64,000 nucleotides of DNA from an uncultured bacterium (GTDB lineage Bacteria > Calescibacteriota > Calescibacteriia > Calescibacteriales > Calescibacteriaceae), in assembly GCA_938036315.1 (NCBI GenBank), contig CALHPK010000001.1, positions 124,001 to 188,000 on the forward strand. The letters are read 5' to 3'. The notes under the pieces are model-generated. The model had not been told where the DNA came from. It did not search any database and saw only the letters and a program-made list of their open reading frames with translations. This document shows, one piece after another, positions 1-64,000 of the stretch. How positions within the stretch are numbered: position 1 is the stretch's first letter; the number at the start of each line of letters is the position of its first letter. The translations under genes and the position numbers were made by a program.

Positions 1-158
<158 letters not shown>

Positions 159-1204
159 TAGCCTCCTTGAAATCCCAGGCTTAACTTTGCCACTCTTTAG
201 GAAAAATAATATTGCATCCTTTATGGCATTGTCAAGTGGAGTAATCTCATATCCAAGCTCTGTCTTTGCCTTTTCAGATGAGTAGAACAAATTAAGCATA
301 GATGCTCTGGCCTGCGCCCTGGTTATAAGAGGAGGTCTGCCAGTTATCCATGCCCAAAGCTCCAAAATTGCTCCCACAATATAACCAATGTAACAAGATA
401 AAAATCTTGGAAGCTTCAATGGCTTTTTCAGTCCGGTAAGCCTTGACATAATATCAAAAACTTCCGACAGAAACTTGTTGTGTCCCCCCATAATATAGAC
501 CTGTCCGCTTTTACCTTTTTCTAGTGCAAGAATGTGCCCTCTGGCAACATCTTTCACATTCACAAAGGAAAATCCCACATCCGAATATATCGGGATCTCC
601 CTATTTAAAAACTTCAGGATCAAAAGTCCTGTTGGTGTTGGTTTGTAATCCCCCCACCCGATCGGAGCGGAAGGGCAAACCACCACAATATCCATGCCCT
701 CCTTCGCTCTCTTTAAGACCTCCCTCTGAGCTAAAATTTTACTCCTTGCGTAGTGATCTTTTAAATTCCAGGGATTGAAAAACCATGGCGGTGGAGATTC
801 TAAAGCTGACTCATCAATGGGGTTTTCATCTCTTGAAAGCCCAATTGCCCCAGTGGTACTTGTGTAGACCACTCTTTCTACTCCCTTCCTTCTTGCAGCC
901 TCCAAAACCTTTGTAGTTCCTCCAACATTTACTTCATAAAAGATGCTTGTGTCCTTTGCCCAAAACAGATACACTGCTCCAACATGAAAGACAACATTGC
1001 ATCCAGAAAGAGCCTTTTCCAAGGAATCTTCATCTCTCAGATCTCCATATCTTATCTCAACTCCCAAGTCCTTGATATTTGATATATCCCCTCCAGGTCT
1101 TACAAAAGCTACCGGTTCATATTTGTTTGACTTTATAAGCTCGTGGATCAAGTTCGATCCTACAAATCCGTTAGCTCCCGTGACAAGACACCTCATAATA
1201 AACT

Positions 1205-1210
1205 AATATA
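1205..1210 (-). promoter_or_regulatory. -10 box (TATATT) 8 nt before the HpnA-like start
   Basis: TATATT read on the minus strand, 8 nt upstream of the ATG at 1196. No purine-rich ribosome site lies between, so the transcript would begin at or beside the start codon. Confidence 0.5.
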
Positions 1211-1232
1211 ATAAGCAACCCAAAACTTACCT

Positions 1233-2186
1233 CTAATTTTCCAATTCTATGAAATTATATGCTGATTTCAGAATCTTCTTTGAGACTTTGAAGTATTCTA
1301 CTATTTTCTGGAATCTGTCAGGAAAACTCCTGGTGTAGTAGATTGAAATAAAAAGAGCTATTCTATCATCTGCATTATCAAGATTTTTCACTGCTTCCAA
1401 TTTTTTTTTCATATCAGATGAGAGAGGAAGTTCTGGCCTGATCGAGAAAAGGACAGAAAGTCTGTCAAGCTCCAAAATAAAATCAAAAAATGAAGTATCA
1501 TATGCTCCTAATTTTAATTCGCTAAAGAATCTATCTCCTTGGACATTATGGAAAGCTCCGATTTTTTTTGCAAGTTCAAGTGATTCTATAGTCTCCTGAG
1601 CTATCTCAAGGTTAAGCTTTTTAGAAAAGCGTACAGCCCTCAATATCCTTGTTGGGTCATCAGCTATGCTATTTCGGTGCAAAACCCTTATTTTCCTTTT
1701 CAGAATATCCTCGATTCCACCGAACGGATCTATAATCTTCAAACTAAAATCTCCTTTCTTTATATCTCCTGAGATTTCTACTGCAATACTATTTATTGTA
1801 AAGTCTCGCCGACCAAGATCCTGCTCAATGTTATCCACAAAGGTTACCTTCGGATGTTTGCCGGGAATCGGATATATTTCTTTGCGGGCTCGAGCAAGAT
1901 CTATCCTCAGCCCACCTTGAAACTCAAAACTCAAAGTCCCGAAATATTCAGAATACTTAAGGTTCTTCCCTCTGAGCTTTCTAAAAAGTTCCCTTCCCAC
2001 ACTGATCACATCACCTTCCACAACAAAATCAAAATCACATACATCAACTTCACCTAAAATAAAATCTCTCACGGTACCCCCAACAAGACAAATTCTCATT
2101 TTTCTCTCTATCTCCTTGATGACAGCAGAAATTACATCTGAATACCTGCGTACAGAAAGCTCAATATTTTTCTTTATATCTTCCAA
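1233..2186 (-). CDS. Class II tRNA nucleotidyltransferase (CCA-, CC- or A-adding enzyme)
   Basis: Protein of 317 aa with a TTG start. Family motifs in order: LVGGTVRDFILG (nucleotidyltransferase entry), DFDFVVEG (metal-binding aspartates), GRRDFTINSIA (ribose recognition) and DDPTRILRAVRFS. It adds CCA, or part of it, to tRNA 3' ends. Both tRNA genes in this window lack an encoded CCA, so such an enzyme is needed. The protein is shorter than most full bacterial CCA-adding enzymes (about 400 aa). Some deep-branching bacteria split the job between a CC-adding and an A-adding enzyme, and the sequence alone does not tell me which this is. Same strand as the HpnA-like gene downstream, 36 nt away. 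Confidence 0.85.
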   Translation of the reverse strand: MEDIKKNIELSVRRYSDVISAVIKEIERKMRICLVGGTVRDFILGEVDVCDFDFVVEGDVISVGRELFRKLRGKNLKYSEYFGTLSFEFQGGLRIDLARARKEIYPIPGKHPKVTFVDNIEQDLGRRDFTINSIAVEISGDIKKGDFSLKIIDPFGGIEDILKRKIRVLHRNSIADDPTRILRAVRFSKKLNLEIAQETIESLELAKKIGAFHNVQGDRFFSELKLGAYDTSFFDFILELDRLSVLFSIRPELPLSSDMKKKLEAVKNLDNADDRIALFISIYYTRSFPDRFQKIVEYFKVSKKILKSAYNFIELEN

Positions 2187-2263
2187 TTTATCTACATATT
2201 ATATCTCAAACAAAAAATTTTTGCAAAATCATTTTCGTCAGTTTCTTTATTTACAATACACCA

Positions 2264-2305
2264 ATTATGAGCTTGATTTCTCACATTATGAGTTTGATTT
2301 CTCAC
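2264..2305. repeat. 21-bp tandem duplication
   Basis: Copies at 2264-2284 and 2285-2305 differ at one base (ATTATGAGCTTG versus ATTATGAGTTTG, then a shared tail). Confidence 0.9.
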
Positions 2306-2380
2306 ATTCGCTCAGAAGAATTTGAGAAGGAATTTTATGTATCTTCTGCTCACAAAAAATTATATAAATCAGTTATTAGT

Positions 2381-2502
2381 TCATAGTTGCCCATTTGGGC
2401 ACTCTATTATCTTTTCATCTACATTGTTGTATTTTCCTTTCTTTTTAAATCTTATTCCTTCTTCAGAATTTTTCAAGATAGGTCATAGGTGCCCGATTTG
2501 GG
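2381..2502. repeat. Two dispersed copies of a TGCCC-ATTT-GGG element upstream of pstS
   Basis: Copy 1 at 2381-2400 contains a small perfect hairpin (TGCCC, loop, GGGCA). Copy 2 at 2483-2502 keeps most bases. Both are followed within about 12 nt by ATCTTTT. Duplicated operators or a duplicated leader segment are possible; the function is unknown. Confidence 0.5.
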
Positions 2503-2555
2503 TATCTTTTACTTTGAATTTTATTCCATTGTGTCTTTATTTTCCCTTCACAGAA

Positions 2556-2585
2556 TTTCGGAAGGATCACAAAAGCCTTCCGAAA
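2556..2585 (+). promoter_or_regulatory. 10-bp perfect hairpin in the pstS leader
   Basis: TTTCGGAAGG (2556-2565), a 10-nt loop and CCTTCCGAAA (2576-2585). It ends 12 nt before the AAGGAGGT ribosome site (2597-2604), so it could attenuate or stabilise the pstS message. There is no U-run directly after it, so it is not a classical intrinsic terminator. Confidence 0.6.
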
Positions 2586-2612
2586 GGTTACAAAAAAAGG
2601 AGGTAACAAAAA

Positions 2613-3671
2613 ATGCATAAAGAAAAGAAAGGAAAAACCAAAAACATAAGTATAAAAAACATAATTAAAAAGGCACCGACTATATTCATTGCTTCCATTA
2701 TCGCATTCGTAGCTTCCACAATCCACAACACAGGCTATTCTCAACAAAAAATAATAAAAATAGATGGTTCCAGTACGGTGTATCCCCTAACCGAAGCTGT
2801 AGCCGAGGAGTTCCAGAAACAATTCAAAGATATAAAGGTTACAGTTGGCATATCTGGAACGGGTGGAGGATTCAAGAAGTTCTGTCGTGGTGAAACTGAT
2901 ATCTCAAATGCATCAAGACCAATAGTTAAGAAAGAAATGGAACTATGTGAACAGAATAAAATAGAATATCTGGAGCTTCCAGTTGCTTTTGACGCGCTTG
3001 CGGTAGTAGTCAATCCTAAAAACAACTGGGCTGACAAAATGACGGTTGAAGAACTAAAAAAGATGTGGGAACCTGATGCTCAAGGGAAAATAATGAGGTG
3101 GTCTGATATCAGAAAAGATTGGCCCAAACAACCTCTAAAACTATTCGGAGCTGGACCTGATTCCGGAACATTTGATTACTTTACTGAAGCTATAATGGGC
3201 AAATCACGAGCTTCCAGAGGTGACTACGTCGCATCTGAAGACGATAATGTTACAGTCCAAGGAGTTGCAGCCGATAGATATGCTCTCGGATATTTCGGAG
3301 TCGCTTATTACTTTGAAAATAAAGATAAAGTAAAGCCAGTTGCTATAATTAGTCCCCTTGACGGCAAACCTTATCTCCCTACTGAGGAGAATGTGATATC
3401 TGGGAAGTACTTCCCTCTATCAAGACCTATTTTCATATATGTGAATGCCGAATCCGCTAAAAGAGAAGAAGTAAGAAAGTTTGCTGAGTTCTACATTAAA
3501 AATGCAGCCAAGGCTGCAAAAGAAGTAGGATACATCCCACTCCCCAAAGAAGGATATGATATTGGCCTAAAAGTAATCACAACTATGAAGAAAGGAACTG
3601 TATTCAAAGGAGAATTCAAGCCTCTTCCTTTCTCTGAAGTGATGAAAATGATTGAATCTGAGACAAAGTAG
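2613..3671 (+). CDS. pstS: Phosphate-binding protein PstS of an ABC transporter
   Basis: Protein of 352 aa. A basic N-terminus and a hydrophobic stretch at about residues 18-38 form an export signal. The mature part opens with [18 protein letters not shown], carries [17 protein letters not shown] and DISNASRP, and later [12 protein letters not shown]: the phosphate-contacting loops of the PstS family. It binds phosphate in the periplasm and delivers it to the PstCA permease. Translation uses a strong AAGGAGGT site 9 nt before the ATG. The genes pstC, pstA, pstB and phoU are not adjacent; ftsH follows instead. Confidence 0.92.
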
Positions 3672-3690
3672 GAAAAAATACTACTCGGGA

Positions 3691-3770
3691 GTAACATTTC
3701 TGGTGCCTGAGCCAAGCTATAATTCTCTTACAATTTTCCGGCAATCATCTCAGGACACCAGAAATGTTGC
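3691..3770. repeat. Long imperfect inverted repeat after pstS (about 21 bp arms)
   Basis: Left arm 3691-3711 and right arm 3749-3770 pair over about 21 bp with one bulged A (3755) and one G-T pair; the loop is 37 nt. Arms read AACATTTCTGGTG and CACCAGAAATGTT. It could be a 3' stabilising structure, a terminator for pstS without a T-run, or a miniature inverted-repeat element. Confidence 0.7.
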
Positions 3771-3870
3771 TTCCCTTTCAAAGCTCTCTAAAAAGCCCTA
3801 AATACAAAAAAACACACAGATTCCTGCAAAGCTAATTTTATGGCGACAAAAGCTTTAAATTTCAACAAAT

Positions 3871-5646
3871 ATGAAATATCTTCTTTTATGGGGGCTGATA
3901 TTCATCTTAGCAATCTTCATCTATAGAGTTGCAACAGAAATCCAAGAATCAGCTCAATTTAAAACGATATCACTTAGCGACTTAATAACGGATTCCGATA
4001 ATATAGAAGAAGTAAAGATAAAGGGTAACAAAATTGAGGGTAAATTCAAAAATGGGGAGCTGTTCAGAAGTTACGGAATAGCGGATTGGGGATTCATAAA
4101 TGAATTGATAAAAAAAGGAATAAAAGTAAACGTATTCCCAGAAGAAAAAGCGAGTATATGGAAAGATATACTTATAGCTTGGGTTCCAACATTAGTGATA
4201 ATTTTCCTTTTCTTTTCACTCGTAAGGGGAATTGAAAGAGGGAATGCAAGAGCTATAACTTTCACCAAAGCAAAAGCTAAAATGTTTATTCCCAAAAAAG
4301 AGAACAAAGTTACCTTCAGTTCAGTAGCAGGAATAGATGAAGTTAAAGAAGAAGTTATGGATATTCTGGAGTATCTAAAAAATCCAAATAAGTTCAGAGA
4401 AATGGGGGTTCGCCCGCCAAAAGGTGTTATATTCATAGGTCCACCAGGAACAGGGAAAACTTTAGTGGCAAAGGCAATAGCAAACGAGGCAGATGTTCCT
4501 TTTTTTTATGAAGTTGGTTCTTCCTTCATTGAGTTATTTGTGGGAGTTGGTTCGGCAAGGATAAGAGATCTTTTTGACAGAGCAAGAAAGCATTCTCCCT
4601 GTATAATTTTTATTGACGAAATTGATGCGGTCGGAAGAAGTAGAGGAGCAGGCATCGGCGGAGGTCATGATGAACGCGAACAAACCCTAAACCAGCTCCT
4701 TGTTGAACTTGACGGAATAGAATCCAGAGGAGAACCCATAGTTGTAATCGCAGCAACAAACAGACCAGATATACTTGACCCAGCACTTCTTAGAGCGGGT
4801 AGATTCGACAAAAAGGTGTATTTCCCCCTCCCAGATCTCAAAGGAAGAATTGAAATATTCAAAGTTCACGCAAAAAGATTCAAAGTTGATGAAAATGTAG
4901 ATTTTGAAAAAGTAGCTAGGATGGTACCTGGATTCTCAGGCGCAGACATAGAAAATATGCTTAACGAAGCCGCAATAATGGCAGTACGAGCAAAAAAAAG
5001 TAAAATAGATGAAGAAACCCTTATGAAAGCCAGAGATAAAATAATAATGGGAGCGGAAAGAAAAAATTTTTATATAACTGAAGAGCAGAAAAAGAGAATA
5101 GCATACCACGAAGCAGGACACACAATGGTTGCAAAACTTTACGGCAAAGAGCAGGTTGAAAAAGTAAGTATCATACCGCGAGGAAAAGCTTTAGGAGTAA
5201 CTCTTCAAATTCCAAAAGAAGATATATACATCATGGATAAAGATTATATCTTAAAAAAAATAACAATTTTACTCAGTGGAAGAGCAACAGAAGAGATAAT
5301 ATTTGGCTCTGAATCCACAGGAGCCGTAGATGACATCGAAAAAAGTACAGAAATAGCAAAAAAGATGATTTACGAATGGGGAATGTCATCCTTAGGACCA
5401 ATAGCATTTAAAACTAAAGATGAATATGTGTTCTTAGGAAAAGAAGTAGCACGGCACGAAGAAATATCCGAAGAAATAGCAAAAAAACTTGATAACGAGG
5501 TCATCAGCATAATATCACTCTGCTATGAAAAAGCCAAATCAATAATATTGGAAAACATTGAAAAACTACACAACCTCGCAAAAGCCCTTTTAGAAAAAGA
5601 AACACTACTCGAAAAAGAAATAGAAGAAATCCTCACCACAGCATAA
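3871..5646 (+). CDS. ftsH: ATP-dependent zinc metalloprotease FtsH
   Basis: Membrane AAA protease of 591 aa that degrades misfolded and regulatory membrane proteins. Transmembrane helices lie near residues 3-22 and 97-118 with a periplasmic domain between. Walker A GPPGTGKT is at about 190-197, Walker B reads [11 protein letters not shown], and the second region of homology is [19 protein letters not shown]. The zinc site HEAGH lies at about 413-417 with a downstream Asp-rich helix ([13 protein letters not shown]). It is slightly shorter at the C-terminus than E. coli FtsH. A TAAATT box lies 9 nt before the ATG. The glycosyltransferase gene begins 1 nt after its stop. Confidence 0.96.
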
Positions 5647-5647
5647 A

Positions 5648-6781
5648 GTGAAAATCTTCATAGTATCAGATAGCTTCCCACCAGTACCAAGTGGTGTATC
5701 CAAATACACCTTCTGGCTAGCAGAAAAATTGCTACAAAGAAATCATAAAGTCTATGTTATAACTGGGGGCGTACCGCAATCACCTCCAGAAGACCTAAAA
5801 ATCAAAAAACTCAAAGGAGAAGTAATAAGACTTGGCAAACTTATATATGTCTATGCAAACGGAACCAGATGCTGGATAACACTTCTGAGTATAAAAGATC
5901 TCTTCAAAATGAAAAAAATATTCAGAGTCACACCGCATGACATAGTAATTTTACAGGGACCTTTGGGACTGACCTTGCCTTACCCTGCAACTTTATTCTC
6001 CAAATCACCAAAAATTGGCATATTCCACTCAGTAACAGAAAAACCAAATTTAGGATTTATTTTATTCAAACCACTTATGAAACCTTTCTTGAAAGCAATT
6101 GATCTGAAAATCGCTGTGTCGCGGTGGGCAAAATACGAAATTGAAAGATACTTTGGTAAACAAGATTTCATCATAATTCCTCCCGGAGTAGATACAAAAG
6201 TTTATAATCCCAACCGTGGGAAAAAAAGTTCGGATTCTGTAAACTTCCTTTTCGTAGGAAGGCTTGATGAGAGAAAAGGTGCAGATATATTAATCCATAG
6301 CTGGAGCAGAGTGAAAAATTTTGAAGGGAAAAAAGGAGGAAAATCTGTTCCCCTGAACCTTCTGATAGCGGGAGATGGTCCTTTAAAAGAAAAACTCGCA
6401 AAGCGTGCTGGAAATTCAGTAAAATTTCTCGGGTTCATTCCGGAACCAGAATTACCTTCGCTTTACGCATCCGCAGATGTATCGGTTTTTCCGTCCAAAG
6501 GAGGGGAAAGTTTTGGCATAGTTCTCATAGAAAGTATGGCCTGTGGGACTCCTCCTATAGCATCGAAAATAAAGGGCTACAGCGATGTTGTTAAACACGA
6601 AGAAACAGGACTCCTATTCACAGATGAAAATGACCTCACTTCCAAAATCTTAGAACTAAGCAGAGATGAAAATAAAAGAAAAAAAATGAGTCAAAACTCC
6701 TATTACTTCGCTAAAGAAAACTATGATTGGGATAAAATAGCAGATACATTCGAAGATGTACTGAGAAAAATCAAATCTTGA
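5648..6781 (+). CDS. GT4-type glycosyltransferase
   Basis: Protein of 377 aa with a GTG start 1 nt after the ftsH stop, so it is translationally coupled. N-terminal glycosyltransferase-4 fold beginning KIFIVSDSFPPVPSGVSKYT. The C-terminal GT1 domain contains FLFVGRLDERKGADIL and GGESFGIVLIESMACGTPP, with the nucleotide-sugar-binding E-x7-E arrangement. It probably transfers a sugar to a lipid or polysaccharide acceptor at the membrane; donor and acceptor are not predictable. Transcription very likely reads through from ftsH. Its stop is followed directly by a nested hairpin. Confidence 0.85.
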   Translation: MKIFIVSDSFPPVPSGVSKYTFWLAEKLLQRNHKVYVITGGVPQSPPEDLKIKKLKGEVIRLGKLIYVYANGTRCWITLLSIKDLFKMKKIFRVTPHDIVILQGPLGLTLPYPATLFSKSPKIGIFHSVTEKPNLGFILFKPLMKPFLKAIDLKIAVSRWAKYEIERYFGKQDFIIIPPGVDTKVYNPNRGKKSSDSVNFLFVGRLDERKGADILIHSWSRVKNFEGKKGGKSVPLNLLIAGDGPLKEKLAKRAGNSVKFLGFIPEPELPSLYASADVSVFPSKGGESFGIVLIESMACGTPPIASKIKGYSDVVKHEETGLLFTDENDLTSKILELSRDENKRKKMSQNSYYFAKENYDWDKIADTFEDVLRKIKS

Positions 6782-6842
6782 GTGAAGCGTGCCACATCTA
6801 TTACAGTTTATTCCAATCTAACTGTACCTTCACGCCGGTGGC
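6782..6842 (+). other. Nested hairpin region after the glycosyltransferase
   Basis: TACAGTT (6802-6808) pairs with AACTGTA (6820-6826), nested inside GTGAAG (6782-6787) with CTTCAC (6828-6833). GCCAC (6791-6795) can also pair with GTGGC (6838-6842), giving an alternative or pseudoknotted fold. It may act as a transcript 3' end; there is no clear U-run. Confidence 0.45.
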
Positions 6843-6920
6843 AAAAGATACATAATTACCTATTCAATTAGGTTTGCAGTGAATATACCCATAAGGTTTA
6901 GAACTTTATCGATCAAATTT

Positions 6921-6936
6921 TTGAACGAATGTTCAA
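6921..6936. promoter_or_regulatory. Perfect palindrome TTGAAC-GAAT-GTTCAA (candidate operator)
   Basis: 16-bp inverted repeat with a 4-nt centre, 51 nt before the GMC oxidoreductase start. GAAC-N4-GTTC matches the core of Gram-positive-type LexA boxes and also resembles TetR-family operators. Which protein binds, if any, is unknown. Confidence 0.45.
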
Positions 6937-6973
6937 AACTTCTTGTCTATCACATACAGAATCGATATAAGAC

Positions 6974-6979
6974 TAAATT
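6974..6979 (+). promoter_or_regulatory. -10 box (TAAATT) 8 nt before the GMC oxidoreductase ATG
   Basis: TAAATT followed by 8 nt and the ATG at 6988. No Shine-Dalgarno site. This supports the internal ATG over longer upstream starts. Confidence 0.55.
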
Positions 6980-6987
6980 ATTTGAAA

Positions 6988-8871
6988 ATGTTTTCAACTC
7001 ACGAGATAGAAGTCTTAGAAGCAATAGCACACGCTATGATACCGGCTGGAAAGTTTTTTCCACCTGGTGGAAAGAACAATGTGAAAAAGCTGGAAGCATA
7101 TCTGAAGGAAGATCCCTTGGCTGAAAAATTTTATAAAGCAGTAATAAATCTATTCGATATCACCGTAAAGTTAAAAAAGTTAAGATCATTTACAAAACTG
7201 TCACTGAATGAGCAACGAAAAATCCTTGAGGAGTGGTTGAACAGTCCAAATCCTATAAAAAGAGGTATCGCAGAAATAATCACAGTAACTCTAAAAGTCT
7301 CACACTTTTCCGATGATGAAATATATTCAAAAATAGGGTGTGTATGGGATAAAAGCCCCAAATCATATCAACCTCCCCCATATATGGTCAATGTTAAAAG
7401 TGAAATCGAGGATGAAGAGATTGAATGTGATATTGTTGTTATAGGCTCAGGAGCCGGCGGAGCGGTAGTGGCCAAAGAACTAGCTGAGAAAGGCTTCGGC
7501 GTGATAATAGTCGAAGAAGGAAAATATTACACAAGAAAAGATTTCTCAGGAAAAGCCGCGGAATCCTTTAGAAAATTTTACAGAAACAAAGGACTTACAT
7601 TCGCCATAGGAAATACGATAATCCCCATCCCCATGGGAAAAATGGTAGGAGGCTCCACAGCCATAAACACCGGAACAAGTTGGAGAACCCCATACTGGAT
7701 ACTCGAAAAATGGGTAAAGTATGGGCTCTCCGAGCTTTCACCCAAGAATATGGAAAAATATTTTGAGAAAGTTGAAACCACAATTCAGGTCGAAGAAGCT
7801 AAATTAGAAGTTATAGGTGGTATTGCAAAAGTTATAGAGCGCGGATGCCAAAGATTAGGACTTAAACACCACCCGGTAAAAAGAAATGCCCCAGACTGCG
7901 ACGGACAAGGAGTATGCACATTCGGATGCCCCACAGACGCAAAAAAATCAACAAATATATCATATATACCACTTGCATTAAAAAGTGGTGCCCTACTTTT
8001 GGATGAAACCAAATTCGAAAAGATAATCATCAAAAATGGAAAAGCAGAAGGAATAATAGTTAAAAACAAATCCGGCAAAAATGTAACAATAAGAGCAAAA
8101 GCAACAGTTTTATCTTGCGGTGCAATCCTCACTCCATTTTATCTGATCGAACACAAACTTAAAAATAAAAACATTGGAAAAAACCTAACAATTCACCCTT
8201 CAACATCAGTTCTAGCATACCTCCCAGACGATGACATAAGACAGTTCAATCGCACACCACAAGGCTACTGTATCAGCTCATTTATGAACATCGGAATTCT
8301 ACTTTTACATGGAGGCCTACCACTAGATGCTGGAGCAGGAGCAATACCGTTTATAGGAGAAAAATTTTCAACTGCTATGTCAAATTTCGATAAAATTGCC
8401 TCCTTTGGAGTTATGGTAGAAGATGACCCATCTGGAAGAGTCTTATCACTAAATCATAAACCATTCATATTCTACTGGTTGAAGAAGAGAGAACTAAAGC
8501 TACTGAAATTTGGAACAGAAATCATAATAAGAATCTTCCTTGAGGCCGGAGCAGATGAAGTCTACCCAATGATAAGAAATTGCAAACCAATAAGAACTTG
8601 GGGGGATTTCTCGAACTTCCTGAAAAGTAACTTCCTGCCCTCAGATTACATAATCTCCGCCTTCCACCCTCTCGGAACCTGCAGAATGGGAACTTCACCG
8701 TCAAACTCTGTGGTAGATATGAACCATAAAGTCTGGGACATTGAAAATTTATTCATTGTTGATGGGAGTGTAGTCCCAACCTCAATTGGGGTGAATCCAC
8801 AAATAACAATCATGGCTCTTGCAACCCGAGCTGCAGAAAAAATAGCAGAAGCAGTAACCCCAAAACTCTAA
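6988..8871 (+). CDS. GMC-family FAD oxidoreductase with fused gluconate-dehydrogenase-subunit-3-like N-terminus
   Basis: Protein of 627 aa from this start. The first 120 or so residues, including AIAHAMIPAG, resemble the small subunit 3 of membrane gluconate 2-dehydrogenases. The FAD Rossmann motif VVIGSGAGGAVVAKELA begins near residue 149, and GGSTAINTGTSWRTP is the GMC signature. A Cys-rich stretch (CDGQGVCTFGCPTD) is shared with cholesterol-oxidase and gluconate-dehydrogenase relatives. The active-site His is in HPLGTC (about 560) and the Asn in NPQITIMALA (about 602). It oxidises an alcohol or sugar; the substrate is unknown. The start was chosen because a TAAATT box lies 8 nt upstream. 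Confidence 0.85.
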   Translation: MFSTHEIEVLEAIAHAMIPAGKFFPPGGKNNVKKLEAYLKEDPLAEKFYKAVINLFDITVKLKKLRSFTKLSLNEQRKILEEWLNSPNPIKRGIAEIITVTLKVSHFSDDEIYSKIGCVWDKSPKSYQPPPYMVNVKSEIEDEEIECDIVVIGSGAGGAVVAKELAEKGFGVIIVEEGKYYTRKDFSGKAAESFRKFYRNKGLTFAIGNTIIPIPMGKMVGGSTAINTGTSWRTPYWILEKWVKYGLSELSPKNMEKYFEKVETTIQVEEAKLEVIGGIAKVIERGCQRLGLKHHPVKRNAPDCDGQGVCTFGCPTDAKKSTNISYIPLALKSGALLLDETKFEKIIIKNGKAEGIIVKNKSGKNVTIRAKATVLSCGAILTPFYLIEHKLKNKNIGKNLTIHPSTSVLAYLPDDDIRQFNRTPQGYCISSFMNIGILLLHGGLPLDAGAGAIPFIGEKFSTAMSNFDKIASFGVMVEDDPSGRVLSLNHKPFIFYWLKKRELKLLKFGTEIIIRIFLEAGADEVYPMIRNCKPIRTWGDFSNFLKSNFLPSDYIISAFHPLGTCRMGTSPSNSVVDMNHKVWDIENLFIVDGSVVPTSIGVNPQITIMALATRAAEKIAEAVTPKL

Positions 8872-8873
8872 AA

Positions 8874-9737
8874 TCATATAAGATAAAATTTTCTCAGAAA
8901 TTCTTCTATGGCTCTATTGACCTCAGCAGGAAACTCCAAGGGAGTGTAGTGCGAACCATTCTCTATCTCGCAAATCTCCGCTTTCCTGATCTTCAATGCC
9001 ATATCAATGGCAAATTTTGAAGGAGTAAAAAGATCTCTGCTCCCGTAGATTATCAAAGTCGGAACTTTAATATGTGGTAGAACATCCTCAGCATCATGTT
9101 GACCGAGAAACCTGAAGGTTTTCACATATTCCTTCATATCAAGCTCAAGCCACGAAAGAATGGTCTCCTTAGCTATGTGGCTATACTTACTTAAGGTGAA
9201 AAGACCAAAATATGAGGCAAGCCTCAGAAGAACACTTTTCTGAGCAAGAATCCTTACAAGCGGGAAAAAAACCCTCATGCCATCTTGCATAAAGTAAAAA
9301 AACAATTCCCAAAAAAAATCAGAAAACCTCCCATAAAATGCTTTCCTGAAGGGCTTCCCAGATACCCCATTTATCTGAATAAGAGCTAAAAATTTCTCAG
9401 GATGAGTCCTGTAAAACTCAAAATTGAGCTGTACCCCCATACTCCAGCCAAAAAATATAGCTTTATCTATTTTCAGAACATCAAGAATCACCTCAAGATC
9501 TCTTGCGTGATCTTGAACTCTGTAAAAGTATTTTGATCGAGATTTTCCACTTTTGTACAGTCCCCTGTAGTCCCAAGAGACAAACCTTATTTTCTTTGAA
9601 AAGTGATCGAGCAGAGGTTGCCATGCCCTTATGTTTCCACCGAGCCCATTTGACAGAATTCCGACAACGTCACCTTTTCCCGAATCGTAAACGCACAACC
9701 TTGTTCCATCCCAACTATCTACAAAGAATTCTTTCAC
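8874..9737 (-). CDS. Alpha/beta-fold hydrolase (287 aa)
   Basis: Nucleophile elbow GWSMG with the catalytic Ser, an oxyanion region near SNGLGGNIRAW, an acid in IIYGSRDLFTP, and His in NGSHYTPLEFP near the C-terminus complete the triad. Such proteins act as esterases, lactonases or haloperoxidase-like enzymes; the substrate is unknown. Convergent with the GMC oxidoreductase (2 nt between stops) and divergent from another hydrolase at 9820. GTG start with a TAAAAT box 7 nt before it. Confidence 0.8.
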   Translation of the reverse strand: MKEFFVDSWDGTRLCVYDSGKGDVVGILSNGLGGNIRAWQPLLDHFSKKIRFVSWDYRGLYKSGKSRSKYFYRVQDHARDLEVILDVLKIDKAIFFGWSMGVQLNFEFYRTHPEKFLALIQINGVSGKPFRKAFYGRFSDFFWELFFYFMQDGMRVFFPLVRILAQKSVLLRLASYFGLFTLSKYSHIAKETILSWLELDMKEYVKTFRFLGQHDAEDVLPHIKVPTLIIYGSRDLFTPSKFAIDMALKIRKAEICEIENGSHYTPLEFPAEVNRAIEEFLRKFYLI

Positions 9738-9744
9738 AGATTAA

Positions 9745-9750
9745 ATTTTA
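9745..9750 (-). promoter_or_regulatory. -10 box (TAAAAT) 7 nt before the hydrolase GTG
   Basis: Read on the minus strand: TAAAAT, 7 nt, then GTG at 9737. No ribosome site is present. Confidence 0.55.
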
Positions 9751-9819
9751 CGAATTTCCTATCATTCCTTTGAGTCTTTTTAATTTGATAAATTTCAAAC
9801 TTTATAGTAAATAAAAAAT

Positions 9820-10431
9820 ATGGAGCAGAAAGTGAAAATTCAGAATCGCATCTCAGCTGTGATTCACGGTAGCGGGAATTCGCCTACCGTCATAGCCCTA
9901 CATGGCTTTGAGTCATTTAAAGATAGTCCAAAATACATCTTGATGGGAGAAAACTTTGAAAAAAATGGATTCACATTTATAAGATTTGACTTTTCTGGCT
10001 GTGGAGAAACCCCCGGAGACAAGTTTGATCTTGAAAAAAGGATAGAAGATGTAGGAACTGTGTATGAATTCGCCAAAAGGTTTACAAATCATAATAAAAT
10101 TTATTTTATCGGCTCAAGCCTTGGAGGAACAATAGCTATACTCCTTGGTGAGTTAGCAGATGGCATAGTCGCTCTTTGCCCACCCATAGTAAACATAGGA
10201 AAACTTAAAATAGAAGATTCCCTAAAAAGAAACCCTCCCCTCCTTATAATCCACGGAGATAAAGATGAGACCGTCCCCATTGAAGAAGGAATGAAAATCT
10301 TCGAGCTAGCAAGACCTCCAAAGGAGTTCTTCAAAATCCCAGGTGGAGACCACAGATTCTCAAATCCTGATCATCTTGCCCAAGTCATCGAAAAATCTGT
10401 CAATTTCATAAAGAAACTGAATGAAAAATGA
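9820..10431 (+). CDS. Small alpha/beta hydrolase (203 aa)
   Basis: A compact serine hydrolase. LHGFESFKDSPKY is the oxyanion and cap-loop region and FIGSSLGGTIA contains the nucleophile Ser. IIHGDKDETVP holds the acid and GGDHRFS the His. It resembles the UPF0227/YqiA or BAAT-like minimal hydrolases that remove acyl groups; the substrate is unknown. A TATAGT box lies 11 nt before the ATG. Its last codons overlap the next start in an ATGA arrangement, so the NTPase-HAD fusion is translationally coupled to it. Confidence 0.8.
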   Translation: MEQKVKIQNRISAVIHGSGNSPTVIALHGFESFKDSPKYILMGENFEKNGFTFIRFDFSGCGETPGDKFDLEKRIEDVGTVYEFAKRFTNHNKIYFIGSSLGGTIAILLGELADGIVALCPPIVNIGKLKIEDSLKRNPPLLIIHGDKDETVPIEEGMKIFELARPPKEFFKIPGGDHRFSNPDHLAQVIEKSVNFIKKLNEK

Positions 10432-11606
10432 GAAAAAACATAATAATTACCGGAAGACCTGGATCAGGGAAATCAACCTTAGCACGAAAAATAGCAGAAA
10501 GACTAAAAAGTCTCAAAATTGATGTAGCAGGTGTAATAACTCCAGAGATAAGAGAAAAAAAGGTAAGGATAGGATTCGAAGTTGTAGGTATAAAGAGCGG
10601 ACAGAAAAAACTTCTCGCTGTAAAAGCCGAAAACTTCCAGGCAGAAAAAAAATCAAAAATCAAAATTGGAAAATATCTCGTCTTCCCCGAAAATTTCTTA
10701 CAGATCCTGAAAGATGAATCTAAATACCAAACAGAAGTTCTTATTATAGATGAGATTGGCCCGATGGAACTTGGAGGCTCCAAAAATCTTAACACTGTAT
10801 GGCTGAGAGAGATATTATCCTCAAATGCTCAAAAAGTAATCACAGTCAAAAAAGATCTATCTTCTGAGCTTTCTAAGTTATCACCATCTGCGGTATTTAT
10901 AGATCTTGACAATGAAGATAATAATATAGCCTATGCAAAGGTGTTAGAAGCGGTAACTCAAACCGAAGCTTTCTTAATAGATCTTGACGGAGTCATAATT
11001 GATTCAGGAGAGTTCCACAAACTTTCCTGGATCGAACTTATGAAAAAACTTGGGGTAGGATTTTCAGAGGATGACTTCAGAAAAACTTTCGGAATGACAA
11101 ATTCAACAATCCTAAAAATGTTCCTTGGAGAAATACCTGACGAAGATGTGAAAAGACTAAGCGAAGAAAAAGAAAGGATCTACAGAGATTTAGCAAAAGG
11201 AAAGATAAAGCTCATAAAAGGATCAAAAGATTTCCTGGAATTCATAAAAGAAAATAAGAGATTAAAAACAGCTCTTGTATCATCTACTCCTATGAAAAAC
11301 ATTGATTTTATATTTTCTGAGTTAGGTATAGGCAAGTTTTTCGATGTAGTTATATCAGGAGAAGATGTGGAACGCGGTAAACCAGATCCAGAATGCTACA
11401 CAAAAGCACTGAACAAACTTGGAGTAGCTCCCCAAAAAGCTTGGGTGATAGAAGATTCCCAGCATGGAATCTATTCCGCAAGAGATGCAGGGACAAAATG
11501 TATAGGCATACTCACAACCCATAAGAACCTGGAAGATACTGATATACTCGCCAAGGATTTTTATGAATTACAAAAATTTCTAAATTCCATCTTCTGCCCC
11601 CTTTAG
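10428..11606 (+). CDS. Fusion of a THEP1-type nucleoside-triphosphatase and a HAD-family phosphatase
   Basis: Protein of 392 aa. Residues 1-178 match the THEP1/NTPase family: Walker A GRPGSGKST (9-17), GVITPEIRE, Walker B LIIDEIGPMEL, and a C-terminal ITVKKD. Residues from about 180 form a HAD hydrolase of the beta-phosphoglucomutase type. Motif I is LIDLDGVIID, motif II VSSTP, motif III lysine in RGKPDPECY, and motif IV EDSQHGIYSA. The reading frame is continuous, with no stop or frameshift at the junction. A combined nucleotide or phosphometabolite clean-up role is plausible. The start overlaps the stop of the upstream hydrolase. Confidence 0.85.
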   Translation: MRKNIIITGRPGSGKSTLARKIAERLKSLKIDVAGVITPEIREKKVRIGFEVVGIKSGQKKLLAVKAENFQAEKKSKIKIGKYLVFPENFLQILKDESKYQTEVLIIDEIGPMELGGSKNLNTVWLREILSSNAQKVITVKKDLSSELSKLSPSAVFIDLDNEDNNIAYAKVLEAVTQTEAFLIDLDGVIIDSGEFHKLSWIELMKKLGVGFSEDDFRKTFGMTNSTILKMFLGEIPDEDVKRLSEEKERIYRDLAKGKIKLIKGSKDFLEFIKENKRLKTALVSSTPMKNIDFIFSELGIGKFFDVVISGEDVERGKPDPECYTKALNKLGVAPQKAWVIEDSQHGIYSARDAGTKCIGILTTHKNLEDTDILAKDFYELQKFLNSIFCPL

Positions 11607-11837
11607 CTTTCACCATCTTTTATGTTATAATCCACAATCCTTTACCCTGAATCTTCCAGATTTATTTTTTCACAACATTGTTACCTTAAAAGGATAGAAA
11701 TAAAAATAAAATAAAAATAAAAAATAACTATAATTGATTGATTAACCTATAATTAATTTAACCTAATTAATAATTAATTAATCAATGATATCAGCTAAAT
11801 AGTATTAGAGAAATAAAAAAAGAAAGGAGGATAAGTT

Positions 11838-12377
11838 ATGAGGAGAAGGAAAAAAGAACTCCCTGTATCAGGCGATATAAATGTGATCCCTTTCATTGAT
11901 ATGTTATCTGTTATAATTATTTTTCTTATTATGGTTTCAGCCTTTTTAAATCTTGGAATAGTTGAAAGTTCTATGCCAGTCGCAGGTGGAGCTCCATCCG
12001 CCGAAGTTGCACAACAGAAGAAACAGCAAGAACAACAAGAAAAATTAGATCTCACAATAATCATAACAGATAAAGGATTCTACATAGGAGGAGCAGGAGC
12101 AATTCTACAGCAAAGATCAGGAGAGCCTACAATTCCCAAAAAACCCAACGGAGAATACGACTACCAAGCCCTCAATAATAAACTCTGGGAAATAAAACAA
12201 ACTTACCCAAATGAATGGACTGTAATAATCCTGCCGGAAGATCAGATAGAATATCAGGTGATAATAAAAACTATGGACGCAGCAAGAGAAAGATGGATTG
12301 AAGAGAGTGGCAAAAAAGTAAAAAGATATCTCTTCCCTAATGTCGCAATCGCAGCCGGAGTTGCAGGATTAATGTAA
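11838..12377 (+). CDS. ExbD/TolR-family biopolymer transport protein
   Basis: Protein of 179 aa. A short basic N-terminus is followed by INVIPFIDMLSVIIIFLIM, the single transmembrane helix with the conserved Asp that takes part in proton flow in ExbD and TolR. A Gln-rich linker (about 57-66) and a periplasmic domain follow. With an ExbB/TolQ partner it would power outer-membrane processes, but no partner gene is in the window. Translation uses GGAGG 7 nt before the ATG, behind a long AT-rich leader. The phosphoglycerate mutase starts 25 nt after its stop. Confidence 0.85.
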   Translation: MRRRKKELPVSGDINVIPFIDMLSVIIIFLIMVSAFLNLGIVESSMPVAGGAPSAEVAQQKKQQEQQEKLDLTIIITDKGFYIGGAGAILQQRSGEPTIPKKPNGEYDYQALNNKLWEIKQTYPNEWTVIILPEDQIEYQVIIKTMDAARERWIEESGKKVKRYLFPNVAIAAGVAGLM

Positions 12378-12402
12378 AAAGCTATAACCACACCACAAAC
12401 AT

Positions 12403-13584
12403 ATGAGATTCTTTACACTTATACCAGATGGAGCACCAGAAAAAATAGAAAGAGGAACTCCCCTTGAACTTGCAAATACCGAATTTATGGATAGCATAGC
12501 ACCAAAAAGTCTTATGGGACTTGCTAGAACTATCCCCGAAGGATTTCCGCCAGGCTCTGATGTAGGAACTCTCTCTTTACTTGGATTTCCACCGCAAGTC
12601 TACGCAAAAGGAAGAGCTCCCCTTGAAATAGCTTCAAAGGGAATCGATATCCCAGAAAAGTCGATCATCTTCAGAATGAATTTCGTCACAATAAATGGAG
12701 ACTTGATAACCGATCACTCGGCAAATCACATATCCGATGAACAGTCTCGCACCCTTGTGGAGAAGCTGAAATTAGAACTTCGCCCATTACTGGACAAATA
12801 CAGAATGAGCATACACTTTGGAAAATCTTACAGGAACTACCTTGTCTGGCAAATAGATGATGAGCAAAAACTTACAGAAGTTGAAAAAGCAGAACTCACC
12901 CCGCCTCACGACATCCTTGGGCAAAACTTCAAAAATTACCTTCCCAAAGTTCCAGAGCTTTTAGAAATAATGAAAGCCTCAGTAGAGGTGCTAAAGGAAC
13001 ACCCAACAGCAAAAATGGTGTGGTTCTGGGGACACGGACGCAAATACTCCCTTCCTAAATTTGAACAAAAATACGGAAGAAAAGCCTACCTAGTTTCAGC
13101 AGTGGACATAATAAAGGGAATAGGTAGACTTGCAGGAATAGAAGTTCTTGAAGTCGAAGGGATAACTGGATATCTCGATTCGAACTTTGAAGGCAAAGTA
13201 AATGCTATCCTTGAAAACACAAAAGATGAGGAACTTGGGATAATTCACGTCGAAGCAACCGATGAAACCGGACATGAGGGAAATTATGATAAGAAAAAAC
13301 TTGCAATTGAGATCTTCGATAGAAGAGTTCTCGGGAATCTCCTAAAGAGAGTAAATGAAGAAGATAAAAGAATCCTCATCATTTCAGATCATCCGACTCG
13401 CTGTGATTTAAGAACCCACGTAGGGGCACCGGTACCATTTATGATATACCCGTGCATATGCAATGGGAAAAAGTGCTCCTACTGCGGTAAAAAAAGATTT
13501 ACGGAACTTTATGCTTCTGAAACCGGTATCTTTTTCGATGCAACCTTAATTTTGAAATTTTTCCTAAAGAAAAGAGAACAATAG
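12403..13584 (+). CDS. apgM: 2,3-bisphosphoglycerate-independent phosphoglycerate mutase, archaeal type
   Basis: Protein of 393 aa of the alkaline-phosphatase superfamily. FTLIPDGAPE gives the first metal Asp, GSDVGTLSLLGF the phosphorylated Ser region, and HVEATDETGHEGN, DRRVLGNLL and ISDHPTRCDLRTHVGAPVPF the remaining metal ligands. It interconverts 3- and 2-phosphoglycerate in glycolysis and gluconeogenesis. Near the C-terminus there is a cysteine cluster CICNGKKCSYC (about 351-361) not expected in the usual enzyme; it could bind zinc. It follows the ExbD gene closely, and a small membrane-protein gene follows it. Confidence 0.88.
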   Translation: MRFFTLIPDGAPEKIERGTPLELANTEFMDSIAPKSLMGLARTIPEGFPPGSDVGTLSLLGFPPQVYAKGRAPLEIASKGIDIPEKSIIFRMNFVTINGDLITDHSANHISDEQSRTLVEKLKLELRPLLDKYRMSIHFGKSYRNYLVWQIDDEQKLTEVEKAELTPPHDILGQNFKNYLPKVPELLEIMKASVEVLKEHPTAKMVWFWGHGRKYSLPKFEQKYGRKAYLVSAVDIIKGIGRLAGIEVLEVEGITGYLDSNFEGKVNAILENTKDEELGIIHVEATDETGHEGNYDKKKLAIEIFDRRVLGNLLKRVNEEDKRILIISDHPTRCDLRTHVGAPVPFMIYPCICNGKKCSYCGKKRFTELYASETGIFFDATLILKFFLKKREQ

Positions 13585-13600
13585 CATAAATGATAACCCA

Positions 13601-13876
13601 ATGGAGGTAAAGATAAATGAAATTGCAGTTAGCTTTCTTCTCTTTTCTGTGATATTCTCCGCAAATGCAGTACTTACAAAAAAAGCTTTGCTTTCAAAAG
13701 CAAACAAAAAGCTCATTATTCTGGCTCTGTATCCATTCAAGCTAATCATTTACACTGGGGTAATCTTCATAATCCACAAAGTTTTTGGGATAACCTACAA
13801 CACACTTTTGGGAATAATCTTATCGCTAGTAGTGATTTCCGCCTTTGTACTCCTCACAAAATTTAGATACCCCTAA
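13601..13876 (+). CDS. Small membrane protein of unknown function (91 aa)
   Basis: I do not recognise this protein. It has about three hydrophobic segments (residues 8-25, 38-58 and 66-86) joined by short Lys-rich loops, and ends in basic residues. The size and layout recall AtpI-type proteins, but similarity is too weak to name it. It starts 16 nt after apgM on the same strand and overlaps the end of thiE (opposite strand) by 4 nt. Confidence 0.55.
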   Translation: MEVKINEIAVSFLLFSVIFSANAVLTKKALLSKANKKLIILALYPFKLIIYTGVIFIIHKVFGITYNTLLGIILSLVVISAFVLLTKFRYP

Positions 13877-14562
13877 GATTTGCAAATGAATTCATAGGCA
13901 GATTTTATAAGCAACTTACACCTTCTTTCTATCTCTTTTGGATTCTCTAATATAAAAGAAATAGACGCAACAGCTCTGACTCCAGTCTTTACAACATCAG
14001 AAATGTTATGAGCATTTATGCCACCTATTGCAACAATAGGTATTGATGATATCGAAACAGCCTTTTTCAAATTCGAAAGCCCTGTTTTAGGATATGGATT
14101 CTCTTTTGTCCTCGTCCCAAAAATTGGCCCAAAGCTTATGTAGTCAACTGACTGCTGTATCTTGATAGAATCTCTGACTTGTTTCAAGTTGTGAGTAGAA
14201 AACCCGATGTAGAGATTAGGGAAAAACTTTCTCACCAAAGGAGGGGGTATATCTTCTTGCCCAAGATGTATTCCATCTGCCTCCACAAGCAAAGCCAGAT
14301 CCGCTCTGTCATTTACGAAAAAAACAATTTTATTTTCCTTGCAGACACGCGAGGCAAATTCTGCCTGTTTGACCTGTATGGACGCATCTAATTTTTTAGC
14401 CCTGTACTGAAAAATCTTTACCCCACCTTCCACCCCACTTATGATAATATCTTTTATCCTCTGGAGATCCCGTCTTCCAGCAGACTTCGGCAAAAATCTA
14501 TCATCTGTGACAAGGTACAAAATAAACTTCTCTTTACTAAACAGCTCTTTTAGGTTAACCAT
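13873..14562 (-). CDS. thiE: Thiamine-phosphate synthase
   Basis: TIM-barrel enzyme of 229 aa that joins hydroxymethylpyrimidine diphosphate and thiazole phosphate. Key motifs: YRAKKLDAS (pyrimidine-diphosphate binding), VNDRADLALLVEADGIHLGQEDI, FSTHNLKQV, YISFGPIFGTRTKEN and AIGGINAHNI. It starts 6 nt after leuD on the same strand, so the two form an operon with purC upstream. No thiamine riboswitch is visible in front of the operon or the gene. Length is slightly above the family norm of about 210 aa. Confidence 0.93.
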   Translation of the reverse strand: MVNLKELFSKEKFILYLVTDDRFLPKSAGRRDLQRIKDIIISGVEGGVKIFQYRAKKLDASIQVKQAEFASRVCKENKIVFFVNDRADLALLVEADGIHLGQEDIPPPLVRKFFPNLYIGFSTHNLKQVRDSIKIQQSVDYISFGPIFGTRTKENPYPKTGLSNLKKAVSISSIPIVAIGGINAHNISDVVKTGVRAVASISFILENPKEIERRCKLLIKSAYEFICKS

Positions 14563-14568
14563 TGAAGA

Positions 14569-15228
14569 TTATTTCTTATCTTTTCCCCTCATTTCGAGTA
14601 AATTCTTCCAAGACCTCCAATAGTAAAGTCTCTCTCTTTTCTCCTCATACTCTTTGATCTTCTCTTCATACTTTAATGTCAAGGCTATGTCATCTAGTCC
14701 TTCAATAAGGCAATATTTCCTGAATTCATCTATCTCAAATGAAGTAGAAAAGCCAAAGTCATCTTTGATAATCTGCTTCTCAACATCTACATCTAAAAAG
14801 TAATTCTTGTTGAGTTTTTCAAGTTCGTAAACTTTTTCAAACATATAATTAACAATATGTTCAGGTAACACAATTGGTAAAAGCCCGTTTTTCAACGCAT
14901 TATTGTAGAAGATCTCTCCAAATTTTGGAGAAATTATGATCTTGAACCCGAAGTCTTGCAATGCCCATACTGCATGCTCACGCGAGCTTCCTGTTCCAAA
15001 GTTTCTTCTGGCAAGAAGTATACTAGCACCACGGTAAAGATCATTGTTGAGAGGGAATTCAGAGATTGGATTCCCGTCCCTATCAAACCTCCAGTTGTAA
15101 AAGAGAAAATTTCCAAAACCAGTTCGCTCTATTCTTTTTAGAAATTGCTTCGGAACGATCTGATCAGTATCAACATCAGAAACATCTAAGGGGACAACCT
15201 TCCCGCGCAGGAATCTTAATGCTTCCAT
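14569..15228 (-). CDS. leuD: 3-isopropylmalate dehydratase small subunit
   Basis: Swivel domain of the aconitase family, about 219 aa from this start. Conserved stretches are DVDTDQIVPKQFL, GASILLARRNFGTGSSREHA and IISPKFGEIFYNNALKNGLLP. With LeuC it isomerises isopropylmalate in leucine synthesis; leuC is not in the window. I prefer the ATG at 15228 because it puts the domain at the usual distance from the N-terminus. The frame stays open to 15264, inside purC, so an overlapping longer start is possible. It sits between purC and thiE on one strand. Confidence 0.9.
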   Translation of the reverse strand: MEALRFLRGKVVPLDVSDVDTDQIVPKQFLKRIERTGFGNFLFYNWRFDRDGNPISEFPLNNDLYRGASILLARRNFGTGSSREHAVWALQDFGFKIIISPKFGEIFYNNALKNGLLPIVLPEHIVNYMFEKVYELEKLNKNYFLDVDVEKQIIKDDFGFSTSFEIDEFRKYCLIEGLDDIALTLKYEEKIKEYEEKRERLYYWRSWKNLLEMRGKDKK

Positions 15229-15244
15229 AGTGCTAGTTTTAAGT

Positions 15245-16282
15245 TCAAATAAACTGAGAAACATTTTTTATAACATCTTCAAGAGGTGGAGATTTGAACC
15301 ACTCGATTTCAGTTAAAGCATTGCAGCAAGACATATAAAGCTGTGAAACGAGTTCTTTCAGCTCAGATGGTATAGGGGGAGGAGATGTCTTTACAAGCTT
15401 CCTCCAATTTACAGGATCCATCTTCTTTGCTTCCTCAACCTCTAAGTACCAGCTTGAACTTCTATAGAATTTTCTCAAGACTTCCTTACTGACTTGAACA
15501 CCCTTGTATATGAATCTACATTCGTCGGGGGTCCCGAGAACATCAACAAACATAAGCTGTCTTAATTCATCTAACCCGAACTCAAACTTCCCATCTTCAT
15601 TTGAGATACCAACTTTAGAACACTGCTTACTTATAAGCTCATTGGCAAAAAGAGAATATGATTTAAGCATTTCAAATTCTCTATCGTCTAAGCCAGATAT
15701 CTCCTTTGCTTCTTCATAACTCAGGTATCTATCGTATTCTTCGAGCTTTGTTGAAAAATCAACAAACGGTTGCACGAGTCTCTGTCCAGGAGCCGGAAAT
15801 TCATCAAGTCCCAAATCTTTCAGTGCTATTTTCCCTTCCTTAAGCCTCTTGAAAACACTTGACCCTTCAGGTAGAGAATTCCTATAGATTACCTCCAAAG
15901 GGATGAGAAAATTTGCCTTCTCCCTTCTGAAAACTGAATAGTCATACGAACCATCTCTCAACTCAGGTTTTATAACTCTCAATAACTTAACGAGCATCTG
16001 ATTTGGCTGGCTTGCTCCAGGACTAACCTCAGATAACCTTTTTACTCTGCCGTCCTCCAGAATACCAAGGTAGTGCGTCTTTATCTCGCCTCCACTTTCC
16101 TTTTCAAGCTTCTCAAAAAAATACGCTCCCATTATGCAGAGTGCTTTCCCCTTATTATCAATTGTATCAGGCATCACTCCCCAATCAAAAACTGAAAACC
16201 TATCTGAAAAAACAAATTTGCACTTTCCTGGTCTAAGAGATTCTGGCTGTTCCAGAACTACAAGATCCTTAACGCTTCCCAT
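15245..16282 (-). CDS. purC: Phosphoribosylaminoimidazole-succinocarboxamide synthase (SAICAR synthetase)
   Basis: Protein of 345 aa catalysing the ATP-dependent joining of aspartate to CAIR in purine synthesis. Recognisable parts are VFSDRFSVFDWGVMPDTI (ATP/Mg region), IPLEVIYRNSLPEGSSVFKRL (nucleotide loop) and MFVDVLGTPDECRF. Longer than the 240-aa bacterial form and nearer the long forms of some archaea and eukaryotes. It heads a purC-leuD-thiE group mixing three pathways. A TAGACT box lies 6 nt before the ATG with no ribosome site. Confidence 0.9.
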   Translation of the reverse strand: MGSVKDLVVLEQPESLRPGKCKFVFSDRFSVFDWGVMPDTIDNKGKALCIMGAYFFEKLEKESGGEIKTHYLGILEDGRVKRLSEVSPGASQPNQMLVKLLRVIKPELRDGSYDYSVFRREKANFLIPLEVIYRNSLPEGSSVFKRLKEGKIALKDLGLDEFPAPGQRLVQPFVDFSTKLEEYDRYLSYEEAKEISGLDDREFEMLKSYSLFANELISKQCSKVGISNEDGKFEFGLDELRQLMFVDVLGTPDECRFIYKGVQVSKEVLRKFYRSSSWYLEVEEAKKMDPVNWRKLVKTSPPPIPSELKELVSQLYMSCCNALTEIEWFKSPPLEDVIKNVSQFI

Positions 16283-16288
16283 ATGATA

Positions 16289-16294
16289 AGTCTA
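16289..16294 (-). promoter_or_regulatory. -10 box (TAGACT) 6 nt before purC
   Basis: Minus strand: TAGACT, 6 nt, ATG at 16282. A leaderless transcript is expected. Confidence 0.5.
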
Positions 16295-16359
16295 AAAAGT
16301 CCATAAAAGTTTTCAAATTTCTCAAAAATATCGAAGCTTTCCTCTAATTTTACTTTTAT

Positions 16360-17136
16360 ATGTCAATTGTAAGAAAATTTTTACTCTTGTCATCAATAGG
16401 GTTATTATTATCTCAAGGGTTATTATTATCTCACTGTCAAACCCTTCACAGAATTGAGCAGAGAATAGACAGTATAGAAGCCAAACAGATAAAAGACGAA
16501 GAAGTAATGCAAAAACTGGTGAAAGAAGTTGAGCAAATGAGAAAATTTTTGGTCGACCTAGATATAAAACTTTCAAATATTTCAGAGAGGGTTACTAACC
16601 TCACCAGAGATTATAACAACACCGAAAGAGTAATGGCAGAAATCAATAGGATCTCTAAAGACTTGGATTTGATGAGAAAAAGAATTGAGATAATTGAGTC
16701 AAGATTCGAAGCAAATCGCAGAAATGCAGTAGCATCCCCAGTCACGCAGCCGGTATCTGAAGCAGAAGCTTCAAAAATCATATATACCGCAAGAGAACTT
16801 ATTGCAAATGGAGAAATTAATCAGGCAATAGAAATGCTAAGTTCTCTTGTCTCAAGAGGATACAGTTCCTATGAGTTGAGAACAACCTTAGGAGACGCTT
16901 TGTTTAGAAAAGGAGAAACAAAAAAGGCTATAAGAGAATGGATGGCTATCATAAACGATGAAGATAAAATAAGTGACAAAAGCATGCTCCCGAGAATTTA
17001 CCTGAGAGTTGCTAACGCTTTCCTGGCAATAAAAGATGAAAAAAACGCAAAGGTAATGCTCCAGGCTCTGATCACAAAGTACCCACAAAGCTCTGAAGCA
17101 AAAATTGCTCAAGATATGCTAAAAAAAATGGAATAA
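16360..17136 (+). CDS. CpoB/YbgF-like periplasmic coiled-coil TPR protein
   Basis: Protein of 258 aa. Signal peptide at about 1-27, whose core contains a tandem repeat of GLLLS encoded by an 18-bp DNA duplication. A long coiled coil (about 30-125) is followed by TPR-like repeats to the end, including GDALFRKGETKKAIREW and ALITKYPQSSEAKIAQDML. This matches the CpoB/YbgF layout linked to the Tol system and to coordination of peptidoglycan synthesis with outer-membrane constriction. No tolB or pal is adjacent, so the call rests on architecture. Confidence 0.65.
   Translation: MSIVRKFLLLSSIGLLLSQGLLLSHCQTLHRIEQRIDSIEAKQIKDEEVMQKLVKEVEQMRKFLVDLDIKLSNISERVTNLTRDYNNTERVMAEINRISKDLDLMRKRIEIIESRFEANRRNAVASPVTQPVSEAEASKIIYTARELIANGEINQAIEMLSSLVSRGYSSYELRTTLGDALFRKGETKKAIREWMAIINDEDKISDKSMLPRIYLRVANAFLAIKDEKNAKVMLQALITKYPQSSEAKIAQDMLKKME
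16398..16433. repeat. 18-bp perfect tandem duplication inside a signal-peptide sequence
   Basis: Copies 16398-16415 and 16416-16433 are identical. They are in frame and double a GLLLS segment, lengthening the hydrophobic core of the CpoB-like signal peptide by six residues. Confidence 0.92.
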
Positions 17137-17253
17137 AAAAATAATCAAAATCAAAATGAAGTTTCTCAGCTACTGCTCCACTCAGAAGAAAGAAAAAAGT
17201 AAGCAAATGCTAAATAATTTTATCTGAAAAAAGATATGCATAGAAATAATCAC

Positions 17254-17259
17254 TAATAT
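17254..17259 (+). promoter_or_regulatory. -10 box (TAATAT) 6 nt before the aldo/keto reductase GTG
   Basis: TAATAT, 6 nt, GTG at 17266; no ribosome site. One of the clearest leaderless starts in the window. Confidence 0.6.
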
Positions 17260-17265
17260 TGAAAC

Positions 17266-18255
17266 GTGGAGTACAGAAAATTTGCTGGGCTCGATAAACC
17301 AATATCGGTTGTTGGCTTTGGAGTTTGGACTGTTTCTTCAGATTGGTGGGGTGTGAAAGACAAAGAATACGGGAAAAAACTCCTAATCAAAGCTAGAGAT
17401 TCTGGAATAAACTTTTTCGACACAGCAGATGCGTATGGAGATGGATACGGAGAAGAAATCTTAAAAGAGACATTCGGGGAAGACCTGAAAAACCTCGTCA
17501 TTGGTACAAAAGTAGGATACAACTTCTATGAACATAAAAGAGATGGGCACAAAGAACATCCGCAAGATTTTTCCGAAAGATATATAAGATACGCACTCGA
17601 AAACTCCCTAAAAAGGCTTGGAGTAGATTACATAGATCTATATCAAGTTCACAATCCCAAAATGCAACACATCACTGACGATCTGGTAGATACCCTACTG
17701 AAGTTAAAAGATGAAGGGAAAATAAAAACATTCGGTGGAGCAATAGGTCCAGATATAGGATGGATCAAGGAAAGTGAAGCTCTTATGAAAAAAGGAATTC
17801 TGAACTTACAGATAATCTACAGCATTCTGGAGCAGGAACCCGCTCTTACAATATTTAAAATTGGGAAAGAATTCGGGGCAAGATTTATTGTGAGAGTGCC
17901 ACACGCAAGTGGACTTTTAGATGGAACTGCAAACCCTCAGACTATCTTTCCAGCTTCAGATCATAGAAAATTCAGGAAAAAAGATTGGATGGAAAAAGCT
18001 TGGAAAGCTCTCCAAAAAATGAGGTTAACTGAGGAAATAAAAGATATGACGCTTGGTCAGATAGCTATTGCATTCTGCCTTGAGGAAGAATCAGTAGTCA
18101 CGGTCTTACCGAACTTCACAAAGGAATCTGAAATAGAAGAATGGACAAAAGTGGCTGGCAAGAGAATCGATATGAAAGAAGTTATTGAAAGAACTAGAAA
18201 GATCTACTACGAAGAGTTGTACCCCTATATAGAACTTAAGGGAGAGAGAATTTAA
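17266..18255 (+). CDS. Aldo/keto reductase
   Basis: NADPH-dependent TIM-barrel oxidoreductase of 329 aa. FFDTADAYGDGYGEEIL carries the catalytic Asp and Tyr, the following VIGTKVGY the Lys, and VDYIDLYQVHNP the His of the family. GQIAIAFCLEE and the C-terminal segment fit the cofactor site. The physiological substrate is unknown. GTG start with TAATAT 6 nt upstream. The stop codon lies in the first copy of a 27-bp tandem repeat whose second copy holds the stop of the convergent ABC gene. Confidence 0.88.
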   Translation: MEYRKFAGLDKPISVVGFGVWTVSSDWWGVKDKEYGKKLLIKARDSGINFFDTADAYGDGYGEEILKETFGEDLKNLVIGTKVGYNFYEHKRDGHKEHPQDFSERYIRYALENSLKRLGVDYIDLYQVHNPKMQHITDDLVDTLLKLKDEGKIKTFGGAIGPDIGWIKESEALMKKGILNLQIIYSILEQEPALTIFKIGKEFGARFIVRVPHASGLLDGTANPQTIFPASDHRKFRKKDWMEKAWKALQKMRLTEEIKDMTLGQIAIAFCLEEESVVTVLPNFTKESEIEEWTKVAGKRIDMKEVIERTRKIYYEELYPYIELKGERI

Positions 18256-18293
18256 TCTATCCCTGTGGGAGAGAGAATTTAATCTATCCCCGC
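18240..18293. repeat. 27-bp tandem duplication between convergent gene ends
   Basis: Copies 18240-18266 and 18267-18293 match except in the last three bases. The aldo/keto reductase stop is in copy 1 and the stop of the opposing ABC ATPase in copy 2. Confidence 0.92.
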
Positions 18294-18982
18294 TCAAGTT
18301 TCAAGACTCCATTTTCCAGTTTGTATATCTTGTCTAATTTCTGAGCTAGTGCTATATTATGTGTGACCATCAGAAAAGTAATATTGCTACTATTACACAC
18401 ATTTAGGGTTTGATTGATAATTTTTTCAGCAGTTTCTGGATCAAGGTTTCCAGTCGGCTCGTCGGCAAGAAGAATCTCTGGTCTTACTGCTATAGCTCTT
18501 GCAAGAGCAACCCTTTGGTACTCACCCCCGGATAGTTCCCAGACATTTTTTCTGGCTGGTACACCAAATTCTTCTAAAATGCTTTTTGCTATTTTATGAG
18601 CAACTTTTCCCAAGATTCGCGAGGCAAAAAACTCAACATTTTCAAGGGGTGAAAGCTCCTCGATAAGGTAGCCATTCTGAAAAACAAATGAAATTCTCTT
18701 TCCCCTCATTTTGTCAAGGGCTCGTTCCTCCTTCTCTGTTACGTCTTCGCCGAACAGAAAAACTTTACCGGCTGAAGGCTTAAGAATTGTTCCTATTATT
18801 GAAAGTAGAGTTGTCTTTCCTGACCCGGAGGCACCCACTATTGCGATCTTCTCACCTCTCCTAACCTCAAGGTTTACCCCTTTAAGCACCTCCACTTCTA
18901 CTTTGCCATCGCGAAAGGATTTCCTCACATCTTCTAGCCTTATTACAACTTCACTGTCCACTGCAAATTCACAGCCTCCCAC
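18284..18982 (-). CDS. ABC transporter ATP-binding protein, LolD/MacB type
   Basis: ATPase of 232 aa. Walker A GASGSGKTT, Q-loop SFVFQNGYLIEEL, signature LSGGEYQRVALARA, Walker B ILLADEPTGNLD, and H-loop LMVTHN. The order and the DEPTGNLD motif fit the LolD/MacB/FtsE group, which drives lipoprotein release or peptide export with a separate permease. No permease is next to it. The GTG start follows the map stop directly, so the two genes are cotranscribed and coupled; a GGGAGG stretch within the first codons could support a slightly later start. Confidence 0.85.
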   Translation of the reverse strand: MGGCEFAVDSEVVIRLEDVRKSFRDGKVEVEVLKGVNLEVRRGEKIAIVGASGSGKTTLLSIIGTILKPSAGKVFLFGEDVTEKEERALDKMRGKRISFVFQNGYLIEELSPLENVEFFASRILGKVAHKIAKSILEEFGVPARKNVWELSGGEYQRVALARAIAVRPEILLADEPTGNLDPETAEKIINQTLNVCNSSNITFLMVTHNIALAQKLDKIYKLENGVLKLERG

Positions 18983-19729
18983 TTATATTGTTAATATTTC
19001 ATTTTCTCCGTCCCTTATTCTGATTGTGTGTTCAAAATGGGCAGAAAGGGAACCGTCAGCGGTAATAACCGTCCAATTATCCTTTTGTATAATAACATCA
19101 CCGCTTCCAGCACATATCATAGGTTCAATACATATGGTCATATTCTGCATAAGCGTTATACCTTTACCTTGCTCCCCATAGTTTGGGATTGGCGGATCTT
19201 CATGAATTTGCTTGCCGATACCATGCCCACAAAAATCTCTGATCACCGAAAAACCATTTTTTCTAACAAAGGTATATATAAAATATCCAAGATCGCCGGT
19301 TTTCATACCGGGCTTTAAAAATTTTATGGAATCATAAAGCGCCCTCTCACATATCTCCACGAGCTTTTTTTTCAGAGAATCTCCATTTCCGACTATATAG
19401 GTTTTAGCTGCATCTGCGTGAAAGCCATCGTAAGAAACACCATAATCCACGCTTACAATACTTCCTTCTTCCAAGATTTTGTCATGGTACGGTATTCCGT
19501 GGATTACTTCCTGATCAACCGATACACAAACCGATGCTGGGTAGCCTTTATATTTGTAAAAGGATGGAACTCCTCCTCTTTTTTTAGCTATCTCAAATCC
19601 CAATTCATCTATCTTCTTAGCACTTACTCCGGGCTTAATTAGAGTCTCTATTTTTTCAAAAAATTCTGCTACAATCTTGCCGGCTTTTTTCATCTTTCTT
19701 ATATCATCCTCGGTCTTCGGCAGAATCAT
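18983..19729 (-). CDS. map: Methionine aminopeptidase, type I
   Basis: Protein of 248 aa that removes the initiator methionine. Metal ligands are visible: VSVDYGVSYDGFHADAAKT (two Asp), GHGIGKQIHEDP (His), CIEPMI (Glu) and SAHFEHTIRI (last Glu region). No N-terminal zinc-finger extension, so type Ia. In many genomes map sits with secY, adk and infA; here it is with an ABC ATPase gene. TAATCT lies 6 nt before the ATG and no ribosome site is seen. Confidence 0.94.
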   Translation of the reverse strand: MILPKTEDDIRKMKKAGKIVAEFFEKIETLIKPGVSAKKIDELGFEIAKKRGGVPSFYKYKGYPASVCVSVDQEVIHGIPYHDKILEEGSIVSVDYGVSYDGFHADAAKTYIVGNGDSLKKKLVEICERALYDSIKFLKPGMKTGDLGYFIYTFVRKNGFSVIRDFCGHGIGKQIHEDPPIPNYGEQGKGITLMQNMTICIEPMICAGSGDVIIQKDNWTVITADGSLSAHFEHTIRIRDGENEILTI

Positions 19730-19735
19730 CTTTAC

Positions 19736-19741
19736 AGATTA
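19736..19741 (-). promoter_or_regulatory. -10 box (TAATCT) 6 nt before map
   Basis: Minus strand: TAATCT, 6 nt, ATG at 19729. No Shine-Dalgarno site. Confidence 0.55.
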
Positions 19742-19787
19742 TTGCTCAGATTTTATTTGATTTTATTTTTTAATTATATTTATACTC

Positions 19788-21200
19788 TTAGAATCCCAAA
19801 ATATCCTTTTCACTAACGGTGTTAAAAAGTATAATGCTTAGCATCAATTTTACACCTTCAATGAGATTCTCTATTGATATTCTTTCATCTATACCATGCA
19901 TAGTTGCTACTTCTTCTTCGGTGAGGAAAAATGGCAAAAGTCCGTAAGACGGGATATTCCTACTCCTGAAAAATCTTGAATCTGTAAAGCCGGTGGCAAG
20001 AATGGGGAAGAAAGGATAATTGTATACAGATTGAACGGCATATCGAATATTGAGGAAAAACTCTTCTTCCGGTGAGGATTCTGAGAATTGATGCATAGTC
20101 AGTATTTCAAATGAAATTCTAGGATCATTTACTATCGCCTTCATCTTTTCAATCACATCAAAATAAGAGTATCCCGGCAAAAGTCTTATATCAATTACTG
20201 CTTCTGCTTCCTCCGGTATAACATTTTCTTTATATCCAGATTTTATCATCGTAATACTGAGTGTGTTTGACACCATAGCTTGTAGCTTAGGTTTCGATTG
20301 CAAAAGCAAATATAAAATTTCCCCCAATATTTTTCTAACAGCTTTACTCTTTTCGACTATCGAAAGTAAAGGAGAAAGGATTGTGCCCATTTTTGAATTC
20401 CTTACAACATGTACATCAATAGCTTTTATAAAATTTTTTGTGAACTCTCTACCGAAGTTCGTTTCTGAAATTTTGGACAATGCCGATAGCAGAATAAGGT
20501 TGGGATTTTCTTTGTGTGGCATTGAAGCGTGCCCAGACTTTCCTTTAGCGACAATCTTGAGCCACAATGGACCTTTCTCTCCAAAGCATGGTAGATATAT
20601 CTTTTTCCCATTCAGAATCGCTCCTGTTCCACCCTCGTTTATAACCCCAAATCCCTCTATATTTTCATTTTCCACCACAAACTTCGCTCCCTTTTCTCCT
20701 CCCATCTCCTCATCAGCAACAGAAATATATCTTATTGTCCTTCTGATTGGAATTCTGAGTCTTTTTACCAATGACATAGCAACTGCTTCACAAACTGCAA
20801 GTCCCTTACAATCTATCGCCCCACGACCCCACACATAGCCATTTTTTACCTCGCCTGAAAACGGGGGGACAGACCACTCCTTAGGATTTGCCGGGACGAC
20901 ATCAAGATGACTCAAAAGTATCAACGGTTTAAGCTTTGTATCCTCACCCTTGAGGTCAGAAATTATACTTACCCTTTTAGGATCGGATTCAACCATTCTC
21001 GATTCTATATTGAATGAGTTAAAGTATCTTTGAAGCAAAATTGCAGCTTCGTACTCGTCGCCGGGAGGGTTTGTTGTATCTACTCTTATCAAATCGCGCA
21101 GAAGCGAAACACTTTCATCCCCAATTTCATTCCATCTTATAGAAGATATTATATCGCTAATCTTTTTTCTTAACTCTTCTTTGCCGTTTTTACCCTGCAT
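19788..21200 (-). CDS. M20-family metallopeptidase/deacylase
   Basis: Protein of 470 aa. Zinc ligands in order: LLSHLDVVPANP (His), GRGAIDCKG (Asp), VADEEMGGEKGA (Glu-Glu catalytic pair), and His near the end in TMHGIDERI. A dimerisation domain occupies the middle. The family includes acetylornithine deacetylase, succinyl-diaminopimelate desuccinylase and carboxypeptidases. The length and the opening DTTNPPGDEY fit the ArgE/DapE/CPG2 group but do not fix the substrate. Single gene; TAAAAT lies 6 nt before the ATG. Confidence 0.85.
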   Translation of the reverse strand: MQGKNGKEELRKKISDIISSIRWNEIGDESVSLLRDLIRVDTTNPPGDEYEAAILLQRYFNSFNIESRMVESDPKRVSIISDLKGEDTKLKPLILLSHLDVVPANPKEWSVPPFSGEVKNGYVWGRGAIDCKGLAVCEAVAMSLVKRLRIPIRRTIRYISVADEEMGGEKGAKFVVENENIEGFGVINEGGTGAILNGKKIYLPCFGEKGPLWLKIVAKGKSGHASMPHKENPNLILLSALSKISETNFGREFTKNFIKAIDVHVVRNSKMGTILSPLLSIVEKSKAVRKILGEILYLLLQSKPKLQAMVSNTLSITMIKSGYKENVIPEEAEAVIDIRLLPGYSYFDVIEKMKAIVNDPRISFEILTMHQFSESSPEEEFFLNIRYAVQSVYNYPFFPILATGFTDSRFFRSRNIPSYGLLPFFLTEEEVATMHGIDERISIENLIEGVKLMLSIILFNTVSEKDILGF

Positions 21201-21206
21201 ACTTTA

Positions 21207-21212
21207 ATTTTA
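21207..21212 (-). promoter_or_regulatory. -10 box (TAAAAT) 6 nt before the M20 peptidase
   Basis: Minus strand: TAAAAT, 6 nt, ATG at 21200. Confidence 0.55.
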
Positions 21213-21296
21213 GTAATTAGTAATTTATTCAAACACAAAAATAAAATAAAACAAAAGGTAAGAAACTTACATTTGCAACACAGCAAAGTAAAATGA

Positions 21297-21302
21297 TAAA
21301 AT
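21297..21302 (+). promoter_or_regulatory. -10 box (TAAAAT) before clpP
   Basis: TAAAAT lies 9 nt before the ATG at 21312 and 6 nt before an in-frame TTG at 21309. Either codon could be the leaderless start. Confidence 0.45.
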
Positions 21303-21311
21303 AATTTTTTG

Positions 21312-21920
21312 ATGTATGTACCTTTTGTAATAGAGCAGACCAGTAAAGGGGAACGGGCTTACGATATATGGTCAAGACTCCTTAGCGAAAGAATAATATT
21401 CATTGGTAGCCCCATTACAGATCAGGTAGCAAACGTAGTAGTTGCTCAACTCCTTTATCTTGATGCCGAAAATCCAGAAAAAGATATATACGTTTATATA
21501 AATTCTCCGGGGGGAAGCATCACAGCAGGACTTGCCATATATGATACAATACAATATGTAAATTCAGATGTCGCTACAATATGTATAGGTCAATGTGCAT
21601 CTATGGCCACGGTGATTTTAGCATCGGGAACACCCAGTAAAAGATTCGCCCTACCACACTCAAGAATTATGCTACACCAGCCTTGGGGGGGAATAGAGGG
21701 AACAGCCCAAGACATAGAAATACACGCTAAAGAAATACTTAGACTAAAAAAAATAGTGAATGAAATATTAGCCCAACACACAGGACAAAGTCTGACAAAA
21801 ATAGAACAAGATACATCAAGAGATTTTTTTATGTCGGCAGAAGAAGCACTAAAGTATGGAATTATAGATAAAATTATATACCCAAATAAAGCTTCTCAAA
21901 AAACCGCTACAAAAAAATGA
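21312..21920 (+). CDS. clpP: ATP-dependent Clp protease proteolytic subunit
   Basis: Serine protease of 202 aa that forms the tetradecameric chamber used by ClpX, ClpA or ClpC. Catalytic Ser is in [14 protein letters not shown] (about residue 97), His in [14 protein letters not shown], Asp in [15 protein letters not shown]. The N-terminus [20 protein letters not shown] is the family start. An in-frame TTG one codon earlier (21309) is 6 nt from the -10 box and is an alternative. The dcd gene follows, overlapping or abutting the stop. No clpX is adjacent. Confidence 0.96.
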
Positions 21921-21937
21921 TTCAGGAGGAAAAACCA

Positions 21938-22492
21938 ATGGTTATGCCCGACAAATGGATAAAAAAAATGGCAATAGAGTATGGGTTGATAGAACCCTTT
22001 GAAGAAAAACTTGTAGGTAAAGGAGTAGTATCATTCGGCCTATCCTCATACGGATATGATTTCAGAATTGCCAACGAATTTAAAATATTCACAAATGTAA
22101 ATTCAACCATAGTAGATCCTAAAAAGTTTGACGAGAAATCATTCATCACAGTAATAGGAGACTTCTGCATAATACCGCCAAATTCATTTGCTCTTGGACG
22201 CTCAGTGGAATACTTCAGAATCCCGCGAGATATACTAGCTATATGCATTGGGAAATCAACTTATGCAAGGTGCGGAATAATAGTAAACGTGACCCCACTT
22301 GAACCATCATGGGAAGGCTACCTCACAGTAGAGATCTCAAATACCACCCCACTACCAGCAAAAATATACGCATTCGAAGGAATAGCTCAAATCATATTTA
22401 TAAAAGCATCTGAAGAATGCGAAATATCATATGCCGACAGAAAAGGGAAATATATGAACCAGCCCGGTATAGTTCTTCCAAAAATAGAATAG
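21938..22492 (+). CDS. dcd: dCTP deaminase
   Basis: Protein of 184 aa that converts dCTP to dUTP for thymidylate synthesis. [16 protein letters not shown], the [10 protein letters not shown] active-site segment, [21 protein letters not shown] and a C-terminal [12 protein letters not shown] are diagnostic. I choose this ATG because AGGAGG ends 8 nt before it. An upstream ATG at 21917 overlaps the clpP stop but has no ribosome site. Cotranscribed with clpP. Whether it is mono- or bifunctional (deaminase plus dUTPase) cannot be judged. Confidence 0.92.
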
Positions 22493-22610
22493 TTGTATGA
22501 TCTTAAAAGTAACCCGAGCGGTAAATCTCCGTAAATTTTGTCTTGATGGTAAAAAGGCTAAATCTAATTACCTATAACTAATCTATTGCTAAATATCAAT
22601 CTAACATAAG

Positions 22611-23657
22611 ATGAAAGCATGGATCCTTAACAAGTTTGGTTACGACGGGATAAACTTGCGTGAAGTAGATAAGCCAGTAGCGGGATTCGGAGAGGTTGTA
22701 ATCCGTGTTCTGGCATGTGGGATATGCTACAGAGATATAATCGATATACAAGGGGGATTCAAATATACCGTGCTCCCAACAGTTCCTGGACATGAAATAT
22801 GTGGGGTAGTTGAACAAATCGGCGAAAAAGTTGAGAACCTTTCAAAAGGAGATATAGTAATATCGCGACACGGAGCTTTCTGCGGGAAATGTGAACTCTG
22901 CCTTTCTGGAAATGATAATCTATGCATTACTGCACCGCAAAAGTTTGTCCACTCAATCCCAGGGGGATATGCCGAATATGTAAAAGCTCCTGAATCTGCT
23001 TTTGAAAAAATTCCGCCAACCTTACACAAAAAATTTTCCCCAGCTGAACTGTCTACAATCTTCTGTGCAGTTGGAACAGCTTTCAGAGCATTAGTATCTC
23101 AAGCTCAGGTAAAGCCAGGCGATACAGTACTTATCACTGGTGCAGGTGGTGGAGTGGGAGTTCATGCGGTCCAGATTGCAAAATTTCTCGGGGCATATAC
23201 AATAGCCATAACTACATCTACAGAAAAAGCTGAAAGGCTAAAATTACTTGGAGCAGATGAAGTCATACTAGCAACTAAGCAAAATTTAAGATTTAACGAA
23301 CAGGTTATGTCAATAACAGGAGGAAGGGGGGTTGATGCGGTTATAGAAAATACTGGCTCAATAGGTCTTGAGGCAGCGATAAGGAGTTTGAAAATCGGGG
23401 GAACATTAGTACTTGTAGGGAATATAAAAGTGGATAGATATCCTCTGAATCCCGGAATGGTGATAACCCGTGAATTAAAACTTAAGGGCACAGTCGGGAT
23501 AACCCATAATGAACTACAAAATCTATTCAAAGTTTTAGAGTATAGCAATATAAAACCTATAGTCCACGCAGAGTTCCCCCTTGAAAACATGATGGATGCG
23601 CACAAATATCTGACAGAAGGTAAAACCTTCGGAAGAATTGCCCTGAAACCAACTTAA
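22611..23657 (+). CDS. Zinc-dependent alcohol dehydrogenase family protein
   Basis: MDR-superfamily oxidoreductase of 348 aa. Catalytic zinc ligands: CGICYRD and PGHEICGVVEQIG; structural zinc Cys cluster CGKCELCLSGNDNLC; NAD(P)-binding GAGGGVGVHAVQIAKFLG. It oxidises an alcohol or reduces an aldehyde; the substrate is not predictable. Monocistronic. Upstream there is a TAACAT sequence close to the start but no clear spacing match and no ribosome site. Confidence 0.87.
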   Translation: MKAWILNKFGYDGINLREVDKPVAGFGEVVIRVLACGICYRDIIDIQGGFKYTVLPTVPGHEICGVVEQIGEKVENLSKGDIVISRHGAFCGKCELCLSGNDNLCITAPQKFVHSIPGGYAEYVKAPESAFEKIPPTLHKKFSPAELSTIFCAVGTAFRALVSQAQVKPGDTVLITGAGGGVGVHAVQIAKFLGAYTIAITTSTEKAERLKLLGADEVILATKQNLRFNEQVMSITGGRGVDAVIENTGSIGLEAAIRSLKIGGTLVLVGNIKVDRYPLNPGMVITRELKLKGTVGITHNELQNLFKVLEYSNIKPIVHAEFPLENMMDAHKYLTEGKTFGRIALKPT

Positions 23658-23695
23658 AAATAAAGGAAAATTGAAAAATCAAGGTTCAGGAAAAC

Positions 23696-23701
23696 TATTC
23701 T
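23696..23701 (+). promoter_or_regulatory. -10 box (TATTCT) 8 nt before rpmC
   Basis: TATTCT, 8 nt, ATG at 23710, with no ribosome site. Confidence 0.5.
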
Positions 23702-23709
23702 ATTGAATT

Positions 23710-23985
23710 ATGGGAAAAGTAGAAGATTCCCTAAATTTACTGAGAGAGCTTGGAGACGAAGATCTGAAATCAAGATTATTAGAATCAAGAAAGGAACTTT
23801 TCGCGCTCAGAACACTCACCTGGAGAGAGGGGAAAACAAATCCTGCAAGAATAAGAGCTCTGAAGAAAGAAATAGCAAGAATACTTACAATTTTAAAAGA
23901 AAAAGAATTGAGTAAGAAAGCACAAAATGCAGTAGATGGTCAGCAGGGCAGTGATAGAGAAATGGGAAGAAGAAAAAACAGATAA
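23710..23985 (+). CDS. rpmC: Ribosomal protein L29 (uL29)
   Basis: Protein of 91 aa. LLRELGDEDLKSRLLESRKE and the helix ending ELFALRTLT, then NPARIRALKKEIARILTILKE, are the two-helix L29 signature. It binds 23S rRNA near the exit tunnel. L29 is usually about 65 aa; here a basic C-terminal extension overlaps the next gene by 50 nt. The gene normally lies between rplP and rpsQ in the S10/spc operon, but here it stands apart, followed by a DUF72 gene. TATTCT is 8 nt before the ATG. Confidence 0.85.
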   Translation: MGKVEDSLNLLRELGDEDLKSRLLESRKELFALRTLTWREGKTNPARIRALKKEIARILTILKEKELSKKAQNAVDGQQGSDREMGRRKNR

Positions 23986-24772
23986 ATATTTCGTTGGGAC
24001 ATCTGGATTTAGTTACCAGGATTGGCGTAAAGTTTTCTACCCCAAAGACATAAAATCACAAGATTTCCTGCGCTTCTATTCAAAACATTTTAGAACAACC
24101 GAAATAAATTCAACTTACTACAAAATCCCATCACCAAAAGTTATTGAAAGCTTGCGCAAAAAAGTCGATAAAAACTTTGTATTCTCCGTGAAAGCCAACC
24201 AAATTTTCACACACTCAAGAGAATATTCAACCACAGACACTGCTAAAATGAAAGAAATCTTAGGATCATTTGGAGAGAACCTAGGAGTGGTCCTCTTTCA
24301 GTTCCCCTACTCATTCCATAGATCTACTAAAAATGAAGAATATATAAAGAAGTTGAGAGATGATTTTCAAGAATTTGAAATAGCTTTTGAGTTCAGATCC
24401 TCTGAGTGGGTCTGTTCAGAAATCTTTGAGCTTCTCCAGAAAATAGATGTTATATTTGTGTGCGTTGATGAACCAAAAATCAAAGGGTTACTACCTCCTA
24501 TATTTACCTTGACATCCAATAAAAAAGTGTCATATATCAGGTTCCACGGGAGAAATGCTGAGAAGTGGTATAACCACCAAAAACCCGAAGAAAGATATGA
24601 CTACCTGTACTCTGAGGAAGAATTAACTGAATGGGTGAGCAAAATCAGAAGTTCCAAAGCCAAAGTGCGAAAATTATTCGCATACTTTAATAACCATCCA
24701 AAAGCCCAAGCTGTCGAAAACGCAAAAACCTTCGAAAGGCTTCTTAATCAAAGTGAAAGTGCTCAATTCTAA
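23936..24772 (+). CDS. DUF72 (YecE-like) protein
   Basis: TIM-barrel protein of 278 aa with the family landmarks YFVGTSGFSYQDW, TTEINSTYYKIPS, FVFSVKANQIFTH, GVVLFQFPYSF, SYIRFHGRNAEKW and FAYFNNHPKAQAV. Function of the family is not established. It overlaps the end of rpmC by 50 nt, so it is cotranscribed; the GTG five codons inside is an alternative start that would shorten the overlap. Confidence 0.85.
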   Translation: MVSRAVIEKWEEEKTDKYFVGTSGFSYQDWRKVFYPKDIKSQDFLRFYSKHFRTTEINSTYYKIPSPKVIESLRKKVDKNFVFSVKANQIFTHSREYSTTDTAKMKEILGSFGENLGVVLFQFPYSFHRSTKNEEYIKKLRDDFQEFEIAFEFRSSEWVCSEIFELLQKIDVIFVCVDEPKIKGLLPPIFTLTSNKKVSYIRFHGRNAEKWYNHQKPEERYDYLYSEEELTEWVSKIRSSKAKVRKLFAYFNNHPKAQAVENAKTFERLLNQSESAQF

Positions 24773-24937
24773 GCACTATTCTATTGAACATTCTTCAGAA
24801 GATTTACATCTCAGTGCTGAATCAAAGTTGAAAAAAGTTGAAATTAGATATTCCAGTAAAGCATAAATCCACACAAAATACGATATAAATTAAATATATA
24901 GCATAGACAGAATATATAAGCAAAAAATACAAAACAG

Positions 24938-26623
24938 ATGGAAAAGATAGGACAAATTCTTGAGAGGTTAGGAGTCTCTCCCGAGAAGATCAAAGAGGCT
25001 CTATCCATACAGATGGAGAAAGGGGGAAGACTGGGAGAGATACTTATTAGAATGGGAGTTATAAACGACAGCATACTTGCAGAAGCTCTATCAATACAGC
25101 TTAACCTATCTCTAAAAAAAACAATATCGAAGGAAGAAGTCGCTGAGGATATGTCATCTCGTTTCCCATCACATGTAGTAAAAGAAAAGAAATTTGTAGT
25201 CCTAAAAAACCCAAATTCCGATGTGGCAGCAGTAGCAGTTGCAGATCCAACGAAAATTGACATAATACTTGATCTTCAGAAAATTTACAAAAAAGCACTG
25301 AAAGTTTTCTGCGCTCCACAGAGCGAAATAGAAAGAATCATAAATGAGATATACGGATTTGGTGCAGGAATAGAGGTATCAAAAGAGGTCGAAAAGGCAG
25401 AAGAAATATTTGCAGCAGAAATAGAGGAGACAACTAAAGATATTCTCGAAGAAAAAGGCGATGCTCCAATAATAAGGTTCGTTAACGCTTTATTCTTTCA
25501 GGCTGTCAGACAAACTGCTTCTGATATCCATATAGAACCTGCAGAAAAAGAAACATCTATACGTATGAGGATTGACGGTGTTTTACACGAAGTAATAAAG
25601 ATCAGCAAGAACCTACACGAACCGATAGTCTCAAGAATAAAAGTAATGTCCAGACTCGACATAGCGGAAAGGAGAATTCCCCAGGATGGTAAAATAAAGC
25701 TCAAAGTGGCAGGGAAAGATATAGATGTTAGAGTATCTACTCTGCCAACGGTCTTCGGTGAAAGAGTTTCTCTGAGAATTCTTGATAGAACCGCAACTAT
25801 TCTCAAAATTGAAGAACTCGGAATGGAAGAAGATATTCAGGAGAAAATAAAGAAGTTAATCAGAAAAACCTATGGTATGATACTTATTACTGGGCCAACT
25901 GGTTCCGGTAAGACAACGACTCTGTACGCATGCCTTTCTGAAATAAACTCCCAAGAAATAAATATAATAACTATAGAAGATCCGATAGAATACCAGCTGA
26001 AGGGAATAAACCAAATTCAGGTGAATCCCAAGGTAGGTCTTACCTTCGCAACTGGTCTGAGATCTATCTTGAGACAGGATCCAGATGTTATAATGGTTGG
26101 AGAAATAAGAGATAGCGAAACAGCATCTATAGCAATCCACGCTGCACTAACTGGACACCTTGTCCTATCGACTTTACACACAAATGATGCCCCATCTGCA
26201 ATAACAAGACTTATTGACATGGGAATAGAACCATATCTTATATCCTCTGCAGTGTTCGCAACACTTTCCCAGAGATTGGTCAGAAAAATTTGCACAAACT
26301 GTATCTTCCCCTATGAACCAGACCCAAGAGAATTAGAGATACTGGGACTTGCCAGGGAACAACTCCCAGATGGAGTTCTATTCAGAGGTCGCGGTTGCAG
26401 AGATTGTCTAGGAACAGGTTTCAAAGGAAGAATAGGAATCTTCGAGCTCTTCCTTATAGATGATGAAATAAGGGAATTGATAAATGAAAAAGCTGATTCT
26501 ATGAAGCTAAAAACAATCGGGATATCAAAGGGTATGAGAACACTTCGAGAGGATGGAATTCTCAAAGTAATAAAAGGTATAACAACCCCCCAAGAAGTAG
26601 CCAGAGTAATTCAAGAAGATTAA
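24938..26623 (+). CDS. Type II secretion/type IV pilus assembly ATPase (GspE/PilB family)
   Basis: Hexameric ATPase of 561 aa. The N-terminal GspE domain (about 1-140, GQILERLGVSPEKIKEAL) precedes a catalytic domain. Walker A is GPTGSGKTTTLYA (about 318), Asp box ITIEDPIEYQ, Walker B RQDPDVIMVGEIRD and His box AALTGHLVLSTLHTND. The zinc-binding pairs CTNC and CRDC near the C-terminus are typical. It powers pilus extension, pseudopilus assembly or DNA uptake. No pilC, pilM or pilin gene is near. A TATATA-type box lies 14 nt or more upstream of the ATG. Confidence 0.9.
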   Translation: MEKIGQILERLGVSPEKIKEALSIQMEKGGRLGEILIRMGVINDSILAEALSIQLNLSLKKTISKEEVAEDMSSRFPSHVVKEKKFVVLKNPNSDVAAVAVADPTKIDIILDLQKIYKKALKVFCAPQSEIERIINEIYGFGAGIEVSKEVEKAEEIFAAEIEETTKDILEEKGDAPIIRFVNALFFQAVRQTASDIHIEPAEKETSIRMRIDGVLHEVIKISKNLHEPIVSRIKVMSRLDIAERRIPQDGKIKLKVAGKDIDVRVSTLPTVFGERVSLRILDRTATILKIEELGMEEDIQEKIKKLIRKTYGMILITGPTGSGKTTTLYACLSEINSQEINIITIEDPIEYQLKGINQIQVNPKVGLTFATGLRSILRQDPDVIMVGEIRDSETASIAIHAALTGHLVLSTLHTNDAPSAITRLIDMGIEPYLISSAVFATLSQRLVRKICTNCIFPYEPDPRELEILGLAREQLPDGVLFRGRGCRDCLGTGFKGRIGIFELFLIDDEIRELINEKADSMKLKTIGISKGMRTLREDGILKVIKGITTPQEVARVIQED

Positions 26624-26947
26624 CCCACAAGATGAAATTTAAAAGCAACTTGGCAAACACTCTCATTATGACAATATGACTATAAAATCCTAATCCTAAA
26701 AAGACTGCAAAAACAATTGAGCTCTCAAATAGATAGAAATTGATATATCGAGTATGAGCCCAATATCGAGTATGAGCCCAAAAAGCTTATCAGTGTAAGC
26801 CAAAAAGTCCCAGCAAGTAGTACCGAGATGAGAATCTACCTTAAATTATAAGAGTGAACAAAAAAACTTGTTTTTACATTCGTCTATAAAAAATAACCTA
26901 TAGAAAATAGAAATTGAGGAAAAAATAAGAACTGGGGAGTAAACGCT
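26624..26947. other. AT-rich intergenic region before atpA
   Basis: A 324-nt gap containing an 18-bp tandem duplication (26745-26780) and several TATAAT-like sequences. No gene or RNA structure that I recognise. The atpA ribosome site GGGGAG lies at its end. Confidence 0.5.
26745..26780. repeat. 18-bp perfect tandem duplication upstream of atpA
   Basis: ATATCGAGTATGAGCCCA occurs at 26745-26762 and again at 26763-26780. Confidence 0.93.
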
Positions 26948-28474
26948 ATGATAGGAGCAGATGAAATATCTCAGATAATAAAGCAGAGAATAAAGGAGGT
27001 TGAATTTGAGGCTAAATTTGATGAGATAGGAATCATCACATATGTCGGAGACTACATCATAAGAGCTTACGGGTTGACCCAAGTTATGGCGGGTGAAGTT
27101 GTTGAAACTCAATCAGGGCAGAAAGGGATAGTTCTGAATCTCGAGGAGGAATCGGTTGGTATAGCAATTATGGGGAACATTGAAAATGTAAAGGAGGGGG
27201 ATGTAGTCAGAAGGACGGGGAAATTGTTTGAAATTCCTGTGGGCAAGGCGGTACTTGGGCGTGTCATAAACGCAATAGGAGAGCCAGTTGACGGTCTTGG
27301 CGACATAAAGTATGAGGAGACCAGACCCGTAGAGGTGAAAGCTCCGGGTGTCGTTATGAGACAGCCCGTCCGCGAGCCCCTCCAGACCGGCATAAAGGCA
27401 ATAGACGCAATGATCCCAATAGGTAGAGGTCAGAGAGAACTTATAATAGGGGATAGACAAACAGGAAAAACAACAATTGCAATAGATACTATAATCAATC
27501 AGAAATATGCATCCCCTCCTGTTTACTGCATCTACGTAGCAATAGGACAAAAACTACAATCAATCGCACAGATTGTAAGTACATTGAGAGAGAACGGGGC
27601 GATGGAATACACAACGGTTGTTGCCGCATCAGCTTCTGAACCTCCTACTCTTCAGTATGTAGCTCCATATGTAGGTTGCACAATCGGAGAGTATTTCAGA
27701 GATAATGGTATGCACGCTCTGATCATCTACGATGATCTAACAAAGCATGCACAGGCTTACAGAGCTCTGGCACTACTCCTCAGAAGACCCCCTGGAAGAG
27801 AAGCATACCCGGGGGATGTTTTTTATCTGCACTCACGCCTTCTTGAAAGAGCTGCAAAGCTCTCAGATAAATACGGCGGAGGATCTCTAACAGCTCTCCC
27901 AATAATAGAAACCCAAGCTGGAGACGTCTCCGCTTACATTCCAACGAATGTAATATCCATAACAGATGGTCAAATATACCTTGAGCCGGAACTTTTCTAC
28001 GCAGGAGTTAGACCAGCTATAAATGTAGGAATTTCCGTCTCACGCGTTGGAGGAAATGCCCAAATAAAAGCTATGAAAAAAGTCGCTGGAATGCTTAGAT
28101 TGGAACTCGCTCAATACAGAGAGCTTGAGACTTTCGCTCAGTTCGGCTCCGATCTTGATCCCGCAACTCTCAGACAAATCGAAAGAGGTAGAAGGCTCAC
28201 AGAAATCCTAAAACAAGAACCCCGAAAAGTCCTTCCCGTTGAAAAGCAAATAGTAATAATTTACGCTGGAACTCGTGGATATCTTGATAAATACCCTGTT
28301 CGCCTGTGCAGAAAATACGAAGAAGAACTATACAAATTCCTTGATTCAAAATATAGCAACTTACTTCAAAAAATAAGAGAAGAAAAAGAATTAACTCCTG
28401 AGATAGAAGAGGAAATTAAAAAAGCTCTCTCAGAATTTGATGAGTTCTTCTCCTCCTATGCTAAATCAGCATAA
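26948..28474 (+). CDS. atpA: F-type ATP synthase subunit alpha
   Basis: Protein of 508 aa, the usual length. Walker A GDRQTGKT at about 168-175; also [23 protein letters not shown] and [14 protein letters not shown], with the family C-terminal region. It is the regulatory nucleotide-binding subunit of F1. In most bacteria atpA lies between atpH and atpG; none of the other atp genes is in this window, so the operon is broken. Weak ribosome site GGGGAG 8 nt before the ATG. An EamA transporter gene follows after 8 nt. Confidence 0.96.
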
Positions 28475-28482
28475 GCATTTTT

Positions 28483-29355
28483 ATGCTCATCTGGATTTCG
28501 CTTTCTATCCTCTCTGGACTCTTCACAGCTCTTTCTGATGTTGTCACAAAGGTTTACATTGAAAAATACAAGGTCTCAAGCCTTTTTGCTCTATTTGTAC
28601 GTTGGCTTTTCTCATCGATTATGCTCATACCACTACTTTATTACTCAAAAAATGTAGAGGTAAAATATATTGTCGTATTCATAGCATCAATACCTATTGA
28701 AATTTTAGCTTCGTATCTTTACACAAAATCAATAGAGATTGGAGAAGCTTCCGAAGTCCTACCTTTTCAATCCATAACGCCAGTTTTCATACCTCCGATT
28801 GGATATTTCTTTCTTGGAGAAAACTACTCTTTGATTGGGCTGGCAGGAATTTTGCTCGTAGTAGCCGGCGGATACATAACTGTTGGAGGATGGAAAAAAG
28901 TTAACCTACCAAGCCTCCTCAAATCCATCAAAAACAAAGGCGTACTATATATGATCTTGTGTTCCTTGATATACTCTGTAACGTCGGTACTTGGACGATA
29001 TATGGTGATAGGATTTGGACCAGAATTTTTTGCAAGCTCATACATGATATCTCTTACTCTCTGCCTTTCCCCATTTTTCATCAAAAATTATGGCACATAC
29101 GGGATAATAAAAGCTTTGAAGGAATGGAAAATGGGAACCCTTCTTGGATTCACCCTGGTTTTAGCGATTATTCCTCATTTTTTATCCATAAAATATCTTG
29201 AGACCGCATACATGATTTCACTGAAAAGGACAAGCGTTATTTTTTCTGTAATCTTGGCTTATATAATTTTACACGAGTCAAACTTCGGAACAAGATTGAT
29301 AGGGTCAATTCTTATGTTTTTAGGAATAGTAGTTATTTCCTTGAGTGCGATGTAA
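28483..29355 (+). CDS. EamA/DMT-family transporter
   Basis: Membrane protein of 290 aa with about ten hydrophobic helices arranged as two five-helix halves, the drug/metabolite transporter layout. SIEIGEASEVLPFQSITPVF and GIVVISLSAM fit the EamA repeat ends. Substrate unknown: metabolites and amino acids are typical. It starts 8 nt after the atpA stop, so it probably relies on read-through from atpA. Confidence 0.8.
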   Translation: MLIWISLSILSGLFTALSDVVTKVYIEKYKVSSLFALFVRWLFSSIMLIPLLYYSKNVEVKYIVVFIASIPIEILASYLYTKSIEIGEASEVLPFQSITPVFIPPIGYFFLGENYSLIGLAGILLVVAGGYITVGGWKKVNLPSLLKSIKNKGVLYMILCSLIYSVTSVLGRYMVIGFGPEFFASSYMISLTLCLSPFFIKNYGTYGIIKALKEWKMGTLLGFTLVLAIIPHFLSIKYLETAYMISLKRTSVIFSVILAYIILHESNFGTRLIGSILMFLGIVVISLSAM

Positions 29356-29373
29356 AAATGCAATACCAAAGCT

Positions 29374-29418
29374 AAAAAAATTCGGAAGCAAAAAAAATTC
29401 GGACGCAAAGCCCTTTGC
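29374..29418. repeat. 16-bp near-tandem duplication followed by a small hairpin
   Basis: Copies 29374-29389 and 29391-29406 (run of A, TTCGGA, then A or C, GC) differ at one base. GCAAAG-CC-CTTTGC at 29405-29418 is a perfect palindrome. It lies between the convergent EamA and lipoprotein genes, so it may form part of a terminator. Confidence 0.7.
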
Positions 29419-29474
29419 TCCGGCAATTACTCTATTCAGCTACATTAATTGATCGCTCAGCTTTGTAATCATAC

Positions 29475-30563
29475 TTAGAATAGCTCAGCTTTCATCTTGA
29501 GAAGCCTTCTTGCTTTCTCCTTTGCTATCTCGTTTGGGAGCTTGGCCTCAGGTATAGACCCTGAGTCGGTTTCAAGTATATACTGAATCATTTCATCAAA
29601 TATTTGTTCGCCTGTCTTTTCTGTGAAGAGAGCTGAAACTTCAGGTGAAGAAATCTGTTTATATTCTTCTTCAAGCTTTTTGACCTGTTCTTGAAGCTTC
29701 TGCCTTACCCCCTCATCCTCTACCTCTTCTATGGTTGATTTATAACCTTCTATTTTCTCTCTTAATCTTTCTACCTCCTCCTGGTATACCTCTTTCTCGG
29801 TTCTATCTTTCAGAAGTGTCGCGTAAAATTGAGCGTATGGAACATATGCAAGCAAGAATTTTCCATCAGATTTTCTAAAGGCTCTACTGAAAAATATCTT
29901 TGATTTTGTTGGACTCCCCCCAAGGATACTCGGAGCAGTCGCATAAAAAGAAGCTCTCAAGATCAGCGGAGTCCCATAATAGTAGCCTTCATCCAATTCA
30001 ATAAGTCTATCCATAAAAGCTAGGAGTTTTGAGATTTCTGCAACAGTCTCCGGAGTCCCTCCAGATGCTGAGATCCAGTACGCAAGGCAGGATGTATACC
30101 AGAAGGCTAATTTTATATCATCTTTACTTATGGTCTTAGCAAGATCTTCGAATTGAGCTTTATTTTCTTTCAACAACTTCAGAACCTCCGCAAATTTTTT
30201 ATTCCTCAAGGATAACCCTTTTTCTGCATGCATATATCCTTTGCGGTATAGAATAGAAGCCTTCTCCCTGTCTTCATCTTCTACAAAAGCAAACCCCCAT
30301 GAACAGTAAGCTTCAGCAAGAGCCTCAAGAATTACGGTATTGTTAGGATCGAGCATAAGAGCGGTTTCCATAATCAGTATATTTGAAGCTATGCCAGAAC
30401 CTAAGACAAAAGGAATATCATACCTCTGAATCAGAGGTGAGAACTCAGCAGTAGTTTCAGCAGTAGTCACAACAGCTATCTTCTTTATATTGCAAGAAGC
30501 AAAAAGCAACCCGCCTATCAACGATGCCAATATAACTTTTTTACTTTTACTTCCACCAACCAT
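29475..30563 (-). CDS. TatT-like (TRAP-associated) periplasmic lipoprotein with TPR fold
   Basis: Lipoprotein signal: basic residues, a hydrophobic core and LLFASC, with Cys as the lipidation site. The body resembles the TRAP-transporter-associated TatT family: EALAEAYCSWGFAFVEDED, LAYWISASGG and APSILGGSPTKSKIFFSRA. A predicted coiled coil lies near 255-300. TatT proteins are alpha-helical TPR rings that partner a solute-binding protein, but no TRAP genes are nearby. The frame opens at 30605, 7 nt after a TATATT box. An AAGGAGG inside those first codons favours a later start, about 30563. Confidence 0.72.
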   Translation of the reverse strand: MVGGSKSKKVILASLIGGLLFASCNIKKIAVVTTAETTAEFSPLIQRYDIPFVLGSGIASNILIMETALMLDPNNTVILEALAEAYCSWGFAFVEDEDREKASILYRKGYMHAEKGLSLRNKKFAEVLKLLKENKAQFEDLAKTISKDDIKLAFWYTSCLAYWISASGGTPETVAEISKLLAFMDRLIELDEGYYYGTPLILRASFYATAPSILGGSPTKSKIFFSRAFRKSDGKFLLAYVPYAQFYATLLKDRTEKEVYQEEVERLREKIEGYKSTIEEVEDEGVRQKLQEQVKKLEEEYKQISSPEVSALFTEKTGEQIFDEMIQYILETDSGSIPEAKLPNEIAKEKARRLLKMKAELF

Positions 30564-30747
30564 CACCATCATTCCTCCTTCAGCTTTCTCAAATATAATT
30601 TCCATTTTAAAAAATATACTTTAATTAATTAATTATGTAATTTATTTTTTCAACTTTTCACAGACCTTTTCCTGCACCCTGTAGTAAACATCAAATCCTG
30701 TCATTAACAATTTTTGGATTCTTCAGCTATTTTACTTACGTAATCTC

Positions 30748-31629
30748 CTATTTGAGTTCTGCAAAAATCTCTATATTTGCTCCCCTACCCAAAATGTAAG
30801 CAAGCAGTGCAACCGGGAGTTTAACAACCCTAAAAATAAATCCATCAAAATCTCCTGGTTTCCTTATCCAGAAATCTTTTCTATCATATACCTTTACCTT
30901 TAGTATCTCAAATCCATTGTCTGACAGAAATTTTTTTATGCTCTTTTCAGACCAGAAAAAAGGGTGCTGTAGAGAAAAAAATTTACTTTGTACAGGGACT
31001 TTAATAATATACCTTAAGATGTCATATATGTTCTTGAATTGATTTGGGATTTCCATAACTAAAAGTCCCCCTTGGTTCAGTAGGCTCTTGATTTTGCTTA
31101 AAGCTCTCACAGGATCAGTAAAGTGCTCGAACACATGGTTCATATGTATAACATCAAATTTGGTCTCCGTATGGAAATCGAAAAATGAACAGGCTACAAC
31201 GTTCAGGTCATCATACTTTGCTCTCACTTTTGATATCACATACTCTGATATATCTATGCCTACTGGATTGAGACCAAGGTCCTTGGCACATCTTATAAAT
31301 AGTCCGTAGCCACAGCCGACATCAAGTATAGATGCTTTTCTCCTTTGTTTAATTTTTATAATATTTCTAATTCTCCTTTTGAAATAAAATTCATCAGAAA
31401 TAGCTGATAATCTTTTATCAAACGTTTCTCCAGAATAAAGCTCATCAAAATATCCTTGCGAGTAGAAATTTTTGTATTCATCATCACTCATAAATGGATA
31501 GAGCCATCTAAGATCGCAAGCTTTGCAGACAAGGATTTTTTCCTTCTCAAGATTTAAAATATATTTCGCAAAGTTATCCTCACTACTTGTCTCATTACCA
31601 CATATTACACATTTTCTAAGATAAATCAT
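30748..31629 (-). CDS. Class I SAM-dependent methyltransferase with N-terminal zinc-ribbon-like Cys pairs
   Basis: About 293 aa from the preferred ATG; an upstream TTG at 31665 would add 12 residues. CVICG and CKACDLRW form two Cys pairs, as in methyltransferases of sugar and polysaccharide pathways. The SAM-binding motif is ILDVGCGYGLFIRCAKDLG, then VGIDIS and FDVIHMNHVFEHF. The Leu-rich C-terminal end is hydrophobic. It lies beside two glycosyltransferases, which suggests methylation of a sugar or glycan. Acceptor unknown. Confidence 0.82.
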   Translation of the reverse strand: MIYLRKCVICGNETSSEDNFAKYILNLEKEKILVCKACDLRWLYPFMSDDEYKNFYSQGYFDELYSGETFDKRLSAISDEFYFKRRIRNIIKIKQRRKASILDVGCGYGLFIRCAKDLGLNPVGIDISEYVISKVRAKYDDLNVVACSFFDFHTETKFDVIHMNHVFEHFTDPVRALSKIKSLLNQGGLLVMEIPNQFKNIYDILRYIIKVPVQSKFFSLQHPFFWSEKSIKKFLSDNGFEILKVKVYDRKDFWIRKPGDFDGFIFRVVKLPVALLAYILGRGANIEIFAELK

Positions 31630-31765
31630 ATTAATAATAGCTATATCAATAACCAGACAATGCAATCAGATACTAAAACAAAATAATTGTAATAATAATA
31701 ACAACATCTTAGTAATTAATTGTAAGCAGTAATTAATCATAAATGAGATATAATATAACAATAAA

Positions 31766-32686
31766 ATGCAAATTGGCTGTGTGATCCTAAATTGGAATAA
31801 TTACATAGATACAAAAGAATGTATAAACTCTATATTAGCAAGTAAAGGTGAGGTAAAAAAGAAGATAGTTTTAGTTGATAACTGTTCAACTGACGATTCC
31901 TTTGAAAGACTCTTAAGAGACTTTGGCAGGCCGGAAAATATATTTTTCATAAAGAATGAACAAAATAGAGGATACGCCGGTGGAATCAACTCAGGCATAA
32001 GATACATCTTAAAAAATTTCAATTGCCCATACATAATTGCTATGAACAATGATATAATCATTCCTGACTTTTTCTTTGATAATATGCTCGAGATAGTATC
32101 AAAAAATAATATCGATATAGCTTCTCCTGTATTCCTCGATTACAGAACAGGAAAGGTTAAGTTTGAAGGTGTCAAAAAGTTATTCATACCACTGCTTCAT
32201 CACATAGAGATTAAAGGTAATTACGGTAAACTTGACTGGTGGCCCGCCGAGGTGGTTATGGGAGCTTCAATGATGTTCTCAAGTCAATTTCTGAAAAATG
32301 AACTCTGGCTCTACGAACCTTTTTTTCTATACTGCGAAGAAGATGAAATATGCATAAGAGCAAAAATGAAAGGATACAAAGTCGGTATATGCGGAAAAGC
32401 AATCCTTTACGATAAGGGGAAGATGAGCCTAAAAAGAGGAAAACAGAAAAAAGAAGATGCAATTTACTTTACCATAAGAAATAGATTTATCTTAGCAAAG
32501 CTCTTGAAACAATATGGATATCTCTCAAAAAGTGAGTTTTTCGGATTCAATATAACATTCACCATCGCTTGCATCGTACTCTCCACATCACTAATCTATA
32601 ACTTCAAAGTATCAACAGCAATCATAAAAGGTGTGAGAGACGGATTCAAAGCAAAGATAGAACCACATTACATCTACGGAAGCTGA
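31766..32686 (+). CDS. GT2-family glycosyltransferase (rhamnosyltransferase-like)
   Basis: Protein of 306 aa. IGCVILNWNNYIDT is the nucleotide-sugar-binding start, IVLVDNCSTDDS and AMNNDIIIP carry the DxD-type region, and PFFLYCEEDEICIRAKMKGYKV is the conserved ED motif. A C-terminal hydrophobic segment (about 255-275) suggests membrane association. Likely builds surface polysaccharide or O-antigen. TATAAT/TAATAT lies 9-11 nt before the ATG. Its 3' end overlaps the convergent CgeB-like gene by 13 nt. Confidence 0.85.
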   Translation: MQIGCVILNWNNYIDTKECINSILASKGEVKKKIVLVDNCSTDDSFERLLRDFGRPENIFFIKNEQNRGYAGGINSGIRYILKNFNCPYIIAMNNDIIIPDFFFDNMLEIVSKNNIDIASPVFLDYRTGKVKFEGVKKLFIPLLHHIEIKGNYGKLDWWPAEVVMGASMMFSSQFLKNELWLYEPFFLYCEEDEICIRAKMKGYKVGICGKAILYDKGKMSLKRGKQKKEDAIYFTIRNRFILAKLLKQYGYLSKSEFFGFNITFTIACIVLSTSLIYNFKVSTAIIKGVRDGFKAKIEPHYIYGS

Positions 32687-33657
32687 ACGGGACCAAACTT
32701 CCTCACAACTATACCCCTCAAACCAGATTTTATCCAAATCCTTCTGACAATCTCCAGGATTATAAAAAGCATCATCTGACTAGTTGATGGTTCCACCTTA
32801 CCCGCACTATATAGATGCAGAGCATCTAGACTTTTAAACATCTTCTCCACCCTGTTTTTATATGTATGCTTCTCCAGAACTTCTATCATCCCTGAACGTG
32901 CTATCCTTTCACGCTCCTCATCATTCCTAAGATAATAACTTATCTTCTCGAACATATCATCTTCTGATGAGAATACAACTAACTGCTCTCTACTAAAAAG
33001 GTCTTCCCTGCCGTCAAAATCCTTAGATAAAACCATAGAACCAGAACACATCCCTTCAAAAACCCTCATATTTAGGCCAAACCTTTTATTAAGATTCAGA
33101 ACGATCTTTGCCGATGAATAAATCTTACCAATGTCTTGACAATTTGCCACGCCGAAAAAGAATTTCAATCCCATCCTCTCAAGTAGATCCCTCATCCTCA
33201 AACGCTCCTTGTCCAGAGAACCTACAAATGCTAAATCATAGATCTTCAGCTGTGCCTGTTGCTTATGAAATGGGGGATAACATGCGAGAGGCAACCACTC
33301 TACTTTTCTACCAGTATCAATAGATAACTTCTCCGCAAATATCTTTTGGGAACAGAAAACTATATCAAAGTATCTCGACATAATTTTATCCAACTTAAAT
33401 GAAAAGGGGGTGTCTATAAACCAAAATATCGAAGGAGAAAGATCCGATGGGAAAGAATAATGTGAAGAATCATCAACACAGATATAGGCTGTATACCTAC
33501 CTTTTATTTTATTTTTTATCCGATATGCCGAAAATGGATCGAAAAGATCGACGGTAAAGCCGAGCTCTTCAAGAGTTCGGTGGACATAATAACCTGTAGA
33601 GCACATCTGCCCAGAATAAAAAATCGCAACTTTACCTTTGTTCCTTGACATCGGCAT
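32674..33657 (-). CDS. CgeB-like glycosyltransferase
   Basis: Protein of 327 aa. The C-terminal domain with GLNMRVFEGMCSGSMVLSKD and the downstream HTYKNRVEKMF is the GT1-like CgeB pattern (glycosyl transferases group 1, Glyco_trans_1_2). The N-terminal half contains FYSGQMCSTGYYVHRTLEE and VCVDDSSHYSFPS-like segments with a weaker Rossmann fold. It probably belongs to the same surface-glycan set as the GT2 and methyltransferase genes. An in-frame ATG two codons in (33651) is 4 nt after TATAAT and may be the real start. Confidence 0.75.
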   Translation of the reverse strand: MPMSRNKGKVAIFYSGQMCSTGYYVHRTLEELGFTVDLFDPFSAYRIKNKIKGRYTAYICVDDSSHYSFPSDLSPSIFWFIDTPFSFKLDKIMSRYFDIVFCSQKIFAEKLSIDTGRKVEWLPLACYPPFHKQQAQLKIYDLAFVGSLDKERLRMRDLLERMGLKFFFGVANCQDIGKIYSSAKIVLNLNKRFGLNMRVFEGMCSGSMVLSKDFDGREDLFSREQLVVFSSEDDMFEKISYYLRNDEERERIARSGMIEVLEKHTYKNRVEKMFKSLDALHLYSAGKVEPSTSQMMLFIILEIVRRIWIKSGLRGIVVRKFGPVQLP

Positions 33658-33717
33658 TATATCTTTATTTACTACATCTGCCTACGATTACCCTTGATAG
33701 ATTTCTAATCTATTTAC

Positions 33718-34146
33718 CTATTTCTGCTCCTCGGTTTCCTGTTCCTTCTTTTCTTCCAGTGCCTTTTTGAACCTTTCCTTCAACTCTGGTATAATCTTCT
33801 CAGCAACTTCAGGAATAAGGTTTATCACTTTTTCCACTATCATAGATTGTGGTCTTCCCATGGAGTAGAAAAAAGCTTTGCCCTCATCACCTACGACAAG
33901 AATCCCTACGGGCTCAACAGACAAAGCTCCCCCTGAAGCTCCAATTTCATTTTTATTCCTTGATCCAGCCATAAAACCTATTTTTATCTTTGAAAGGGTT
34001 ATTATACTTGACCTCCCAAGTTGCACAGGTCTGCTTATTATTGTCTCAGATTTCACTATCTCCTTTATCTTATCAAATAGTGAATAGAGAATCTGCTCAA
34101 GCCCACTACCTTCCTGCTGTAACAACTCCTTCTTTTCCTTCTCCAT
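33718..34146 (-). CDS. YtfJ/GerW-family protein
   Basis: Protein of 142 aa with VGRSSIITLSKIKIGFMAGS-type beta segments (here QLGRSSIITLSKIKIGF), SGGALSVEPVGILVVGDEG and an Lys/Glu-rich charged tail. This matches the YtfJ (GerW) family, first seen in spore formers but also found in non-sporulating bacteria; its biochemical role is unknown. Monocistronic. TAAATT lies 6 nt before the ATG. An AAGGAGG further upstream lies outside the expected transcript. Confidence 0.8.
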   Translation of the reverse strand: MEKEKKELLQQEGSGLEQILYSLFDKIKEIVKSETIISRPVQLGRSSIITLSKIKIGFMAGSRNKNEIGASGGALSVEPVGILVVGDEGKAFFYSMGRPQSMIVEKVINLIPEVAEKIIPELKERFKKALEEKKEQETEEQK

Positions 34147-34152
34147 ACCTTT

Positions 34153-34158
34153 AATTTA
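34153..34158 (-). promoter_or_regulatory. -10 box (TAAATT) 6 nt before the YtfJ-like gene
   Basis: Minus strand: TAAATT, 6 nt, ATG at 34146. Confidence 0.55.
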
Positions 34159-34378
34159 GTCGGAATAACCTCCTTTTTTTTATAATTTTATACTTACTTA
34201 TGAGTATACATACAGGAACTTTATCTTAAGAATTCACCTCAAGAAAATGAAAACTGAATAACTTGATAAACCATCAGATAGGAACTTCTCACACTGCAAC
34301 TGAGAAAACACAAAATTGAACAAAAATGATTAAATTTTACTTGATTAGAACGGATAGTAATAAAGATAAAAATTTACG

Positions 34379-34735
34379 ATGATCGATTTTAGTGTGATAA
34401 AGAAGTTCATACTTGCTTTACTTCTTTTAAATTTCTTTTTGCCCAATAAGGTTTGCCTTAGTGAAGCGATCTCTCTAATTCCCAGCAAGTTGATCACTGA
34501 GCAAAACCATAAATGCTGCAAGGGTGAAAAGGCAAAAAAAGAAAGTCCAGAAACTTTTAAGAAAGTTGCTCCTGATTGCTGCACCGGAAACTGCGCATGC
34601 ACATCTCAATTTTTAACTAAACTTGAAACCCCAAAAGTAAATCCCATAAGAATCTACTACATAGATTTTTCTGGACAAATATACACAAAAATTTTCTCAA
34701 GAGATATATTTTACCCGCCTAAAATGTCAGCGTAA
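34379..34735 (+). CDS. Small exported Cys-rich protein next to the Cus efflux genes
   Basis: Protein of 118 aa that I cannot assign to a family. A hydrophobic stretch (about 8-25) acts as a signal peptide. The middle has two cysteine clusters, HKCCKGEK and CCTGNCACTS, separated by a Lys-rich linker. The arrangement suggests metal or redox chemistry in the periplasm. It precedes cusB by 83 nt on the same strand, so a copper or silver chaperone or sensor role is a reasonable inference. TAAAAA lies 6 nt before the ATG. Confidence 0.6.
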   Translation: MIDFSVIKKFILALLLLNFFLPNKVCLSEAISLIPSKLITEQNHKCCKGEKAKKESPETFKKVAPDCCTGNCACTSQFLTKLETPKVNPIRIYYIDFSGQIYTKIFSRDIFYPPKMSA

Positions 34736-34818
34736 GGCAAACTATACCTGACAGCCGAACTTTCAGCCTTACTTTAAAAACCTTAAAAACCTTACACCCA
34801 AAAAAGGAGGTTTTTAAA

Positions 34819-36291
34819 ATGGAAAGCACAAAAAACAGGAAAATTAAAAGTAAACAAGGCATACTTGTTATCTCGGCAGTTGCAATCTTGATCACACTCT
34901 TTATAGGTTATAGAATTCAGATCATTCACCAGATTACACATCTGATCCAACTATCGCATGGGCAAAAGGATAAAAAAGCACACGAACAAAAAAGCAAAGA
35001 AAAAAAAGAGTATTACTGCCCCATGCACCCGGAGGTCAGACAAAATAAACCAGGAAGATGTCCAAAATGTGGGATGTATCTCGTTCCAGCTACTCAGGAG
35101 CCTAGCAAGGAACAAGAATTAAAAGAACACGAACACAAGCAAAAACATCAATCTCTTTACCACTGCCCTATGCACCCCCAATATATCTCCGATAAGCCCG
35201 GAGAATGTCCAATATGCGGTATGAGATTGGTCAAGATTGATCAAACAGTAGAACCAGAACCTACCAGAACAAAATATCACACCGTCGAAGGTAGAGTTCC
35301 TATAAAGATATCCCCTGAAAGACAGCAACTTATAGGTGTAAAATTTGCCTATGCCGAAAAAAGAAGACTCATAAAAACCCTAATTGTACCTGGATATGTT
35401 GATTTTGATGAAAGAAGATTTGTTAGAGTTAATGCAAGGTTCGACGGATGGGTAGAAAAGCTTTATGTAAATTATACTGGAGCATTTGTGAAAAAGGGAC
35501 AACCCCTTGCTGAATTATACAGTCCAGAAGTTGTTCTGGCGCAAGAAGAATATATAGTTGCCAAGAGAAATTCGGAAAGACTCACAGACTACGCTTTGCG
35601 CAAATTTAATCTCCTGAACATCCCAGAATTTGAAATTAGAAAACTTGATGAAACTGAAATTGTAAGAAGAACCCTGCCAATTCGCTCCCCAGCCTCGGGT
35701 TTTGTCATCGAAAAGAATGTAGTTGAAGGACAAAAAGTTTCAGCAGGCGATGACCTGTACAAATTGGCTGATCTATCCTACGTCTGGATTCACGGGAATG
35801 TATACGGATACGAAGGTAAAGCAATAAAAATCGGACAAGATGTTAAAATAACCTCCCCATACAATCCAGAAAAATCCCTACCCGGTAAGATTAACTATAT
35901 CTATCCATACCTTGATAAAGATACAAGGACAACCAGAATAAGAGTTGATGCTAAAAACAACGGAGAACTGAAACCTGGCATGTATGTAAACCTTGAAATA
36001 GATGTAGATTATGGGATAAGACTTTCTATTCCTTCGTCTGCAGTACTGGAACTTGGAAGGACAAATTATGTTTTTGTTGATGCTGGAGATGGATACTTTG
36101 AACCTCGAGAGGTAAAACTCGGTATAAGAACTGATGACTACTATGAAGTTGTTGAAGGATTAAGCGATGGAGAAAAAGTCATCTCATCCGCAACATTTCT
36201 TATCGACTCAGAATCTGCTATGAGATATGCTATCGAACTTATGAAGAATGAGAAGGGAGGAGAAAAACAAATAAATGGACATAAACATTAA
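34819..36291 (+). CDS. cusB: CusB/CzcB-type RND efflux periplasmic adaptor with two heavy-metal-binding domains
   Basis: Protein of 490 aa. N-terminal membrane anchor (about 12-30). Two copies of a small metal-binding domain lie at about 68-91 (YYCPMHPEVRQN and CPKCGMYL) and 113-137 (YHCPMHPQYISD and CPICGMRLV), linked by a His/Lys/Glu-rich spacer. The adaptor follows: barrel-sandwich hybrid, hairpin and beta-barrel, with RFDGWVEKLYVNYTGAFVKKGQ and SPASGFVIEKNVVEGQKVSAG. It links the inner-membrane pump to an outer-membrane channel and hands over metal. GGAGG lies 8 nt before the ATG; cusA follows 6 nt after the stop. Confidence 0.92.
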   Translation: MESTKNRKIKSKQGILVISAVAILITLFIGYRIQIIHQITHLIQLSHGQKDKKAHEQKSKEKKEYYCPMHPEVRQNKPGRCPKCGMYLVPATQEPSKEQELKEHEHKQKHQSLYHCPMHPQYISDKPGECPICGMRLVKIDQTVEPEPTRTKYHTVEGRVPIKISPERQQLIGVKFAYAEKRRLIKTLIVPGYVDFDERRFVRVNARFDGWVEKLYVNYTGAFVKKGQPLAELYSPEVVLAQEEYIVAKRNSERLTDYALRKFNLLNIPEFEIRKLDETEIVRRTLPIRSPASGFVIEKNVVEGQKVSAGDDLYKLADLSYVWIHGNVYGYEGKAIKIGQDVKITSPYNPEKSLPGKINYIYPYLDKDTRTTRIRVDAKNNGELKPGMYVNLEIDVDYGIRLSIPSSAVLELGRTNYVFVDAGDGYFEPREVKLGIRTDDYYEVVEGLSDGEKVISSATFLIDSESAMRYAIELMKNEKGGEKQINGHKH

Positions 36292-36297
36292 GCTGTC

Positions 36298-39200
36298 ATG
36301 ATAGAAAAGATAATAGAATTCTGTGCAAAAAATAGGTTTCTTGTTCTTTTACTTATTTTGTTCTTAGTTTTATGGGCATACCGATCTTTGAAAAATATTC
36401 CATTAGATGCCATTCCAGATTTATCTGAAACGCAGGTTATTATACTTGTGAGGTGGGATAGACCACCACAAATTATAGAAGCGCAAGTTACATATCCCAT
36501 CATAACAGCTCTTCTGGGAGCGCCACGAGTCAAAGATATAAGAGGAATAACAGATTATGGATTCTCTTTCATCTATGTGATATTTGAAGAAGGAGTAGAT
36601 ATTTACTGGGCACGCTCCCGAATCATAGAATACCTATCAAATATAATTCCAAAACTACCAGAAGGTATACAGGTTGAACTGGGTCCAGATGCTACAGGAC
36701 TTGGATGGGTCTTTATGTATGCCTTAAAAGACAGGAGTGGGAAGCATTCACTTGAAGAACTCCAAGCATTTCAGAAATGGCATCTAAAGTACATCTTGCA
36801 ATCTGTTAAGGGAGTTGCAGAAGTTTCCTCAATAGGTGGATTCACCAAACAGTATCAAGTTATTCTAAATCCTCAGTTACTGCTATCATATGGAGTCTCA
36901 GCAGCAGAAGTTGTGAATGCAATTCAGAAATCAAACCAGGAACAGGGAGCAAGGATTATTGAAATGCAAGGAAGAGAATATATGGTCACTGCAAAAGGAT
37001 ATATAAGTTCTATAGAAGATATCAAAGAAATTGTTGTAAAGGTCAATTCTGATGGAATCCCCATAAAGATAAAGGATTTAGCAAATGTAAGGATCGGTCC
37101 AGACATAAGGCGCGGGATCGCAGACCTTGATGGCGAGGGAGAAGTCGTCGGCGGGATAGTTATTATGAGAACCGGTGAAAATGCCCTTGAAGTGATAAAG
37201 CGCGTAAAGGAAAAACTAAAAGAGGTAAGACTCCCAGATGGTGTCGAACTTGTCATAACCTATGACCGATCGGATCTTATCCTAAAAGCTATCGATACCC
37301 TAAAAAGAAAGCTCACAGAAGAGATGATCATTGTTTCTGCCGTGATCTTACTCTTCCTCCTACATATTCCCTCAGCAGTTGTTCCGATCGTAATCTTGCC
37401 AACAGCTGTTCTGCTCTCATTCATCCCTATGTACTACCTCCGCATAACTTCAAACATCATGTCCCTCGGTGGGATAGCTCTATCAATAGGCGCTATGGTC
37501 GACTCAGCTTTGGCGATAATTGAAAACTCTCACAAAAGATTAGCTCCCCTATGGCGAGATGGTAGAAACACCCTTAAAGATTATGAAAGCATCCTTATAG
37601 GGGCAATAAAAGAGGTTGGAAGACCCGCATTCTTCACTCTTCTTGTTATTACAGTATCATTTCTTCCAATCTTCGCTTTAGAATCAACCGAGGGCAAACT
37701 CTTCAAACCCTTAGCTTTCACAAAGACATTCTCGATGCTCTTTGCATCCTTACTATCTATAACCTTAGTTCCCGCAGTAATTACTACACTCGTAAGACCA
37801 TATCCACTCCCTGGCTTCAGAAAAATTTGGGATGAAGAGGAACATCCTATATCAAAATTTCTTCATAGAGTGTATACTAAAATTGTAAGGGTTGTACTGA
37901 AATACCCAAAAGCTGTTGTAACCTCCGCCGGAATCATATTCCTGGGGACCTTACCTTTACTACTCAAACTTGGAAGCGAATTTATGCCACCACTCAATGA
38001 AGGGAGCATTCTTTACATGCCGACAACTCCTCCCGGCATCTCAGCAACCGAAGCGGGAAGGCTTCTACAGATTCAAGATAAGATCCTAAAAAGCTTTCCT
38101 GAAGTCCTGACAGTATTCGGCAAAGCAGGAAGAGCGGAAACATCTACTGACCCAGCCCCCTTATCTATGATGGAAACCGTAGTCACTCTAAAACCCCCAC
38201 ATGAGTGGAGAGAAAAAGATGTATGGTACCGGTTTTTACCAGAACCCCTGAAAAAGCCCCTGAGATTAATCTGGCCTGACAGAATCTCTTGGGAAGAACT
38301 CATAGAACAGATGGATAAAGCTCTGCAAATACCCGGACAAGTAAACGCATGGACAATGCCAATTAAAACCAGAATTGATATGCTCACAACAGGAATAAGA
38401 ACCCCTATTGGAATCAAAATCTACGGATATGATCTTGATGAAATCGACAAGATAGGGCAGAAGATAGAATCCATCCTCAAGGATATCAGTCGGACCCGAA
38501 GTGTGTTTGCTGAAAAAATAGGTCAGGGATACTTCATAGACATAATCCCTAAAAGAGAAGAGATAGCAAGGTATGGACTTACCATTGAAGATATCCACAG
38601 AGAAATTCTTGCATCGATCGGAGGTGAAAATATAGCTTTCACAATTGAGGGTATGGAACGATTCCCGATAAATGTCAGATATCCTTATGACTACAGAAAT
38701 TCTCCAGAAAAACTTAAGAATGTTTACATAAGAACATCACACGGATTTTTTGTTCCCCTCTCTCAGCTTGTGGATATTTCCATATCTACCGGACCATCAA
38801 TGATAAGAAATGAGAACGGCAGATTAGTCAACTATGTTTATGTTGACATAGAAGGGAAAGACATAGGAGGATATGTTAGGGAGGCAAAAAGATTAATCAA
38901 TGAAAGGCTCGAACTTCCACCGGGATACACTTTGGTATTTTCTGGACAATACGAATATATGGAGAGAGTAAAAGAAAAACTCAAATTTGTAGTTCCGTTG
39001 ACGCTTTTCTCTGTTTTTCTTCTCCTTTACATCAATACAAGATCTTTCATAAAGACATCTATTGTTATGCTTGCGGTTCCGTTCTCACTTGTAGGTGCAG
39101 CTCTAATACTTTACATTCTCGATTACAACGTTAGTATAGCTGTGTGGGTTGGAATCATAGCACTGCTTGGAGTTGATGCGGAGACCGGAGTATTTATGCT

Positions 39201-39504
39201 ACTGTACCTTGATTTAGCATACGAAGAAATGAAAAAGAAAGGTAAATTGATAACAGAAGAAGATCTGAAACTTGCTGTGATTGAGGGCTCAGTAAAAAGG
39301 CTTCGCCCAAAACTTATGACAGTCGGAACAACATTCTTAGGGCTCTTACCTATTATGTGGGCACAAACACATGAATTAGGAGCAGATACAATGAAAAGAA
39401 TTGTCGCACCAATGATAGGAGGCATCTTTTCCTCGTTTGTAATGGAACTCGTTGTTTACCCAGCTATATATTTCCTATGGAAGAAAAGAAAACTCTCTGC
39501 TTGA
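36298..39504 (+). CDS. cusA: CusA/CzcA-type heavy-metal RND efflux pump
   Basis: Inner-membrane proton-driven transporter of 1068 aa. RSLKNIPLDAIPDLSETQVII and PPQIIEAQVTYPI are the HAE1/HME-RND opening. GGIALSIGAMVDSALAIIENSHKRL (about 390-414) carries the intramembrane Asp, and GEFMPPL-like GSEFMPPLNEGSILYMP starts the second half. Twelve helices in two sets of six with large periplasmic loops. Sequence suggests monovalent metal (copper/silver) export, since many Met lie in the periplasmic and helix regions, but specificity is inferred. No outer-membrane channel gene follows. Confidence 0.93.
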   Translation: MIEKIIEFCAKNRFLVLLLILFLVLWAYRSLKNIPLDAIPDLSETQVIILVRWDRPPQIIEAQVTYPIITALLGAPRVKDIRGITDYGFSFIYVIFEEGVDIYWARSRIIEYLSNIIPKLPEGIQVELGPDATGLGWVFMYALKDRSGKHSLEELQAFQKWHLKYILQSVKGVAEVSSIGGFTKQYQVILNPQLLLSYGVSAAEVVNAIQKSNQEQGARIIEMQGREYMVTAKGYISSIEDIKEIVVKVNSDGIPIKIKDLANVRIGPDIRRGIADLDGEGEVVGGIVIMRTGENALEVIKRVKEKLKEVRLPDGVELVITYDRSDLILKAIDTLKRKLTEEMIIVSAVILLFLLHIPSAVVPIVILPTAVLLSFIPMYYLRITSNIMSLGGIALSIGAMVDSALAIIENSHKRLAPLWRDGRNTLKDYESILIGAIKEVGRPAFFTLLVITVSFLPIFALESTEGKLFKPLAFTKTFSMLFASLLSITLVPAVITTLVRPYPLPGFRKIWDEEEHPISKFLHRVYTKIVRVVLKYPKAVVTSAGIIFLGTLPLLLKLGSEFMPPLNEGSILYMPTTPPGISATEAGRLLQIQDKILKSFPEVLTVFGKAGRAETSTDPAPLSMMETVVTLKPPHEWREKDVWYRFLPEPLKKPLRLIWPDRISWEELIEQMDKALQIPGQVNAWTMPIKTRIDMLTTGIRTPIGIKIYGYDLDEIDKIGQKIESILKDISRTRSVFAEKIGQGYFIDIIPKREEIARYGLTIEDIHREILASIGGENIAFTIEGMERFPINVRYPYDYRNSPEKLKNVYIRTSHGFFVPLSQLVDISISTGPSMIRNENGRLVNYVYVDIEGKDIGGYVREAKRLINERLELPPGYTLVFSGQYEYMERVKEKLKFVVPLTLFSVFLLLYINTRSFIKTSIVMLAVPFSLVGAALILYILDYNVSIAVWVGIIALLGVDAETGVFMLLYLDLAYEEMKKKGKLITEEDLKLAVIEGSVKRLRPKLMTVGTTFLGLLPIMWAQTHELGADTMKRIVAPMIGGIFSSFVMELVVYPAIYFLWKKRKLSA

Positions 39505-39520
39505 TACTTCTTTCTTTTTT

Positions 39521-39570
39521 AGGAACGTAAAGTAAAAAATATTCTCAGGAACGTAAAGTAAAAAATATTC
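39521..39570. repeat. 24-bp near-tandem duplication after cusA
   Basis: AGGAACGTAAAGTAAAAAAT plus ATTC occurs at 39521-39544 and identically at 39547-39570, separated by TC. Confidence 0.93.
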
Positions 39571-39680
39571 AAAGAGAGATTTTAAATTTACTTACATAAT
39601 AGATAGAATAAAGAAATTAGAACTTCTTTATATTTTAATTGATAATAAAACTACATTATAAGTTGAGCAAAGAAAGTGCG

Positions 39681-40283
39681 ATGCAATTTCCCCTAAATCA
39701 GTTATTCAAAAAGGGAAAAATTCACTTTTTCAGAAAAAATGAACTGATTTACTCAGCATGGAGCAATATAGATTCTATTTTCATAATAAAGAGAGGGAAA
39801 GTAAAACTATTTCATCTTACTGAAGATGGTAGAGAGATTGCTTTCGACCTACTTTCCGAAGGTGAAATTTTTGGAACACTGAATGGGGTGGCACCTGAAT
39901 TTGCTTCCGCTTATGAAGAATCAGAAATTACTGTTATACCCACAACAAAAATCAAAGATCTTGATCGAACAGAACTTTTATATATTATTAACTCTTTTTC
40001 GAGAAATCTCAATAGAACAAAGGAAAGACTCTGGTGGTTTTTATCGCTACCTCTTGAAAAAAGGATTTTATTAGTTGCAGATTTTCTTTCGCTAAAGGTT
40101 GGAAGAAGATTAAACGGTGTTATACGCCTTAACATATCTCATCAGGAACTGGCATCCTTCTGCGGCGCAAGTCGTGAGTGTGTATCTAGACTCCTTCAAG
40201 ATTTCAAAAACAAAGGTATCGCAGAAGTAAAAAGGAAACAAATTGTGATATACATCACTGAAAATCTCAAACAAGAAGACTAA
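39681..40283 (+). CDS. Crp/Fnr-family transcriptional regulator
   Basis: About 200 aa from this ATG. The N-terminal cyclic-nucleotide-type beta-roll contains ELIYSAWSNIDSIFIIKRGKVKLF and LSEGEIFGTL. The C-terminal winged helix has ISHQELASFCGASRECVSRLLQDFKNKG as its HTH. There is no N-terminal cysteine set, so it is not an oxygen-sensing FNR with an iron-sulphur cluster. The frame also opens at a TTG at 39639 and another TTG at 39663, 5 nt after TACATT, so the start is uncertain. Between cusA and doxX, it could regulate metal efflux or redox stress. Confidence 0.82.
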   Translation: MQFPLNQLFKKGKIHFFRKNELIYSAWSNIDSIFIIKRGKVKLFHLTEDGREIAFDLLSEGEIFGTLNGVAPEFASAYEESEITVIPTTKIKDLDRTELLYIINSFSRNLNRTKERLWWFLSLPLEKRILLVADFLSLKVGRRLNGVIRLNISHQELASFCGASRECVSRLLQDFKNKGIAEVKRKQIVIYITENLKQED

Positions 40284-40346
40284 ATTCATAAATTAATAAG
40301 ACCGAATTTCGGAGTTATACAAAACTACATACAAGGAGGAAAGGAT

Positions 40347-40760
40347 ATGGATGGAATAAGAAATGTTGGGTTCATAATAGGTAGGATCATAGTGGGTATA
40401 TACTACGCCTATTCTGGAATAGAGCATTTCATACTTCTTCATCCGATGTCTCAGTACGCTGCCGCAAAAGGAGTTCCAATTCCAGAACTCGCAGTCGCAT
40501 TCACTGGAATTCTTCTTCTCATCGGAGGAATATCTATTCTTCTTGGAGTGTACCCTTGGGTTGGCGTACTATCTTTGATAATATTCTTCGTCCCCGTAAC
40601 ATTCATAATGCACGCTTTCTGGAAAGTTCAGGACCCTACGGTCCGGATGGGAGAGATGATTAACTTTATGAAAAACATGGGACTTATGGGCTCAGCTCTT
40701 ATATTTCTGGCAATACCCGAACCTTGGAAAATGTCAATCAAAAAAAATTCCGGTACATAA
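40347..40760 (+). CDS. DoxX-family membrane protein
   Basis: Four-helix membrane protein of 137 aa. GRIIVGIYYAYSGIEHFILL, ELAVAFTGILLLIGGISILLG and the following IIFFVPVTFIMHAFW are the DoxX repeats. The family includes thiosulphate:quinone oxidoreductase subunits and small redox-linked membrane proteins of unclear role. AGGAGG ends 7 nt before the ATG. It follows the Crp/Fnr gene by 63 nt and may be its target. Confidence 0.82.
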   Translation: MDGIRNVGFIIGRIIVGIYYAYSGIEHFILLHPMSQYAAAKGVPIPELAVAFTGILLLIGGISILLGVYPWVGVLSLIIFFVPVTFIMHAFWKVQDPTVRMGEMINFMKNMGLMGSALIFLAIPEPWKMSIKKNSGT

Positions 40761-40873
40761 AATTATACTCATCTTTACCTTAATTTGTCCTCTAATTAAT
40801 AGTTGCCTCCTCAATCTTGGAAACAGGCTCGAACCAAATAATCTTGATCAACATAGAATCTCAGCTAGGGCTT
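40761..40873 (+). other. Short lipoprotein-like open frame without a usual start codon
   Basis: The frame reads HKIILIFTLICPLINSC, then LLNLGNRLEPNNLDQ, and stays open to a stop near 40912. It resembles a lipoprotein signal ending at Cys, about 50 aa in all. There is no ATG, GTG or TTG in frame near its beginning. It could be a decayed gene or chance. Confidence 0.2.
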
Positions 40874-40988
40874 CAAAAAAGACCTTGAAAAAGCACGGAA
40901 GAATGAATTAAAATAGCAAAACACAGATCTTGGGAAAAAATAAAAAGTGGAAATTTACTAAATAAGGCATTAATTGTAAAACTATTTT

Positions 40989-40994
40989 TAAAAT
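40989..40994 (+). promoter_or_regulatory. -10 box (TAAAAT) 7 nt before the chemoreceptor gene
   Basis: TAAAAT, 7 nt, ATG at 41002; no ribosome site. Confidence 0.55.
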
Positions 40995-41001
40995 ATATGT
41001 T

Positions 41002-42093
41002 ATGATAGGATTAGGTAGTGGACTTTCAGTCGCAATTGTCTTTTTCGTAGTAGGTTTAATAGTGCAGGGATTTTCTGTAGGGGTAGTATTAGCAGGCTTT
41101 GGAGGAGTAGCAGGAGTAGTAGCTACCTACATTATTATGCAAATACTCAAAAGCAAAGAATTTAGAACTGCACTCGAAAAAGCCGATAGCCCAACACCAG
41201 ACAATGAATTTGCCATCGAAATAAGAAAAAAAATTGAAAAGGCTCTTGAGTTAGAGCTTGGGAAAATGAAAGAGAAGATATCAGTTATGTTCCAGAAATA
41301 TCAAGATTTCAAAGATAAATTTGACAAATTAAAAAAAGAGATTGAAATGCAGACAAACAAAGTAAATATAGTAGTAACCGCATCTGAGGAACTCTCAGCA
41401 TCTGCGGCAGAGGTAGCGTCTAGAATTGTCTCAGTTGCCCAAAAAATAGAAGAAACCGCAAAAACTGCACAAGGTGGACTCCTAAAAATGGATGAAATTG
41501 TCAAAATCATGAACACGATTGTATCAGCTATGGAATCAATCAGAGACATGGCTCGGGGGTTGGAGTCGGAAACAAAGGAAATATCAGAAATAATCTCGAT
41601 AATTGAGGATATAACAGATCAGACTAATCTATTAGCTCTGAATGCAGCCATAGAAGCGGCACGGGCTGGCGAGCAAGGTAAAGGTTTTGCGGTTGTCGCT
41701 AGTGAAGTCAGAAAACTCGCCGAAAGAACATATGGGGCAGCAAGAGAAATATCTGAAAAAATAAATGCAATGGTTCAAAGAGTTTCTCAAACCTACTCTT
41801 CGATAGAAGATGGATTTCAAATAATCAAAAAAGGAACGGAAATAGTGCAGGAAGGAAAAAGTAGCTTTGAGCAGGTATCAAAAAGAACCTCAGAGATAAA
41901 TACAGAAACAGCAGCAATATCTTCTACAACAGAAGAGCAAAGCAAAGTTACAGATGAGATATCAAGAAACCTCCTCTCTCTCCTTGATAGCGCAAAAAAA
42001 GTAGAAGCTATTCAATCCGAAGCTTCGGCAACATACGAAGAAATAAGCCAAGATATGGCAAAATTCATCGGCACAGACTATAAAAAGAAGTAA
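41002..42093 (+). CDS. Methyl-accepting chemotaxis protein without periplasmic sensor domain
   Basis: Protein of 363 aa. Two closely spaced hydrophobic segments (about 6-27 and 29-48) form a membrane hairpin with almost no periplasmic loop and no HAMP domain. The rest is the signalling coiled coil; the tip reads [21 protein letters not shown], then [20 protein letters not shown], the part that contacts CheA and CheW. Sensing is probably in the membrane or cytoplasm, for instance of energy state. No che or flagellar gene is near. Confidence 0.88.
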
Positions 42094-42133
42094 TCTATCC
42101 TTACATGCATGTGCAAAACAACACATAAAAAAG

Positions 42134-42889
42134 TTACGCAACAATAGAATATCCACCATCCACAACTATAGTCTGTCCCTGAATCATATCTGCCATAGAG
42201 CTCGATAGAAACAGTACAACCTTTGCAACATCCTCTGGTTCAACCAATCTCATAAGAGGTGTTCTTCTCCTTGATTCCTCCACAAGTTGATCTTTATTTG
42301 GGAAAAATTTCAAAGCATCGGTCTCAACAACACCTGCAGAAACTATATTGACATTTATTTTTTTCGGAGAAAGTTCCAACGCTAAGTGCCTCAAAGCTGA
42401 CTCAATCGCTCCTTTTGACGCCCCAACAAGAGTGTAAAACGGAATAGCCCTTTGAGCTCCAAGACTTGATATCCCTATCACTTTTCCGCCTTCCCTTATA
42501 AGATCAACCAAGGACTTCACAAGATATATCTGACCAAAAACATTTATTTCTAAAGTCCACCGAAAATGCTTCAGATCCATCTCCCAGAATCTCCTTAGAA
42601 TTCCACTTGCTGCATTGAGCACTATTATGTCAACACCATTAAATTTTTCTTCAATAACTTTTCTTATCTTACCCGAAGTTTCTGGCTCTGCTATATTCCC
42701 CTTGACTAGTTCGCAAAAACCACCGAGTTTCTCAACTTCCTCCTTTAGAATTTTGGCTGACTCCACATTTCTCAAGAAATTAACAATGAGCTTTGCCCCC
42801 TCCTTTGCAAAAGATATAGAAATAGCCCTCCCTATTCCACGAGTTCCCCCGGTTATAACTACTACTTTATCTTTAAAGCTCAGCTCCAT
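42134..42889 (-). CDS. fabL: SDR oxidoreductase, FabL-like enoyl-ACP reductase
   Basis: Protein of 251 aa. NAD(P)-binding TGGTRGIGRAIS, NAASG instead of the common NNAG, and active-site YTLVGASKGAIES. DTDALKFFPNKDQL and MVEPED-like RLVEPEDVAKVVLFL, then DMIQGQTIVVDGGYS, closely follow Bacillus FabL (enoyl-ACP reductase III). It would carry out the last reduction of fatty-acid elongation with NADPH. It lies 17 nt downstream of the SAM-hydrolase gene on the same strand; no other fab gene is in view. Confidence 0.78.
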   Translation of the reverse strand: MELSFKDKVVVITGGTRGIGRAISISFAKEGAKLIVNFLRNVESAKILKEEVEKLGGFCELVKGNIAEPETSGKIRKVIEEKFNGVDIIVLNAASGILRRFWEMDLKHFRWTLEINVFGQIYLVKSLVDLIREGGKVIGISSLGAQRAIPFYTLVGASKGAIESALRHLALELSPKKINVNIVSAGVVETDALKFFPNKDQLVEESRRRTPLMRLVEPEDVAKVVLFLSSSMADMIQGQTIVVDGGYSIVA

Positions 42890-42906
42890 ATCTACCTTAC
42901 ATTAAG

Positions 42907-43743
42907 CTACCTCAGTTTTATTTCAACTTTATCAAATCTTTTCACACCCAACTTGCTAGCTGCATTTCCTTCTCTCATAGAAATCTCGAGCGTATCATAC
43001 GAACCTATGATAAGCAAAAATTCACCGGGATTGACAGAATCATAAGAACTAACCAAAGGAGCTTGAATCTTGTAGCCCCCCACCAGCACCCAATCAATCT
43101 CACAAGCCGGCCAATTCCCAAGAAGTTCTATTTGAACATCAGTTATAATATTACCGAATCTATCTATGTGGATCACATTTCCGCAGATCAAATTGTTGGA
43201 CTTATCAACTTTCGGTTCGGGGAAATCTATTCTTCTTGGGTTTTGAATTCTGCCCTTGGAGATATTCTTTATTTTTTCTCCCTTTGATATCAGCGCTGCC
43301 GCCGGAGCAAAAAGGTCTCTTCCGTGAAAAGTTAAAGACAATTTCTCAATGCTGACGTATTTTCTTGCTTTCCTGAGAACCGAATCTGTATCTATTTCAT
43401 AGACTTCGGAATTTTCAAGAAGAGGAGTAAATATTCCGTTGTCTGGTCCCACGAAAAATATTTTCTTTCCAATGTCAGTAACGCCCACTATGGCTTTTCT
43501 TTCGCCACCGACACCGGGATCAACAATTGCAAGAAGAATAGAATCAGGAGGGAAATATTTCATACTTTTTGATATTATAAACATTCCTGTGTAGATATCA
43601 TACGGGGGGATCTGATGAGTTATATCTACAAGCTGTACCCTTCTGTTTATTGACAATATAACACATTTTAGCACCCCTACATACTCATCGGATACTCCGT
43701 AATCTGTGAGCATCAATATTGGTCTTGTTGTCAGCGCCGGCAT
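42907..43743 (-). CDS. S-adenosyl-L-methionine hydrolase (adenosine-forming), DUF62 family
   Basis: Protein of 278 aa. LTDYGVSDEYVGVLK, AIVDPGVGG, FVGPDNGIFTPLL, TFHGRDLFAPAAA and HIDRFGNIITD are the motifs of SAM hydroxide adenosyltransferases, which split SAM to adenosine and methionine using water. They are related to fluorinases and common in thermophiles and archaea. TATAGT lies only 4 nt before the ATG. A perfect AAGGAGGTG lies 24 nt upstream, too far to act as its ribosome site. Cotranscribed with the FabL-like gene. Confidence 0.9.
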   Translation of the reverse strand: MPALTTRPILMLTDYGVSDEYVGVLKCVILSINRRVQLVDITHQIPPYDIYTGMFIISKSMKYFPPDSILLAIVDPGVGGERKAIVGVTDIGKKIFFVGPDNGIFTPLLENSEVYEIDTDSVLRKARKYVSIEKLSLTFHGRDLFAPAAALISKGEKIKNISKGRIQNPRRIDFPEPKVDKSNNLICGNVIHIDRFGNIITDVQIELLGNWPACEIDWVLVGGYKIQAPLVSSYDSVNPGEFLLIIGSYDTLEISMREGNAASKLGVKRFDKVEIKLR

Positions 43744-43909
43744 AAAAACTATATCCTTGAAGAATCACCTCCTTCCTTGTAAACTTCCCAAAATCCAAAC
43801 TTTATCTGATCCAGGCTCTGCTATCACATCTCCACATCGCAACAAAATATGTAAACTACTTCTACCTGAAAAATTTTTCAATTTTTTACAAAATGCTCAC
43901 AAAATAAAT

Positions 43910-43915
43910 TATTTT
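43910..43915 (+). promoter_or_regulatory. -10 box (TATTTT) 6 nt before the cytochrome c peroxidase
   Basis: TATTTT, 6 nt, ATG at 43922; TAAATT just upstream is an alternative. Confidence 0.45.
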
Positions 43916-43921
43916 TGAGCT

Positions 43922-45019
43922 ATGAATATGAAAATGAAAGTTATTTTTTTCTTTATCGCTTTTGTCGGGCTATTTTTAAATTTATCTGCCCAACAGAAGC
44001 AAAAACGGCCAGCAAAAGCCTCAAAAGAAGATATTGAGCTCCTTGAGAGAGCAAGAACGTTCTTTAAACCTCTTCCGAAAATAGCTGATAATCCTGAAAA
44101 CCCTATAACACCACAAAAAGTGAAACTCGGAAAGATGCTATACTTTGACCCAAGACTTTCAAAAAGCGGTTTGATATCTTGTAACTCCTGTCATAACCTT
44201 GCATCTTATGGTGTCGATAACCTGCCAACATCAGTAGGACACAAATGGCAATCTGGTCCGAGAAATGCCCCGACTACTTTGAATTCAGCTTTGCATATTG
44301 CACAATTTTGGGATGGCAGAGCTAAAGACGTAGAGGAACAGGCCAAGGGTCCCATTTTAAATCCTATAGAAATGGCTGCAACTGAACAACTTGTAATAGA
44401 GAGAATAAAAAGCATACCCGAGTACATAAAACTGTTTAAGCAGGCATTCCCAAATGATCAAGAACCAATAACTTATGATAACGTAGCCAAAGCTATAGCT
44501 TCATTTGAGAGAACTCTACTTACACCTTCAAGGTTTGACAAATTCCTTGAAGGAGATGTGAATGCTCTCACCCCAGAGGAAAAGGAAGGACTCAAAATTT
44601 TCATAGAAGTCGGTTGCGTAACTTGTCACAACGGAGTTGGGATTGGAGCAAATATGTATCAAAAGTTTGGACTCACCAAACCTTACTACGAAGTAATAAA
44701 ATATGACGATCCTTCCAAAATCGATGAGGGCAGATATGCTGTGACAAAAAACGAAGGAGATAAATTTGTATTTAAAGTTCCTTCTCTAAGAAATGTAACA
44801 AGGACCTATCCGTACTTTCATGATGGTTCTGTATGGGAATTAGAAAGAGCTGTAAATATAATGGCGGAGATACAACTTGGCAGGAAATTAGAGCCTGAGC
44901 AAATCAGTAAAATCGTCTCGTTCTTGGGAGCTTTAGAAGGACAGATTTCTCAGGATGCCCTTCAACTACCAATTCTTCCTGCTTCAACTGAAAAAACTCC
45001 AAAACCAGAAATTAAATGA
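43922..45019 (+). CDS. Di-haem cytochrome c peroxidase (CcpA/MauG family)
   Basis: Protein of 365 aa. Signal peptide (about 1-23, cleavage near SAQQ). Two c-type haem sites: CNSCH at about 87-91 and CVTCH at about 232-236. GKMLYFDPRLSKSGLISC, RNAPTTLNSALH, FWDGRAKDVEEQAKGPILNP and YFHDGSVWELERAVNIMAE are family landmarks. It reduces periplasmic hydrogen peroxide with electrons from cytochrome c. Monocistronic; the ends converge with the Whirly-like gene. Confidence 0.92.
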   Translation: MNMKMKVIFFFIAFVGLFLNLSAQQKQKRPAKASKEDIELLERARTFFKPLPKIADNPENPITPQKVKLGKMLYFDPRLSKSGLISCNSCHNLASYGVDNLPTSVGHKWQSGPRNAPTTLNSALHIAQFWDGRAKDVEEQAKGPILNPIEMAATEQLVIERIKSIPEYIKLFKQAFPNDQEPITYDNVAKAIASFERTLLTPSRFDKFLEGDVNALTPEEKEGLKIFIEVGCVTCHNGVGIGANMYQKFGLTKPYYEVIKYDDPSKIDEGRYAVTKNEGDKFVFKVPSLRNVTRTYPYFHDGSVWELERAVNIMAEIQLGRKLEPEQISKIVSFLGALEGQISQDALQLPILPASTEKTPKPEIK

Positions 45020-45094
45020 ATAAAGCGCTCTTTACTTCAGCTATTTATTCCAAACTCAATATCTAAACGTGAATTTATATCTTTACAGTTCTTT

Positions 45095-45616
45095 TTAAAA
45101 GAGTATCTCTTCCTCCTTTTTGATCACTTCTTCTTTTGGTTCTTCAACCTCGGCTTCTGGTGCAGACGGAACAGGGACTCGAGGCTTTGGCAATATCTCA
45201 GGGATAAACTTTGTGAGAAATGAATCTATCATATATAAATCCGCAAACCCTATAGGGCCAACTGTTACTGTTTCATCTCTGACTGACATACTGAAGAAAA
45301 CGCCATCGTCTCTCCTTTCAATTTTGAAGGTTTTAGGTAATCCCCTTTTTCCAAACTTCTCCGGTGTGTGTGAAATAGATGGATTCTTTTTTGGAGATTG
45401 TCCAGCAAGTGTGAGTCTAGAAAATGCGCCTATGATTGATGCTTCTTGCGGAGTCAAAGCTATTGTCACCTTCTCTTCCCATCTATATTTCCTTCCACCT
45501 GACTCCCTGCCAGCACCACCTACGGGCTTAGCAAAAGATATAAACACAACTCCCCTCAGAGGATCAGCTGAAAATCTTATAGCTCCGTTGTTCCTGTATA
45601 TAGTTAGGACAGACAC
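45095..45616 (-). CDS. Whirly-like single-stranded DNA-binding protein with SSB-like acidic C-terminal tip
   Basis: Protein of 173 aa, GTG start. The N-terminal 140 residues resemble the plant Whirly/kinetoplast MRP fold. TIYRNNGAIRF is followed by a beta-strand RGVVFISFAKP, then RKYRWEEKVTIALTPQEAS, where plant Whirlies have a KYDW-x-K-x4-ALSPTE-type segment. FKIERRDDGVFFSMSVRDE and VGPIGFADLYMIDSFLTKF, then IPEIL, match their last strands and helix. Next comes a Pro-rich linker (about 144-155) and an acidic tail ending KKEEEILF, similar to the protein-docking tip of bacterial SSB (DDDIPF). It starts exactly 10 nt after tRNA-Ala. The similarity was judged by eye, without an alignment tool. 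Confidence 0.6.
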   Translation of the reverse strand: MSVLTIYRNNGAIRFSADPLRGVVFISFAKPVGGAGRESGGRKYRWEEKVTIALTPQEASIIGAFSRLTLAGQSPKKNPSISHTPEKFGKRGLPKTFKIERRDDGVFFSMSVRDETVTVGPIGFADLYMIDSFLTKFIPEILPKPRVPVPSAPEAEVEEPKEEVIKKEEEILF

Positions 45617-45626
45617 TTTATTTTTG

Positions 45627-45698
45627 TGGAGTCGAGGGGATTTGAACCCCCGACCTTCGGCGTGCCATACCGACGCTCTCCCGCTGAGCTACGACCCC
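45627..45698 (-). tRNA. tRNA-Ala (anticodon GGC)
   Basis: 72 nt, full cloverleaf on the minus strand. Acceptor GGGGTCG pairs with CGACTCC (one G-U). D stem GCTC/GAGC; anticodon arm TCGGT-ATGGCAC-GCCGA with GGC at 34-36; T arm GGGGG-TTCAAAT-CCCCT. Discriminator A; CCA is not encoded (A is followed by CAAAAA). Reads GCC/GCU codons. The Whirly-like gene begins 10 nt downstream. Confidence 0.96.
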
Positions 45699-45826
45699 AC
45701 CCTAAACAAAATATAAAAACACTAAAAAGTCTTTTCCTAATTTCTTAGTTTTTTTGTAGAATTTCTCACAGACCCCTCAATCCCTCTGAATTTACAAAGT
45801 ATAAGGAAAAAATCCCGATAAATATT

Positions 45827-45832
45827 TAAAAT
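45827..45832 (+). promoter_or_regulatory. -10 box (TAAAAT) 7 nt before the transglycosylase GTG
   Basis: TAAAAT, 7 nt, GTG at 45840; no ribosome site. Confidence 0.55.
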
Positions 45833-45839
45833 TTCTACT

Positions 45840-47819
45840 GTGAAACCCCTAATAAAATCATTAACCTTGGGACTTGTAGCAATAACTATAACTATAACAT
45901 ATTATAATCAAAAAGTACACGGTTCAGTAGAGCAACATTCTATCTTCCGCTCAAAAAATCCCACTGATACTGAAATAAAAATAGCTTACCTTGCATACGG
46001 TTTAAAACTACTGGCTGACTACAAATTCTATGATTCGGCATTACAGCTGTGCGAAAGAGGTCTCGATACATCTTTACAAGATTGGGTAAGATACTACATT
46101 GGAAGAATACTCATCTTCTCAAAGAGATTCCCAGAAGCTATAGAATACTTTGCAAGTATAACAACCGATTTCCCTTGGTACGAGCTAGTTCTCCAGAACA
46201 TTATATTCGCAAGACACAGAATGGGAGACCAATCCGCCTGTAAGATGGCAGAGTCGAAAAATCTTCCAGAGAAAGGAATTCCGGAATTCTATGAGTTTCT
46301 GCTGGAGTGCTCAGAAAATCTCTTAAACTACTACTCGCAAACAAATCAAAAAAGCCATGAAGAAAGAGTAAGAAAAAATGTTATCCAAATCCTATATCTC
46401 CTTGTTATGAATTCGATAAACCCACCCGACTTTCTCGATTACTCGGATAGAGTAAAAAGAGCTCACGATCTCTCTATGCGGATTTTAGGAGTTGACCTCA
46501 GAACCTCTCTTTCCGAGAAAAAAGAAGATATCGCAGAAACATTACTCAAATTACAAAGAGGCAAAGAAGCTCTCTATTGGACAGATGATGAATTTAAAAA
46601 AGCCAGAGCCTACTTCCAACTTGGTGATTACAACAGATCAATCAAAATAGCCAGTGAGCTAATTCGTGGAGAAAAGGATAGAAAAAAAAGAGAAATTCTC
46701 AATTATATTCTGGTTATATCACACGCAAGGCGAAGTGAAAGTGAAGAAGATAAAATCGAATTTCTAAGATATTCAGAAGAATATATCAAGAATTTCTCGA
46801 ATGAAAGATTCGCAGGAGACCTGGCAATAAAACTCGGCGTAGAAAATTACCTACAGCAGAAAATTCAAGAAGCTGAGAAATTTCTATCCCGAGCAGCCAG
46901 AAGTCCCTTCCAAGATATATCAGAAAGAGCAAGATTCCTCCTGAAATACACCCTTGGATACAACATAAAAGCAGAACCCAAAGGATTTCTTTTGCTCATA
47001 GAAAAGTACAAGAAAGGGATAAGGAGACTAAAAACTGAGGAGAAAAAATCCGAAATCAGCCCAATAAGTAAAGCATCAGCAGTGGAACATAAAAAACCAG
47101 ATGAAAAGGCTCTGAAAAAAGCTCTGGAAATATATTATCTGAAAATCTATCTTGGTGACTCCAGACTTTCCCCTTCCCTACCCTACGAAATTTTCAGAAC
47201 TTCAAAAATGAACCTAAAAGATATACTTGAGCAAAAAGGTTTCATTTCAATAACCGGAGATTTCAGATCCACATTAGCCGTAGTCTCCCCTCCTCCTATA
47301 GCATTCTATGAGGAAATAAAATCCGCATCGGAAAGATTTGGTGTACCACTATCGCTTTTGATGGCTTTAGCTTTTGTTGAATCTAACTTCAATCCAGTAG
47401 CCGTATCACCAGCTGGTGCAATCGGCCTTACCCAGATAATAATACCAACAGCAAAAGATATTTTTTCAAGCTGGGGAATTCCATTCACTAAAGATTTTCT
47501 GTTCGAACCTGAAATAAATGTAAAAGCAGGGTCGTATTACCTAAGAAAACTGAAGGATGACCTCGGTTCCTGGACACTCGCGATAGCCGGATATAACGCA
47601 GGTCCTAACGCAGTAAAAAGATGGATAGAAAAATCAGGAAACATATACTGCGAAAAAATCGAAGTATTCCTTGAAAATATACCATATCGCCAAACTCGAT
47701 TCTACACTATGAGAGTACTTTCATATTATCTTGAGTACGCAAAATTATTCGAAGAGGATATAGACCTTGAAGAGATCTTCAAATGCAACACTAACAAAGT
47801 CGTAGAGTCATCTTCTTAA
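45840..47819 (+). CDS. Soluble lytic murein transglycosylase (Slt70-like)
   Basis: Protein of 659 aa. Signal sequence (about 1-23), a long alpha-helical TPR-like superhelix (about 40-480), then the lysozyme-like domain. SLLMALAFVESNFNPVAVSP holds the catalytic Glu (about 513), followed by GAIGLTQIIIPTAKD and AIAGYNAGPNAVKRW. It cleaves peptidoglycan to anhydromuropeptides in the periplasm. The ring-forming helical part and C-terminal catalytic domain match E. coli Slt70 in size and order. GTG start with a -10 box 7 nt away. The 4 x 11-bp repeat follows its stop. Confidence 0.9.
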   Translation: MKPLIKSLTLGLVAITITITYYNQKVHGSVEQHSIFRSKNPTDTEIKIAYLAYGLKLLADYKFYDSALQLCERGLDTSLQDWVRYYIGRILIFSKRFPEAIEYFASITTDFPWYELVLQNIIFARHRMGDQSACKMAESKNLPEKGIPEFYEFLLECSENLLNYYSQTNQKSHEERVRKNVIQILYLLVMNSINPPDFLDYSDRVKRAHDLSMRILGVDLRTSLSEKKEDIAETLLKLQRGKEALYWTDDEFKKARAYFQLGDYNRSIKIASELIRGEKDRKKREILNYILVISHARRSESEEDKIEFLRYSEEYIKNFSNERFAGDLAIKLGVENYLQQKIQEAEKFLSRAARSPFQDISERARFLLKYTLGYNIKAEPKGFLLLIEKYKKGIRRLKTEEKKSEISPISKASAVEHKKPDEKALKKALEIYYLKIYLGDSRLSPSLPYEIFRTSKMNLKDILEQKGFISITGDFRSTLAVVSPPPIAFYEEIKSASERFGVPLSLLMALAFVESNFNPVAVSPAGAIGLTQIIIPTAKDIFSSWGIPFTKDFLFEPEINVKAGSYYLRKLKDDLGSWTLAIAGYNAGPNAVKRWIEKSGNIYCEKIEVFLENIPYRQTRFYTMRVLSYYLEYAKLFEEDIDLEEIFKCNTNKVVESSS

Positions 47820-47832
47820 ATGCATAATCTTT

Positions 47833-47876
47833 GTGGCAGACTGGTGGCGGACTGGTGGCGGACTTGTGGCAGACCA
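47833..47876. repeat. Four tandem copies of an 11-bp GC-rich unit
   Basis: GTGGC-A/G-GAC-T/C-N repeated at 47833, 47844, 47855 and 47866 with small differences. It lies between the convergent transglycosylase and efp genes and is notably G-rich compared with the surroundings. Confidence 0.9.
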
Positions 47877-47902
47877 AATCTCATTGCTACAGATTTCTTA
47901 CC

Positions 47903-48457
47903 CTAAGTCCTACCTATATACTCTTTTGTCTCTGGGTTCACCTTAACTCTGTCTCCTTTTTTAATATGAAGTGGTACTTGAATAGTCACTCCGTTAGACA
48001 AAATAGCAGGTTTTGACCCTCCTGACTCAGTATCTCCTCGAACTCCAGGAGGGGTATCCGTCACTTCAAACTCCATGACTTTGGGAAGCCTTACAGTAAT
48101 CGGTATTCCATTACTTAATATTATATCAAAATCCACATCCTCCACAAACCAAATTCCAAATTCACCCACCGATTCCTCACTGAACCTGTACTCCTCATAA
48201 CTTTCTGAATCAAGGAAAACATACTGATCGGCATCTTTATATACATACTTTGCTTTACGTATTGAAACATCGGGAGACTTTAACTCTTCAGATGAAACAA
48301 ACGTTCTATCTAATGTTTTCCCTGAAACAGTATCTTTAAGCTTGACTTTCACATGCGGTTGTCTCTGGGCAATCTTCTGCCTCTCAATAGATACAACTTC
48401 ATAAACCTTGTTGTCTATCTCAACGAACGATCCTACTTTCAAATCACCAGCTCTCAC
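47903..48457 (-). CDS. efp: Elongation factor P with an unusual tip loop
   Basis: Protein of 184 aa, GTG start. N-terminal KOW-like domain MRAGDLKVGSFVEIDNKVYE, then two OB domains. TPPGVRGDTESGGSKPAILSNG is the C-terminal signature. EF-P rescues ribosomes stalled at polyproline. In the common forms the tip reads PGKGxA (Lys34) or SGRNAA (Arg32), which is modified. Here the aligned loop is KIAQRQPHVKVKLK, with Gln at the tip and no clear modifiable Lys. It lies downstream of the PqqD-like gene on the same strand, 50 nt away. Confidence 0.9.
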   Translation of the reverse strand: MRAGDLKVGSFVEIDNKVYEVVSIERQKIAQRQPHVKVKLKDTVSGKTLDRTFVSSEELKSPDVSIRKAKYVYKDADQYVFLDSESYEEYRFSEESVGEFGIWFVEDVDFDIILSNGIPITVRLPKVMEFEVTDTPPGVRGDTESGGSKPAILSNGVTIQVPLHIKKGDRVKVNPETKEYIGRT

Positions 48458-48507
48458 AGAATTGATTTATAATATGAAATAAGAAGAATCAGAAAGAAGC
48501 AGAAAAC

Positions 48508-48804
48508 TCAGCCTAACTCAATAAGATCATTTTTCCTGAGTTCATCCACAAACCCATAAATCATATCCTGTGCTTTATCTATTGGAATTTTCTTTTCCTT
48601 TGAAATGAGTTGGACTATCTTATGTATTGGGATTTTATCTATAAATTTCCAAATAAGAGCACCGGTTTGGTTTAGCTTGAAAATATTCCCTCTTCTGAGA
48701 ACAAAAGCTGAATCCTTAAAAATTTTTTCAAATTCACTCTTTTTCTTTATACTTAACCTTGTTTTTATTCTTCTTCTCTTTTCGGTCTTACTTACACTCA
48801 TCAT
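48508..48804 (-). CDS. PqqD-like (RRE-fold) small protein
   Basis: Protein of 98 aa. A very basic N-terminus (about 1-25) precedes a winged-helix PqqD-like domain. FVLRRGNIFKLNQTGALIW, then IDKIPIHKIVQLISKEKKIPI and FVDELRKNDLIELG, give the LNxTGALIW and C-terminal ELxxxxLIE landmarks. PqqD-like domains bind leader peptides of ribosomally made, modified peptides (RiPPs), and free-standing ones also occur in polysaccharide loci. No radical SAM maturase or precursor is adjacent. The basic extension is unusual. Confidence 0.65.
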   Translation of the reverse strand: MMSVSKTEKRRRIKTRLSIKKKSEFEKIFKDSAFVLRRGNIFKLNQTGALIWKFIDKIPIHKIVQLISKEKKIPIDKAQDMIYGFVDELRKNDLIELG

Positions 48805-48927
48805 TTTCTGTTACTGATGGTATGCTTATCTTTATTCGTACCTATCTTAACTTATTAACATTCTATTCTTTTTTCTTTGTATTTTCCAGATCAACAAAAT
48901 CTGCAAATTCCCAAAATAAGAGGGGGT

Positions 48928-48945
48928 TAACTAAAAAATTAGTTA
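48928..48945 (+). promoter_or_regulatory. 7-bp hairpin touching the rpmB start codon
   Basis: TAACTAA (48928-48934), AAAA loop, TTAGTTA (48939-48945). The last base is the A of the rpmB ATG. It could hide the start codon or act as an operator. No clear -10 box with the usual spacing is seen for this gene. Confidence 0.4.
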
Positions 48946-49130
48946 TGGCCAGATGTTTTTTCTGTGGGAAAACAACCGCCTTTGGGAACAATGTATCACA
49001 TGCTGGGAACAGAACTTCAAGAAAATTCAAGGCAAATTTAAAGAGGGTAAGAGCAATAATTGAAGGAGAAAAAAGAAGAGTCAATGCATGCACGACTTGT
49101 ATAAGGATGGGAAGACATCTCGGTCTATAA
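48945..49130 (+). CDS. rpmB: Ribosomal protein L28 (bL28)
   Basis: Protein of 61 aa. ARCFFCGKTTAFGNNVSHAGNRT is the standard N-terminus, then FKANLKRVRAI and NACTTCIRMG. Cys pairs CFFC and CTTC form a zinc ribbon, as in the zinc-binding (C+) version. The open frame continues upstream, but this ATG gives the canonical start. Stands alone, not with rpmG. Its last 24 bp are repeated 51 bp downstream. Confidence 0.93.
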   Translation: MARCFFCGKTTAFGNNVSHAGNRTSRKFKANLKRVRAIIEGEKRRVNACTTCIRMGRHLGL

Positions 49131-49181
49131 CTTGGTCTATAAAATAGGATCTATAAAATGGGGAGACATCCTGGTCTATAA
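49107..49181. repeat. Diverged duplication of the 3' end of rpmB
   Basis: The last eight codons of rpmB (49107-49130) recur at 49158-49181 with 3 differences in 24 bases, still ending in CTATAA. Shorter GGTCTATAA units lie between and after them (for example near 49134 and 49187). Confidence 0.8.
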
Positions 49182-49182
49182 A

Positions 49183-49992
49183 CTAGGGTCTATAAACTAG
49201 GGAGATACTAGGGAGATATTTACTGTTTTTCCCGAGGATTCCAAAGAAACCATGAACAATTCCTTCAAGTCCGGCGATAAATTGCTCCTTTGTGAGATAC
49301 GGAATCCTTTTCAGAAAAAAGCCAATAGGCCTTATCACTTTCTTTTTATCATATTTTAAATGAATATATACTTCATTTCTCAGAGCATAGTATAACCTAA
49401 AAGGTTCTGAATATACCTGCTTAACCCCCTTTAGCCCCTTGCTCCTTCTTAGATACCTTGCATCAGGAATGATGAAAATCTTAAACCCTAATTTCCTCAT
49501 CCTTAAGAAAAATTCAACATCGTCCCCGTAAAGAAAAAACCTGTCATCTGGAAGACCTGTTTTCTCAACAGCCTCTCTCTTCATAAGAACTCCTGTCCAC
49601 ACAGATGATTGGACCTCTTCTGTATCTCCTGAATAGTCCTCCCACGCACAGCGAACAGCTCCTGCTTCCTGAATTTTTATAATACTATCCAACAGTACCT
49701 TTAAGGCATTATAGGAATATTCTGTGTCATCGTCTGATGTAAAAATAAAGTTGAAGCCATCCCTTACAGCTTTTCCGATACCAAGCTTGTATCCTCCTGC
49801 ACTTCCTAAATTATCCCCACTACCGATTATTTCAAGATTCCTCACCTTACCCAAACTCTCCAGAGTTATTTTATCAAGCCCATTGTTCACCACGATTATT
49901 CTACCTGGTCTGAGCTCCTGAAGATTCAGATTCTCCACCGTATCTATTACGCTTTGTTTGACTGCCGGAATTACAACGCAAATCTCAAGCAT
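49183..49992 (-). CDS. GT2-family glycosyltransferase (GlfT2/rhamnosyl-like)
   Basis: Protein of 269 aa. [20 protein letters not shown], then [19 protein letters not shown] and [14 protein letters not shown] with the DDD metal site. [21 protein letters not shown] is the acceptor-site motif seen in GlfT2- and WbbL-type enzymes. It probably adds a sugar to a surface polysaccharide or lipid carrier. TAGTGT lies 6 nt before the ATG. It is convergent with rpmB. Confidence 0.83.
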
Positions 49993-49998
49993 AGTAAT

Positions 49999-50004
49999 AC
50001 ACTA
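49999..50004 (-). promoter_or_regulatory. -10 box (TAGTGT) 6 nt before the GT2 gene
   Basis: Minus strand: TAGTGT, 6 nt, ATG at 49992. Confidence 0.5.
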
Positions 50005-50063
50005 CACAAAACAAAATTAAAGCTAAATTGGTTGAAAATTTATAATCCTGTTTTTGAAATATC

Positions 50064-50069
50064 TATATT
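50064..50069 (+). promoter_or_regulatory. -10 box (TATATT) 7 nt before rpsN
   Basis: TATATT, 7 nt, ATG at 50077. It supports this internal ATG as the rpsN start. Confidence 0.6.
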
Positions 50070-50076
50070 GTGCTTT

Positions 50077-50262
50077 ATGCCAACCGCGGCAGATAGACAG
50101 CAGATATATAAAAAACCCAAATTTAAAGTCAGAAAAGTAAACAGATGCCTAAGATGCGGTAGGCCCCGAGGCTTTATAAGATTCTTCTCCTTATGTAGAA
50201 TGTGCTTCAGAGAGTTGGCTCTCAGAGGAGAAATCCCGGGAGTCAGAAAAGCATCCTGGTAA
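50077..50262 (+). CDS. rpsN: Ribosomal protein S14, zinc-binding type (uS14)
   Basis: Protein of 61 aa. [20 protein letters not shown], then [23 protein letters not shown]; the Cys pairs CLRC and CRMC bind zinc. This short C+ form is common in thermophiles. The ATG is fixed by the -10 box 7 nt upstream. It is followed after 17 nt by rpsH. This preserves the rpsN-rpsH order of the spc operon, but without rplE before and rplF after. Confidence 0.95.
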
Positions 50263-50279
50263 AAGGAGGTGTAAACAAC

Positions 50280-50690
50280 ATGGGGATAACAGATCAGATA
50301 GCAGATATGCTAACACAGATAAGAAACGCAATAGCAGTCAAAAAAGATAAGATCGAAATACCCGCCTCAAGAATGAAAATCCAAATAGCTTCAGTCCTAA
50401 AAGAAGAAGGCTTCATAAAAGACTACGAAATAGTACCAGATAAAAAAAGCGGCAGACTCATTATCTATCTTAAGTATTTCTACCCCGAACCGGGAGTTAA
50501 AATTTCCGTTGTAAGAGGATTGCAAAGAATCTCAAAACCAGGAAGACGCGTCTACATCAAAGCGAAGGAATTAAAACCTGTATTTGGAGGTACTGGCATT
50601 CTTATTCTCTCAACTCCCAACGGTATAATAAGCAATACAACAGCCAAAAAGCTAAATACAGGGGGGGAGGTAATCGCTAAGATTTGGTAA
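50280..50690 (+). CDS. rpsH: Ribosomal protein S8 (uS8)
   Basis: Protein of 136 aa. ITDQIADMLTQIRNAIAVKK starts the protein; the C-terminal GTGILILSTPNGIISNTTAK and GGEVIAKIW are diagnostic. It binds the central domain of 16S rRNA. An AGGAGGT site lies about 9 nt before the ATG, so translation is Shine-Dalgarno-driven here while rpsN upstream is not. The 3' end overlaps coaE (opposite strand) by 14 nt. Confidence 0.96.
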   Translation: MGITDQIADMLTQIRNAIAVKKDKIEIPASRMKIQIASVLKEEGFIKDYEIVPDKKSGRLIIYLKYFYPEPGVKISVVRGLQRISKPGRRVYIKAKELKPVFGGTGILILSTPNGIISNTTAKKLNTGGEVIAKIW

Positions 50691-51297
50691 AACCCCGCAA
50701 AATCTTCATTATTTCCTCAACTTGCTCCCGAGTCCTTCGAAGGTCTCCGGAGTTATCAATGACAAAGTCCGCTAACTTCCTTTTCACTTCTATATCAATC
50801 TGAGAACTTAGACGAGCCTCAATCTCTTCATCGGAAAGATTATCTCTTTTCCTCATCCTTTCCCTCTGCACATCCTTGCTCGCGTAAACTACAATAACCG
50901 GATGTACATATATCTTTTTTTCATATATAAGTGGAATTTCCACAACTACAAAATCATTGGGACATTCTGAAATCTCCTCAGCCATCTTATTCACAACTTC
51001 CGGATGTACTATGCTTTCAAGAAGAGCAAGTTTATCTTTATCTTCAAAAACAATTTTGCCAAGCTTTTTCCTATCAATTTCTCCTGTACTATCAAGTATA
51101 CCACTCCCGAATTGTTCTACGATTTTATGATACGCCTTTTCTCCTTTTTTTATAATATCGTGCGCAATCTTATCTGCATCTACAACTTTGGCTCCAAGAC
51201 TCTCAAATATTTTTGCGACCGTTGTCTTACCTGTGGCAATTCCACCTGTAAGATAAATCACCAACTTTTCTCCAGACACATCTACTTCCTCCTTCAT
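50677..51297 (-). CDS. coaE: Dephospho-CoA kinase
   Basis: Protein of 206 aa for the last step of coenzyme A synthesis. P-loop TGGIATGKTTVAKIFE, DADKIAHDI, LESIVHPEV, VEIPLIYEKK and RMRKRDNLSDEEIEARL (CoA-binding lid). TAAAAT lies 5 nt before the first ATG. An AAGGAGG within codons 2-4 sits 8 nt before a GTG at codon 7, which would give a slightly shorter protein with a normal ribosome site. Confidence 0.94.
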   Translation of the reverse strand: MKEEVDVSGEKLVIYLTGGIATGKTTVAKIFESLGAKVVDADKIAHDIIKKGEKAYHKIVEQFGSGILDSTGEIDRKKLGKIVFEDKDKLALLESIVHPEVVNKMAEEISECPNDFVVVEIPLIYEKKIYVHPVIVVYASKDVQRERMRKRDNLSDEEIEARLSSQIDIEVKRKLADFVIDNSGDLRRTREQVEEIMKILRGFTKS

Positions 51298-51302
51298 ATT
51301 CT

Positions 51303-51308
51303 ATTTTA
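51303..51308 (-). promoter_or_regulatory. -10 box (TAAAAT) 5 nt before coaE
   Basis: Minus strand: TAAAAT, 5 nt, ATG at 51297. The spacing favours transcription start at or inside that ATG, in line with use of the later GTG. Confidence 0.45.
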
Positions 51309-51504
51309 AACATATTTCAATATTGGTGAACAGATCACGCCAATCACTTCTTAACTTTATCGCTATTCAGACAAATGAGCACAAAACCACCTATTTGATT
51401 AGAACTAACCATCTCTCAGATCGAGAGAAATGAGTAGCTAAGTAAGTAGCTCTAAATTTGCATATCAAAGCATATCAAAACCGATCATAAACACAGTGTA
51501 TCCT

Positions 51505-52164
51505 TCACATCAGGGAAAATATAAAATCCAAAATTTTATTATAAGCTTCAGAGCTATACGTTCTTTTATACTCTTTCATAATCTTTATAGCTTCCTCTTC
51601 TTTGATCAATGACATAAAAAAGTTCCTCTTCAGGAAAGAAACAATGAAAGAAAAAACTTGAGTCACATTTTTCGGTCTCTGGGAAAACGTGGCAGATTCA
51701 AAATCAATAAGTACAATTCCCTTTTTACTAAGTATAACATTCTTATAAGGTCTATGCATCTCATTTTTTGATATTTTAAGAATATCAAGCTTCCTCGCCT
51801 GCTTCAGAATATCTAAAAATAGAAAAATTTTCTGCGGAGCAGAAAATTCGTCCGAATCTATAACTTTGTCAAATGTTACACCTTCTATAAATTCCTCAAC
51901 AACAAAATCGTACCCATATAATAAAAGGTGTGGACCTATTCCCTCTTGATTTACTATCTTGAGTATCTCAGCTTCTTTCAAAATATTTCTTGAAAGCTCG
52001 GGAGATCTTGCAACTTTTATAATTACCTTTTTACCATCTAATTCTGAAGTATAGATATTTCCTCTCCACCCTTTAGTGAGAAAACCTACATTCTTGCAAG
52101 CTCCCAAAAATTTTTCTGCATCTGTCTCCAGAAACTTCGGCACTTTACGTAAACTCGTATGCAA
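51505..52164 (-). CDS. Archaeal-type Ser/Thr protein kinase (COG2112-like)
   Basis: Protein of 219 aa, TTG start. TKGWRGNIYTSELDGKKVIIK is the nucleotide loop with the kinase Lys, and LLYGYDFVVEEFIEG the hinge. EMHRPYKNVIL replaces the usual HRDxKxxN, and VLIDFESATF replaces DFG. This combination (MHRP, IDFE) is the pattern of the small predicted protein kinases known mainly from archaea. Substrate unknown. It is divergent from the nuo genes. Transfer from an archaeon is possible. Confidence 0.72.
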   Translation of the reverse strand: MHTSLRKVPKFLETDAEKFLGACKNVGFLTKGWRGNIYTSELDGKKVIIKVARSPELSRNILKEAEILKIVNQEGIGPHLLLYGYDFVVEEFIEGVTFDKVIDSDEFSAPQKIFLFLDILKQARKLDILKISKNEMHRPYKNVILSKKGIVLIDFESATFSQRPKNVTQVFSFIVSFLKRNFFMSLIKEEEAIKIMKEYKRTYSSEAYNKILDFIFSLM

Positions 52165-52374
52165 ACTACATTTATACTATGTAATTTAAATCACTCTAAG
52201 AATAAGAAAAAATCTAAAATTTGCAAAAACTTTATTCAATCGTCCTCAAAAGGAGAAATCATATAGGTAATAGAAATATTCCTGATTACCCACCCTTTAC
52301 CCAAATCTAAAATTCCTGTTTATATCATAATTGAAAATTATCTCAATAGTTTTGTAGATAAATTACATAAACAG

Positions 52375-52887
52375 ATGGCGGAGGTTGAAAAATTACTTTT
52401 CTTTGGGGCATCACTGATAGCTATATTTTCATCAATTCTTGCAATAACAAGGAGACAACCAATATTTGGAGTAATTTACCTTCTTGTTCTGGGACTTACC
52501 GTATCATTCCTCTTTGCTCTAAAATCTGCTTTCTTTCTCTCATTGATACAGATAATCATCTACATAGGAGCTGTTCTTGTTCTTTTTGTTTTTGTAATAT
52601 CTATGATGAACCTCCAGCCTGATGAGAAAATAAATCTAAAAGACCTGATATCATCGGTTCCAATACTTATCTTCATAATAGTGTTTATCTCGGTTTTGTT
52701 CTCTGAAGCAAGTTTCTATGAGACAAAATTTTCATTTTTCCCGGCAAGCTTAGTAGCAAAAAGTTTTTACAAGGATTTATTCTTCCAGTTTGAGCTTGTA
52801 TCGGTTTTCCTTCTTGCAGGAATCGTGATAACGATTTTTGTTGGAATGAAAATTAAAGAGGTAAAAAAGGAAGATAAAACCACATGA
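52375..52887 (+). CDS. nuoJ: NADH-quinone oxidoreductase subunit J
   Basis: Membrane subunit of 170 aa with five helices. FFLSLIQIIIYIGAVLVLFVF is the conserved helix 3 that carries the pi-bulge, followed by VISMMNL. It begins a nuoJKLMN run that encodes the membrane arm of complex I. TAAATT lies 10 nt before the ATG. The stop overlaps the nuoK start. Confidence 0.93.
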   Translation: MAEVEKLLFFGASLIAIFSSILAITRRQPIFGVIYLLVLGLTVSFLFALKSAFFLSLIQIIIYIGAVLVLFVFVISMMNLQPDEKINLKDLISSVPILIFIIVFISVLFSEASFYETKFSFFPASLVAKSFYKDLFFQFELVSVFLLAGIVITIFVGMKIKEVKKEDKTT

Positions 52888-53183
52888 TAGGTCCTTATCA
52901 TTACGCAGTTTTAGGGACAATTCTATTTTTTACTGGGCTAGGAGGAATTGTCATAAGACGAAACATAATATCTATACTTATCTCAATTGAAGTTGCAATA
53001 AATGGAATATTTTTACTTTTCTTTGCTGGAAGCCTGAAAATTGGATACATTTCTCAGGCCATAGTGTTAATCCTTATGGCGGTTGCCGCAGTTGAAGCAG
53101 CGGTTGGAATAGCACTAGCAATAGCCATATTTAGAACAACAAAATCAGCAAGGATAGAAGGGCTATCAGAATTAAAAAATTAG
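52884..53183 (+). CDS. nuoK: NADH-quinone oxidoreductase subunit K
   Basis: Three-helix subunit of 99 aa. SILISIEVAINGIFLLFFAG and VAAVEAAVGIALAIAIF carry the two membrane Glu residues of the proton path. Overlaps nuoJ by 4 nt (ATGA), and nuoL follows after 2 nt. Confidence 0.96.
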   Translation: MIGPYHYAVLGTILFFTGLGGIVIRRNIISILISIEVAINGIFLLFFAGSLKIGYISQAIVLILMAVAAVEAAVGIALAIAIFRTTKSARIEGLSELKN

Positions 53184-53185
53184 CT

Positions 53186-55078
53186 ATGGATACCTGGGGG
53201 AAAATAATAGTCCTATCTCCACTCATAGGAGCAACTATAAACCTACTTATTCTTGCGTATGAGCATTTGAAAAATCAAGAAAAAGAGAAACAGAAGAGAA
53301 ACCATAGTAGTCATGCTAATCACAGCAGTCATGCTGAACAAGGCCACGGGCTAACTCCAATCAAATGGATCTCTGGTTTTATATCATCTCTTGCAGTACT
53401 GACTTCATTTGTAGGCTCTCTTCTGATATTCAAAAGAGAAAATTTCTCGCTCGAACTTATTGCATGGCTTCCCTTGGAGTCGGTAAAAATCTCTATTTCA
53501 GCTCTGTATGATGAACTTTCTAAAACCGCACTTTTATATATAACTGGAGTTTCTACTCTTATACATATCTACTCCATAGGGTATATGTCACACGATAGAG
53601 GATTCATAAGGTATTTTATGCTCCTTAATTTGTTTGTTTTCTTTATGATCCAGATCGTCGTAGCAGATAACTTACTACAAATCTTTTTGGGCTGGGAAGG
53701 TGTCGGTTTATGCTCATACCTACTTATTGGGTTCTGGTATTCTGTTTTTGAGAATGCAAGAGCTGGTTTTAAGGCATTCATAACAAATAGAATTGGTGAT
53801 TTTGGATTTATAGTCGGAATAGCTCTGGTACTTCTTTACACAGGGGACGTAAACTACTCAGCATTGAAAAATATCCCGACCGATAAAGTGTTTCTTGTTG
53901 CATTCTTTCTGTTCATGGGAGCAATGGGTAAAAGCGCACAGGGACCTTTATGGCTTTGGCTACCAGATGCAATGCGTGGACCTACCCCAGTTTCAGCCCT
54001 AATCCACGCAGCAACAATGGTAACCGCTGGGGTATATATGACCGTAAGATTGAAAGAAATCTTTCTCACTCCATCTGCTTCAGAGCTTGTATTCTGGATA
54101 GGCATAATAACCTGCCTTCTTATGGGAGTTTTCGGGTTGTTCGAGCGTGATATAAAGAGAGTTCTTGCATTCTCGACTTTATCCCAGCTTGGACTTATGT
54201 TCTGCGGAGCTGCTTCACATCAGCCTTACTCTGGAATCTTCCATGTGTTTGAACACAGCTTCTTCAAAGCAGCTTTATTCCTAATATCTGGAATGCTCAT
54301 GCATGCATTTGCGGATACAACAGATATATACAAGCTCAGGGAAAATAAACCTGCAGAGCGCGGTATGATGCTAAGCACTCTTGGGTTCTTAATAGCTTCG
54401 CTCGCAATGAGCGGAGTGTTCCCACTTTCGGGATTCTGGTCAAAAGAGTCTATAATCATGGCAGTATCAGAAAAATTTGGAGAAACAGGAGCGGTCCTTA
54501 TGCTTATGGCTTCCTTTATAACCCCGCTTTATATGTTCCGCGCATTCTTCATAGTTTTCGGTGGTCAAAAATTTAAATTCTCCCTCTCCCCATCCCTTGA
54601 GGGAGGCTCCCTTATGTTCTTCCCAGTGATAACCTTAGTTGTACTGTCGGTTATCGGCGGAATTTTCAATGTAGGAGCATGGCTCGGGGAAGAGTACGGA
54701 TACTCCGCACAGGCTCATCACTCAGAAATATTAGCAAACCCTGTACTTATCCATATCATAGTGCTTTTAGCAATCGCAATAGCCTACTTTCTGTTCTCAA
54801 AAGGTGAAGAACCTAAAGAGGAAGGGATGAAGAAAATTTTGTGGAAAAAATTATATCTTAATGAAGCTGAAGAGTGGACATTAATCGGGTCAGCTATAGT
54901 GATGACAAAGATTATATACTCATTTCTGGAAAGATTAATTATTGAGGGATTCTACTCCTCCGTTGCTTTTATTTCTAAGGCTGCGGGAAGCCTTATTGCA
55001 ATTGTACACGGAGGAAGCCCTAACCGACTTGTAATTCTGCTAATTTTGGCAATATTGCTTGCAATCATTTTCCTATAA
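53186..55078 (+). CDS. nuoL: NADH-quinone oxidoreductase subunit L
   Basis: Antiporter-like subunit of 630 aa with about 16 helices and the lateral helix at the end. LQIFLGWEGVGLCSYLLIGFW carries the key Glu; AQGPLWLWLPDAMRGPTPVS and SALIHAATMVTAGVYM follow, then a KR-rich RDIKRVLAFSTLSQLG. Between the first two helices is a His/Ser-rich insertion with a repeat of HSSHA (about 40-57). It forms the distal proton channel of the membrane arm. Confidence 0.95.
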   Translation: MDTWGKIIVLSPLIGATINLLILAYEHLKNQEKEKQKRNHSSHANHSSHAEQGHGLTPIKWISGFISSLAVLTSFVGSLLIFKRENFSLELIAWLPLESVKISISALYDELSKTALLYITGVSTLIHIYSIGYMSHDRGFIRYFMLLNLFVFFMIQIVVADNLLQIFLGWEGVGLCSYLLIGFWYSVFENARAGFKAFITNRIGDFGFIVGIALVLLYTGDVNYSALKNIPTDKVFLVAFFLFMGAMGKSAQGPLWLWLPDAMRGPTPVSALIHAATMVTAGVYMTVRLKEIFLTPSASELVFWIGIITCLLMGVFGLFERDIKRVLAFSTLSQLGLMFCGAASHQPYSGIFHVFEHSFFKAALFLISGMLMHAFADTTDIYKLRENKPAERGMMLSTLGFLIASLAMSGVFPLSGFWSKESIIMAVSEKFGETGAVLMLMASFITPLYMFRAFFIVFGGQKFKFSLSPSLEGGSLMFFPVITLVVLSVIGGIFNVGAWLGEEYGYSAQAHHSEILANPVLIHIIVLLAIAIAYFLFSKGEEPKEEGMKKILWKKLYLNEAEEWTLIGSAIVMTKIIYSFLERLIIEGFYSSVAFISKAAGSLIAIVHGGSPNRLVILLILAILLAIIFL

Positions 55079-55093
55079 AGGAGAGTGAAGATT

Positions 55094-56551
55094 ATGGATG
55101 CAGTCAAACTTACCTTACTCCTTCCCTTTGTAGGGGCAATAACTTCTCTATTTCTGAGAAATATATTTGTTGGACTTAGCTTCTCATTAGCAACCTTGAT
55201 ATCCTCTCTCTTCATACCCATCGGATACACAGATAAAATAATATTAAGCGAGCAGGTGGGACTTTCAATATCTTTACATATTGATGGACTAAATCTACCA
55301 CTGATTATTCTCACAACTGGATTGTTTTTTCTTGTCTTTTTATACGCAACAGTAGAGAAGCGAGAAAGAAAAGATGAATATATATTCTTATTCTTACTCC
55401 TTGAGGCTTTTGTCATACCGACTTTTCTGACACAAAACCTACTTATCTTCTACTTCTTCTTTGACGCAATCTTGATTCCTATGTTCTTCATAATTGGAAT
55501 ATGGGGAACTGGTAAGAAAGTGTACTCAGCTTACAAATTTGTTCTTTTCACATTCTTTGGAGGAGTATTTCTTCTTATCTGTATAATTTACATTGGCAAG
55601 GAAGTTTTTGCAGAATCAGGGAAACTTTCATTTGAACTTGAAGACTTTGTTGAAGTTTGTCGCAAGTTTGACTACAATACGAAAATCTTACTCTTCCTTG
55701 GATTTTTCTTAGCTTTCGCCGTTAAAATCCCGCTCATTCCCCTGCATGTCTGGCTTCCTGACGCTCATACAGAAGCCCCAACCGGTGGAAGTGTTATACT
55801 TGCCGGAATACTCCTTAAAATTGGCTCATATGCGTTCCTGAGGTTCGCCATACCTCTCTTCCCCGATATCGTAAAAGATTACTACCTTTACATATCTTAC
55901 CTATCTGTTATAGGAATAATCTTCGGAGCAATACTAGCCCTTTCTCAGAACGATATAAAAAGACTTATAGCATATTCCTCGGTATCTCACATGGGCTATG
56001 TTATGCTTGGCTCGGTAGCTTTCTCAAGCTTAGATAACAGACTAGTTTATGAAGGACTACAGGGTGCAATATTGCAGATGATAAATCATGGAATTGCAAC
56101 AGGAGCTTTATTTTTCCTCGTCGGGATGCTCTACGAAAGAACTCACACCCGTATGATCTCAGACTACTCAGGCATCGCGTCACGAGTTCCTATCCTAACA
56201 TTCTTCTTTATGATATTCACCTTATCTTCAATCGGCTTCCCATCAACCGGTGGATTCATAGGAGAGATCCTTGTCATTTTAGGTGCCATAAAATCAAATG
56301 TCGTAGTCGGAATCATCACTGCTGCTGGTGCAATCTTATCCGCAGGATATATGTTATATCTCATACTTCGCGTATTTTTCGGAGAGTACAGAGAAAATAA
56401 AGCCACAGAACATCTTGATGACATAAAAATAATCGAGATCATAACTCTTATCCCATTGGCAATTTTCGTCTTTCTGATTGGAATTTATCCAAAACCACTT
56501 ATGGGAATTATAAGCAATGGAATCGAATTCATCTGGAGGAGCTTGCAATGA
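55094..56551 (+). CDS. nuoM: NADH-quinone oxidoreductase subunit M
   Basis: About 485 aa, 14 helices. LIFYFFFDAILIPMFFIIGIW has the conserved acidic helix and VKIPLIPLHVWLPDAHTEAP the family signature, with RLIAYSSVSHMGYVMLG near the channel. AAAGGAGAG lies about 10 nt before this ATG. An in-frame GTG at 55085 is too close to it and would be poorly placed. The stop overlaps the nuoN start. Confidence 0.95.
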   Translation: MDAVKLTLLLPFVGAITSLFLRNIFVGLSFSLATLISSLFIPIGYTDKIILSEQVGLSISLHIDGLNLPLIILTTGLFFLVFLYATVEKRERKDEYIFLFLLLEAFVIPTFLTQNLLIFYFFFDAILIPMFFIIGIWGTGKKVYSAYKFVLFTFFGGVFLLICIIYIGKEVFAESGKLSFELEDFVEVCRKFDYNTKILLFLGFFLAFAVKIPLIPLHVWLPDAHTEAPTGGSVILAGILLKIGSYAFLRFAIPLFPDIVKDYYLYISYLSVIGIIFGAILALSQNDIKRLIAYSSVSHMGYVMLGSVAFSSLDNRLVYEGLQGAILQMINHGIATGALFFLVGMLYERTHTRMISDYSGIASRVPILTFFFMIFTLSSIGFPSTGGFIGEILVILGAIKSNVVVGIITAAGAILSAGYMLYLILRVFFGEYRENKATEHLDDIKIIEIITLIPLAIFVFLIGIYPKPLMGIISNGIEFIWRSLQ

Positions 56552-57942
56552 ATTATAACGGAATAATTATAGAAGACGTAATAAAGGTATGGGGGATTTT
56601 TGGAGCCTCTATTTTTATCTCGGTTCTGGGAGTCATAGTATCACGAGCCCGTAAAAACTTCATCATAAGCTGGATTGCAACTTTTATCTCAATTGTCCTT
56701 ATTTTTATCTTCTCACTATTCGGAGATGAGAGGATATCCGATCCATTCGGTGCAGTCTCATTTGATAAAATATTCTACACAAGCACCTTCTTTCTCTCTA
56801 CATTTTCCATCGCTTCACTTTTCATATCACTTGGAGAAATCTACTCAAAAGAAAAGCTTTTCCCGGAATATTTTCTATTTATTACTTTAGGATTGCTCGG
56901 TGGAATCATCCTTACAAGCTCAAAAGACCTCCTCACTCTATTCATAGCCATAGAACTTATGTCCTTTCCCATTTATGCTATGGTATATGCATTGAGAGAG
57001 AGAATAGGAGTTGAAGCATCCTTCAAATACTTTATATCAGGAGCAATATTTTCCCTCTTTTACCTATTTGGATTCTCACTTTACCTGATGTCGGAAGAAA
57101 CTATATCTATTCAGAATCCTCAGACCCTTCTGGGGATCATTGGAATAGTTTTTGTTCTCTTTTCTCTTTTATTCAAAGCTGGAGCTGCTCCATTTCACTT
57201 TTGGGTTCCAGATGTTTATCAAGGAGCACCATCATCAACAGTATCCTTTGCTGGATCCGTTGTCAAATTCTCGTCATTCGTTGCTATTCTGAGAATATCA
57301 GAAATAACCGAAGGGACACTCTCCTTTCTTATTTCCGCAATCGTAATCCTATCCGTCGCTATCGGTGCTCTCTCAGCACTTGTACAAAAAGAAATAAAAA
57401 GGCTCATAGCTTACTCATCAATTTCACACTCAGGATTTATAGCCTTATTTATTCTCGCCTTAGGTAACCACAATTTCAGAGAATATTTTATGTTTTATTT
57501 AACAACATATGGCATAGCAACAGTGGGAATATTCGGAATTTTATCAATGTTCAAGAATACCTTAGTTGAGCTACAAGATATCTGTGGCTTTGCTAGAGTT
57601 CACAGATTCTTTGGAATGCTTATATCCATTTTTCTGATATATTTTTCTGGAATCCCAGCAACAGCAGGTTTTATAGCAAAATACCTTGCATTCTACTCAG
57701 CCTTGTCTGCTGGAGAAATTATTCCGGTTATCGTAGCTGGAATCGGTAGCTTAATTTCTCTATACTTTTACTTTCTGCCACCGGTCAGAATGTTTATGGA
57801 TGAGATAAAAAGAGAAGTCGGGTTCTCTGTGAATCCAGTTATTGGTATCATCTCCTTGCTGATTGCCATATTCTTAATTCTCTCTGGCTTCTTCCCAAAC
57901 TTATTTTTCACAGCTTTTCGAGCAATTCCTTTATCTTCCTGA
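56548..57942 (+). CDS. nuoN: NADH-quinone oxidoreductase subunit N
   Basis: Antiporter-like subunit of 464 aa. LLTLFIAIELMSFPIYAMVY, FKAGAAPFHFWVPDVYQGAP, RLIAYSSISHSGFIAL and GIPATAGFIAKYLAF are diagnostic. GGAGG lies 8 nt before the ATG, which overlaps the nuoM stop. The subunits A-I are not in the window, so the complex may be encoded elsewhere or be a Fpo-like form. The 3' end overlaps the uracil-DNA glycosylase gene by 35 nt on the opposite strand. Confidence 0.95.
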   Translation: MNYNGIIIEDVIKVWGIFGASIFISVLGVIVSRARKNFIISWIATFISIVLIFIFSLFGDERISDPFGAVSFDKIFYTSTFFLSTFSIASLFISLGEIYSKEKLFPEYFLFITLGLLGGIILTSSKDLLTLFIAIELMSFPIYAMVYALRERIGVEASFKYFISGAIFSLFYLFGFSLYLMSEETISIQNPQTLLGIIGIVFVLFSLLFKAGAAPFHFWVPDVYQGAPSSTVSFAGSVVKFSSFVAILRISEITEGTLSFLISAIVILSVAIGALSALVQKEIKRLIAYSSISHSGFIALFILALGNHNFREYFMFYLTTYGIATVGIFGILSMFKNTLVELQDICGFARVHRFFGMLISIFLIYFSGIPATAGFIAKYLAFYSALSAGEIIPVIVAGIGSLISLYFYFLPPVRMFMDEIKREVGFSVNPVIGIISLLIAIFLILSGFFPNLFFTAFRAIPLSS

Positions 57943-58714
57943 AATCCTCAGTCATAATTTCCATCTGATTTGGATTTCTTACCACAAAAGCTGGGTGGAA
58001 CGTCACGAACACGGTATAGCCTGGTCTTGTAAAGTATTGTCCTCTCAGTTCAGATATTTTTTCTTCTTTCCCGAGCAATACCTTAGCAGCGGGTGCCCCC
58101 AAAGCTACAACGAGCTTGGGTTTTATAATCCTCAGCTCTTCGAAAAGATACGGTGAACATGCATCGATCTCTGGCTTGGTAGGAGTTCTGTTATTTGGCG
58201 GACGGCATCTAACAACATTGGTTATGAACACCTGTTCTCTTGAAAGCTTGAGTTCTTCCTTTATAATTTTTTCAAGTAGTTTGCCTGACTTTCCCACAAA
58301 AGGTTTTCCAGATTTATCTTCTTCATATCCTGGAGCTTCACCAACAAAAACCACCTGCGCAGATGGTGCTCCATCCCCCGGAACAGCTTTTTTCCTGTCT
58401 CTCCAGAGCTCGCAATTTTTGCAGGATCTTATCCTATCTGCAATATCATTGATAAGCCTTTTCTTCTCTTCAAGAACTATATTGTATGGATCTGGTAATG
58501 ATAAACAGCGTAATAAAGCTTTGTCGAAAACAGAAATTTTTTCTCTGCTACCCAATCCCCCTCCTCCCTGATTCCGACCACTTTCTGCTATATTCCCTTC
58601 CCCTTCCTTCTTTTCCTCTCTATCATCTATATAGATTTCTCCGAAAATCTCTTCGATGAAAGATATGTACTCCTCTATTGCTTCCATTACATCCTTTTCT
58701 GATAACTCTACCAC
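57908..58714 (-). CDS. Family 4 uracil-DNA glycosylase (iron-sulphur)
   Basis: Protein of 268 aa, GTG start. The C-terminal 200 aa form the catalytic domain: CKNCELWRDRKKAVPGDG, FVGEAPGYEEDKSGKPFVG, VVRCRPPNN and CSPYL supply four Cys ligands for the 4Fe-4S cluster, and TFHPAFVV the second active-site motif. It removes uracil formed by cytosine deamination, a heavy load at high temperature. A charged N-terminal extension of about 70 aa is poorly conserved. It lies 23 nt after the HNH gene, so the two form an operon. Confidence 0.92.
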   Translation of the reverse strand: MVELSEKDVMEAIEEYISFIEEIFGEIYIDDREEKKEGEGNIAESGRNQGGGGLGSREKISVFDKALLRCLSLPDPYNIVLEEKKRLINDIADRIRSCKNCELWRDRKKAVPGDGAPSAQVVFVGEAPGYEEDKSGKPFVGKSGKLLEKIIKEELKLSREQVFITNVVRCRPPNNRTPTKPEIDACSPYLFEELRIIKPKLVVALGAPAAKVLLGKEEKISELRGQYFTRPGYTVFVTFHPAFVVRNPNQMEIMTEDFRKIKELLEKL

Positions 58715-58737
58715 AGGTGCTTAAAAATTTTGCCGAT

Positions 58738-59298
58738 CTACCTCAAGATAAACTGCTCCCACTCAGGATAGAATTTCAGATCTATATCTCTCGCATTGAG
58801 TATGCTTATGAATGGGATATGAGGCTCCTTTATTAGAGTCATATTTGCTTCCTCAGGAGTTCTATCTCCTTTTTTTATGTTACAATCCATACAACTTGTT
58901 ACAACATTCATCCAATCTGTTTTTCCTCCTCGAGATTTTGGAACAACATGATCTACGGTTAAGTTTTTGTATGATACCCTCATTCCACAGTACTGACACC
59001 TGAAACCATCTCTTATGAATACCCCTAACCGTGATACTTTTGGTTTACTCATATGAAAACTTACGCTCGATCGCGTTATTACGATTTTTGGTATCCTTAT
59101 TTTTCTTGAAACTGTGGATATGTATTCCTCGTCCTCGGATGGTTCAAATTCAAACCACTCATATATGGTATATGTTGAAAAATCGGAATCGAGCACATAT
59201 GCAGATTCCCTAAAGAGTAACAAAAAGGCATGTTTCAGATTGCTAACATAGCAGGGGATATAGTTTTTATTGAGAACCAGAACCGCTCTTTTGACCAA
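58738..59298 (-). CDS. HNH endonuclease family protein
   Basis: Protein of 186 aa with a TTG start. The N-terminal part VLVLNKNYIPCYVSN is common in this family. The HNH region reads FRCQYCGMR, LTVDHVVPKSRGGKTDWMN, CMDCNIKKGDRTPEEA: two CxxC pairs and the metal-binding HV-P-x8-N motif. These stand-alone HNH proteins are often housekeeping or of unknown role. It lies upstream of a uracil-DNA glycosylase, so a DNA-repair role is possible. Confidence 0.83.
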   Translation of the reverse strand: MVKRAVLVLNKNYIPCYVSNLKHAFLLLFRESAYVLDSDFSTYTIYEWFEFEPSEDEEYISTVSRKIRIPKIVITRSSVSFHMSKPKVSRLGVFIRDGFRCQYCGMRVSYKNLTVDHVVPKSRGGKTDWMNVVTSCMDCNIKKGDRTPEEANMTLIKEPHIPFISILNARDIDLKFYPEWEQFILR

Positions 59299-59528
59299 CT
59301 TCGAGCTATTACGCTTTGGGCTTGGGCTTGGGTATAAATTACTTATGTATAGTGTTTCCCCTGCTTCTGTCTGCGGAAAATAGCTTGATTCAGTCCCATT
59401 ATTGCTATTTCTCTTAACAAAGAAGGCTTCTCACCCCCTTTCTAATATTATTATAATAAGCAACAAAAGTAAAAAATTAATCAAAATTGCGATATTTTAC
59501 CAAAAGTAAAAATATCTTCTATTCAAAT

Positions 59529-60314
59529 TCATCTACCTTTCCATTCTGGTTTTCTTTTCTGGAAGAATGCAGATACTCCTTCAATAAGATCTTCAGTCAT
59601 AAAGTTTACAGAGAGCAATGTTGATAGGAACTCTAAGGATCTTGAGAATTCTAATTCTCTTGCGACATAATAAGCCCGCCTTCCTAACCGCAGAATCGCA
59701 GGGCTTTTCTCGAGAAGCTTACTAGCTATTTCCTGAACTTTAATATCTAACTGTTCTGGTTTGACAACATAGTTTATGAAACCAAGTTGCATAGCTTCAG
59801 TTGCGGAGATTTTCTCACCGGTTAGCATAAGCTCGAGAAGTTTTTTGGGATTAGCTGTCACCCTGATCAAAGTTGCCAGAATTATGTATGGGAAGAGTCC
59901 GATATTTATTTCAGGAGTCCCGAATCTTGCGGTCTCAACCGAGACTGCTATATCAGATGCGCAAACTATTCCGAATCCGCCACCGAGAGCATCACCGTTT
60001 ACCCTTGCAATCACAGGCTTTGAGTAATTTTCCAGAACTCTGAATATTTCCGCAAATTTTCTTGCGCCTTCATATCTTGCAAGAAAGTGAGTTTCCTCAC
60101 TCCCGGAAGGTCTGAGATCTCCCCCTGCAGAAAAAGCTTTGTCTCCAGCTCCAGTTACTATAACAATTTTCACATCTTTATCTTCATCTAGCTTCTTCAG
60201 CGCATCAAGAAATTCGGTTACGACCTTTTGTGATATAGCGTTTCTTGCTTCGGGGCGATTAAATGTTATCGTACCTTTAGCATCACTTACTTCAAGAATT
60301 AAAGTTTCATACAT
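59529..60314 (-). CDS. Enoyl-CoA hydratase/isomerase family protein
   Basis: About 261 aa from the ATG at 60314; the frame is open to 60437, but the extra 41 residues do not match the family. YETLILEVSDAKGTITFNRPEARNAIS starts the crotonase fold (split here as YETLILEVSDAKG and TFNRPEARNAIS). GDKAFSAGGDLRP is the first oxyanion loop, and NGDALGGGFGIVCASDIAV the second, in which a Glu is not at its usual place. It could be hydratase, isomerase or thioesterase. The substrate is unknown; no other beta-oxidation gene is adjacent. Confidence 0.85.
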   Translation of the reverse strand: MYETLILEVSDAKGTITFNRPEARNAISQKVVTEFLDALKKLDEDKDVKIVIVTGAGDKAFSAGGDLRPSGSEETHFLARYEGARKFAEIFRVLENYSKPVIARVNGDALGGGFGIVCASDIAVSVETARFGTPEINIGLFPYIILATLIRVTANPKKLLELMLTGEKISATEAMQLGFINYVVKPEQLDIKVQEIASKLLEKSPAILRLGRRAYYVARELEFSRSLEFLSTLLSVNFMTEDLIEGVSAFFQKRKPEWKGR

Positions 60315-60489
60315 AACTTCAAATTTGAACAAATATTCAAAAGATTTTTCAATTTCAGAAAATTTCAAATCCTGGAGAATTCCAAAAATACCAAACACAA
60401 AACCATAATGAATCACAGAATTTACTTTTCCGAGCAAATTTCTGAAATTTACTTTTGAAAAGTGAAATATAACTAAATAGTAGTTGGTC

Positions 60490-60561
60490 AGGCTGTTAGC
60501 TCAGGGGAAGAGCACCGGCCTTTTAAGCCGGGGGTCGCGGGTTCAAATCCCGCACAGCCTA
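60490..60561 (+). tRNA. tRNA-Lys (anticodon TTT)
   Basis: 72 nt, complete cloverleaf. Acceptor AGGCTGT pairs perfectly with ACAGCCT, D stem GCTC/GAGC, anticodon arm CCGGC-CTTTTAA-GCCGG with TTT at 34-36, T arm GCGGG-TTCAAAT-CCCGC, discriminator A. CCA is not encoded (next bases are CAAATT). The slipin gene begins 10 nt downstream. Confidence 0.96.
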
Positions 60562-60571
60562 CAAATTTCAA

Positions 60572-61390
60572 GTGGAATTTACAACCTGGCTCCCAATTGT
60601 CATACTAGCAATATTCATACTTTCATCAGCAATAAAAATCTTACAGGAATACGAAAGAGGTGTCATCTTCAGACTCGGAAGACTAGCAGGGGTAAGAGGC
60701 CCCGGTCTTGTACTAATAATCCCACTTATAGATAAAATGGTGAAAGTATCTCTGAGAATAATAACCATGGATATAACTCCACAAGATGTCATAACAAAAG
60801 ATAACGTCTCAATAAAGGTGAATGCAGTAGTTTATTTCAGAGTCGTAGATCCTGCAAAAGCAATAGTATCGGTCGAAAATTACATATATGCAACAAGCCA
60901 GCTAGCTCAAACCACACTAAGATCCGTCTGCGGTGAAGCGGAACTAGATGAACTTTTAGCACATCGAGAAAAGGTAAACACAAAAATCCAGTCTATACTT
61001 GATAGAATGACTGAACCATGGGGAATAAAAATATCAGCGGTTGAAGTGAAACATATAGACCTACCAGAAGAAATGAGAAGAGCTATGGCAAGACAAGCAG
61101 AAGCAGAAAGAGAAAGAAGAGCCAAGATAACTCTAGCAGAAGCAGAACTCCAGGCTTCGCAAAAACTAAAAGAAGCAGCAGATACATTGGCTAAAAATCC
61201 AATAACCGTCCAACTGAGATTCCTGCAAACAGTAAGCGAACTTGCAACAGAAAAAACAGCAACGCTAATCCTCCCAATTCCTATAGAACTTCTGGGCTTC
61301 CTCAAACTCCCAATACAAGACCTGTTAAAACAAGAAAAACAACCAGAAGCCCTTCAAAAACCACAAGAACAAACAACACAACAAGGATGA
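60572..61390 (+). CDS. SPFH/stomatin-like protein (slipin)
   Basis: Protein of 272 aa, GTG start. One N-terminal membrane helix (about 4-22), then the SPFH domain: [57 protein letters not shown], and [17 protein letters not shown]-terminal coiled coil and Gln/Pro-rich tail follow. Slipins form membrane scaffolds, often with an NfeD-type partner; none is visible here. It begins exactly 10 nt after the tRNA-Lys 3' end, with no ribosome site in between. Confidence 0.9.
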
Positions 61391-61455
61391 TAAAACTCAA
61401 CTTAAATCAGCACCCCTATCATAACTCAAAATAAAACTTAGGCTTCTGATATTGC

Positions 61456-61461
61456 TAATTT
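61456..61461 (+). promoter_or_regulatory. -10 box (TAATTT) 6 nt before pheA
   Basis: TAATTT, 6 nt, ATG at 61468. No ribosome site. Confidence 0.58.
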
Positions 61462-61467
61462 ATAAGT

Positions 61468-62595
61468 ATGCCTGGTCAAAACCCCAACAATAACTTCAGA
61501 AATAATTACAAAGGACTTCCCGAACTGATCAGGCTCAGAGCAGAAATAGATAAAATTGACAACAAAATAGTATCACTAATCAACAAAAGGGCAAAAATAG
61601 CAAAAAAAATTTATGAAATAAAAGCTAAAAACAACTTTGAAATTTTCGATGTTGAAAGAGAACACGAAAAAATTATACAGCTCTCATCACAAGCAGAACT
61701 TTTCCCCAAAAGCTCAATGGAGCAGGTTTTCCTTGAGATACTGTCCGGAACCAGAAAATTAGGAGGAGAAATCAAAGTGGGGTATCTCGGTCCAGAAGGA
61801 AGTTTCTCCCATGAGTCGGCATTGAGGATATTTGGAAGTGCCTCATCTTTCACGCCACTAAAAGGTATCGATGAAGTATTCAAGTCCGTTGCTGAAAATA
61901 AAGTTGATTACGGTGTTATTCCCCTGGAGAATTCAAGAGATGGACTTGTAGGGGAGACACTCGACTCACTCATCGAATACACCACAAAGATAATTTATGA
62001 AGTATCTTTAGAAGTTTCTTTTGCTTTTCTATCTAAGCAAAAAAGCTTTGACAATATCAAAAGAATTTATTCGCATCCCAAGGCTGTCGCTCAATGTTCA
62101 AGATGGATAAAGGAAAAATTCGGCAACACCGTCGAAATAGTTTACACTAACTCCACCTCAGAAGGGGCTAATAAAGCTGCAGAAGATGAATTTGCAGGCG
62201 CTATCGCTTCTGAAAAAATGGCAAAAATACTAGGACTTAATGTACTTGAAAGGCAAATTCAAGACTTCTGGGGAGGAAGAACAGATTTTATTGTCATCAC
62301 CTCAAAAAATAATATCCATTGTAAATTCAGCGGACACGATGTAAGGGTAGCTTTATGCTTCTCTGTAAATGATGAACCGGGAGCACTTCACAGAGCACTA
62401 ACTCCATTTGCCAAATATAAAATAAATATGAAAAAAATCCACTCAAGACCAGATAAACACACGTCAAGATATAACTTTTTCGTTGAAGCCCAACTAAGTA
62501 ACATCAAAAATTTTGAATTAGCTATACAAAAAGTGAAAAAGATATCGACTTTCTTCAAAGAATTCGGGAGATTCTATCACAGAGATATTTCCTGA
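61468..62595 (+). CDS. pheA: Bifunctional chorismate mutase/prephenate dehydratase
   Basis: Protein of 375 aa for phenylalanine synthesis. Chorismate mutase domain (about 15-95): LIRLRAEIDKIDNKIVSLIN and VEREHEKIIQ. Prephenate dehydratase (about 105-285): VGYLGPEGSFSHESALRIFG, VIPLENSRDGLVGETLDSL and TDFIVITSK. C-terminal ACT domain with NDEPGALHRALTPFAKYKIN, then MKKIHSRPDKH, the phenylalanine-binding feedback site. The stop is 2 nt from the stop of the convergent murE gene. An N-terminal Asn-rich tail is extra. Confidence 0.95.
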   Translation: MPGQNPNNNFRNNYKGLPELIRLRAEIDKIDNKIVSLINKRAKIAKKIYEIKAKNNFEIFDVEREHEKIIQLSSQAELFPKSSMEQVFLEILSGTRKLGGEIKVGYLGPEGSFSHESALRIFGSASSFTPLKGIDEVFKSVAENKVDYGVIPLENSRDGLVGETLDSLIEYTTKIIYEVSLEVSFAFLSKQKSFDNIKRIYSHPKAVAQCSRWIKEKFGNTVEIVYTNSTSEGANKAAEDEFAGAIASEKMAKILGLNVLERQIQDFWGGRTDFIVITSKNNIHCKFSGHDVRVALCFSVNDEPGALHRALTPFAKYKINMKKIHSRPDKHTSRYNFFVEAQLSNIKNFELAIQKVKKISTFFKEFGRFYHRDIS

Positions 62596-62597
62596 AT

Positions 62598-64000
62598 TCA
62601 GCTATTACCTCCACAAGATGAATTAAAAAACTCTTGAACTACGCGGCGGTCAGAAAAATCCAGAACTTTATCGCCTACAATTTGATACTCTTCATGACCT
62701 TTACCAGCTATAAGAATTATGTCACCTCTTTCAGCTTCTTTCAGAGCTTTAAATATAGCCCTGCGCCTATCGAGTTCCACACAAACCTTCCCGTCATCAT
62801 AACTATCTCCATTCCTTATCGTATTAATAACCTCCGGTATCTTGGTTCTTTCCATTATACCTACTAGTATATCTGCAACTATACTTGCAGGCTCTTCATC
62901 TCTGGGATTATCTGATGTAATAAAAATCCTATCCGCCAGAGAAAAAGCTATTTTTCCCATCCTTGGTCTTTTTTCTTTATCACGAGACCCCCCACATCCA
63001 AAAACAACAAAAACCTTTCCACCGAACCTATTTCCTTGATCCTTCAATCTTATACACTCACTTATCGAATTCTCAAGCGACTCCGGATTATGTGCGTAAT
63101 CAACAAAAACCCTTGGCGAATCCCACACAAGCTCCATTCTCCCAGGTGGAGGTTTTATCTCTTCAAAAAGATCTTTTATAAACCAAGGAGTAAATCCCAA
63201 CTCTCTCAAAAGTATATAAGATGCTACAAAATTCACTCCGTTAAAATATCCGAAAAACTTAGGGATAAACTTAATACTTTCTGACTTCCATGTCAATTCA
63301 AATTTACCATCGTGAAACTTTATATTGCTATGATCAAATGTGTAAACTTTAGCACCATATTTCTCATTGCTCAAAAGTTCAAAGGCTCTCTTACCCCACT
63401 CATCCTGAAAAATTATAATGATCTCCTTTGCTCTTTTTATAAAAGAGTATTTTGCCAAAAAATAATTTTCTACAGTCTTGTGAAAATCAAGGTGATCATG
63501 TCCCAATCCTAAGAAAATTGAAGCCAAAAATTCCAATTCATCAATCCTTCTCTGAACCACTGAGATCGAGGTAACTTCCATAGCAAAATATTCAAAATTG
63601 GATTGATTAACTATTCTCAGTGTATCCAAAACTTCAGGGGTTGTAAGCTTCCACCAAACTGAACCAATCGCGCCACACCTTATGCCAGCAAGAGCTAACG
63701 AATTGGAAATTATCTTTACCGTTGATGTTTTACCTTTAGTGCCTGTGACACCTATAAGTTTTGCTTTTTGCTCACCCCAAAAATTCTTCGCAATCTTCGG
63801 CATTACCTCTCTACAATTTCTTACCTTCACGAAGGTAGCTTGAGGTAGATTTTTTCTTTCTCTTGCGACAAAGGCCGGATCATCAAGCACAAAGACATTG
63901 CATCCTGAAAAATATAGTCTTCTGACAAAAGAAGTGGCATCAAACTTTCCTCCTTTTATAGTGATAAAAGCTTTACCTTTATTCACCCTTTTTGAATCAA
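62598..64000 (-). CDS. murE: UDP-N-acetylmuramoyl-tripeptide synthetase MurE, 5' end outside the window
   Basis: At least 467 aa. The frame is open to the window edge, and the residues just before the first GTG (DSKRVNKGKAFITIKGGKFDA) are the normal MurE start region DSRKVKPGD, so the true start lies beyond 64000. P-loop GVTGTKGKTSTVKI; LGLGHDHLDFHKTVENY; VDYAHNPESLEN; GCGGSRDKEKRPRMG. DNPRDEEP matches the DNPR motif of meso-diaminopimelate-adding enzymes. It adds the third amino acid of the peptidoglycan stem. The call as MurE is firm; no other mur gene is in the window. Confidence 0.93.
   Translation of the reverse strand, partial: DSKRVNKGKAFITIKGGKFDATSFVRRLYFSGCNVFVLDDPAFVARERKNLPQATFVKVRNCREVMPKIAKNFWGEQKAKLIGVTGTKGKTSTVKIISNSLALAGIRCGAIGSVWWKLTTPEVLDTLRIVNQSNFEYFAMEVTSISVVQRRIDELEFLASIFLGLGHDHLDFHKTVENYFLAKYSFIKRAKEIIIIFQDEWGKRAFELLSNEKYGAKVYTFDHSNIKFHDGKFELTWKSESIKFIPKFFGYFNGVNFVASYILLRELGFTPWFIKDLFEEIKPPPGRMELVWDSPRVFVDYAHNPESLENSISECIRLKDQGNRFGGKVFVVFGCGGSRDKEKRPRMGKIAFSLADRIFITSDNPRDEEPASIVADILVGIMERTKIPEVINTIRNGDSYDDGKVCVELDRRRAIFKALKEAERGDIILIAGKGHEEYQIVGDKVLDFSDRRVVQEFFNSSCGGNS

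Follow-up and report, generated by a model that had tools for sequence, protein, structure and literature searches.

A Whirly-superfamily protein with an SSB-like acidic C-terminal tip in bacteria of the Candidatus Calescibacterium lineage

Results

The locus and its reading frame

The window, i.e. the whole stretch of 64,000 nucleotides analysed in this work, comes from a deep-branching hot-spring bacterium of the Candidatus Calescibacterium lineage. The features of the locus studied here are summarized in Table 1.

Table 1. Features of the Whirly gene and of the adjacent tRNA gene, in positions of the window
Feature	Position	Strand	Properties or basis
Whirly-family gene, stop included	45095..45616	-	173 aa, GTG start
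Whirly domain, residues 1-143	45188..45616	-	predicted beta4-alpha-beta4-alpha, calculated pI 9.9
RNNGAI, residues 8-13, position of plant KGKAAL	45578..45595	-	VIA ranges and alignment
RKYRWEEK, residues 42-49, counterpart of plant RKYDWEKK	45470..45493	-	alignment
K95, invariant in 18 aligned sequences, aligns with StWHY1 Lys188	45332..45334	-	alignment; PMC9070903
Pro/Glu-rich acidic tail, residues 144-173	45098..45187	-	calculated pI 4.6, predicted disordered
SSB-like C-terminal tip KKEEEILF, residues 166-173	45098..45121	-	orthologue alignment, SSB tips, ORF background
tRNA-Ala(GGC), just upstream of the Whirly gene	45626..45698	-	kept in 4/5 species

The four further genomes examined from the family encode orthologues 50-66% identical to the window protein. 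The five proteins, which represent three genera, all begin with MS[AV]LTIY, and each of the five species examined has a single copy of the gene. When about 380 bacterial genomes were searched, no Whirly gene was found outside the lineage. In 84,980 species genomes, a scan yielded four loci (two in Candidatus Calescibacterium, one in HRbin19 and one in a further MAG) encoding proteins identical to those of the four other family genomes, so that five distinct sequences are known.

Most of the gene and its tRNA are covered by an antisense ORF on the plus strand (45120-45716, 198 aa), which is longer than the gene; a gene caller that keeps the longest ORF would choose it and lose the real Whirly gene. 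This overlap, together with the weak similarity of plant chains to the single window sequence (E 0.59, see below), might be taken to mean that the antisense ORF is the real gene, or that the Whirly match is due to chance. Such an artefact is hardly conceivable: differences between the window gene and that of locus L003 amount to 0.27, 0.19 and 0.63 at codon positions 1, 2 and 3, and this dominance of third-position changes identifies the minus-strand frame as the coding one. In addition, the gene is kept in five genomes, all antisense frames contain stops, and the reciprocal profile matches and independent structural matches described below contradict a chance resemblance. The antisense ORF, although longer, is a by-product.

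In four of the five species, tRNA-Ala(GGC), on the same strand, precedes the start of the gene by about 10-15 nt, and no obvious Shine-Dalgarno site is seen (the arrangement was compared at the window and at loci L003, L004, L005 and L007-L009); in the fifth (L010), AGGAGG is present and no tRNA-Ala(GGC) lies ahead of the gene. Processing of the tRNA 3' end could free a nearly leaderless Whirly message, whose expression would depend on the tRNA promoter, as might suit an abundant protein.

Whirly homology and predicted fold

A preliminary description of this DNA, made by eye, had likened the first 140 residues or so to plant Whirly domains, pointing to TIYRNNGAIRF, RKYRWEEKVTIALTPQEAS and IPEIL, all of which are present in the ORF. 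This resemblance holds at the profile level. Pfam Whirly (PF08536) is the sole Pfam match of the window protein (26.7 bits for a curated cut-off of 23, E 5.6e-6), neither PUR, PC4 nor the OB-fold SSB profile PF00436 being reported. Four of the five orthologues match Pfam, to Whirly alone at any E, and the score of G004, 21.2, is slightly under the cut-off. Aligned by hhalign with four plant Whirlies, the lineage gives an E of 1.2e-5 and a probability of 81%. A phmmer search of 177,635 PDB sequences at E<=10 returned only one match, Arabidopsis WHY2 (E 0.59), and profile A1 alone had no match among PDB sequences, presumably because this profile is narrow. Searches of NCBIfam and PHROGs gave no match.

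The AlphaFold2 model of the window protein, which like the second model below rests on five sequences only, has a mean pLDDT of 78 and about 90 over most of the domain. Its predicted topology is beta4-alpha-beta4-alpha, i.e. two four-stranded sheets with a helix after each. When this model was compared with known structures by VIA-align, plant Whirlies came first (Z 13.9 to 13.3), directly followed by MRP1/2 (12.8) and, after a gap, by PUR (8.1), a PC4 homologue being still lower (3.6). Trimmed alignments with plant Whirlies have an rmsd of 2.3-3.0 A over 119-125 residues, and identity in the structural alignments is 23-26% to plant Whirlies and 12% to MRP. A separate model of the most divergent orthologue left this order unchanged (Z 13.8 for plant Whirlies, 11.5 for MRP1/2, 7.9 for PUR). 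A Whirly fold and Whirly homology are thus supported by Pfam, by reciprocal profiles and by two predicted structures, as the preliminary description had anticipated, and on this evidence the window protein belongs to the Whirly superfamily.

Several weaker candidates were set aside. Candidate matches in Dhillonvirus phages (tblastn, E about 1) lie inside an unrelated 254-aa hypothetical protein and were taken as chance, and scans of viral contigs found no relatives of the window protein. Genome matches outside the lineage with profiles A1, A3 and A6 (E 0.007-0.09) look like noise, several of them containing stops, and the locus in G114 is an RNase III-like ORF. In a Foldseek search of a viral library, several phage proteins of unknown function match the Whirly model with a probability of about 1 (e.g. 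A0A8S5UTR0, G9B1W3, S5YLT8); on this structural likeness they are possibly Whirly- or PC4-like.

Conserved and divergent positions in the domain

Residue equivalences were taken from the VIA ranges (model residue 1 corresponds to StWHY2 58 and StWHY1 93), and MAFFT agrees. Where plant Whirlies have KGKAAL, the window protein has RNNGAI and its orthologues K[KR]xGA[VM]; the second lysine of the motif (StWHY2 K67) is replaced by N10 in the window protein and by T, N or S in the orthologues. K67 is required for the formation of plant 24-mers, and its loss makes a 24-mer of the plant type doubtful. Green-algal and Marchantia Whirly-like proteins likewise lack KGKAAL (PMC9070903), so that the motif marks the Whirlies of higher plants and not the superfamily, and its absence is compatible with membership of the latter. 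Because of this absence we call the window protein a Whirly-superfamily protein and not a plant-type Whirly.

Other positions are shared throughout. W46, in the counterpart of the plant RKYDWEKK segment, is invariant in plants, in the Calescibacterium lineage and in the plasmid proteins described below, and W46, E58 and K95 are all three invariant in the 18 aligned sequences. The equivalence of K95 with StWHY1 Lys188 uses a chain offset of 54. In total, the lineage has in common with plant WHY1, WHY2 and WHY3 (PDB 1l3a, 3n1h, 4koo, 4kop, 4koq) the predicted topology over the whole domain, the RKY-x-W and HxP-...-K motifs, K95, a basic domain and an acidic C-terminal tail, which in plants is acidic/aromatic. 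It differs in that identity is only about 24%, the window protein is bacterial and has no targeting peptide, the loops preceding strand 4 and following helix 1 are longer, and the tail terminates with an SSB-like [LI]F where the plant end is Glu-Trp.

Relatives on proteobacterial plasmids

A weak tblastn match (E 0.2) in a Pseudomonas koreensis plasmid, in a protein whose C-terminal half reads HVYGGKVAVCFSAD...RSYNWDDKIAIQLSPREL, proved real. Used as tblastn query, this protein matched 174 plasmid records, and the domain of a second plasmid member matched 232. Predicted conjugative plasmids, from Pseudomonas, Aeromonas, Vibrio, Shewanella and Enterobacterales, account for 148 of the latter. 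Among the plasmid matches listed, nearly all bear the annotation 'hypothetical protein', and the carriers include an E. coli plasmid of type IncC. Queries of the plasmid type found no match in phages.

Twelve plasmid proteins were retrieved (loci L036:991-1929 and L037-L047; e.g. AVX93230.1 and WP_261737510.1), and the domains of 10 match Pfam Whirly (best 1e-5). A profile built from the 12 placed six plant Whirly sequences as its top six PDB matches (best 6.8e-4) and, in 386 bacterial genomes, detected four of the five lineage proteins, the one of the window at 4.1e-7, and, besides these, only the RNase III-like ORF of G114, at 0.007. Tested against 2,700 shuffles, it ranked all nine real sequences first (13.5-31.6 bits, shuffles at most 4.5), and the hhalign values were 9.2e-9 against the plant set and 2.4e-10 against that of Calescibacterium. 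Judged by these comparisons, the plasmid proteins are divergent and unrecognised Whirly-domain relatives carried by over 200 proteobacterial plasmids. Their mean identity to the lineage is about 18%, with N-terminal extensions of variable length; W46, E58 and K95 are held in common. Many members of the plasmid family, several of the retrieved proteins included, read GG[KR]AAL at the KGKAAL position, L047 for instance having GGKAAL; 10 of the 12 have K or R at the second lysine, and none of the 12 has the acidic Phe tip.

The plasmid genes often adjoin replication initiation (rep), integrase/recombination or helicase genes; the neighbours include tyrosine integrases, ATP-dependent helicases, DnaB, ParB, conjugation genes and an S24 peptidase with a Y-family polymerase. 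In an unrooted maximum-likelihood tree, Calescibacterium (support 99), plants (99) and plasmids (88) form three distinct groups; the tree therefore gives no sign of recent transfer from plants.

The acidic tail and its tip

The domain is followed by the Pro-rich linker noted in the preliminary description, which is in fact Pro/Glu-rich; AlphaFold2 confidence is very low at residues 147-173, as expected for disorder. The KKEEEILF end, which had been compared with the tip of bacterial SSB, is a conserved feature: in all five orthologues an acidic tail ends in [LI]F (EEILF in four, EQEIF in one), the remainder of the tail varying and the final [LI]F staying constant. The OB-fold SSBs of the five genomes end in DDSDLF, EEELF, EEDNLF, FDIF and FDIF, so that in this lineage Whirly proteins and SSBs alike have a terminal [LI]F preceded by an acidic stretch. 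The lineage SSBs (L001, L024-L027) thereby have an acidic [LI]F where the E. coli SSB tip has PF. Among 137 ORFs of at least 100 aa in the loci read, a C-terminal Phe with at least three acidic residues in the last eight positions occurs in Whirly orthologues and SSBs only, and in none of about 129 other sampled ORFs; the Whirly genes of the window and of L009, hidden in this sample by overlapping ORFs, have the same tip. The features of an SSB-type tip are therefore present, with a linker predicted to be disordered, an acidic run, a hydrophobic residue and a terminal Phe.

Plant Whirlies have an acidic/aromatic C-terminus that was proposed in a review to act like the SSB tail (PMC6963530), and in StWHY1 the terminal Glu271-Trp272 contacts Lys188, mutation of Trp272 raising ssDNA binding (PMC9070903). 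The association of a Whirly domain with an acidic/aromatic tail is thus already known from plants; what is new here is a Whirly domain with an acidic tail in bacteria, and with a literal SSB-type tip. Since K95, the match of Lys188, is invariant, the StWHY1 result also lends weight to a simpler reading, in which the tail, an acidic peptide lying on the DNA-binding face, has no function beyond autoinhibition and its likeness to the SSB tip is a convergence without partner binding. We consider this rather doubtful, as the exact [LI]F end is kept at the extreme C-terminus of all five proteins while other tail residues vary, the tip tracks that of the SSB of the same lineage, and a C-terminal Phe would not be needed for inhibition alone.

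Coexistence with SSB and PriA

All five genomes encode an OB-fold SSB, which has an acidic [LI]F tip of its own, the PF00436 match in the window genome lying on a contig other than that of the Whirly gene. The preliminary description had left it open whether the Whirly protein supplements or replaces SSB; replacement is not supported given the presence of SSB in all five genomes, which indicates that the protein supplements it. PriA is also present in all five. RecO_C (PF02565) was found in none of the genomes G000-G004 (about 85% complete) and in 9 of 14 control genomes; since it was missed in Thermotoga also, no conclusion was drawn from its absence, and RecO varies.

Discussion

In this work we describe a Whirly-superfamily protein encoded by bacteria that also encode a canonical SSB. 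It is probably an accessory single-stranded nucleic-acid-binding protein acting beside SSB, with a tail that would both damp binding and dock readers of the SSB tip. This interpretation is suggested by the combination of a basic domain (pI 9.9) with an acidic tail (pI 4.6), by a tip kept in all five proteins and like those of the SSBs of the same genomes, by PriA in all five genomes and the conservation of K95, by the Pfam, hhalign, plasmid-profile and structural matches to Whirlies, and by the frequent proximity of plasmid relatives to replication, recombination or helicase genes. Several points count against it: the second KGKAAL lysine is N, T or S in the lineage, the tip has L or I at the position of the Pro of E. 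coli SSB, MRP1/2, almost as similar in fold, bind RNA, and the models were built from five sequences only.

We propose the following mechanism. The Whirly domain, basic and made of two sheets, would form a tetramer that binds ssDNA, and perhaps RNA, across these sheets irrespective of sequence. The tail, flexible and acidic, would occupy the basic surface around K95 in competition with ssDNA; apparently, the tail of potato Whirly acts in this way via the lysine matching K95. The [LI]F tip would dock in the SSB-tip pockets of PriA and of other genome-maintenance enzymes, which would thus be brought to Whirly-coated ssDNA. The bacterial SSB, including that of the lineage, has a likewise disordered tail with an acidic tip, on an unrelated OB-fold domain. 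ThermoDBP of the Thermoproteales is also a non-OB ssDNA-binding protein of thermophiles, as proposed here; it belongs to a different family and is said to replace SSB, not to accompany it.

The rank of Trypanosoma MRP1/MRP2 (PDB 2gia, 2gid, 2gje), RNA-annealing proteins of the kinetoplast with the same overall topology, raises the question of whether the protein mainly binds or anneals RNA, as an MRP1/2-like protein or RNA chaperone with a tail that serves an RNA-processing partner. Plant Whirlies bind RNA as well (PMC9070903), and the tRNA-Ala gene lies directly ahead of the Whirly gene in four of five species. We nevertheless regard this as unlikely, because the sequence similarity is to Whirlies (Pfam, and an identity twice or so that with MRP in structural alignments), the tip matches that of SSB, a DNA protein, and plasmid relatives lie near DNA replication and recombination genes. 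It is slightly harder still to see the protein as a nucleoid or transcription regulator, of the PUR/PC4 or plant Whirly kind, with no helper role in replication or repair: plant Whirlies do act also as nucleoid and transcription factors (PMC9070903) and PUR has the general fold in common, but the SSB-like tip points toward replication and repair partners and no regulatory neighbour is conserved at the Whirly loci. An accessory role beside SSB is thus the interpretation that we favour.

Whirlies are called plant-specific or unique to plants in reviews (PMC9070903, PMC6963530). Our literature search found no paper on bacterial members, most subscription papers being outside its reach, so that an earlier mention is possible. 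A broader, tentative idea, which we put forward as a possibility and do not expect to be the likeliest outcome, is that plant organelles and, via MRP, kinetoplasts took over Whirly from what is an ancient ssDNA-binding family of bacteria and plasmids; the acidic/aromatic tail of plants and the acidic-Phe tip of Calescibacterium might then be versions of one partner-docking peptide, and Whirly a second, non-OB hub of the SSB type. Bacterial Whirlies, present on a hot-spring chromosome and on plasmids of proteobacteria, put the origin of these organelle proteins into question again and provide simple systems for testing the function of the Whirly tail; as the tail resembles the SSB tip of its own host, the analogy between the plant Whirly tail and the SSB tail becomes directly testable.
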